From: a virus
Virus record (IMG/VR): IMGVR_UViG_3300046007_007581
Coordinates: 1-31,521 of that record
DNA: 31,521 bases
Reading direction: 5' to 3' (one strand)
The position numbers and the translations under genes are program-made. This document shows positions 1-31,521 of the stretch, one piece after another; position 1 is the first letter of the stretch, and each line of letters opens with the position of its first letter. A model generated the notes under the pieces. It did not search any database. It was not told where the DNA came from and saw nothing but the letters and a program-made list of their open reading frames with translations.

Positions 1-900
1 CTGTTCAGTCATAATAGTATTTCCTGATGTTGGGAACTCATAAGGTAAAACAACTAAATTATACCCATATCCTGTAACGGGTATTGAAGTTTCAGTCGGT
101 GTTGGTGTATTAGTTGGGGTTTCTGTAATAGTAGGCGTAGGTGTTGTTGTTCCTGAAGGTGTTGTGGTTGGGTCAGGTGTGGCCGTTACTGCAGGTGTTG
201 TGGTTGGGTCAGGTGTTGCCGTTACTGCCGGTGTTGCCGTTGGGTCAGGTGAAACCGTTACTGTAACTGATGGCGTTGATGTTAATGTTGGAGTTGGTGT
301 TGTTGTTCCTGAAGGTGTTGTGGTTGGGTCGGGCGTAGCCGTTACTGCCGGTGTTGCCGTTGGGTCAGGTGAAACTGTTATTGTAACTGATGGTGTTGAT
401 GTTAATGTTGGCGTAGGTGTTGTTGTTCCTGAAGGTGTTGCCGTTGGGTCAGGAGTTGCCGTTGGGTCAGGAGTCGCAGTTGGGTCAGGAGTTGCAGTTA
501 TACTCGGAGTTTCAGATGGTGTTGATGTGACTGTATTGGTTGGGGTTGGGGTTGATGTGGTACCAATTGAAGGAGTAACACTTGGTGTGACCGACGATGT
601 TGGTGTTACAGTTGTTGTAACAGATGGGGTTGGCGTTGTTGTTGTGGTTACTGATGGTGTTGGTGTTGGTGTTGGAGCTACTGATGATGGGCTTGGTGTT
701 GGTGGAAAAGCCTCATCATCAACAATTTCAATGGAATTTTTATAATAAGATTGGAATGTTGAATTAACCAACCAAATCGTTTTAGTTTGACCGGGTTCTA
801 GTAATAAATCATAAACCCACATGTTATTTGCACATTCTTGATATGAGAATGTTTGTATTGTCGAGGTGTCGTTAGTTAAAACGTATTTTTTACAAGCCAT
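1..900 (-). CDS. Pro/Thr-repeat fibre or adhesin-type structural protein (partial, C-terminus beyond window)
   Basis: The frame is open from an ATG at 900 to the left edge, so 300 residues are visible and the C-terminus is missing. Residues 1-65 form a compact head starting MACKKYVLTND, with the segment LEPGQTKTIWLVN. Residues about 66-272 are almost entirely Thr, Pro, Ser and Val, with PDPTATP and PTPTPT units. After about residue 273 a non-repetitive part begins (SIPVTGYGYNLVVLPYEF). Short heads joined to Thr/Pro-rich stalks are common in environmental phage structural proteins, so a surface fibre or decoration role is likely. The Thr-rich stalk is mucin-like and could carry O-linked sugars, which is inference. 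A TATTTAA variant of the proposed late promoter lies 18 nt upstream. The plus-strand frame across the repeats (164-745) is a low-complexity shadow. Confidence 0.8.
   Translation of the reverse strand, partial: MACKKYVLTNDTSTIQTFSYQECANNMWVYDLLLEPGQTKTIWLVNSTFQSYYKNSIEIVDDEAFPPTPSPSSVAPTPTPTPSVTTTTTPTPSVTTTVTPTSSVTPSVTPSIGTTSTPTPTNTVTSTPSETPSITATPDPTATPDPTATPDPTATPSGTTTPTPTLTSTPSVTITVSPDPTATPAVTATPDPTTTPSGTTTPTPTLTSTPSVTVTVSPDPTATPAVTATPDPTTTPAVTATPDPTTTPSGTTTPTPTITETPTNTPTPTETSIPVTGYGYNLVVLPYEFPTSGNTIMTEQ
140..490. repeat. Nested in-frame tandem repeats in the fibre gene
   Basis: The segment GGTGTTGTTGTTCCTGAAGG recurs at 140, 296 and 416. This defines one 156-bp and one 120-bp unit; the longer has an extra 36-bp (12-residue) sub-unit. 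At 437-490 an 18-bp unit encoding TPDPTA on the minus strand occurs three times in a row. All unit lengths are multiples of three, so gain or loss of units would change stalk length without breaking the frame. Confidence 0.85.
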
Positions 901-918
901 TGTAGTAATTCTTTATTA

Positions 919-925
919 TTAAATA
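919..925 (-). promoter_or_regulatory. Putative late promoter, TATTTAA variant
   Basis: On the minus strand the sequence reads GATATTTAATAATAAAG, 18 nt before the ATG of the Pro/Thr fibre gene. It differs by one base from the TATTTAT element found upstream of eight other genes, so it is the weakest member of the set. Confidence 0.4.
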
Positions 926-974
926 TCAGATTGATAAATTAAACTTGAGTCAATATAACAATTATTAAAGGTTT

Positions 975-2936
975 TTATAATGTTGTTGTAGGTGTTGGTG
1001 TTGGTGTTACTGTTGGTGTTACCGTAACCGTTGGAGTTGGAGTTGGAGTTGGAGTTGGAGTAACAGATGGTGCTGGAGGTAATTCACAATCAGGACATTT
1101 CCAATCTAGTAATGTGTATTTGTTTTTTAGTATTCTAAAATTATGTTGTATTTGAGATGCATCTAACGGTTCGGTATACATCCTAAACGCACTAATATCG
1201 CCAATAAAACTCCCACCAAAAATTTCTTCAATATGGATTTCAGTTGTAAGACCCGAATAAATTGTTTCATCCAAATCATTTGTTGTTAAACACTCAGGGT
1301 CTTGTTGATATGTAATACCCGATAATTCAGGAGGACATCCTCCCGAAAAAGTTAAATTATCTTTTAATCCTTGTGTTCCGCCACCAACAGAAATATTGTA
1401 AGGAACACCAATTTGTTTTTCTTTGGCAGTATTTAACGGTCTTGGAATAATTTCTTCAAAATCATCAATTGTCATTAATGGATATCCATTTACAAAGATT
1501 TTAAGTTTACCTAAACGATATTTTCTTTGTTGAATCCAAAAATCATTCATGATTACCTCATCAGTAACCGCAGGGTCATATTTCTTTTCGTGAGTTAAAG
1601 GAGGTTCAATCAAACTTACACTATTGTTTGCAGTAGATGCTGTATAAATTTGAGTAACCAATTGTCCCAAACCACCTAATGTATAAGCATCCGCACATTC
1701 AAGATACGCATTTCTTTGAAACACCGCATCAATTTGAACCCAATGTTCGTTATTAATGTAAGTTGTTCCTGAACAGATATCAAAAATACCTCTGGTTGAG
1801 CACCACTCTAAAACTGTTGTACCTGTTACAAATTGTATATCGGTTGAACACGCACTTACAGGTAAACAAGCACCTGTTATAATATATTCTTTAACACAAA
1901 CTCTTGGATTCCCTGTATCCCCACTCAACCTTATTGACATACCATTTGATACACCATCAAATAAAGGGTCTTCTTCCGGATTACTTGCTTTTACAACACA
2001 ACTACACGGACATCCACAATTACAATTTACGGAGGTATATCCTGATACTTGATAAACTTTCATACAGGTGTGTCCTGTATTACCAGATTCAGTTAAACAA
2101 CCACAAGTGTTCATACAAGTTAACCCCGAAGTTACTCTTGTATATCCTGTATCTTGTTTTGGATGACCATCCGCATAGTGATAAAATTTATTTTCCGCAC
2201 GTGTACCCATATAGAAGAAGGTACCCTTATTGTCAGGATAACGATTATTCAACCCAACATTTGTATCTCCCGTCCAACGGTACTTTAGTAAAAACTCCGC
2301 TGTCCAACCCCAAGCATTTCTTGTTGGATAAATTTCGTAGTCATATCCTTGTAGTTTATAAAATCCTTGATAGAATCCACCCTCAAGTCTTGCAATTCTA
2401 CCAACAGGACCACCTTCATCAACCCAACGTAAACCATATGAATACGAATCATCATTAACCAATCTGTTTTCATTTGTTGTAAATCCGGTGATAGGATGCA
2501 TTTTAAATCTTCTATCATACTTGTATCTTGAGAAGATATCAGGAGGACTTGTGTATAAACCTGTTGTAATATCAATTGTTTCCCCCGACATATTTGGAAC
2601 CAACCCGTTATCAATACCTGTCAACCCTACGTCACACAAAGTTTGTGCTGAGGGACAAAAATTTGGGTCAATGTTTGTTGGGTTATAATAATTTTCAGAT
2701 ACAAGTGTCTCAATATCGAAGTTTCCACAATCTCTACAAACGGTTGTTTCATCCGAGTTGAAATCAAACTTAAATGGCATTCTATTACCATTGTCTTCAC
2801 CAATCAATAATGGTGAGAAAACAACGTCTTCGTTGTAATCCCTTTCATCTGATGCTAGACAGAAATCGGTGACTTCATTCAACGGAATTAATCCCCATCT
2901 TCTGTAATTGTATTGATTGATATTCTGATATGCCAT
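975..2936 (-). CDS. LamG-like fibre/adhesin protein with Cys-rich insert and Pro/Thr tail
   Basis: The product has 653 residues. From about residue 200 to 600 it reads like a concanavalin A/LamG-type beta-sandwich: GWTAEFLLKYRW, then WVQIDAVFQRN, then KLKIFVNGYPL, and finally IGDISAFRMYTEPLDASQIQHNF, which resembles the typical last strands of LamG domains. Residues 274-313 hold nine cysteines (274, 278, 280, 291, 305, 307, 309, 311, 313), unusual for a phage fibre. The last 33 residues are Pro/Thr repeats like those of the downstream minus-strand neighbour. LamG-like domains usually bind carbohydrate, so a receptor-binding or virion-surface role is likely, but no direct match to a named T4 fibre was recognised. 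The ATG at 2936 follows a TATTTATC element by 9 nt. It probably shares late expression with the gene ending at the left edge. Confidence 0.8.
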   Translation of the reverse strand: MAYQNINQYNYRRWGLIPLNEVTDFCLASDERDYNEDVVFSPLLIGEDNGNRMPFKFDFNSDETTVCRDCGNFDIETLVSENYYNPTNIDPNFCPSAQTLCDVGLTGIDNGLVPNMSGETIDITTGLYTSPPDIFSRYKYDRRFKMHPITGFTTNENRLVNDDSYSYGLRWVDEGGPVGRIARLEGGFYQGFYKLQGYDYEIYPTRNAWGWTAEFLLKYRWTGDTNVGLNNRYPDNKGTFFYMGTRAENKFYHYADGHPKQDTGYTRVTSGLTCMNTCGCLTESGNTGHTCMKVYQVSGYTSVNCNCGCPCSCVVKASNPEEDPLFDGVSNGMSIRLSGDTGNPRVCVKEYIITGACLPVSACSTDIQFVTGTTVLEWCSTRGIFDICSGTTYINNEHWVQIDAVFQRNAYLECADAYTLGGLGQLVTQIYTASTANNSVSLIEPPLTHEKKYDPAVTDEVIMNDFWIQQRKYRLGKLKIFVNGYPLMTIDDFEEIIPRPLNTAKEKQIGVPYNISVGGGTQGLKDNLTFSGGCPPELSGITYQQDPECLTTNDLDETIYSGLTTEIHIEEIFGGSFIGDISAFRMYTEPLDASQIQHNFRILKNKYTLLDWKCPDCELPPAPSVTPTPTPTPTPTVTVTPTVTPTPTPTTTL

Positions 2937-2945
2937 AAACTAATG

Positions 2946-2952
2946 ATAAATA
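2946..2952 (-). promoter_or_regulatory. Putative late promoter (TATTTAT) for the LamG-like fibre gene
   Basis: The minus strand reads GGTATTTATC, 9 nt before the ATG at 2936. It shares a 47-bp divergent intergenic region with a TATTTAT element on the other strand at 2966-2972. Confidence 0.55.
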
Positions 2953-2965
2953 CCAATCCAAAGAG

Positions 2966-2972
2966 TATTTAT
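2966..2972 (+). promoter_or_regulatory. Putative late promoter (TATTTAT) for the 2984 gene cluster
   Basis: The sequence GAGTATTTATTG lies 11 nt before the ATG at 2984 and would drive the row of small genes up to 5413. Confidence 0.55.
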
Positions 2973-2983
2973 TGTAAAAACTT

Positions 2984-3637
2984 ATGCTTAAACTTAACGA
3001 GGAATATTTTGACAATAAGTATTACTTCCTTTTGAGAGAAAAAAAGGATGGTGGTCATCTTTGGTTTGCGGTTTCAAACAATCTTAATGAAGCTCGTGAA
3101 AAGGACATGTATATTAAAGTCCCAAAAGAACTTGTTAAAAAACTACAGAAACACTTAACTAAATTAATCAAATTAAAAAAGTTTAAAAATACGGATGAGT
3201 TGAATTCTGAGTTAGAGGAAATTGTAAACTCTGATGGAGTTATGCAAAGTTCTAAAGTACCAATTCTTGACCCAAGATTACATCCGAAAAAAACTATGGA
3301 CCAAACTGTAGTTGCAACAACACAACCAGGTAATTTCTTGGCTAGAACATACTACGGTGGAAAAACATATGTTGGAGAAGAGGATATGTCCAAAGCTTTT
3401 GGGTATGAGGAAACAAAAGATTTACCTCCGAAAAAAACTGTAAAGAAGTTGAAAGACATGGGAGTTGATGACCCTGTTGGTAGGGCTAAAGAATTTGGTA
3501 AAGACCCGAAAATAAGCCAAGATATTAAAGAACCTGATTCCGATATGAGAATTAGAATTACCGAAAAAGAAAAAATTCAGGAAATTCAAAAAAGAAAAAT
3601 GGAACAACTCGTTAAAAACATTTTGAATACATTGTAA
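2984..3637 (+). CDS. Unknown phage protein, 217 aa, possibly virion-associated
   Basis: I do not recognise a named family. The N-terminal part (1-80) is mixed and ends in a Lys-rich helix (LVKKLQKHLTKLIKLKKFK). The middle holds a Gly/Pro-containing stretch (TTQPGNFLARTYYGGKTYVGEEDM). The C-terminus is a charged helix ending EQLVKNILNTL. It is the first gene of a rightward run with small gaps (1 nt to the next gene), and the late-type motif 11 nt upstream suggests structural or assembly expression. No signal peptide or membrane segment is visible. The C-terminal amphipathic helix resembles helices in several other small proteins of this window. Confidence 0.75.
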   Translation: MLKLNEEYFDNKYYFLLREKKDGGHLWFAVSNNLNEAREKDMYIKVPKELVKKLQKHLTKLIKLKKFKNTDELNSELEEIVNSDGVMQSSKVPILDPRLHPKKTMDQTVVATTQPGNFLARTYYGGKTYVGEEDMSKAFGYEETKDLPPKKTVKKLKDMGVDDPVGRAKEFGKDPKISQDIKEPDSDMRIRITEKEKIQEIQKRKMEQLVKNILNTL

Positions 3638-3638
3638 A

Positions 3639-4127
3639 ATGAATAGTAAACTATATGATAACGCACAAGGACAAGTCTTGATTCCAAAACAAATCAAAGA
3701 CCAACTTCGTAATGCGTTTTCAATGGCTAAAGGAGCCAATGAAAGAACCGAGGGGTATACTCGTAATCAAGAATTACAATCTCAAGAATCTATTTCATAT
3801 CCTCAACTTAAAAGAATTAAAAATTTTTTTGACAATTATCAAGGTAAAGAAAACGAATTTCCATTTATTCTTAATGGTGGTAGAATAATGAAGAATTGGG
3901 TTGATTCAGAATTAAATCGTATGAGAAATAATGTCAAAGATAGAAACCACTCATCCAAGCCAGACGATTCCAAAATTACACATTCAGACATTAAAAACAA
4001 TGTAAAAGATTTGGCACGTCCATCTCAACAACATAAAACAACAGGTAACAGACACTCAACATCAATTGCGGATGTGGCGGTTACTGAAAGTTTAAAAAGA
4101 ATAAAAGAACTAATCTCAAAAATTTAA
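3639..4127 (+). CDS. Unknown phage protein, 162 aa
   Basis: No family was recognised. The protein is hydrophilic and rich in Asn, Lys and Ser. Residues 50-90 (SYPQLKRIKNFFDNYQ to ILNGGRIMKNWVDSELNRMR) look helical. A His/Ser-rich stretch follows, and the C-terminus is an amphipathic helix ending VTESLKRIKELISKI, much like the helix ending the preceding gene. The ATG lies 1 nt after the previous stop with no Shine-Dalgarno motif, so translation is probably coupled to it. A head- or tail-accessory role is possible only by context. Confidence 0.72.
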   Translation: MNSKLYDNAQGQVLIPKQIKDQLRNAFSMAKGANERTEGYTRNQELQSQESISYPQLKRIKNFFDNYQGKENEFPFILNGGRIMKNWVDSELNRMRNNVKDRNHSSKPDDSKITHSDIKNNVKDLARPSQQHKTTGNRHSTSIADVAVTESLKRIKELISKI

Positions 4128-4131
4128 AATT

Positions 4132-4431
4132 ATGTCAAGTTCAAGTCCTTACAACATTGACTTAAGTCAAACCGAAACTAATCAGTTGACAGCAATCGCA
4201 GATGCTGAAAGAAAAAAATTGATTACAAGAAACGATTTCCAACAAACCGCCGATGAGTATGGTGTAACCAATTCACAAGCACTTGCTGATGGTGATGACA
4301 TGGGTCGTGGTACCGGTGTTTTTCTTGATGTCTATAACGATGGTGCGGGTACTATCACCGATGTCTCTGAAAGGAAAAACGAAATTAAAATTAATAGATT
4401 CAACAAATTTAACACTTATCCAAACTTCTAA
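4132..4431 (+). CDS. Unknown small phage protein, 99 aa
   Basis: No family was recognised. The N-terminus is Ser-rich (MSSSSPYNIDLSQTETNQLT). A helical segment follows, then a Gly/Asp-rich stretch (DGDDMGRGTGVFLDVYNDGAG), and the C-terminus is aromatic (NRFNKFNTYPNF). The final A of its stop codon is the first base of the next gene's ATG at 4431, so the two are translationally linked. Position between late-type genes suggests a small virion protein, without proof. Confidence 0.7.
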   Translation: MSSSSPYNIDLSQTETNQLTAIADAERKKLITRNDFQQTADEYGVTNSQALADGDDMGRGTGVFLDVYNDGAGTITDVSERKNEIKINRFNKFNTYPNF

Positions 4432-4811
4432 TGAAACTAAGTGGCATCTTTAAAGAACTTATAACTGAGGCGGCATCAATTGATGCTGTTCAAGATGCCA
4501 TTAAAAAACGTCAAGTGGTTATCATTTATTATGATGGTGATGAACCGGGTGGTCGTGGTCTTAGACAAATAGAACCTGTTTGTTTGGGTAGAAGTAAAAG
4601 AAATAATTTAGTACTAAGAGCTTGGGACGAGGAAGGTGCATCTCACAGAGGGTATTTGGGAACAAGACCTATGCCGGGTTGGAGATTATTTAAGTTGGAA
4701 AAAATAATGTCTTTTAAGCCAACGGGAGAAACTTTTGATACACCAAGACCAAATTATAATCTAAGTGGTGACAAAAGTATGAATTCTGTTATTATTAATG
4801 CAAAATTTTAA
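4431..4811 (+). CDS. WYL-like domain protein with a possible head-targeting N-terminus
   Basis: The product has 126 residues. Residues about 17-100 follow the WYL-domain pattern: AIKKRQVVIIYYDGD, then RQIEPVCLGRSKRNNLVLRAW, then WRLFKLEKIMSF. WYL domains usually sense ligands or nucleic acid and often sit in regulators, but no helix-turn-helix is present here. The N-terminus MKLSGIFKELITEAAS resembles the T4 capsid-targeting sequence of internal head proteins (a short amphipathic helix ending in a gp21 site); I-T-E followed by Ala at 13/14 fits the (L/I)xE cleavage rule. This raises the possibility of a WYL-type protein packaged in the head. The fold is fairly likely; the packaging role is inference. 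Confidence 0.7.
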   Translation: MKLSGIFKELITEAASIDAVQDAIKKRQVVIIYYDGDEPGGRGLRQIEPVCLGRSKRNNLVLRAWDEEGASHRGYLGTRPMPGWRLFKLEKIMSFKPTGETFDTPRPNYNLSGDKSMNSVIINAKF

Positions 4812-4816
4812 TTGAA

Positions 4817-5413
4817 ATGGATATAGAAAAATTAATGATGGCAAAAGCCATTATGGACAGAGGAAAAGAAATGGATAAAGGAGGAAAAATCCCTCAAAGT
4901 AATTCATCAAGAGTTCAAGTTGAAAACTTTGATGCACCTTCAGTAAAATATAATATCCCACCTGATATTCTTTCTGAAGTACAACATCCAACCCCTCAAA
5001 TGCCAAGTAGTAAATTTTTGAATCAGGGTTACCCTGCAGCATCTGTAAGTGCGATTGAGAAATCCAAATTACCTGATGAGATTAAAAAGTTGATGATTGA
5101 ACACCCTATTGAACAACCAGGTGGAATGAGTAATACCGTTACACTGTCTGATGATTTAATTGAAAGAGCGTCAAGACTGATGGGTACAAAGAAAGTTACA
5201 GAACAAGTAGTTTCTCAATCAAGTCCATCAAACACATTAAACACATCAAACACATCAGACATGAAAGAGATGATGAAAAGTGTTGTTAAGGAAGTATTAA
5301 AAGAAAACGGTATGTTGATTGAATCTGTAGAAAGAACCAATGATAATTTTAAATTTCAAGTAGGTAATCATATTTTTGAGGGTAAACTCACGAAAATCAA
5401 AAAACTCAAATAA
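4817..5413 (+). CDS. Unknown phage protein, 198 aa
   Basis: No family was recognised. The N-terminus is a charged helix (MDIEKLMMAKAIMDRGKEMD). The middle is rich in Pro, Ser and Thr and probably disordered (residues 25-150), including a small direct repeat NTLNTSNTSD. A helix at 149-163 (MKEMMKSVVKEVLKE) precedes a small C-terminal domain, FKFQVGNHIFEGKLTKIKKLK. The helix ends L-K-E followed by Asn, matching the loose prohead-protease pattern seen in other proteins here. It is the last gene of the 2984-5413 run, before a change to the glycosyltransferase block. Confidence 0.7.
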   Translation: MDIEKLMMAKAIMDRGKEMDKGGKIPQSNSSRVQVENFDAPSVKYNIPPDILSEVQHPTPQMPSSKFLNQGYPAASVSAIEKSKLPDEIKKLMIEHPIEQPGGMSNTVTLSDDLIERASRLMGTKKVTEQVVSQSSPSNTLNTSNTSDMKEMMKSVVKEVLKENGMLIESVERTNDNFKFQVGNHIFEGKLTKIKKLK

Positions 5414-5468
5414 AGAACTTTTCTAATTTTCATATTTGTCTTATATTTTTCAAACAAAATATAAGTAC

Positions 5469-6683
5469 ATGTCGAAAATTAATGTTTTAGTTATCCCCTC
5501 GGACCGTTCAGGTGTGGGTAAGTTCCGTTCTATGGACCCACACATTTTCTTACAATCAAAATATCCTGAAGAATTTCACGTAGAGATTGATTTCAATCCT
5601 CCAATGGATAATTTGGAGTTTTGGAAAAAGTTTCAAATAGTCCATTACCACAGAGCAATCAGTCAAAATTACGACTATTCCGCTCAATTTGTGCAAAAAT
5701 TAAACTCTATGGGTATTGTCACAATTTGTGACATTGATGATTATTGGGCACCAACAAAAGACCACCCAATTCATGATATTATCATGTACAACAAAATACA
5801 TGAGAAAATTGTTGCAAACTTAAAAGTTGCCCAATTTGTTACTACAACCACAGTTCATTTTGCAAACGAAATTAAAAAGTTCAACAAAAATGTCTACGTT
5901 CTTCCAAATGCAATAAATCCGGATGAACCACAATTTAAAGAAGTAACACCCGAACATGATAAACTTCGTGTTGGGTGGTTAGGTGGTTCTTCTCACTTGA
6001 CAGACATTCAATTATTAGACGGTAGTTTTGCCAAAATTGTTGATAAAAAAGATAAGTATCAATTTGTTTTGTGTGGATTTGACACAAGAGGTACTATAAC
6101 CGAAATAAATTCAGATACTGGCGAACACAAGAAAAGAGATATCAAACCTGAAGAAACTGTTTGGGCTAGATATGAAGAAATTTTTACGCAAAAATATAGA
6201 ACTGTATCACCTGAATTTCACAAGAAACTCTTGTTGTTTCAACAACAAGAATATTCTGAGTTTATGCATGAGTCGTACCGAAGAGTTTGGACTTTACCTG
6301 TAACAAGTTATGCAAAAAACTACGCAAAATTTGACGTATCTTTGGCACCAATTAAAAATCACATTTTTAATAGAATGAAGTCTCAGTTAAAAATTATTGA
6401 AGCAGGATTTTACAAGAAAGCAATTATTGCGTCAAATGTTGGTCCATATACAATCGACTTGAAACATTGCTTAGAAAATGGTAAATTTGTAGATGGAAAT
6501 GCAATGTTAGTTAATGAGGCAAGAAATCACGCAGATTGGGCAAAGTTTATTAATAACTTAATTGCGAATCCTAATTTGGTGAAAGACATGGGTGAAAGGT
6601 TGTATGAAACTGTCAAAGACACTTATGATTTGAACAACGTAACAAAAACAAGAGCTGATATTTACAAAAGTTTAGTAAAATGA
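5469..6683 (+). CDS. Glycosyltransferase, GT-B fold (GT4-like)
   Basis: The product has 404 residues from the ATG at 5469; an in-frame TTG at 5436 lies in the probable upstream region and is not preferred. The N-terminal half starts INVLVIPSDRSGVGKFR, a first beta strand with a Gly-rich loop, and contains VHYHRAIS and CDIDDYW. The linker VLPNAINPDEP and the C-terminal strand RVGWLGGSSH mark the second Rossmann-like half, as in family 4 enzymes, which move sugars from nucleotide donors. Near the C-terminus KIIEAGFYKKAIIASNVGPY is the donor-site region. The acceptor cannot be told from sequence. The gene opens the metabolic block and overlaps the next gene by 4 nt. No TATTTAT motif precedes it; TCATATTTGTCTTATATTTT at 5430-5449 is AT-rich and may hold a host-type promoter, but I could not fit it well. 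Confidence 0.85.
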   Translation: MSKINVLVIPSDRSGVGKFRSMDPHIFLQSKYPEEFHVEIDFNPPMDNLEFWKKFQIVHYHRAISQNYDYSAQFVQKLNSMGIVTICDIDDYWAPTKDHPIHDIIMYNKIHEKIVANLKVAQFVTTTTVHFANEIKKFNKNVYVLPNAINPDEPQFKEVTPEHDKLRVGWLGGSSHLTDIQLLDGSFAKIVDKKDKYQFVLCGFDTRGTITEINSDTGEHKKRDIKPEETVWARYEEIFTQKYRTVSPEFHKKLLLFQQQEYSEFMHESYRRVWTLPVTSYAKNYAKFDVSLAPIKNHIFNRMKSQLKIIEAGFYKKAIIASNVGPYTIDLKHCLENGKFVDGNAMLVNEARNHADWAKFINNLIANPNLVKDMGERLYETVKDTYDLNNVTKTRADIYKSLVK

Positions 6684-7402
6684 TAAAAACACCAATTACA
6701 AGAATTCTATTCCTTGACATTGAAACTGTTGGTTTGTCAAAGGATTATGATACATGCAGATTAGAACACCCAAAAATTGCCGAACAGTTCGACAAATATT
6801 TTGATTGGTTTCTTAAAAGATTTCCTGAAGACCAACTTATCAATAAGAATCTACAAGAACAGAAAAATTTAATTTTTTCATCAAGAGCGGCTTTGGTCCC
6901 TGAATTTGCAAAGATTGTTTGTATTAGTGTTGCATTTGTTATGGAAAATGGAGAGGTTAAAAAACAAACGTTCCATAATGATGATGAAACACAACTTTTG
7001 AAAGATTGTCAAAAATTACTTGACAGATGTGGTAGATTAGAATTTTGGTTGTGTGGTCATAACTTGAAGAATTTTGATATTCCCATGATGGCAAAAAGGA
7101 TGATTATTAACGGTCTAATGCCACCATCAATTCTTCCAACTTACGATACTAAACCGTGGGAAATCAAGGCTATAGATACCAAAGAAATTTGGCAGTACGG
7201 AGCATATACCGCAATTGGTTCTTTGGACCTTATGTGTACTTGTATGGATGTCCCTTCACCAAAAGAAGGTGAGGTTACCGGTGACAAAGTTCACGACGCT
7301 TATTGGAATAGAGGTATGTTAAAAGAAATTGCCGAATATTGCGAAAGAGATGTTGAGGTATTAATTGACGTAATCAAAAAATTAAAAGTATTAAAATCAT
7401 GA
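6680..7402 (+). CDS. DEDDy-type 3'-5' exonuclease (PolB-exonuclease-like)
   Basis: The product has 240 residues and carries the three exonuclease motifs: FLDIET (Asp13, Glu15), GHNLKNFDIP (Asp133) and YCERDV (Tyr220, Asp224). The Tyr-x3-Asp spacing in the third motif places it in the DEDDy group. No polymerase domain is attached. It resembles the stand-alone predicted exonucleases related to the PolB proofreading domain, which remove nucleotides from DNA 3' ends in replication or repair. It overlaps its neighbours by 4 nt on both sides, and the dUTPase that follows also fits a role in DNA metabolism. Confidence 0.85.
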   Translation: MIKTPITRILFLDIETVGLSKDYDTCRLEHPKIAEQFDKYFDWFLKRFPEDQLINKNLQEQKNLIFSSRAALVPEFAKIVCISVAFVMENGEVKKQTFHNDDETQLLKDCQKLLDRCGRLEFWLCGHNLKNFDIPMMAKRMIINGLMPPSILPTYDTKPWEIKAIDTKEIWQYGAYTAIGSLDLMCTCMDVPSPKEGEVTGDKVHDAYWNRGMLKEIAEYCERDVEVLIDVIKKLKVLKS

Positions 7403-8010
7403 GTGAATTAAATTTAAACGACGATGAATTGAATAAAGAGTTTGTAAAACTCTTAGAAGAAATTAAAAACTTCAAACCTGATGGTGAGAATGACGTTTTA
7501 GACGAATTAAAAAACAACATTGGATTTGACTTGAATGACTTTGAAGATTTTTTATCCAACGGGTTGAGTAGAAAAATAGTGGCATATAAAAAACTACACG
7601 AGGATGCGGTTGACCCTGAATATGCTTATGACTCAGATTCAGGTTTTGATTTATTTTCAACTGAGGAAGCTCATTTTGTGGGATTTGAAAGAAAATTAAT
7701 TCCAACAGGTTTATCTTTTGATATTCCTGAAGGTTTTGAAATTCAAGTTAGAACCAAAAGTGGGTTAGCACTTAAACAAGGTTTGGTTGTTTTAAATAGT
7801 CCTGGAACTGTTGACCAAGGATATACTGGTGAGGTTAAAGTTATTTTAATGAATATGAATAATCGACCAACCATTGTGAATAAAGGTCAAAAAATTGCAC
7901 AAGCTGTTTTGTGTCCTGTAGAAAGTGGTAAGAAAATATTCTTACATGAAGTTGAAGAATTTGTTCAAAAAGAACGAGGTTCTAATGGTTTTGGTTCAAC
8001 AGGAATTTAA
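7399..8010 (+). CDS. dut: dUTPase with an acidic N-terminal extension
   Basis: All five motifs of trimeric dUTPases are present: DSGFDL (80-85), RTKSGLA (118-124), TVDQGYTGEV (137-146), KGQKIAQ (162-168) and RGSNGFGSTG (193-202). The enzyme hydrolyses dUTP to dUMP and pyrophosphate, keeping uracil out of phage DNA and feeding dTMP synthesis. At 203 residues it is longer than the usual 140-160, because residues 1-57 form an acidic, helical extension (NLNDDELNKEFVKLLEEIK) absent from typical members. It overlaps the exonuclease by 4 nt and is followed 1 nt later by a HAD phosphatase. Catalytic residues look intact. Confidence 0.95.
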   Translation: MSELNLNDDELNKEFVKLLEEIKNFKPDGENDVLDELKNNIGFDLNDFEDFLSNGLSRKIVAYKKLHEDAVDPEYAYDSDSGFDLFSTEEAHFVGFERKLIPTGLSFDIPEGFEIQVRTKSGLALKQGLVVLNSPGTVDQGYTGEVKVILMNMNNRPTIVNKGQKIAQAVLCPVESGKKIFLHEVEEFVQKERGSNGFGSTGI

Positions 8011-8011
8011 T

Positions 8012-8413
8012 ATGGAATTGAAATACGAAAACAACTTGAGTCCAATCTTACCTGAAGGGGTAAAAAACTATTTGATTGATATCGATGGGACCATAACTGA
8101 GGACGTACCAAATGAGGACTTACTCAGAATGGCATCCGTTTACCCTTATGAGGGTTCCGTTGAAATGATTAATCAGTGGTATGATGACGGTCATATTATT
8201 ACCTTTTTTACCTCAAGGACTGAGGAACATAGAAATGTTACAACTCTTTGGTTAAATAAACACGGATATAAGTATCACCACTTGTTAATGAACAAACCTC
8301 GTGGTGGAAACTACCATTGGATTGATAACCATATTGTGAGAGCCACCAGATACAATGGAAAGTGGACACCCTTAACAACTAAAAAGTCAGACATACAAGT
8401 TTTTGAACAATGA
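8012..8413 (+). CDS. HAD-family phosphatase (first of two paralogues)
   Basis: The start is the ATG at 8012, 1 nt after the dUTPase stop; an upstream in-frame start inside dut is rejected. The 133-residue product has the HAD motif I LIDIDGT (Asp23, Asp25), motif II TSR (67-69), a Lys at 95 and an Asp at 105 in WIDNH. Such small HAD proteins are phosphatases of sugar phosphates or nucleotides and occur in polysaccharide gene clusters. The next gene, a large glycosyltransferase fusion, starts within its stop codon (ATGA at 8410), which suggests a shared pathway. It resembles the protein at 11350-11700 over its whole core. Substrate unknown. Confidence 0.8.
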   Translation: MELKYENNLSPILPEGVKNYLIDIDGTITEDVPNEDLLRMASVYPYEGSVEMINQWYDDGHIITFFTSRTEEHRNVTTLWLNKHGYKYHHLLMNKPRGGNYHWIDNHIVRATRYNGKWTPLTTKKSDIQVFEQ

Positions 8414-10902
8414 TAACAGTCGCATTTAGCACCCGAAAAATTGACCCCCAATTTATAGAATTACTTAAAAGAACCTCAGGAATAAAAAATCTTGAGGTTC
8501 TACCTTTTGAGAACAATGGAGAATATTCATTGACTCAAGTTTATAATATGGCACTTACACAATCATCAAATGATATTGTTGTTTTGTGTCACGATGACCT
8601 TTATTTTGATAGTAATAATTGGGCACAAAAAGTTGTGAATCATTTCAAGAGAAATGAAGATTACGGTATTTTAGGTGTTGCCGGTTCTACCAAATTACCA
8701 AAGTCAGGGATGTGGTGGGAAGACCGTTCAAAAATGAAAGGTATTGTTAATCACGAAAGTGGAGGTAAAAAATGGGAATCAAAATACTCTCCAAGTAAGG
8801 GTAACGAAATTGAAGATGTTGTTTTAGTTGACGGACTTTTTATTGCCGTTCATAAAGAAAGAATCCAAGAAAACTTTGACGAAAATGTAAAAGGTTTTCA
8901 CTTTTATGATGTAGATTTTTGTTATAGAAATTTCCAAAAAGATGTTAATATTGGAGTGATTTATGATGTTAGAATTACTCACAAATCTATTGGTCAAACC
9001 AACCAACAATGGGAGGAAAATAGAAAAGAGTTTTCAAACAAATATTCAAATCAATTACCAATAAAAATTCTACCAAATTTGGATATGTCATCCAAACTTA
9101 AGGTGATGATTACTTGTTTGTCATTTAAGAATTTTACAGGTTCTGAAATGTATGTTTTTGAACTCGCCAAAGGTCTTAGAAAATTAAATTGTGAAGTTAC
9201 CGTGGTTTCAAACATTGGTGGACCAATAACTACCATGGCAAATAAACTCGGTATTAAAACTTTGGGATTCACAGAGTTCCCAGGATTTAAACTTGGTGAC
9301 GGAAAGTGGGGGTTTGATACACCACAAGGTGTTCAACCAAGTAACCCCGGTACAATGTATAAAGTATCTGACCCTGATTATGACATCATTCACGTACAAC
9401 ACAAAAACATTACGGACAAGGTTGTGGAGATTTATCCAAAGATTCCAAAAATCGCAACAATCCACTCTGAGGTTATTACACTTGAAAGTCCGGTAAAGGA
9501 TAAAACGATTGTTAATTACATTACTATTCGTCCTGAAATCCAAAGTCATATTGTTAATATGTTTGGAATTCCTGAGGAAAACACCAAAGTCATTTATAAC
9601 CCAATTGATGATACTCGTTTTAACACAAAAAACACCAAAGATGATGGTTACATTTTGTTTGTTGGTACCGTTGATTATTTGAGAGATAAAGCCATGACTG
9701 AATGTGCAGAATATGCAGAATCAATCGGGAAAGAATTGTGGATTGTTGGTGATATGAATGGTGGAAATATTGGTCACCTTTTGGAGAAACCATTCGTAAA
9801 GTATTTCCCCGCAACCAAAGATGTTGAGAAGTTTGTGAAAAACTGTTCAGAAACTGCAGGTATTCTATTGGGTCGTACAACCATTGAAGGATGGATGTGT
9901 GGTAAACCTGGTTGGATTTATACTGTAGACCCATTTGGTAATGTTATGACAACAGAAAAACATGAGGTACCTGAAAATGTGTCAAAGTATTCATCAACAG
10001 AAATTGTGAAGGAAATCAAACAATACTACATTGACACCCTGAATTTATGGTGGGATGAAAGAGAAGATAGTATTGAATCTAAAGATTTTAATAAGTTGTT
10101 CTTTAACGGTAGAAAGATTACACCAGACAACACCAAAAATTGGGGTGACCTTATCCCATATAAAATCCTCAAAGAGCTCTCTAAGAGTGAAAAACTGAAG
10201 GATTCACAGGTGTTTAACGTAAAGAACCCAATGACAAAATATCCTGTGATATCCACAGGTAGTGTAATGCACTTCACAAACCCAGAATCTATTGTTTGGG
10301 GTACAGGATGTATTGATGAAAAGATGGTTGGTCAACAACCCAAAAAAATATATGCGGTTAGAGGTCCGTTAACTCAACAAGAACTTGAATTGAAAGGTTG
10401 GGAATGTCCTGAGGTTTATGGTGACCCAGCGTTACTATACCCAATGATTTACAACCCCCAAGTTGAGAAGAAATATAAATGGGGTTTTATTCCTCACTAC
10501 ATTGAGTTTGAATCTGATTCAGATTTGGATGTGATTCACCATATGGAGAAACTTGGATTCCAAATTATTGATGTTTGTTCTGGTTCAGAAAAGTTTATTG
10601 ATGAGTTGTTGGAATGTGAGAATGTTATTTCATCATCACTCCACGGTCTTATCGCCGCTGACGCATATGGAATACCAAATGCAAGAGTTAATGTTTCAAA
10701 CAAACTAATTGGTGGTGATTTTAAATTCAAGGATTATTGTTACTCAGTTGAGAGAGAATTGGATTACGGTTATCAACTAACAAATGAAACAACTTTAGAA
10801 GATATTATTGGTTTACATTTCAATAAAACCATTACCTTTGACAGAGAGAAACTTTTGGAATCCGCACCGTGGAATTTTGAAGAGAATAAGGAAATTTTTT
10901 AA
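8410..10902 (+). CDS. Three-domain fusion: GT2-like glycosyltransferase, GT4-like glycosyltransferase, polysaccharide pyruvyl transferase
   Basis: The product has 830 residues in three parts. Residues 1-220 resemble a GT-A/GT2 enzyme of the StrF type: IVVLCHDDLYF holds an Asp-Asp metal site, and GFHFYDVDFCYR is the typical late motif. Residues 228-540 resemble GT4: KVMITCLSFKNFTGSEMYVF, then YDIIHVQH, VIYNPID, ILFVGTVDYLRDKA and RTTIEGWMCGKPG. Residues 565-810 match polysaccharide pyruvyl transferase: NWGD (577-580), GTGC (631-634), VRGPLT (650-655), GDPALLYP (671-678) and SSSLHGLIAADAYGIP (741-756). The last enzyme normally transfers pyruvate from phosphoenolpyruvate to a sugar as a ketal in exopolysaccharides and cell-wall polymers. 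The frame is unbroken and overlaps the HAD gene by 4 nt. It may build a short pyruvylated glycan; the acceptor is unknown. Confidence 0.88.
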   Translation: MITVAFSTRKIDPQFIELLKRTSGIKNLEVLPFENNGEYSLTQVYNMALTQSSNDIVVLCHDDLYFDSNNWAQKVVNHFKRNEDYGILGVAGSTKLPKSGMWWEDRSKMKGIVNHESGGKKWESKYSPSKGNEIEDVVLVDGLFIAVHKERIQENFDENVKGFHFYDVDFCYRNFQKDVNIGVIYDVRITHKSIGQTNQQWEENRKEFSNKYSNQLPIKILPNLDMSSKLKVMITCLSFKNFTGSEMYVFELAKGLRKLNCEVTVVSNIGGPITTMANKLGIKTLGFTEFPGFKLGDGKWGFDTPQGVQPSNPGTMYKVSDPDYDIIHVQHKNITDKVVEIYPKIPKIATIHSEVITLESPVKDKTIVNYITIRPEIQSHIVNMFGIPEENTKVIYNPIDDTRFNTKNTKDDGYILFVGTVDYLRDKAMTECAEYAESIGKELWIVGDMNGGNIGHLLEKPFVKYFPATKDVEKFVKNCSETAGILLGRTTIEGWMCGKPGWIYTVDPFGNVMTTEKHEVPENVSKYSSTEIVKEIKQYYIDTLNLWWDEREDSIESKDFNKLFFNGRKITPDNTKNWGDLIPYKILKELSKSEKLKDSQVFNVKNPMTKYPVISTGSVMHFTNPESIVWGTGCIDEKMVGQQPKKIYAVRGPLTQQELELKGWECPEVYGDPALLYPMIYNPQVEKKYKWGFIPHYIEFESDSDLDVIHHMEKLGFQIIDVCSGSEKFIDELLECENVISSSLHGLIAADAYGIPNARVNVSNKLIGGDFKFKDYCYSVERELDYGYQLTNETTLEDIIGLHFNKTITFDREKLLESAPWNFEENKEIF

Positions 10903-10903
10903 T

Positions 10904-11353
10904 ATGATATATTGGTTCACTGGACAACCCGGTCATGGTAAGACCGTTCTTAGCCTTTTGTTAAAGGGTTATTTAGAAAAAACTTACCACAAAAATGTCA
11001 TTCATATTGATGGTGATGATTTACGAGCAATCTACGAAAACAAAGATTACTCAAAAGAAGGTAGAATTAAAAACATTACCTTTGCCCAACAGTTGGCACA
11101 TTTTTGTAATGTAAAAGGTTTTGATGTTGTTGTTAGTTTAGTTAGTCCTTACAAAGAAGTTCGTGATGAATTCAAAGAAAAATTGAAGGGTAAAATCCAC
11201 GAGATTTATGTTCACACCACAGAAAAACGTGGTAGAGAAGACTATCATGTGGCAGATTACGAACCTCCAACAGATGAGTTTATTGAGGTAGATACAACCT
11301 ACGATACCCCCGAGGAATCATTAAGATATATTACAAGTGGGGTGGGTTTATGA
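10904..11353 (+). CDS. APS-kinase-like P-loop kinase (CysC family)
   Basis: The start is the ATG at 10904, right after the fusion gene's stop; the longer frame from 10808 would overlap it by 95 nt and lacks conserved residues. The 149-residue product has a Walker A motif GQPGHGKT (7-14) and IDGDDLR (35-41), matching the DGDNxR signature of adenylylsulfate kinases, followed by FAQQLAHFC, VVSLVSPYKEVR and a C-terminal YEPP-DEFIEVDT segment. True APS kinases are about 180-200 residues, so this is a short form. It could make PAPS, the sulfate donor, or phosphorylate another small molecule. No sulfotransferase or complete sulfurylase is visible here. It overlaps the next gene by 4 nt. Confidence 0.78.
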   Translation: MIYWFTGQPGHGKTVLSLLLKGYLEKTYHKNVIHIDGDDLRAIYENKDYSKEGRIKNITFAQQLAHFCNVKGFDVVVSLVSPYKEVRDEFKEKLKGKIHEIYVHTTEKRGREDYHVADYEPPTDEFIEVDTTYDTPEESLRYITSGVGL

Positions 11354-11700
11354 AATATAATACCTACTTCTGTGACATAGACGGAACGGTTTTTAAATAC
11401 AGACTTTTTGATGAGTTAAAAACCACTCAAGCCGAGGTCATAGAATCAACAAAAGATTTATTGGTAAAGTGGTATAACGAAGGTCATCATATTGTAATGA
11501 CAACGGCAAGACCTGAGGAATTAAGAAACTTTACCGCAACAGAATTATTTAACAACGGAATTCCACACCACCAATTGGTTATGGGTATTGGTAGAGGAAT
11601 TAGATTTGTTATAAATGATATGGACCCAAATAAAGAAGGAAAAAGGGCTCATGCAATTAATCTCTATAGGGATAAGGGATTTGACATTAATGTGGACTAA
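11350..11700 (+). CDS. HAD-family phosphatase (second paralogue)
   Basis: The product has 116 residues with motif I FCDIDGT, motif II TTAR and a late acidic motif VINDMDPN. It aligns by eye with the HAD protein at 8012-8413: both share DIDGT, WY-(D/N)-(D/E)GH-I, (T/S)(A/S)R-EE-RN and an Asp near the end. Both are small, cap-poor HAD hydrolases, probably acting on sugar phosphates or nucleotides. It starts inside the stop of the APS-kinase-like gene and overlaps the nucleotidyltransferase gene by 11 nt, so kinase, phosphatase and nucleotidyltransferase are tightly coupled. Confidence 0.8.
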   Translation: MKYNTYFCDIDGTVFKYRLFDELKTTQAEVIESTKDLLVKWYNEGHHIVMTTARPEELRNFTATELFNNGIPHHQLVMGIGRGIRFVINDMDPNKEGKRAHAINLYRDKGFDINVD

Positions 11701-12088
11701 AAATATACATGTTCAGTCTTCTTTGGAAAGAAAAGACGGACAATTCGCAATGTTTGTAGGTAGATGGCAACCTCTTCACAAAGGTCATCAAGAATTATTT
11801 AAACAAGCAATGGACGAGGGTAAGAATGTTCTAATCTGTATTAGAGACATAAAACCCGATGAAAAGAATCCATTCACTGCTGAAGAAGTAAAAGAAAACA
11901 TCACAAACTTCTACTCACAAGAATATATTGACGGTAAAGTAAGAGTTATGATTATCCCTGACATTTGTTCTATTGAGTTTGGTCGTGGTGTTGGATATGA
12001 CATCATTGAGAGAGTTCCACCTCAGGAAATTGGTGAAATCTCTGCAACTAAAATCAGAGAAGAAATGAAACAAAATGGTCAGTTATAA
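11690..12088 (+). CDS. Cytidylyltransferase-fold nucleotidyltransferase, NMN-adenylyltransferase-like
   Basis: The start chosen is the ATG at 11690, which overlaps the HAD gene by 11 nt and gives 132 residues; an upstream frame from 11615 lies within that gene. The N-terminal motif FVGRWQPLHKGHQEL has the HxGH signature and closely resembles the GRFQPVHKGH of NadM/NadR-type NMN adenylyltransferases. The C-terminal ISATKIREEM matches the second nucleotide-binding motif (ISxTxxR). The enzyme would join ATP or CTP to a phosphorylated substrate. NAD salvage is one reading; making an activated sugar or alcohol with the adjacent kinase and phosphatase is another. It overlaps the DUF2061 gene by 14 nt. 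Confidence 0.8.
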   Translation: MWTKNIHVQSSLERKDGQFAMFVGRWQPLHKGHQELFKQAMDEGKNVLICIRDIKPDEKNPFTAEEVKENITNFYSQEYIDGKVRVMIIPDICSIEFGRGVGYDIIERVPPQEIGEISATKIREEMKQNGQL

Positions 12089-12290
12089 AAGACATATCGC
12101 CAAAACATTAACATGGAGATTAGTGGGTACCATTGATACCATGTTATTGGGTTGGTTGGTAACAGGTAATTTAAAAATTGGACTTGCAATTGGGGGGTTA
12201 GAAGTAATAACTAAGATGGTTCTTTATTTCCTTCATGAAAGAGTTTGGTACAAATATGTTAGATACGGTCTAAACAAGGATACCGATTAA
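12075..12290 (+). CDS. DUF2061 family small membrane protein
   Basis: The product has 71 residues matching the DUF2061 pattern: YKRHIAKTLTWRLVGTIDT, then a hydrophobic segment with GWLVTGNLKIG, then IGGLEVITKMVLYFLHERVW. Two membrane helices are likely, at about 20-34 and 38-58, with a charged C-terminal tail. The family has no established biochemical role. From memory, DUF2061 genes often lie beside sulfate-assimilation genes in bacteria, so finding one just after an APS-kinase-like gene may be meaningful. The 14-nt overlap with the previous gene suggests coupled translation. Confidence 0.85.
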   Translation: MVSYKRHIAKTLTWRLVGTIDTMLLGWLVTGNLKIGLAIGGLEVITKMVLYFLHERVWYKYVRYGLNKDTD

Positions 12291-12294
12291 GACT

Positions 12295-12323
12295 TTTGTT
12301 TTTTATATTTAATCATATCTTGT
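12295..12323 (+). promoter_or_regulatory. Possible promoter before the small ORF and phoH
   Basis: A TTTG at 12295-12298 is followed by TATCTTGT at 12316-12323, an imperfect match to the Bacteroidota TTTG/TAnnTTTG pattern with a short 17-nt spacer. The same region holds TATTTAA at 12306-12312, a variant of the proposed late element. It is the longest non-coding gap inside the metabolic block, so a promoter is plausible, but its class cannot be decided. Confidence 0.3.
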
Positions 12324-12338
12324 TAAAAAACAAAAATT

Positions 12339-12473
12339 ATGCAGGATATTAATTCAGAGAATATAAAGAAAGTTTATATCTATGAAAGTCCCGACAAAGG
12401 TAATTCAATTTATCAAAGGGAATTTATGACACCCCACAATACTCGAGAATTAATCACTAAAATAGAAGAATGA
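12339..12473 (+). CDS. Small unknown protein, 44 aa
   Basis: A short frame runs from the ATG at 12339 to TGA at 12471-12473, giving 44 residues beginning MQDINSENIKKVYIYESPDK and ending ELITKIEE. It fills a gap that would otherwise be about 180 nt between DUF2061 and phoH, and its stop overlaps the phoH ATG (ATGA, 12470-12473), as for other coupled pairs here. The start follows AAAAAACAAAAATT, typical of starts in this genome. No family was recognised; it may act as a coupling leader for phoH. Confidence 0.6.
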   Translation: MQDINSENIKKVYIYESPDKGNSIYQREFMTPHNTRELITKIEE

Positions 12474-13219
12474 GAAAAAAACAAACTCCAACAGCAACAC
12501 CATCTACGACATCGTCTGAACAATATAAATCAAAAAAAGACATTATATGTTCAATTCTAAAAAAGAAAACAAAAGAAAAATTTCTTTCAGTGAGTCAGAG
12601 AGTGTATTATGAAAAATTAAATAAAGGTGAAATTATAATTTGTTCAGGTCCTGCAGGTGTTGGTAAAAGTTATATCGCAATGAAAGCGGCGGTAGACCTT
12701 TTGGCAGACCCAACAACACCATACGAAAAAATTATTATCGTAAGACCGGCAGTTGAAGCCGAAGAAAAATTGGGAGCTTTACCTGGTAATGTTGAAGAAA
12801 AATTGGACCCATATATTTTCCCTTCTTACTATCTTTTAAATAAAATTATTGGTAAAGAAGTTCGTGAAAAATTAAAAGAAATTGAAGTTATCGAAGTATT
12901 TGCCTTGGCATACATGAGAGGTATGAACATTGACAATTCAATTTTGATTTTTGAAGAAGCACAAAACTCAACCCCAAATCAAATGAAATTATTGTTAACG
13001 AGAATTGGATTTAATAGTAAATTCTTTATTTCAGGTGACTTGGAACAAACCGACCGATACAAAGATAAAAGACAATCAGGTTTGTGGGATGCTATTCACA
13101 GATTTGAAAATATGGATAATATTTTAACTCATACATTTGGAGATGGTGACGTTGTTAGAAATCCATTAATTACCAAAATACTACAAAAATACGAAGATAA
13201 AAATGAGAATAGCAATTGA
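12470..13219 (+). CDS. phoH: PhoH-like P-loop ATPase
   Basis: The product has 249 residues. Walker A is GPAGVGKS (60-67), Walker B is ILIFEEAQN (158-166), and SGDLEQTD (188-195) matches the PhoH sensor region. VRPAVEAEEKLGALPGNVEEKLDPY is the typical family segment after the second strand. The first 40 residues are Thr/Ser/Lys-rich and probably flexible. PhoH-like proteins are widespread in phages, including T4-like ones; they are ATPases linked to RNA metabolism or phosphate stress, with no settled phage role. It overlaps the next gene by 17 nt. Confidence 0.92.
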   Translation: MRKKQTPTATPSTTSSEQYKSKKDIICSILKKKTKEKFLSVSQRVYYEKLNKGEIIICSGPAGVGKSYIAMKAAVDLLADPTTPYEKIIIVRPAVEAEEKLGALPGNVEEKLDPYIFPSYYLLNKIIGKEVREKLKEIEVIEVFALAYMRGMNIDNSILIFEEAQNSTPNQMKLLLTRIGFNSKFFISGDLEQTDRYKDKRQSGLWDAIHRFENMDNILTHTFGDGDVVRNPLITKILQKYEDKNENSN

Positions 13220-13790
13220 CGTTAATGGAGTACTTCGTGATACACTAACTAAGATTCAACAAGTGTATGAAAGGTGGTACATTGATAACCAAATAAAACA
13301 AACTGATGACGATGATTTTCAATACGAAATCATTTCTGATGTTACTACTTTGGATTTGGCAAACCACTTAAAATTTAAAGACGAAGACGAAATTTATAAT
13401 TTTTTGTATGTGGACCATACAATGGAAATATTTGGTCATTCACCATCTGTTGAGATGAATACTTTTGTGGATTTGAACGACTTTTATTTTGATAAAAGAG
13501 ATGAACACGAAATACTAATTGTTTCCGATGAAATTGCTAAATCTAAACCGGCAACATTATTTTTTATTTCTAAGTTTGGTTGTCAATTAGAAAAAGTAAA
13601 ATTTTACAGTAAAGTAACTATGGATAATCTTTGGGAAGAGTTAGATATTTTGGTAACCGCAAACCCTGAATTAATAATTAACCACCCAAAAGATAAAAAA
13701 ATAATAAAGTTTAACACAACATATAACACAAATATTGATTGTGAGACAAGTATTAGTACTATTAAAGAATTAAAAGAAATTAAATTTTAA
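13203..13790 (+). CDS. HAD-like protein with altered motif I (DVNG)
   Basis: The product has 195 residues and begins MRIAIDVNGVLRDT, the position and shape of a HAD motif I of the 5'-nucleotidase type (DxDGTxxDT), but the second Asp is Asn. Later segments EILIVSDE and KSKPATLFFISKFG fit motifs II and III, and DILVTANPELIINHPKDKKIIKF fits the end of the fold. The nucleophile Asp5 is kept while the general acid/base is changed, so activity may be reduced or of another kind. It is not close to the other two HAD proteins here. It overlaps phoH by 17 nt. Confidence 0.65.
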   Translation: MRIAIDVNGVLRDTLTKIQQVYERWYIDNQIKQTDDDDFQYEIISDVTTLDLANHLKFKDEDEIYNFLYVDHTMEIFGHSPSVEMNTFVDLNDFYFDKRDEHEILIVSDEIAKSKPATLFFISKFGCQLEKVKFYSKVTMDNLWEELDILVTANPELIINHPKDKKIIKFNTTYNTNIDCETSISTIKELKEIKF

Positions 13791-13794
13791 TAAC

Positions 13795-14079
13795 ATGCAA
13801 CAAATTTTCGGTGAAAACTATTTTATTGATTTTGATGAAATTGAAAAATATATTGATTTATCATTAAAAGAAGATGAAATTCAAACTACGGGTGAAACAG
13901 CAGACCAAAGAATTAACTTAGTTAAATACGAATTAATTAAATTAATGTTAGATGTTATTTTAACAGAAAATGAAGAATTTGATGAAAAAATGGCAATGAA
14001 AGGGTCCAATGGTCCTTCAATACCATTTAAACTAGCTTTCAATTCATTATTGAATAAAAAAATTATAAACCACTATTAA
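13795..14079 (+). CDS. Unknown small phage protein, 94 aa
   Basis: No family was recognised. The protein is acidic in its first half (FDEIEKYIDLSLKEDEIQTTGE) and helical in the middle (RINLVKYELIKLMLDVILTENEEF). It ends in a Pro-containing stretch followed by a helix (SIPFKLAFNSLLNKKIINHY). It lies 4 nt after the HAD-like gene and 1 nt before a glycosyltransferase gene, so it belongs to the same transcript. No membrane segment or known motif is visible. Confidence 0.7.
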   Translation: MQQIFGENYFIDFDEIEKYIDLSLKEDEIQTTGETADQRINLVKYELIKLMLDVILTENEEFDEKMAMKGSNGPSIPFKLAFNSLLNKKIINHY

Positions 14080-14080
14080 A

Positions 14081-15136
14081 ATGAACGAAGAACAGATTTT
14101 AAAAATAAAAGAATCAATCTCAAAACTTCGAGATAAAAACTCGAGGATTTATTTTTTTGTGCACGACACAAAGGGTAATGCCAAAGCATCCATAAAATAC
14201 ATTTATGATTGTGCACTAACACTTAAAAGAAATGGATTTAACACAACTATTTTACACGAGAAAAAAGATTATACCGGTGTTGAAAAATGGTTAGGTGAAA
14301 ATTACATGTCAGAATTACCTCACCAATCAATTGAAGGTGAAAACATTCAAGTTTCTCCTGAGGACTTTTTGATTGTACCTGAAGTTTTTGGATTTATGAT
14401 GGAACAGGTAAAAGATTTACCTTGTGGTAAAATTGTTTTATCACAATCATATTCATCTATGTTAGAAACTTTACAACCGGGTCAAACTTGGAGTCAATTT
14501 GGGTTTTTGAAATGTATTACAACATCAAATAAACAAAAAGAACACATTGAAGGAATTATGAGAAATCAATCTTTTGATGTTATTGAACCTTACATTTCGG
14601 AGGTTTTTGAAAAACCATCAACACCACCAATGCCAATCATTGGTGTACATACAAGACATCATGAAGACACTGTAAATCTTATTAAAACATTTTACTTGAG
14701 ATTTCCTCAGTTTAGATGGTTTACATTCCGTGATTTAAGAGGTTTATCACATGAAGAATTTGCAAATGCGATTTCAGAATGTTTCTTAACAGTATGGGTT
14801 GATAGAGAGAGTGGATATGGAACGTTCCCACTTGAATCTATGAAATCTGGAGTACCTGTCATCGGAATTGTACCCGAGTTGGTACCAAGTTGGATGAATG
14901 AGGATAATGGAATTTGGGTTAAAGACCAAATTTTACTACCTGAATTAATTGCAGACTGGTCACAAAATTGGTTAGAAGATAATATCTCACCTGAGATTGT
15001 TTCAAAAATGGATGAAACAATCGAAAAATTACAATCCAAAGAAAGTTTCGAAACTCAAGTTGTTGAGACTTTCACAAAATATTTAAATAATCGTGCTTCT
15101 TCAATGGAAGAACAAGTTTCAAAATTTACAGAATAA
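14081..15136 (+). CDS. Glycosyltransferase, GT-B fold
   Basis: The product has 351 residues. The N-terminal half opens RIYFFVHDTKGNAKASIKYIYDCALTLKRNGFNTTIL, a beta-alpha-beta unit that handles the acceptor. The C-terminal half has IGVHTRHHEDTVNLIKTF and the donor-site region ESGYGTFPLESMKSGVPVIGIVPE, typical of family 1/4 enzymes, with the conserved Glu before the final helix. The acceptor sugar is unknown. It is followed 1 nt later by a GT2-like gene, so the pair may act in sequence. No signal peptide or membrane segment is visible, so it should work in the cytoplasm. Confidence 0.82.
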   Translation: MNEEQILKIKESISKLRDKNSRIYFFVHDTKGNAKASIKYIYDCALTLKRNGFNTTILHEKKDYTGVEKWLGENYMSELPHQSIEGENIQVSPEDFLIVPEVFGFMMEQVKDLPCGKIVLSQSYSSMLETLQPGQTWSQFGFLKCITTSNKQKEHIEGIMRNQSFDVIEPYISEVFEKPSTPPMPIIGVHTRHHEDTVNLIKTFYLRFPQFRWFTFRDLRGLSHEEFANAISECFLTVWVDRESGYGTFPLESMKSGVPVIGIVPELVPSWMNEDNGIWVKDQILLPELIADWSQNWLEDNISPEIVSKMDETIEKLQSKESFETQVVETFTKYLNNRASSMEEQVSKFTE

Positions 15137-15137
15137 C

Positions 15138-15944
15138 ATGAAAGAAATCTTAGACGTAACCGTAGTATTACCAATTAAATCATCATTACCGAGAGATTTT
15201 GATGAATATTTTGGAAGAGCAATTCAGTCCCTACAAAATCAAAAAACAGGGTTTAAAGAATTACTGATTGTAGCTTCTCAAGAAGAACAACTAAACAATT
15301 ACTTGAATGAGTTTGATTTTGGTGATTTACCCCACAGAATAATTAAATGGGATGGAGAGTCAAACTTTGCTAATCAAGTAAATTTTGGTATCGAAAACTC
15401 ATCATCAGAATGGATTACCGTATTTGAGTTTGATGACGAATATTCCGCAATTTGGTTTGATAATGTTAAAAAGTATGCAACATATTACCCTAGTGTTCAA
15501 TCGTTTATGCCTGTGGTTGTTGACGTTGATGAAAAGGGTGTATTTGCTGGTTTTACAAACGAAGCAGTTTTTGCGGCAAATTTCTCTCAAGAAATGGGAT
15601 TCCTCACCAACGATATTTTACAAGATTATCAAAACTTCCAATCAGCTGGTATGGTGTTTAAAAAATCAGTATTTGATGATTTTGGTGGTTTTAAATCGAG
15701 TATCAAACTAACTTTTGTTTACGAATTTTTACTAAGGTTGACATATAATTCAGTTGTTATGATGACTATTCCAAAATTTGGGTATAAACATACCAACATG
15801 AGAGAAGGTTCTATATTTTGGAATTATAAAAATGGAACAGACCGTATGGTAGACGATGAAGTTAAGTTTTGGGTTCAAACGGCTAAAAAGGAATATTTCT
15901 TCAAAGAAGATAGAACCATAAAGTATGACTCACCGTCTAATTAA
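15138..15944 (+). CDS. Glycosyltransferase, GT2-like (GT-A fold)
   Basis: The start is the ATG at 15138, 1 nt after the previous stop; the longer frame from 15093 lies in the end of that gene. The product has 268 residues. DVTVVLPIKSS begins the fold, AIQSLQNQKTGFKELLIVASQ is the nucleotide-binding part, and SSEWITVFEFDDEYS contains the acidic DxD-like metal site. ANFSQEMGFLTNDILQDYQNFQSAGMVFKKSVFDDFGGF is the usual acceptor-loop region. The enzyme would transfer a sugar from a nucleotide donor. Its stop overlaps the ATG of the sigma-factor gene by one base, linking the metabolic block to the late regulator. Confidence 0.82.
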   Translation: MKEILDVTVVLPIKSSLPRDFDEYFGRAIQSLQNQKTGFKELLIVASQEEQLNNYLNEFDFGDLPHRIIKWDGESNFANQVNFGIENSSSEWITVFEFDDEYSAIWFDNVKKYATYYPSVQSFMPVVVDVDEKGVFAGFTNEAVFAANFSQEMGFLTNDILQDYQNFQSAGMVFKKSVFDDFGGFKSSIKLTFVYEFLLRLTYNSVVMMTIPKFGYKHTNMREGSIFWNYKNGTDRMVDDEVKFWVQTAKKEYFFKEDRTIKYDSPSN

Positions 15945-16690
15945 TGTCTGAAACTGTAACAGGTCTAACCGAAGATGTTACATCCAAAAAAAGAGGAAGA
16001 AAGGCTGTTCAAACAAATTATTTTGATGTCAGGGAAGAGGATGCGGTAAGAGCTTTTTTATTAGCAGAAACCTTTGAAGAAAAAAATAAAATATACAATG
16101 AATATCTTAGGGGTCCTCTTGATAAGATGATTTCATCGATTATTAGGAGATACAAATTGTATCGAAAAGATATGGATTTCCGTGAAATTCATACAGATAC
16201 GCATTCTTTTTTGATGACAAAGGTTGATAAATTCAAACCTGATAAAAACAAAAAAGCATATTCATATTTTGGTACAATTTGTAAAAACTATTTGATGGGT
16301 CAAATAATCAAGGACCAAAAAGAAACTAATAGAAAAATTTCATATGAAGATATTTCTTCCTCGTTGGAAGAGAGACCTGATATGATGTATACTATTGATA
16401 ATGATGTTGTCGAATCTGATTTTGTAATATCCACTTATCTTGACGAATTAAGGGATTATGTTCAGAATGAAAACCTTTCTGATAGTGAAAAAAAATTAGG
16501 ATTTGCGTTGATTGATTTATTTGAAAATTACGAAACCATATTTTCAGGTACTGACAACAATAAGTTCAACAAAAATATTATTTTACTTTCATTAAGGGAA
16601 ATGACAAATCTAACAACAAAAGAAATTAGGAACTCGATGAAAAAGTTTAAAAAACTATACGGAGTGGTCCAAATGAAAGTTAAATATTAA
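15944..16690 (+). CDS. gp55: Late-transcription sigma factor, gp55-like
   Basis: The product has 248 residues. Residues about 55-135 follow sigma-70 region 2 in the style of phage late sigma factors: LDKMISSIIRRYKLYRKDMDFREI, then FLMTKVDKFKPDKNKKAYSYFGTICKNYLMGQIIKDQKE. A basic segment (SKKRGRK, 14-20) precedes it. The C-terminal helices (EMTNLTTKEIRNSMKKFKKLY) may act like a reduced region 4. T4 gp55 replaces sigma-70 on the host polymerase and recognises a single -10-type element, TATAAATA; it ends in a sliding-clamp-binding motif (LDFLY), which I do not see here (this protein ends VVQMKVKY). It is longer than T4 gp55 (185 residues). It sits directly upstream of a late-type gene and probably recognises the TATTTAT element. 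Confidence 0.8.
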   Translation: MSETVTGLTEDVTSKKRGRKAVQTNYFDVREEDAVRAFLLAETFEEKNKIYNEYLRGPLDKMISSIIRRYKLYRKDMDFREIHTDTHSFLMTKVDKFKPDKNKKAYSYFGTICKNYLMGQIIKDQKETNRKISYEDISSSLEERPDMMYTIDNDVVESDFVISTYLDELRDYVQNENLSDSEKKLGFALIDLFENYETIFSGTDNNKFNKNIILLSLREMTNLTTKEIRNSMKKFKKLYGVVQMKVKY

Positions 16691-16725
16691 CTTTTCATAT
16701 TTTTTTTAGATATTTCCTATAAAAG

Positions 16726-16732
16726 TATTTAT
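16726..16732 (+). promoter_or_regulatory. Putative late promoter (TATTTAT) for the tail/baseplate genes
   Basis: AAAGTATTTATAGG lies only 4 nt before the ATG at 16737. If it works like a -10 element, the transcript would start at or inside the start codon, giving a leaderless mRNA. It would drive 16737-20941. Confidence 0.5.
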
Positions 16733-16736
16733 AGGT

Positions 16737-17105
16737 ATGCCAAGACCACAGAAAAAAGAAATCACATTTACTAAGGATTCAATCCTATCGCTCATGCAAG
16801 AAATCTACAACGAACTTGTTGAGCAAAGAAACACTGCGATTAGAATTCAAAACAAAATGATTTCTATGATGAAGGAACCCGAAGACATGAAAGAAATCGG
16901 ACCTGTGTTGGAAAAACAACAAAAAATAATTAACGATTGTGTTGAAAAAAAATTAACACTTTCAAAACTCCAATCATCAATTTGGGAAAAAACAAACAGT
17001 CAACAAGAATCTTTCAGTTTAACTGATTTTGACGATGATACTTTCGCAAAATTAATTGAGAAGGATTCCGAAATAGACGATGATAAAGAAATTTATAAGT
17101 TGTAA
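16737..17105 (+). CDS. Unknown late protein, 122 aa, helical
   Basis: No family was recognised. The N-terminus is basic (MPRPQKKEITFTKDS). Residues 14-90 are predicted helical, with two coiled-coil-like stretches (LMQEIYNELVEQRNTAIRIQNKM and PVLEKQQKIINDCVEKKLTLSKL). The C-terminal 30 residues are acidic (FDDDTFAKLIEKDSEIDDD). Its stop overlaps the next gene's ATG by one base, so it is coupled to a large tail/baseplate-type protein and could be its chaperone or assembly partner. I considered a gp33-like late coactivator because of the position next to the sigma gene, but no clamp-binding end is visible. Confidence 0.72.
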   Translation: MPRPQKKEITFTKDSILSLMQEIYNELVEQRNTAIRIQNKMISMMKEPEDMKEIGPVLEKQQKIINDCVEKKLTLSKLQSSIWEKTNSQQESFSLTDFDDDTFAKLIEKDSEIDDDKEIYKL

Positions 17106-19228
17106 TGCCATTATTAAATTCAAACCCAACAGACTTAACGGCAGGATATAAAAATATATCTTCACAAATTTCCGCATTTCAAGCTTATACTGCGGTTTCA
17201 ACAGCATCAAATGATGTTGATAGAACTCAAGGTAATTCAGATGCTGAAAGTCAGCAAAATATTGCAACGGGTTTGAATCAAATCTCAGAAGCACAAAAAA
17301 GATTTCAACGAAATGTACCAACTTCATATGATGAATTATTAGGTTTAATTCAAAAAACTCAGGGAAAGGGAAGTGCAACTTCTAAAGAATTAAGAAAAAT
17401 TCTTTTACAAACCGCACTTAAAATGGAACCTTATGTTAATCAAATTGTTAAAGAACAAGCATTAAAATTATTGGGTTGTTCTCAAGAACAAACATATCAA
17501 GGGATAAGTCAACTTCAAATTAACCAAGTAGGAACACTATCCGAATTAGACGAACAATATGGAATTTATGTTAAAATTTCTGACATTGATTTTAATAAAA
17601 CTTTAACAATTAAACCAACTTCTTTAGTTGGTAGGGCTACGTATGATGCAAAATCTTTAAAACCTCTCAATTTTTATAAAAACTACAAAGGAAAACAACC
17701 CTTCCCAATGAATTATGAATTGTGGGAAAGGACTCAAAACGCAGATGAAACATATAAAGAGGAGTACGAAGTTTTCTATAATGGTGGAGGAACAAAACAA
17801 AGAATTTTTGACATATCTTACGTAAACCAAGATGGTATAGGAAATCAAGGAGATTTTTTTAGAGTCTTTTTACTTAACAGGGAAGGAGCACCAACTGGAA
17901 CTACAGTTAATAAACTTGCATACTCCGCACAAACTATTGGTAAATCGTTATCAGATTATTATCAATCAATTAAAATTTTTCAAGCAAAACAATTTGCAGG
18001 TACTCTCTTGAATTTATTAGTGGGTACTTTAAGTTCAGGATTATCTATTACACAAATTGAAAAACAAACAAAATTAGCACTTATTATTAGTAGAGTTTTG
18101 GGAAGGTGTGAGGCCGGTCCAAGTGAAATAGATGTTAGTGGTGTTGCTAAAGTTTCCGAAGTTGATGTTGATGATAACGCATTTTTCGAATTTGACCAAA
18201 TTGATTTAAAAAACATTGATACAATCACAAATAATTTTAAACAAAATGTTATAGAATATGAAGAATGTGATAACATAAAATTTCCTGTAGATAACAATTC
18301 GTTATTAACTCAATTAGGTGATTTAGACGGTATTGAGGATTTGGCAATTGAAGAACAAGTATCCGCCGTTGAAGGTATTTTAGATTCGATACCCAATTCA
18401 CTTAATCAAACAACTCAAAGTATTGGTTTTACAAATCCTTTCAATCAGGATGTTTTAAAAAAAATACCAGAAGCATTGGCATATACTATTTTAAACCCTA
18501 AAGTATTACTACCCATTTTTACTTTTAAACAAGTTCTTGAAAACCAAGTTTTAGGATTTACAAATCAACTAATTGTAAGTGGTAATACTGTAATCAATGT
18601 TGTTAACGGTTTAGTACAATCGGCAAATACAATAAATCAATTAGCAAATCCCGTAATTGACGATGGTGTTGATTTTGCCAAAAAATTAAGACAATTCATA
18701 TTTGGTGTGGTTGGAGCAATTGCCGAAAAATTTCTTGAGGTTTTGTTTCAAGTTTTAAAGAAAAATCTTTTGAATTTGATTAGAGTTATTTTAGGTGATA
18801 TTGCTAAAACAACTAAAGACGTAAGAATTAAAAAAATCCAAGCTCTTTTGGATGCAGGTGAATTTTTAGTAACAACATTTGTTGCAATTACAAATTATCG
18901 AGAGTGTAAAAGTTTGATAGCTCAAATTCAAAAAATACTAAAATTAATATCAAGACAATTACCAAACACAACCCCACTTTCAAAATCTTTAGTTGGTTTG
19001 GCAGATTATTTACCAGGAGTTTCACCTGAAAGAGCAACTATTAACGCAATTGAAATTGCCCAAAAATTCGGATTACCTACAGGGGCACTTGCAGATGGTC
19101 AACCAAATAAGATGATTTTTTATCAATTAGCAACACAAAAGGGATTAAAATTTGAAGATGCCGCTAACGGGGTTGTTGATATAGGGATAAATCCTATTAC
19201 ATTATTACCAGTGGGTAAAAATAGATAA
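17105..19228 (+). CDS. Large tail/baseplate-type structural protein, 707 aa
   Basis: No named family was recognised. Residues 1-120 are helical and Gln/Ser/Thr-rich. Residues 140-290 are mixed beta (YGIYVKISDIDFNKTLTIKPTSLVGRATYD). Residues 440-620 are hydrophobic helical (FTFKQVLENQVLGFTNQLIVSGNTV, then FIFGVVGAIAEKFLEVLFQVL), perhaps buried helices in an assembly or a membrane-contacting part. The C-terminus has ATINAIEIAQKFGLPTGALADG. Size, late-type expression and position before an OB-fold baseplate protein point to the baseplate or hub, as inference. It is followed after 1 nt by a 68-residue gene. Confidence 0.65.
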   Translation: MPLLNSNPTDLTAGYKNISSQISAFQAYTAVSTASNDVDRTQGNSDAESQQNIATGLNQISEAQKRFQRNVPTSYDELLGLIQKTQGKGSATSKELRKILLQTALKMEPYVNQIVKEQALKLLGCSQEQTYQGISQLQINQVGTLSELDEQYGIYVKISDIDFNKTLTIKPTSLVGRATYDAKSLKPLNFYKNYKGKQPFPMNYELWERTQNADETYKEEYEVFYNGGGTKQRIFDISYVNQDGIGNQGDFFRVFLLNREGAPTGTTVNKLAYSAQTIGKSLSDYYQSIKIFQAKQFAGTLLNLLVGTLSSGLSITQIEKQTKLALIISRVLGRCEAGPSEIDVSGVAKVSEVDVDDNAFFEFDQIDLKNIDTITNNFKQNVIEYEECDNIKFPVDNNSLLTQLGDLDGIEDLAIEEQVSAVEGILDSIPNSLNQTTQSIGFTNPFNQDVLKKIPEALAYTILNPKVLLPIFTFKQVLENQVLGFTNQLIVSGNTVINVVNGLVQSANTINQLANPVIDDGVDFAKKLRQFIFGVVGAIAEKFLEVLFQVLKKNLLNLIRVILGDIAKTTKDVRIKKIQALLDAGEFLVTTFVAITNYRECKSLIAQIQKILKLISRQLPNTTPLSKSLVGLADYLPGVSPERATINAIEIAQKFGLPTGALADGQPNKMIFYQLATQKGLKFEDAANGVVDIGINPITLLPVGKNR

Positions 19229-19229
19229 C

Positions 19230-19436
19230 ATGACACAAGAACAATTTAAAGTAATCAATGAAACGGTAAAGGAATGTAAAAATTTACCCAATACAAAGTT
19301 AGAGGAAACTATGGATGAACTTCATACAGAGTTTGAAACAACCAAAAACACTATTTTAGGTATGAGTTTTTATTTGGATAAATTAGAGGAATTGTACAAT
19401 ACACTTCTTAAAGAATACAAAGAAAGAAATAACTAA
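19230..19436 (+). CDS. Small helical protein, 68 aa
   Basis: The product is almost entirely helical and charged, with heptad-like spacing (LEETMDELHTEFETTKNTI and YLDKLEELYNTLLKEYKER), so a coiled coil is likely. It sits between two large tail/baseplate genes: the upstream gap is 1 nt and its stop shares one base with the downstream ATG. Such small coupled genes are often assembly chaperones, but no family was recognised. Confidence 0.72.
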   Translation: MTQEQFKVINETVKECKNLPNTKLEETMDELHTEFETTKNTILGMSFYLDKLEELYNTLLKEYKERNN

Positions 19437-20941
19437 TGGCAAGAATTTGGTATTATGCAAAAGTTATAGACAACCAAGACCCATTAAATCTTGGTAGAAT
19501 TAGGGCTGAAATTTTAACCGATGATACCAGTGCTATTAGAAAATCTGATGTCTTTAACCCAATCAAGGATAAGTGGACTGAAAATGACCCATTCACATTT
19601 AATTCATTATTACCAATAAATTTATTTACAGTACCACTTAAAGATGAATTGGTACAAATTTATTACCACGATAATGAAACCGCAATTTTCTTAAACGCCT
19701 ACTACATTCAGGGACCAATTAATAGAATTCAAAATATTGGATTTGAAAACTTTAATCAGTCGGGAAAATACACGGATATCAAAGGTATCCAAGTTTTGGG
19801 TGCTAAGAATCTTAGAAACAATGATGGAACATACAAAGATGTCGACCCAGATGGTGTTTTCCCTAATCCTGGTGACGTTGCACAGATTGGTAGAGGGTCT
19901 ACCGATGTAATACAAACAAATGACACCCTGTTAGTCCGTGCGGGTAAATATAAAGGTAAATTAACAGGCGATTCAAATCCCGTTGGTAACCCTAACCGAG
20001 CGTTTCTACAATTGTCTAAGTTCCAAATAAAAACATCTTTGGGGAAACCCCAATTGTTTATAGATGCTAAAGTAAAAAACATCCAAGTAAAATATTTGGT
20101 TGAATGGGATATTACTAACCCCGAAAACCAATTTACAACAGAACAAGTTTATAGTGGGGCAATCAGACTATACAGGTTATTACCAAATGACAATACTCAG
20201 TCAAAAAATTTGAGAGTAGATTCAAATATTGAACAATATAAGTTGATTATGAATCAACAAGATTTTTCAAATCTAAATCTTAATGAAGTAATAAATTTAT
20301 TTAACTCTTACATTCAAACTTGTAATTCAAAAACAAAGTGGATTAATGGTGATGTTTTATTCAGTATAATTGAAGATAGATATCCGATATATTTTAGACC
20401 AACAAATAGAGTTTATAATTTGATGCTGAATTCTTCTGACATTACAACAAAACAAAACATAAGCCAAGTTTACACTCAAATTAAATTAAATCCAAATGAC
20501 AAACAAAGTGGATATGGATTAATTTATGCTTTAGATAAGGTTGGGGAACCTGTTAATGTTTCTTTCAAGGGTGTAACCCCAACTGAAACAATTGAATTAC
20601 CTGAGACCCACGCAGCTCTCGCAGGTCAATACGTTTACCTACTATCACAATATTCACAAATTCCGGGAAAACAAAAAGTTAATTTTCAAAACAATTTGTA
20701 TGGTATTAGTGAGTCTCAATTTAACACTCAGATACAACCTAATACATCAAGTACTGTTAGAGGTGAGGAGTTGTTAGAATTGTTAAATATTATCGTAAGG
20801 TTCATGATTACACACGAACACGGATATCCTGGTGAACCACCTGTAAGTGTTACACAAGACGGTTCAACAGTTCAAGGAGTTCTTCAAGAATTAAATAATG
20901 CCTACGAAAAAGTATTAAATCGATATATTCGCTTGAATTGA
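19436..20941 (+). CDS. Baseplate hub/spike protein with gp5-like OB-fold N-terminus
   Basis: The product has 501 residues. Its N-terminus (RIWYYAKVIDNQDPLNLGRIRAEI, then LLPINLFTVPLKDELVQIYYHD) matches the OB-fold opening of T4 gp5/VgrG-type baseplate proteins (V-x-x-N/D-x-DP-x-x-LGR-x-(R/K)). The middle includes DTLLVRAGKYKG and beta-rich segments resembling a structural core; a small helical part (EQYKLIMNQQDFSNLNLNEVINLFNSYI) follows. The C-terminus contains FMITHEHGYPGEPP and a helix. The lysozyme domain of T4 gp5 is not present. The likely role is at the baseplate centre, above the membrane-piercing tip. It precedes a gene with its own late-type promoter. Confidence 0.72.
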   Translation: MARIWYYAKVIDNQDPLNLGRIRAEILTDDTSAIRKSDVFNPIKDKWTENDPFTFNSLLPINLFTVPLKDELVQIYYHDNETAIFLNAYYIQGPINRIQNIGFENFNQSGKYTDIKGIQVLGAKNLRNNDGTYKDVDPDGVFPNPGDVAQIGRGSTDVIQTNDTLLVRAGKYKGKLTGDSNPVGNPNRAFLQLSKFQIKTSLGKPQLFIDAKVKNIQVKYLVEWDITNPENQFTTEQVYSGAIRLYRLLPNDNTQSKNLRVDSNIEQYKLIMNQQDFSNLNLNEVINLFNSYIQTCNSKTKWINGDVLFSIIEDRYPIYFRPTNRVYNLMLNSSDITTKQNISQVYTQIKLNPNDKQSGYGLIYALDKVGEPVNVSFKGVTPTETIELPETHAALAGQYVYLLSQYSQIPGKQKVNFQNNLYGISESQFNTQIQPNTSSTVRGEELLELLNIIVRFMITHEHGYPGEPPVSVTQDGSTVQGVLQELNNAYEKVLNRYIRLN

Positions 20942-20948
20942 TATTTAT
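20942..20948 (+). promoter_or_regulatory. Putative late promoter (TATTTAT) for the 20964 gene
   Basis: GATATTTATTATTAAAAG follows the previous stop directly and lies 15 nt before the ATG at 20964. The 15-nt spacing is shared with the elements at 24468-24474 and 29139-29145. Confidence 0.6.
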
Positions 20949-20963
20949 TATTAAAAGATATTA

Positions 20964-22478
20964 ATGTCAATTTTAAGGTCATATTTCAAAAGGAATAATA
21001 CACTAATTTCCAATCTTTACACCAACACAGCAAGAAATCCTGTGATTGAATTAAACTTCGGTGCATCTGATTTGATTGTACCAAATTTCGGATTCACGAG
21101 ATTTATCTTCGATTTAGATTTAGACTACCTCCAAGAACAAATTGCCTCAGGTGTTATTTCCACGGGTTGTACCTCGGCTATGACACACACACTTCAAATG
21201 ACTAATACATCATCATTTGAGTTAGACTTGATTAATACCAACATGTCTAATGGAAGAAAAAGAGCAACATCATTTGATTTAATCTTATTTAGGATACCAA
21301 AATTCTCGGGTTCAACAGGAAACCCCCAAAATTGGGACGAGGGTGTTGGTTATGATTACAACTTGTATGGTACTACAAAAAATGGTGTCTCAGGTTCTAT
21401 GACATCTATTGAACAGTATAATGATGCCATGTACTCCAACAGACCATCAAACTGGTATCAAACAACAACAGTAACTAATTGGTCTCAACCAGGGATATAC
21501 AACAACACAAACTCTCTAACAGGGTTGACAGGTTTAAATTACTCAGCAATCACCATTGTTGATACACAACATTTTGAGTTAGGTAATGAGGATGTCAATT
21601 TTGATATGACCGATGAAATCAATTCAATTTTAGATGGTTCATTAACAGGTGTTACAGGATGGGGTATTGCCTATAAACCTGATATTGAAAGAATAACAGG
21701 TCTTACAGAATCGTATTCGGTTGCGTTTTTTGGTAAGTATACACAGACATTCTATCAACCATTCCTACAAACAACATTTGACGATATAATTAAAGACAAT
21801 CGTAATCTGTTTTTGAAGAATCAAACAAACAAATTATATTTGTATGTTTATCAAAACGGTGATTTTGTCAACTTAGACAATTTACCAACTGTTAATATTG
21901 AAGAGTCTGACGGTAGTTTAGTGCCAGGTGCAACGGGATTAACAACTTGTTTGGTGACAAAAGGTGTTTATGAGGTAACCGTACCAAATGTATTTACAAC
22001 ACAACCCACTCCGTGTGTATTCTATGATGTTTGGAGTGATTTATCAATCAATGGTCAATCTATACCTAATATAACAAACCAATTCATTCTACAACCTTTC
22101 AGTAATGGAATCAATATAGGGACACAATCAAGAGAGCCAGAAAAATTTGGATACGACTTTTACGGAATTCTTCAGAACGAAAAGATACTTAACACCGAAA
22201 TCAGAAAAGTTGGTGTTGTCGTAAAACAACAATGGAGTTCAAACATACAAGTTCCTAATATCGACATCTATTATAGAATATATGTAAGAGAAGGAACGAC
22301 AGAAGTCCAAGTTCAGGATTGGACTCCTGTAAATCGTACCCCAAATGAGTATTATTTCATGTTTGACATGAGAGACAAAATACCTAACGAATATTTTGTT
22401 GATATAAAAGTGAATACAAGTGGTGAGAAAGATATTTATAAAGACACACTACAATTCCAAATAGTGAATAAGAAATGA
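20964..22478 (+). CDS. Virion structural protein of unknown type, 504 aa
   Basis: No family was recognised. The protein is Asn/Thr/Gly-rich and probably mostly beta. It begins SYFKRNNTLISNLYTNTARNPVIELNFGASD, a pattern like the attachment end of tail or fibre proteins. Residues 60-260 include TGLTGLNYSAITIVDTQHFELGNEDVNFDMT; residues 290-360 include KLYLYVYQNGDFV, resembling Ig-like or jelly-roll strands. The C-terminus is also beta (VPNIDIYYRIYVREGTTEVQVQDWTPV). The late-type promoter and neighbours support a tail or baseplate component. It overlaps the next gene's start by 4 nt. Confidence 0.68.
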   Translation: MSILRSYFKRNNTLISNLYTNTARNPVIELNFGASDLIVPNFGFTRFIFDLDLDYLQEQIASGVISTGCTSAMTHTLQMTNTSSFELDLINTNMSNGRKRATSFDLILFRIPKFSGSTGNPQNWDEGVGYDYNLYGTTKNGVSGSMTSIEQYNDAMYSNRPSNWYQTTTVTNWSQPGIYNNTNSLTGLTGLNYSAITIVDTQHFELGNEDVNFDMTDEINSILDGSLTGVTGWGIAYKPDIERITGLTESYSVAFFGKYTQTFYQPFLQTTFDDIIKDNRNLFLKNQTNKLYLYVYQNGDFVNLDNLPTVNIEESDGSLVPGATGLTTCLVTKGVYEVTVPNVFTTQPTPCVFYDVWSDLSINGQSIPNITNQFILQPFSNGINIGTQSREPEKFGYDFYGILQNEKILNTEIRKVGVVVKQQWSSNIQVPNIDIYYRIYVREGTTEVQVQDWTPVNRTPNEYYFMFDMRDKIPNEYFVDIKVNTSGEKDIYKDTLQFQIVNKK

Positions 22479-22945
22479 AAAGAGTCGTAAAATTATCAGA
22501 AAGTGATTTAACCCAAATCATCAAAAGAGTTTTGAATGAAGGGGGGGATATGGAAACTAACAGATATATGTTTTTTTCCAATTTAGAACAAATTAAACGT
22601 CAATGTGAAATTCTCTTAGACATGAATGTTGACGAAATCACACAAATTCTTGATAATGGACACGATTGGGCGGATGACCATATTAGCGAGGCTAAGAACA
22701 ATATGGACCAAGTTTTTGATTTCTTAATGAATGAGACTCAACACGAGGGATATGAAGATGATGACATGATGACCGAAGGTAGAAAAAAAACAGGAACAAA
22801 ATTGTGTGCTCGTGGTAAATCTGCAGCAAAATCAAAATTTGATGTATACCCATCAGCATACGCTAATGGATATGCTGTTCAAGTGTGTAAAGGTAAACAA
22901 CCTGGCTTAGACGGAAAAAAACGTTGTTCTGGGGCATACTGTTGA
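22475..22945 (+). CDS. Small Cys-containing protein with a possible head-targeting N-terminus
   Basis: The product has 156 residues. The N-terminus is an amphipathic helix, MKRVVKLSESDLTQIIKRVL, ending N-E-Gly-Gly (L-N-E at 20-22), matching the (L/I)xE prohead-protease pattern. Residues 30-95 are acidic and helical. The basic C-terminal part (102-156) includes KLCARGKSAAKSKFDVYPSA followed by YANGYAVQVCKGK and ends CSGAYC, with Cys at 111, 138, 151 and 156; similar short basic modules occur in structural proteins of T4-like cyanophages, from memory. A role inside the head or on the virion is plausible. It overlaps the preceding gene by 4 nt. A run of seven G (22541-22547) sits at the proposed cleavage site. 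Confidence 0.68.
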   Translation: MKRVVKLSESDLTQIIKRVLNEGGDMETNRYMFFSNLEQIKRQCEILLDMNVDEITQILDNGHDWADDHISEAKNNMDQVFDFLMNETQHEGYEDDDMMTEGRKKTGTKLCARGKSAAKSKFDVYPSAYANGYAVQVCKGKQPGLDGKKRCSGAYC

Positions 22946-22973
22946 TTTAATACAAAACTTTTTATTATATTTG
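22942..22973 (+). promoter_or_regulatory. Bacteroidota-type host sigma promoter
   Basis: TTG at 22942-22944 and TATATTTG at 22966-22973, 21 nt apart, fit the Bacteroidota consensus TTTG-N19-21-TAnnTTTG well. It would start transcription near 22980, just before the ATG at 22992. It is the best host-type promoter seen in the window and suggests early or constitutive expression of the next two genes. Confidence 0.6.
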
Positions 22974-22991
22974 TAGTCAAGTTCATCAATT

Positions 22992-23396
22992 ATGAAACGA
23001 CAACTACACACTCTCAGAAGACTTATTCAAAAATGGTCAATATCTGCTATTAGACTTGTACAAGTACCCGAAAAAAAATCGGAATACGAAAGAGACGCTG
23101 TTAATATCTGCAAGAAATTAATAAAACTATCCGATTCAGTTTTGTTATTAACACCAATTAGTGGTAAAAGGTACATAACTCACGAAACTCAACAAATATC
23201 AATTATTTTATCCGCAAGTTCAATTCAAATCATCAATCACACCTATTCATATACGGTATTTCTTGGTGATAAAGAATGGCAAAAATTGATTGACTTCTTC
23301 AATGAAGAGGTTGAGGATAGACGAAAAGTTTTGGAAGACGAAATAACTTCAAATATTAAACATTCACTACAAAACATTTTAGTTAATATAAAATGA
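22992..23396 (+). CDS. Unknown protein, 134 aa, from a host-type promoter
   Basis: No family was recognised. The N-terminus is basic and helical (MKRQLHTLRRLIQKWSISAIRL). The centre is beta-rich (SVLLLTPISGKRYITHETQQ followed by ISIILSASSIQIINHTYSYT), and the C-terminus is a charged helix (KLIDFFNEEVEDRRKVLEDEI). It may be a small regulator or nucleic-acid-binding protein, but this is only a guess from shape. The next gene begins within its stop (ATGA at 23393), so the two form a unit driven by the host-type promoter rather than the late motif. Confidence 0.7.
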   Translation: MKRQLHTLRRLIQKWSISAIRLVQVPEKKSEYERDAVNICKKLIKLSDSVLLLTPISGKRYITHETQQISIILSASSIQIINHTYSYTVFLGDKEWQKLIDFFNEEVEDRRKVLEDEITSNIKHSLQNILVNIK

Positions 23397-23734
23397 AAAA
23401 CAATGCGTTCAAACATACTCTTTGGATTGGAGTATTCATTATTACAATGTCTTCATTATTAACAATATTAATTGGTATTAATGTTTACGGTTTCTTGGAG
23501 GATAAAATATCACTAAGTAAAAATACACTAAAAACCGAAAAAGATTATGAAGTTGATGACGATACACAAAAAATTATTTACGTCCAAGTACCAATTAAAG
23601 AGGTAGTTAAGGAAGAAACTAAATTAGTTAAAAAAGTTGAACCTATAACTAAGTTAGACTCCCAGCCAATTGAAAAACCTATTAAGGATACTACAATAGT
23701 TAAAGATTCTACATCTTTGTTAAATGCTCATTAA
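23393..23734 (+). CDS. Small inner-membrane protein, single transmembrane helix
   Basis: The product has 113 residues. A strong hydrophobic segment at about 9-34 (LWIGVFIITMSSLLTILIGI) with a basic N-terminus indicates a membrane anchor or uncleaved signal. The rest is hydrophilic and Lys/Glu/Pro-rich (VQVPIKEVVKEETKLVKKVEPITK), probably extended and outside the membrane. The layout is like an inner-membrane spanin or a host-envelope-modifying protein, but no specific family was recognised. Its 3' end overlaps the convergent gene at 23709 by 26 nt. Confidence 0.68.
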   Translation: MKNNAFKHTLWIGVFIITMSSLLTILIGINVYGFLEDKISLSKNTLKTEKDYEVDDDTQKIIYVQVPIKEVVKEETKLVKKVEPITKLDSQPIEKPIKDTTIVKDSTSLLNAH

Positions 23735-24452
23735 GGACTTTTAGTATTAAGTCTCTAACGGATTCATTTTGTTTTTTTGGTTTGTATGAAACCATTGTTG
23801 GTTTATTACCTTTACCAACTTTAGGGTCTTTCTTTTCTTCTCTTCTTTTTTGAGCACATGCCGCCTTTTTTTGTGAGTCTGTCATTTTAGAGGCAACACC
23901 CGCAGCCCTACACTTAGGATATCCTTTTGGGTCGGCGTCAGGTCTACCACATGGTGGGTGTCCACCACCTTCTTTTTTTCGACATATGTTAACCCAAGGA
24001 CCTTTTGGTTGTTTAGAACCTTTTGGTTTTTTCTTAGTTCCAAACCATACCGCCAAATCTTCTTTTAGTAAATGTTCTAAAACAGGTTGATAGTCAGATT
24101 TTGGTAAATTTGCTAATTTTTTAATATAATTCGGAGTTCCGGGCTCATTAATTTCTTTTGGAGTATAACCATTAAATGGATTACCATCTGCATCGTTTTG
24201 TTGGAACATTTGTTTGGCCATTTTGGCTAATTTATTAGCCCTGTTCTCTTCTTTTTTGATTTGCTCAGGAGTTCTTTCCATTTTACCATCGTAAGAATCG
24301 TAAGCCAAATCTGCACTAATGTATTCAGAAACAGGTGTGTCAAAAGGTGCCAAAGAATCTTTTTGCCAAATTTGAGGTGCTAAATTAACCGGAATTCTAT
24401 AGGAACCAACATGACCTACAGTCGACGCTTCACTCAATTTGTTTTTTTTCAT
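23709..24452 (-). CDS. Basic Cys-containing protein (DUF5872-like region), possibly head-packaged
   Basis: The product has 247 residues. Residues 126-215 form a basic module: LEHLLKEDLAVWFGTKKKPKG, WVNICRKKEGGGHPPCGR, KGYPKCRAAGVASKMTDSQKKAACAQKRR, with Cys at 157, 168, 181 and 199 possibly binding metal. I recall this module from structural proteins of T4-like phages and giant viruses (DUF5872-like), without an assigned role. The N-terminus MKKNKLSEAST fits an L-S-E/Ala prohead-protease site, and the C-terminus ends in the helix SVRDLILKVLNEHLTKM. A late-type motif lies 15 nt upstream. High charge suggests nucleic-acid contact. Family placement is moderate; function is inferred. Confidence 0.68.
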   Translation of the reverse strand: MKKNKLSEASTVGHVGSYRIPVNLAPQIWQKDSLAPFDTPVSEYISADLAYDSYDGKMERTPEQIKKEENRANKLAKMAKQMFQQNDADGNPFNGYTPKEINEPGTPNYIKKLANLPKSDYQPVLEHLLKEDLAVWFGTKKKPKGSKQPKGPWVNICRKKEGGGHPPCGRPDADPKGYPKCRAAGVASKMTDSQKKAACAQKRREEKKDPKVGKGNKPTMVSYKPKKQNESVRDLILKVLNEHLTKM

Positions 24453-24467
24453 TTCTTTACTATATTA

Positions 24468-24474
24468 ATAAATA
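24468..24474 (-). promoter_or_regulatory. Putative late promoter (TATTTAT) for the basic Cys-containing protein
   Basis: The minus strand reads GATATTTATTAATATAG, 15 nt before the ATG at 24452. The first ten bases equal those of the element at 20941-20948 and beyond. Confidence 0.6.
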
Positions 24475-24479
24475 TCATT

Positions 24480-24698
24480 ATGGAAGAAAACAATCAAAAA
24501 CCTATTGGTGAATTATTTGGTAATATATCTTACCATTCTCCCGAACAATTAAATCTTTTAATTGATAATTTAGATGAAGAGCAAGCTGTAATTATGATTA
24601 AATTTGCATGTGAAAAGGCCCTTTATTCGGGTATTTTTACACTTTCAGAAACTGAGATACTTTTAAAATCGTTAAGAAAGTTTCATAGTAACCAATAA
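24480..24698 (+). CDS. Unknown small protein, 72 aa
   Basis: The start is the ATG at 24480; the longer frame from 24411 would run back through the divergent gene and the promoter. The product begins MEENNQKPIGELFGNISYHS and is mainly helical (PEQLNLLIDNLDEEQAVIMI, then LSETEILLKSLRKF), suggesting a small soluble helical protein. No family was recognised. It lies alone on the plus strand, divergent from the gene at 24452 and convergent to the capsid gene, with a hairpin just after its stop. No clear promoter was seen in the 27-nt upstream gap. Confidence 0.65.
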   Translation: MEENNQKPIGELFGNISYHSPEQLNLLIDNLDEEQAVIMIKFACEKALYSGIFTLSETEILLKSLRKFHSNQ

Positions 24699-24700
24699 AA

Positions 24701-24725
24701 AAAGGGGACCTTGTGGGTCCCCTTT
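24701..24725 (-). terminator. Intrinsic terminator after the major capsid gene (possibly bidirectional)
   Basis: AAAGGGGACC and GGTCCCCTTT form a perfect 10-bp stem around a 5-nt loop. On the minus strand it is followed by a run of seven T, typical of an intrinsic terminator for the capsid gene that ends at 24745. On the plus strand it follows the 72-residue gene, with only a short T run. Confidence 0.85.
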
Positions 24726-24744
24726 CTATTAAATCTGAGATAGA

Positions 24745-26541
24745 TTATCTCAATTCTCTCAAGTCGAATGTTCTAACACCATCAACTGTGATTCTACCAT
24801 AGAAACGGTTGTTAACCATTTTCTTAGCGTATCTTGTCATGATACCCTTGATAGGTGTAAAGTTGAATGGGTTATACATTGTAGGAGTTAATTGTAGAGG
24901 TACATACGGTGCGTAGATGTAACCTGTATCAAGTAACGATGTTCCTTTGTGTCCTAACAATACTTGGTTTGCTGGGAAGTAAGGGTCACGATAAACCTGA
25001 TATCTACCTGCCAATGTTCCAACTCTCTCAATACCCATGTTGTATTGGTCTTGCTCAGGAGCTGCGTTTGATACGTGGAAGTACTCCAAGTCATCAAAGA
25101 TAGCAGATACCTCAGAAGATACTACAATCCAGTTAGCCCCACCTCTAAGTGTAGACTTGTGGATTTGAGCTGAGATTTGGTTGATTGCTGTGATAAGAGT
25201 TTGGTTCCAGTCCTTCTGAGTGTAAGGAACTGCGTTAGCACCTAATCTCTTCCACCCGTTGTAGTCCCAACGTAAGTTCCAAGCCGCACCTTTTCTAAGG
25301 TCTCTTAAGATTTCACGGTCAATTTCAGCCGCAACTTGCTCAGATAACAAAGCTGTCAATTCAGCTTCAGCATCGATGTTGTGGAATGCCGCAACGTCTT
25401 GTGCCATTTCAGGTGACCATTGTGCTCTCAACTTTCTTTCAGTAACAGATACTGTTACAGACTGAAGGTCGAAAGATACTTCACCAATCTTATCTTCAAA
25501 TTCAAGATTCTTGTAAATCTTGTACTTAGTAACAAACGCATTGTTTGCTGCTGAAGAAGACGAGAATGGAGTACCACAATAACCGTCAATTGAGTTTGTA
25601 GAAACTGTACATGGAGTAGTTAAATCAACTTCTAAGTAAATTTTACCTTCAGCATCACAAGTGTCATAGTAAGTACCACCGTCAGTTCTAGAACTTGGGA
25701 ACGCCAAAGTTGTGTTAGTTCCGTATTGTACAATACCCTTACCATATCTTTGAGTTACAACTCTAAACAAGTAGTTGTTGTTTACGTTTGCTTGAGTGTA
25801 GACGTTACCAGATTTACCTCTGATTGTCAAACCAGCCAAGAAAGTTTCAGTATCCATAGGTTGACCGTCAGGACCGATAAGTTTACCAGCTCCCTGATTT
25901 GAGAAACCGGACATAACAACCAACACTTTAGTAGTTGCTGAGTTGTAAGCGTATGCTTCAGGTACCATAACGTCACCAACCCATTTAACAGTTGCGTTAT
26001 CTGAAGTGTATGCAGTCCACTCACCTCTTGAGTAGTCGTAAAGACCTGGTGGGTCTAACGCTGGTTCGTTACCTTCGTAGAACTTGTCATACAAGTCTTT
26101 CTGAATGTTTGGATTGTAACCACTGTTAGGTGTTTGACCTGAAGAAGCGTTAGGTGCTCCGTAAGGTGCGTAGTGTTGAGCGTAGTCTGCAGTTTCAACT
26201 TCGTATTCCTGAATGAAAGGAACGAAGTAAAACAACTTACCGATTGGAAGGTTCATTGCTTGAACTGAAACGATGTCGTTAGCCAAAAGTTTAGAGAAAA
26301 CTCTTCTTACAATTGGGAAAACTACAGTTTCGAAAGAACCTGAGTCAGCAGTTGTTGACGCTTCGTTGATGAGGTGAGATGCTTGGTTTTCATATAACTG
26401 AGCAACGTTCTCTTTTAGGTGACCTTTTAAGCCTTCTAGGAACCCTAATTTGTCCCATTTGTTGATTGTATCTTCTTTGATAACTTTAAGGTGCTTAAGA
26501 CCGATGTTACCAACAAGACCTGATTCTAATAATGCTCCCAT
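24745..26541 (-). CDS. gp23: Major capsid protein, gp23-like
   Basis: The product has 598 residues (T4 gp23 has 521). SFETVVFPIVRRVFSKLLANDIVSVQAMNLPIGKLFYF matches the start of the mature T4 capsid protein, and VLLGHKGTSLLDTGYIYAPYVPL with FTPIKGIMTRYAKKMVNNRF matches the C-terminal part. The gp21-type cleavage site is clear: HLINE/ASTTA, between Glu60 and Ala61, which would remove a 60-residue helical propeptide as in T4 (65). The additional length lies mainly in Gly/Asn/Ser-rich stretches at about 135-200 and 290-340, perhaps surface loops. The gene follows the scaffold gene by 34 nt and ends at a strong terminator. No TATTTAT motif was seen in that gap; AAAAAAAAACCAAATACTAA precedes the ATG. 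Confidence 0.95.
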   Translation of the reverse strand: MGALLESGLVGNIGLKHLKVIKEDTINKWDKLGFLEGLKGHLKENVAQLYENQASHLINEASTTADSGSFETVVFPIVRRVFSKLLANDIVSVQAMNLPIGKLFYFVPFIQEYEVETADYAQHYAPYGAPNASSGQTPNSGYNPNIQKDLYDKFYEGNEPALDPPGLYDYSRGEWTAYTSDNATVKWVGDVMVPEAYAYNSATTKVLVVMSGFSNQGAGKLIGPDGQPMDTETFLAGLTIRGKSGNVYTQANVNNNYLFRVVTQRYGKGIVQYGTNTTLAFPSSRTDGGTYYDTCDAEGKIYLEVDLTTPCTVSTNSIDGYCGTPFSSSSAANNAFVTKYKIYKNLEFEDKIGEVSFDLQSVTVSVTERKLRAQWSPEMAQDVAAFHNIDAEAELTALLSEQVAAEIDREILRDLRKGAAWNLRWDYNGWKRLGANAVPYTQKDWNQTLITAINQISAQIHKSTLRGGANWIVVSSEVSAIFDDLEYFHVSNAAPEQDQYNMGIERVGTLAGRYQVYRDPYFPANQVLLGHKGTSLLDTGYIYAPYVPLQLTPTMYNPFNFTPIKGIMTRYAKKMVNNRFYGRITVDGVRTFDLRELR

Positions 26542-26575
26542 TTTAGTATTTGGTTTTTTTTTATTTTTAGTTTAT

Positions 26576-28066
26576 TTACATTTTCGACATTAAATCCTTA
26601 ATTCTCATGAACTGAGGATTTTCATATGTCTTGGACTCAATCAAATTCTGTGCTGAACCTGAACTCATTGAATTGTTAACAGCTTTGTCAACACTTTCAT
26701 TGATGCTCTTAGCGTCAACTGAACCTAACTCGTCCTTTAGAGTTTTGTAGAGTTGTTTTGATTCTTTTAAAGTTTCTACAGAATCAAATCTTCTCAGGAT
26801 GTTTATTTTTTCTTTTTTGGTAGTAGAATGTTCTGTGAACAATCTGGTTGCGTAAGCCAAGTTTGAATTAAATACCGCAACTTCGTTGAGTTTTTCTCTG
26901 AACACATTCAATGCTTTTCTATACTCTTCGTTTTTCTCTCTAAGTACTTTCATTTCAGTTTCCAAAGCCCCAACCGATTCTACTTTTACACCATTGTTGC
27001 CGTAATTGTAGTTTCTGTTATTTGTGATACCTTTTCTCAAACCTCTACCTTCTTTAGAGCCCATTCCATAAGTTCTAGCAGCTTCTTTAGTTTCCTCTTT
27101 TTCGTAATCCTTGTAGTGTCCTTTTTTCTCACCAGCTTTCTTTTCAACACCATCTACATCCTTACGTTTGTATTCATGTTTTTTAGAACCCCAGTTCTCT
27201 TCCATTTCACCCTCTTTAAATTCGAATTTAGCTTTACCAGTTCCCATAGTTTTTGGACCCTCTTTTTTCTTTTCGTCGAAACCCTTTTTAGGTAATGTTT
27301 TACCATACTTAAATTTAGGATTTCCCATTCCAACGCCTTTTGGTTTTACAGTCATCTTAGCTTCTTCAAGATGGTAGTCTTCTGAACCCATTTCTTCCAT
27401 TTCGTCATATTCCATCATTTCACCATCTTCGTCTTCATCCGACATTTCGATTTCATAAACTACTTCCTCTTCTTCGTCATCCATGTGCATGTCTTCCATG
27501 TACATATCTTCCATTTCAGTCATTTCTTCATCTTCTTCGTCAAGTCCTAAAGCACTTAAAACAGCTTCAAGGTCTGTATCTTCTTCGTCCAACTCTTCGT
27601 TGAATTCCATAGAATCTTCCTCTTCTTCTGATTCATCTAACTTTACAATGTACTCAACATCTTCATCAGTATCTTTGATGTGTACGTCTCCACCGTCTTT
27701 TTTGACAATGATTCCGTCTTCTTCACCCATAGCTTTGAAGATTTTTAAGATTTCTTCGTCTGAAGCGTTTGTTAAATCGATGGTTTCCTCGTCACCCATG
27801 TCCATTTCCATGTCACCCATTTCCATGTCATCCATTTCGAGTTCACCCTCATCGTTATCTGCTTCATCGTCCATAGTCATGTCCAATTCTGCATCGACTT
27901 CAATCTCATCTTCAGTTTCCTGTTCAGATAAAGATTCTTTTACTAGCTGACTGATTTCTTCCTTCATTGTAGAAGCAAGTATTCCTTTTGCGTTCTCGGC
28001 TATAACATCTTCAACATTTTTCATTTGAATCAAAGCCTCTTCAACTAAATTTTTAGTATCTTGCAT
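26576..28066 (-). CDS. gp22: Prohead core scaffold protein, gp22-like
   Basis: The start is the ATG at 28066 (MQDTKNLVEEALIQ); the frame from 28099 would add residues from the promoter region. The product has 496 residues. Residues 1-48 are helical. Residues 49-235 are extremely acidic and Met-rich (MDDMEMGDMEMDMGDEE). Residues 235-360 switch to Lys/Gly-rich, probably disordered. Residues 365-496 are helical with coiled-coil character (LETEMKVLREKNEEYRKALNVFREKLNEVAVF) and resemble the C-terminal half of T4-type core proteins. Position between protease and capsid genes matches T4 gene 22, whose product is the internal scaffold degraded by the protease. It is about twice as long as T4 gp22 (269), mostly from the charged insert. 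Its own late-type motif lies 13 nt upstream, beyond two terminators. Confidence 0.85.
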   Translation of the reverse strand: MQDTKNLVEEALIQMKNVEDVIAENAKGILASTMKEEISQLVKESLSEQETEDEIEVDAELDMTMDDEADNDEGELEMDDMEMGDMEMDMGDEETIDLTNASDEEILKIFKAMGEEDGIIVKKDGGDVHIKDTDEDVEYIVKLDESEEEEDSMEFNEELDEEDTDLEAVLSALGLDEEDEEMTEMEDMYMEDMHMDDEEEEVVYEIEMSDEDEDGEMMEYDEMEEMGSEDYHLEEAKMTVKPKGVGMGNPKFKYGKTLPKKGFDEKKKEGPKTMGTGKAKFEFKEGEMEENWGSKKHEYKRKDVDGVEKKAGEKKGHYKDYEKEETKEAARTYGMGSKEGRGLRKGITNNRNYNYGNNGVKVESVGALETEMKVLREKNEEYRKALNVFREKLNEVAVFNSNLAYATRLFTEHSTTKKEKINILRRFDSVETLKESKQLYKTLKDELGSVDAKSINESVDKAVNNSMSSGSAQNLIESKTYENPQFMRIKDLMSKM

Positions 28067-28079
28067 TATTTTTTTTACT

Positions 28080-28086
28080 ATAAATA
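28080..28086 (-). promoter_or_regulatory. Putative late promoter (TATTTAT) for scaffold and capsid genes
   Basis: The minus strand reads TATATTTATAGTAAAA, 13 nt before the scaffold ATG at 28066. It lies right after two minus-strand hairpins, so the scaffold-capsid pair can be transcribed apart from the upstream head genes. Confidence 0.62.
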
Positions 28087-28103
28087 TACCCCCAAACAAA
28101 AAA

Positions 28104-28151
28104 AATCCATTTGTAAGGTTTCCTTATAGAAAAAAACCTAACAAATGGATT
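28104..28151 (-). terminator. Long hairpin, second of two tandem minus-strand terminators
   Basis: Arms at 28104-28121 and 28134-28151 pair over 18 bp with one mismatch, and the minus strand continues into a T-rich run (28096-28103). It lies between the 69-residue gene and the scaffold promoter. Confidence 0.7.
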
Positions 28152-28180
28152 AAAAAAAAAGAGTGGGATAACCCACTCTT
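28152..28180 (-). terminator. Intrinsic terminator, first of two in tandem
   Basis: AAGAGTGGG and CCCACTCTT (28159-28180) form a 9-bp stem with a 4-nt loop, followed on the minus strand by a T run (28152-28158). It lies just after the stop of the 69-residue gene and would end transcripts from the portal and protease genes. Confidence 0.85.
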
Positions 28181-28183
28181 AGT

Positions 28184-28393
28184 TTATTCGATTACTTCAT
28201 CAATCTTACTTTCACCCACTGAGAAGATTCTCCAATCGTGTTGAAACCCTTGATACTTCTCAGTAACCTTAGCCTCAACATCGGTAACGGAATAACCTCT
28301 TACCAATTTTTCTTCTCTGATTTTTTTTAATCTACCTGAATTTTCGTCGGGTAACTCGTAAACAACTTTTGCAATAAAGAATTTTTCGTCCAT
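28184..28393 (-). CDS. DUF4494-like small protein
   Basis: The product has 69 residues: MDEKFFIAKVVYELPDENSG, then RLKKIREEKLVRGYSVTDVEAKV, then a short C-terminal part with SVGESKIDEVIE. The order (F-x-x-KV-x-YE, DE-x-(S/T)GR-x-KK, LV-x-(A/G)-x-S-(F/V)-(T/D)-(E/D)-(A/V)EA(K/R)) resembles DUF4494, a small Bacteroidota family of unknown role; bacterial members are longer. It sits 13 nt after the protease gene, where T4 has no equivalent, and ends at tandem terminators. Confidence 0.6.
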   Translation of the reverse strand: MDEKFFIAKVVYELPDENSGRLKKIREEKLVRGYSVTDVEAKVTEKYQGFQHDWRIFSVGESKIDEVIE

Positions 28394-28406
28394 AATTAAT
28401 TTAATT

Positions 28407-29123
28407 TTATCTTCCCAAAAAATCGGATAATTTTTTCATTAAATCAACAGACTTTTCCATTCCATGACTATTTTGGTGTTGTTTTTTTTCCTCATCAAGG
28501 TTTTCCTCGTACTTGTTCCTATCATCAGGATTACTAAACAGGTATGCTCCTGGCGTTGATGGTGAAGATACCAAATCAAAACAGATTAATTCAAAATCTT
28601 CTTGAACTTCATTTTGTTCCCCAACCTTTTTTAAAGAACCCACTCCACGAGAAGATACACCCATAGTGACACCTTGTCTCATTAAGTTAGCTGCAATGTC
28701 CCCTTTGGTAGATACAATACCTTTTTCATGAAACCCTGGTGAAGTTAATAGTTTTAATTTACCCATAAGGATATTCCCATCCCACCATATGTCAGTAATT
28801 AAGTGAGATACTCTATCTAAATCAATTAGAGATGATTCAGGGTGATTTAATTCAGAGGTTGACAATCCTTTCTTGATTGCTGTTTTATATTTTTCAGATT
28901 CTCTTTTTAAGATTTTTTCAGGGTATACACGACCATTTCTATTTGGTACACCATACTTTTGTAATACCGCATAAAACTCGAATGGATTTCTATAATCCAA
29001 TTCTTTTTGTTCCCTTAATATTTCTGAATTTTTTGGGTCAGATGGAGAGACATATCCCGCATCCATTTCCACTAAAATACCTTTACCAACTTCACTGGCG
29101 TTTAAAATTCTATAATCCTTCAT
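28407..29123 (-). CDS. gp21: Prohead core protease, gp21-like
   Basis: The product has 238 residues. GVPNRNGRVYPEKIL (58-72) is the typical herpes-type/phage prohead protease segment. ELNHPE (91-96) carries the catalytic His94, GVSSRGVGS (155-163) the catalytic Ser, and FDLVSSPSTPGA (182-193) the Asp-containing strand. T4 gp21 is a serine protease that matures the prohead by cutting after (L/I)xE sequences in scaffold, capsid and internal proteins. The C-terminal tail (200-238) is charged and Gln/Lys-rich and may be auto-processed. A late-type motif lies 15 nt upstream. The position directly before the scaffold module agrees with T4 order. Confidence 0.92.
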   Translation of the reverse strand: MKDYRILNASEVGKGILVEMDAGYVSPSDPKNSEILREQKELDYRNPFEFYAVLQKYGVPNRNGRVYPEKILKRESEKYKTAIKKGLSTSELNHPESSLIDLDRVSHLITDIWWDGNILMGKLKLLTSPGFHEKGIVSTKGDIAANLMRQGVTMGVSSRGVGSLKKVGEQNEVQEDFELICFDLVSSPSTPGAYLFSNPDDRNKYEENLDEEKKQHQNSHGMEKSVDLMKKLSDFLGR

Positions 29124-29138
29124 TATATCTTTTATCTG

Positions 29139-29145
29139 ATAAATA
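29139..29145 (-). promoter_or_regulatory. Putative late promoter (TATTTAT) for the prohead protease gene
   Basis: The minus strand reads ATATTTATCAGATAAAAG, 15 nt before the ATG at 29123. The element overlaps nothing coding: the previous gene ends at 29151. Confidence 0.6.
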
Positions 29146-29150
29146 TAAAG

Positions 29151-29603
29151 TTATAGTATTGTTTGCTCGTTAGAGGGATTTTTAGTAGAAGAAAAAAGAA
29201 ATTTATTGTTTTTAACAATACAATTTTTGTAAATTTCTTTAATAATCTTTTTAACCGAATCTTTAACTTTTGGTGATTTAAAATCAATTTCGACTTTAGT
29301 AAACAAATTTATTTCTAAGTTCATAAAACTTTTTTTACCTACTTGGATTCCACTTGTTCTCAAATCTAAATCTACAATAAAATTTTCTTGAAAAATTTCT
29401 CTATTAAGACTTTCATATACAGAGTGTTTGATTTCTCTTGATAAATTACCTACTATTCGATTCCAATTTTCATATTCGTCTTTTGGTAATACCCACGTTT
29501 GTAAGTTTATGTATAGTGATTTCAAACTTTTAGAATCTACTGTACCGAATGATGTTTTTAACGAATCATATTGATTGATTTTTATTGTTTTTCCTTTTTT
29601 CAT
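29151..29603 (-). CDS. Unknown head-region protein, 150 aa
   Basis: No family was recognised. The protein is basic at the start (MKKGKTIKINQYDSLKTSFG) and contains SLYINLQTWVLPKDEYENWNRIVGNLSREIKHSVYESLN, a helical block. A beta-rich block follows (NFIVDLDLRTSGIQVGKKSFMNLEINLFTKVEIDF), then a Lys-rich helix. It occupies the place where T4 has 67/68 (small prohead core genes), so a core or head-assembly role is likely by position. The bS21 gene starts divergently 78 nt away on the other strand. No TATTTAT was seen upstream. Confidence 0.72.
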   Translation of the reverse strand: MKKGKTIKINQYDSLKTSFGTVDSKSLKSLYINLQTWVLPKDEYENWNRIVGNLSREIKHSVYESLNREIFQENFIVDLDLRTSGIQVGKKSFMNLEINLFTKVEIDFKSPKVKDSVKKIIKEIYKNCIVKNNKFLFSSTKNPSNEQTIL

Positions 29604-29680
29604 TAAGAAAATTATTATCTTTTTATTGTGTTAACAAAATTATAGGTGAATTTTGGTCTATTACCAAATATTTCTTGTAT

Positions 29681-29866
29681 ATGTTGAAAGTAGTAGTAAA
29701 AGGTAACATAGAGAAATCCCTCAAGGAGTTGAAGGGAAAAGTAATCAAAACTAAGCAAACAAAAAAACTCCTTGAGCTCAAGGAGTTTGAAAAAAAATCG
29801 GTGACTAAAAGACGATTGAAATTAATCGCCTCATATAAAGAACAACTTAAGAGTCGAGAAGAATAG
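29681..29866 (+). CDS. rpsU: Phage-encoded ribosomal protein bS21
   Basis: The start is the ATG at 29681; an earlier in-frame start at 29585 would read through the divergent gene's promoter region. The 61-residue product (MLKVVVKGNIEKSLKELKGK, then KQTKKLLELKEFEKKSVTKRRLK) fits bS21: a short N-terminal strand, then basic helices with the family pattern F-x-K-x-S-x-x-R-R. bS21 sits beside the mRNA exit channel of the small ribosomal subunit, near the anti-Shine-Dalgarno sequence. Phage copies are known from several marine and Bacteroidota phages. It lies on the plus strand inside the minus-strand head operon, with a 20-nt overlap at its end with the gene at 29847. This phage lacks Shine-Dalgarno motifs, so it may tune ribosomes to phage mRNA; that is inference. 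Confidence 0.85.
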   Translation: MLKVVVKGNIEKSLKELKGKVIKTKQTKKLLELKEFEKKSVTKRRLKLIASYKEQLKSREE

Positions 29867-30554
29867 ATTCCCCAAGTTGTTTCAATCTAACGTAATTTAC
29901 TTGGTCGTATTTTTCTGACTTAATTTTTTCAATTGTTTCAGAAATAGTTTTTACAACATCTCCTTCAGATTCGGAGTCTTTAACTTTATTTAATTTTTCT
30001 ATTGTAGATTCTTTGAGTTGTTCAAACTCTTTTTCCAAATCTTCGTTTTTAGATGCGATGACATGAAACACGTCTTTTTTAACATTCTCATCTAAATTCT
30101 CCAAATATTTTTGAATTGTTTGGTTTGCAATTGAAACCATTGATTTTAAAGGAATCTTTGCAACTGTCTCCGTAAGTTTTGGTTCAGATGTTAAAACCGA
30201 TAAAATCTTTTTCTTAGATTCAATTCTTTCTTGAATATTAATACTATTCAAATAAACCAAAATATCCAAATCTTTGTAATTGTTAGTTACGTTGTCCCCC
30301 TTGTTAGGTAACTTACTATTTTCAAGAATTTGTTTTATCAAAGAAATACCTTCTTCTAAATATTCTTTTGCTTCAACCTCAGTCAAACCTTTAGGTGTTG
30401 ATAGGTCGTCATACAAAGAGTATAACTTAGAGAATGATTTATTTTCTAAAATATTGTGTTTGAACTCCCTGAGAGTTTTTTTAAAATCGGCAGGGTTACT
30501 GTAAGATTCCAGTAAGTTTTTTTCGATGATTGATTTAATTTGTCCGAAAGTCAT
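29847..30554 (-). CDS. Head-region protein, 235 aa, helical
   Basis: The product begins MTFGQIKSIIEKNLLESYSN followed by FKKTLREFKHNILENKSFSKLYSLYDDLSTPKGL, a block I recall from neighbours of the portal gene in other T4-like environmental phages; the rest is helical (KKILSVLTSEPKLTETVAKI, then EKEFEQLKESTIEKLNKVK). N-terminal residues 14-16 (L-L-E before Ser) fit the prohead-protease pattern, so it may be a processed core protein. It follows the portal gene by 34 nt and has two overlapping late-type elements upstream. Its place corresponds to T4 67/68. Function unknown. Confidence 0.75.
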   Translation of the reverse strand: MTFGQIKSIIEKNLLESYSNPADFKKTLREFKHNILENKSFSKLYSLYDDLSTPKGLTEVEAKEYLEEGISLIKQILENSKLPNKGDNVTNNYKDLDILVYLNSINIQERIESKKKILSVLTSEPKLTETVAKIPLKSMVSIANQTIQKYLENLDENVKKDVFHVIASKNEDLEKEFEQLKESTIEKLNKVKDSESEGDVVKTISETIEKIKSEKYDQVNYVRLKQLGESILLDS

Positions 30555-30577
30555 TTTGTGAGGGGTTATTATGATTC

Positions 30578-30588
30578 ATAAATAAATA
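30578..30588 (-). promoter_or_regulatory. Putative late promoter, two overlapping TATTTAT elements
   Basis: The minus strand reads AATATTTATTTATGAATC. TATTTAT occurs at 30582-30588 and 30578-30584, 27 and 23 nt before the ATG at 30554. It falls in the 34-nt gap after the portal gene's stop. Confidence 0.55.
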
Positions 30589-31521
30589 TTACGAACCAAG
30601 TAACTTATCCAATTCCTCAGCAATTTTTCCTAAGTTTTGTTGACCAATACTTAAATCAATACTTTTTGACCCAAACATATCGTTTTCTAAAAGAATATTC
30701 ATTTCTTTTTTATTCATGGATTCGGGTGTTACCTCACCTGCTGGGGCTTCTGTCGGAGGGGCCGTTTCACCACCTGCTTCAGGTTCACCACCAAACTCAG
30801 CACCGCCTCCACCTAATCCAGGGAATTCTGCACCAACAGGTTCACTAACTTCACCTGGAGGAGCTGCGGGTGCTCCTGCACCTTCTTTAGTTCCATAAAG
30901 TTTGTCAAGAGTATCAAAGATACCTGTTTTAGGTATAACTGTAGGAGTATTCTTAAGTTCTTCACCAATTGCTCTTTCCATTCTCTGTTGCATCAAGTCT
31001 ACCTTGATTTCATCATCAGACCATCCAAAGATATGTTTCTTAGCCCATGTTGAAGATGCTGGTTGAATACCATTACCTGGGTCGGTAACAACATCTTTAT
31101 ACAATAACATTTTCTCTTTCCACAAATCAACTTTTAACAAGTCTGCTTGTGTAGATGGGTTTGTAAGACCTAAAGTAAAGTTTGAAATTTCTTCTTCAAA
31201 TCCAAGTAAGAAAAGGTGAATAATTGCAATCTTATTCAGCTCTTGTAACATAGACTTTTGGATTCTGTTGATAGTACGTGCAAAACGAATATCTTGAAGA
31301 GCCAACGATTTACCATCACCAACAACTTCTTCAAATCCCAAGAATGCTTTTGGAATTCTCAAAGCGGTAACCAATTTTTTCTGAATGTACTCGATATCGG
31401 CAATTTCAGAAAGGTTAGTGGCACCTGGTAATGTTTCAATAGGAGAAGGTTGTGCCGGGTCACGTACAGGAATAAAGAAGTCTTGGTCAACAGCCATTTG
31501 GTTGAATCTCAAGTCAACTTC
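30589..31521 (-). CDS. gp20: Portal protein, gp20-like (partial, N-terminus beyond window)
   Basis: The frame is open to the right edge, so 310 C-terminal residues are seen; the TTG at 31512 is not a start. QMAVDQDFFIPVRDPAQP, then IETLPGATNLSEIADIEYIQKKLVTALRIPKAFLGFEE, matches T4 gp20, where the same block reads ...EDYWLPRREG...TLPGGQNLGEI. LALQDIRFARTINRIQKSML and AIIHLFLLGF follow. The portal forms the dodecameric head vertex through which DNA enters. The C-terminal part is odd: a Gly/Pro/Ala-rich linker (about 205-258) and a small acidic helix (KIAEELDKLLGS). It is first in the T4-style head order. Confidence 0.93.
   Translation of the reverse strand, partial: EVDLRFNQMAVDQDFFIPVRDPAQPSPIETLPGATNLSEIADIEYIQKKLVTALRIPKAFLGFEEVVGDGKSLALQDIRFARTINRIQKSMLQELNKIAIIHLFLLGFEEEISNFTLGLTNPSTQADLLKVDLWKEKMLLYKDVVTDPGNGIQPASSTWAKKHIFGWSDDEIKVDLMQQRMERAIGEELKNTPTVIPKTGIFDTLDKLYGTKEGAGAPAAPPGEVSEPVGAEFPGLGGGGAEFGGEPEAGGETAPPTEAPAGEVTPESMNKKEMNILLENDMFGSKSIDLSIGQQNLGKIAEELDKLLGS

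Follow-up and report, generated by a model that had tools for sequence, protein, structure and literature searches.

Antisense bS21 genes in phages of Bacteroidetes have been described before. In freshwater Bacteroidetes myoviruses, Chen et al. (2022; PMC9723584) reported a bS21 gene lying antisense in the conserved region of TerL, portal, protease and MCP, flanked by two hypothetical proteins. According to the parts of that paper drawn on here, the region is not expressed as one operon, and bS21 is highly transcribed with structural genes including MCP, hence late; the bS21 phages belong to TerL clades a-e and have genomes of 293-331 kb. The same parts propose substitution of the phage protein into host ribosomes and point out a conserved aromatic at Tyr54. 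The bS21 of Pelagibacter phage HTVC008M was incorporated into E. coli ribosomes. In an E. coli system the ribosomes carrying it were ~5% active, their GFP output being ~5% of the control (PMC6375957). This bS21 is phage-encoded like the protein studied here, but of alphaproteobacterial type and from a Pelagibacter phage.

The stretch of DNA that we analysed (the window, 31.5 kb) is a fragment in which no TerL was recognised. Its phage shares with those of Chen et al. a Bacteroidetes-type bS21, the antisense position, two hypothetical flanks, a Tyr54-type aromatic and a diverged N-terminal helix, and relative to the described parts of PMC9723584 we see no difference in kind. The antisense arrangement was thus already published in 2022 and is not new here, so that the finding itself is no surprise. 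A terminator embedded in the bS21 codons, promoter-like motifs, junctions without bS21 and the missing Shine-Dalgarno (SD) sequence are not described in those parts of the paper, and these are the points that we add.

The bS21 gene and its neighbors

The gene and the head region around it comprise the following features:

29681-29866, plus strand: bS21 homologue, 61 aa, ATG to TAG, assigned by family profile
29847-29866, both strands: convergent 3' overlap of bS21 and the 235-aa gene (p235), exactly 20 nt
30589-31521, minus strand: portal protein (Portal_T4, E=4.6e-33), 5' end cut at the window edge
29847-30554, minus strand: p235, hypothetical protein of 235 aa, convergent neighbor between portal and bS21, no family match
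29151-29603, minus strand: p150, hypothetical protein of 150 aa, divergent neighbor of bS21, predicted alpha/beta fold, no family match
28407-29123, minus strand: prohead protease (Peptidase_S77, T4 gp21-like, E=3e-24)
24745-26541, minus strand: major capsid protein (MCP, Gp23, E=2.3e-72)

Searched alone, the phage protein just missed the curated cut-off of Pfam Ribosomal_S21 (PF01165; E=1.6e-5, 24.9 bits against 27 bits) and scored 17.1 bits against the 28.95 of NCBIfam S21p. Ribosomal_S21 was matched by 15 of 15 aligned relatives (best E=3e-10), and a PDB search with a profile of these relatives returned just two sequences, both bS21 of Bacteroidota (9i5v, E=3.6e-15; F. johnsoniae 7jil, E=1.2e-13). 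At the level of sequence the open reading frame is a genuine bS21 of Bacteroidota type, and we accept its membership of PF01165 through the profile. A preliminary description of this DNA had proposed a 61-residue bS21 homologue on the plus strand, of Bacteroidota affinity and with 20 nt of convergent overlap; all three points hold. The AlphaFold model is a single long helix (residues 10-60, pLDDT 91) for which Foldseek gave no match, and structure is therefore not discriminating as a test of identity. Neither bS21 nor p150 found relatives in public phage records, and Rfam gave no match near its gathering thresholds (three sub-threshold matches were taken as chance).

Comparison with host residues, as the preliminary description had advised, found the rRNA-anchoring residues and the aromatic at position 54 kept. 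K20, K22, K40, S42, R46 and A52 do not vary among the 101 distinct phage bS21 proteins, all of which have an aromatic residue at the Y54 position (Y in 90, H in nine, F in two); Y52 of the window protein corresponds to Y54 of F. johnsoniae. The phage protein has its sequence family, anchoring residues and aromatic at 54 in common with F. johnsoniae bS21 (7jil; PMC9976891). The first helix carries changes specific to the phage proteins, with T28Q in 101/101, D24I in 96/101, F23 replaced by V, I or L in all 101 and R21 mostly by S or G. In the window protein V, I, Q, G and K stand in place of F23, D24, T28, R21 and P41 of the host protein. This first-helix divergence agrees with what Chen et al. 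describe in the parts of PMC9723584 drawn on.

On the minus strand the T4-like head region runs portal, p235, (bS21 on the plus strand), p150, protease S77, a DUF4494-like 69-aa protein, a scaffold-like gene (labeled by position and composition alone) and MCP Gp23. The genes flanking bS21 had been called head genes, which holds for the region. The immediate neighbors have no family match, and the label therefore depends on portal and protease, the next genes outward. Comparison of families and structures gave no credible match for p235, and for p150 the fold comparison gave weak matches only, ferredoxin-like ones among them and none at E<0.001. p150 is strongly conserved, the most distant sequences of the aligned set still showing 57% identity, and is confidently predicted as alpha/beta, without a clear structural relative. 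Elsewhere in the window (10898-11350 and 11741-12085, plus strand), APS-kinase-like (E=3.5e-17) and cytidylyltransferase-like (E=9e-8) genes lie beside DUF2061 and near glycosyltransferase genes, a cluster that is possibly a surface-sugar modification set.

Scans of IMG/VR with bS21, portal and p150 yielded 265 loci, some of which share contigs. Wherever bS21 is accompanied by portal, p235, p150 or protease it is antisense, and the order p150 (minus), bS21 (plus), p235 (minus) is found in every locus with all three. Of 125 distinct relatives, 115 have a convergent overlap with p235 of 4-26 nt. Eight loci hold p150, p235, portal and protease and no bS21; their p235-p150 junctions are co-directional and 56-111 nt long, and that of locus L207 contains a strong head-strand terminator (AAAATCCCGATTCGTCGGGATTTTTTTTTT). 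Since such phages exist in the group, bS21 is not essential to them, and as p150 and p235 are both kept there, neither shows a strict link with bS21 among these loci; either of the two may be the bS21_CN of Chen et al. A quick, unrooted portal-plus-protease tree places the phages without bS21 in at least two separate places, so that the order of gain and loss is not inferable. The preliminary description had put bS21 inside one head operon, which did not survive: the stretch is not one operon, and bS21 sits at the predicted boundary of two transcription units.

Promoter-like motifs and the embedded terminator

The signals discussed in this section are:

30582-30588, minus strand: TATTTAT of p235, 34 nt before ATG
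29139-29145, minus strand: TATTTAT of the protease gene, 22 nt before ATG
28080-28086, minus strand: TATTTAT of the scaffold-like gene, late-type motif
26570-26577, minus strand: second motif AAATAAAC upstream of MCP, common to p150 in relatives
29660-29680, plus strand: bS21 leader ATTACCAAATATTTCTTGTAT, identical in loci L002-L017, without Shine-Dalgarno
29765-29788, minus strand: predicted intrinsic terminator hairpin inside bS21 codons 29-36, AAACTCCTTGAGCTCAAGGAGTTT, 10 bp, -12.3 kcal/mol
29764 down to 29755, minus strand: its T-rich tail TTTTGTTTGC, directly after the hairpin
24699-24727, minus strand: terminator match after the MCP gene
28159-28180, minus strand: terminator match after the 69-aa gene

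TATTTAT stands upstream of genes in 43 of 88 regions against 4.2 expected. In the 31.5 kb of A+T-rich DNA there are just nine copies on both strands, eight of which lie on the coding strand with a start codon 11-34 nt downstream. Among relatives it precedes p235 in 104/104, protease in 92/92, portal in 75/94 and p150 in 0/101 cases. The motif is a strong candidate for the late-promoter element of these phages, its reading as late being drawn from the genes downstream of it. In the gap between p150 and bS21, 60 of 125 distinct loci have TATTTAT on the strand of bS21, mostly 26 nt ahead of the bS21 ATG, and none of the 125 has it on the opposite strand. A good late-type motif was looked for in the window's own bS21 leader and rejected. 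The leader of this clade holds TATTTCT (29669-29675), which is one mismatch from TATTTAT, scores poorly and would be a weaker variant, a putative promoter at most. A host-type -33/-7 promoter for the window gene (TTG at 29626-29628, GAATTTTG at 29648-29655) was likewise discarded, having one mismatch and being lost in the nearest relatives.

AAATAAAC was found upstream of MCP in 46 of 69 and of p150 in 74 of 101 cases, and may mark another class of strong promoter or leader. MCP and p150 both lack TATTTAT; AAATAAAC was noted in the window (26570-26577) and in relatives L020, L023, L025, L029 and L031. Bacteroidota promoters are usually unlike the E. coli type, and TTGACA-N17-TATAAT is odd in such a phage. 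An E. coli-like TTGACA-N17-TATAAT precedes p150 in L251, L255 and L260 (at the p235-p150 junction, where bS21 is missing) and in L193, and at least 11 of the 12 TTGACA/TATAAT positions occur on the p150 strand of the p150-bS21 gap in 16 of 125 loci, against one in shuffles.

The element inside bS21 combines a stable G-C-containing hairpin with a following T-run on the same strand and is thus a predicted intrinsic terminator of the head strand. From position 23000 to the end of the window there are three strong minus-strand terminator matches, this one included. None of 2000 synonymous recodings of bS21 in phage codon usage equaled the native terminator. Each of the 17 nearest loci (L002-L018, 77-100% protein identity) has it; the stem is invariant and the loop comes in three versions. 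At codons whose amino acid is invariant in the window clade, synonymous variation was seen at 1 of 10 inside the element versus 21 of 27 outside (Fisher p=3e-4, to be read as a guide only, the sequences being related). The density of antisense terminator-like matches is 0.64 per kb in the bS21 genes of distinct relatives against 0-0.05 per kb in five neighboring genes, and of the terminator-like matches within bS21 genes 15 are antisense and 0 sense. Such a terminator would stop a transcript from portal and p235 before it enters the 5' half of bS21.

The window clade's palindrome also occurs in L162. The distant L291, L292, L298 and L368 have a different in-gene hairpin at codons 40-47, whose stem is altered on both sides in L368, from G-C to A-T. 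L193 and others have a head-strand terminator just downstream of bS21, not inside it. An in-gene palindrome as a feature of the whole family was rejected, as 100 of 125 distinct bS21 genes have no in-gene terminator that passes the filter; the embedded terminator is therefore a recurrent solution and not general to the family. At 28099-28150 of the window (minus strand) a long inverted repeat (ATCCATTTGTTAGG...CCTTACAAATGGAT) with a T-run behind it was noticed by eye, directly after the terminator at 28180-28159 and before the scaffold-like gene.

Proposed escape from host feedback and probable role of phage bS21

In Flavobacteriales, rpsU is translated by way of an extended SD by ribosomes lacking bS21, a form of host autoregulation (PMC9976891). 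We found an extended SD at rpsU in each of the 80 Flavobacterium-type loci, with a median pairing of -17.2 kcal/mol, and an SD in 24 of 30 loci of a phylum-wide sample, the six cellular bS21 genes without one lying outside Flavobacterium. Phage starts had been said to be without SD, and the 35 window genes agree, with a median anti-SD pairing of -1.0 kcal/mol versus -2.2 at random positions. Unlike host rpsU of F. johnsoniae, the phage bS21 gene has no autoregulatory extended SD: 0 of 125 distinct phage genes reach -7 kcal/mol. Because it lacks an SD, phage bS21 should be translated by the ordinary ribosomes that are replete with bS21, and its synthesis would be free of host bS21 feedback. A further step is tentative and, in our estimate, somewhat doubtful: phage bS21 could fill the ribosomes, hide the anti-SD and thereby lower host rpsU through the host's own feedback, so that the phage protein comes to prevail in the ribosome pool with no protease being needed. 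One cellular-genome bS21 of the phylum sample (L117) has no SD and some phage-like residues (KKSVEKR), and may be a second copy or phage-derived.

The reading that we favor, and think probable, is that a working bS21 is made late with the head proteins and fills or replaces bS21 on host 30S subunits, keeping them SD-independent while avoiding host feedback. A T4-like Bacteroidota phage would thus top up or exchange the bS21 of its host's small subunits. With the anchoring residues and the anti-SD-hiding aromatic kept, ribosomes would stay SD-independent, which would suit SD-less phage mRNAs, and the changed first helix on the mRNA side may tune mRNA preference. Having no SD, the phage bS21 mRNA would not be throttled as rpsU is, and a head-strand terminator, here within the bS21 codons, would limit opposing transcription. 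The antisense location would be possible because bS21 occupies the boundary between two head transcription units. Homology, conserved residues, the absence of an SD, the terminator-like hairpin, the motifs and the conserved position are read from the sequences; late expression is taken from related phages and ribosome entry from another phage's bS21, and 30S incorporation, escape from the feedback and any selective translation in the window phage are what we infer. The degenerate motif in the leader of this clade, the six cellular bS21 genes without an SD, the ~5% activity of ribosomes with pelagiphage bS21 and the phages of the group that lack bS21 speak against this reading. The earlier suggestion that replacing host bS21 could shift which mRNAs are translated stands in part: replacement is plausible and was already proposed, whereas a shift through SD-based choice is unlikely, since phage mRNAs lack SDs and the aromatic is kept in 101/101 proteins.

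Since ribosomes with pelagiphage bS21 were ~5% active (PMC6375957), phage bS21 might instead inhibit, entering host ribosomes and lowering host translation, and its strongly altered mRNA-side helix would fit. That test crossed hosts, however, the anchoring and anti-SD-hiding residues are retained here, and late expression with head genes, as given for related phages in the parts of PMC9723584 drawn on, is the wrong time for ribosome poisoning; we regard inhibition as unlikely. A role outside the ribosome, by packaging into the virion (suggested as possible by Chen et al. in the same parts of PMC9723584) or in head assembly with the neighbors, would explain why the p150-bS21-p235 position is fixed in all relatives having bS21. 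Against it, the invariant residues are the ribosome-anchoring ones and phages without bS21 still have p150, p235 and head genes, which leaves such a role rather improbable.

It had also been proposed that antisense head transcription may shut bS21 off late, which would make it an early or middle gene. The opposite strand and conserved 3' overlap invite this, but it is contradicted by the late bS21 RNA of related phages in published metatranscriptomes, from a region that is not one operon (PMC9723584, in the parts drawn on), by the predicted head-strand terminator embedded in bS21 and by the late-type TATTTAT that about half of the relatives (60/125) carry on the strand of bS21; we give the proposal very little credence. 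The in-gene hairpin could also act on the bS21 mRNA, in translation or stability, and not as an opposite-strand terminator: folded on the plus strand it reaches -13.4 kcal/mol (z=-4.3) and has an AAGGAG core. The T-tract, however, follows the hairpin on the minus strand only, terminator-like matches in bS21 genes are all antisense, and other lineages place a head-strand terminator downstream of bS21, so this too seems an improbable account.

The terminator predicted in the bS21 codons makes this gene a clear candidate for a coding sequence doubling as a transcription stop for the opposite strand, and a distant lineage has a second, unrelated terminator of this kind. From the contrast between an SD-less phage bS21 and a strongly SD-driven host rpsU one would expect the phage protein to repress synthesis of its host counterpart. 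Together, the points added here bring a takeover of Bacteroidota ribosomes by phage bS21 within reach of direct tests.
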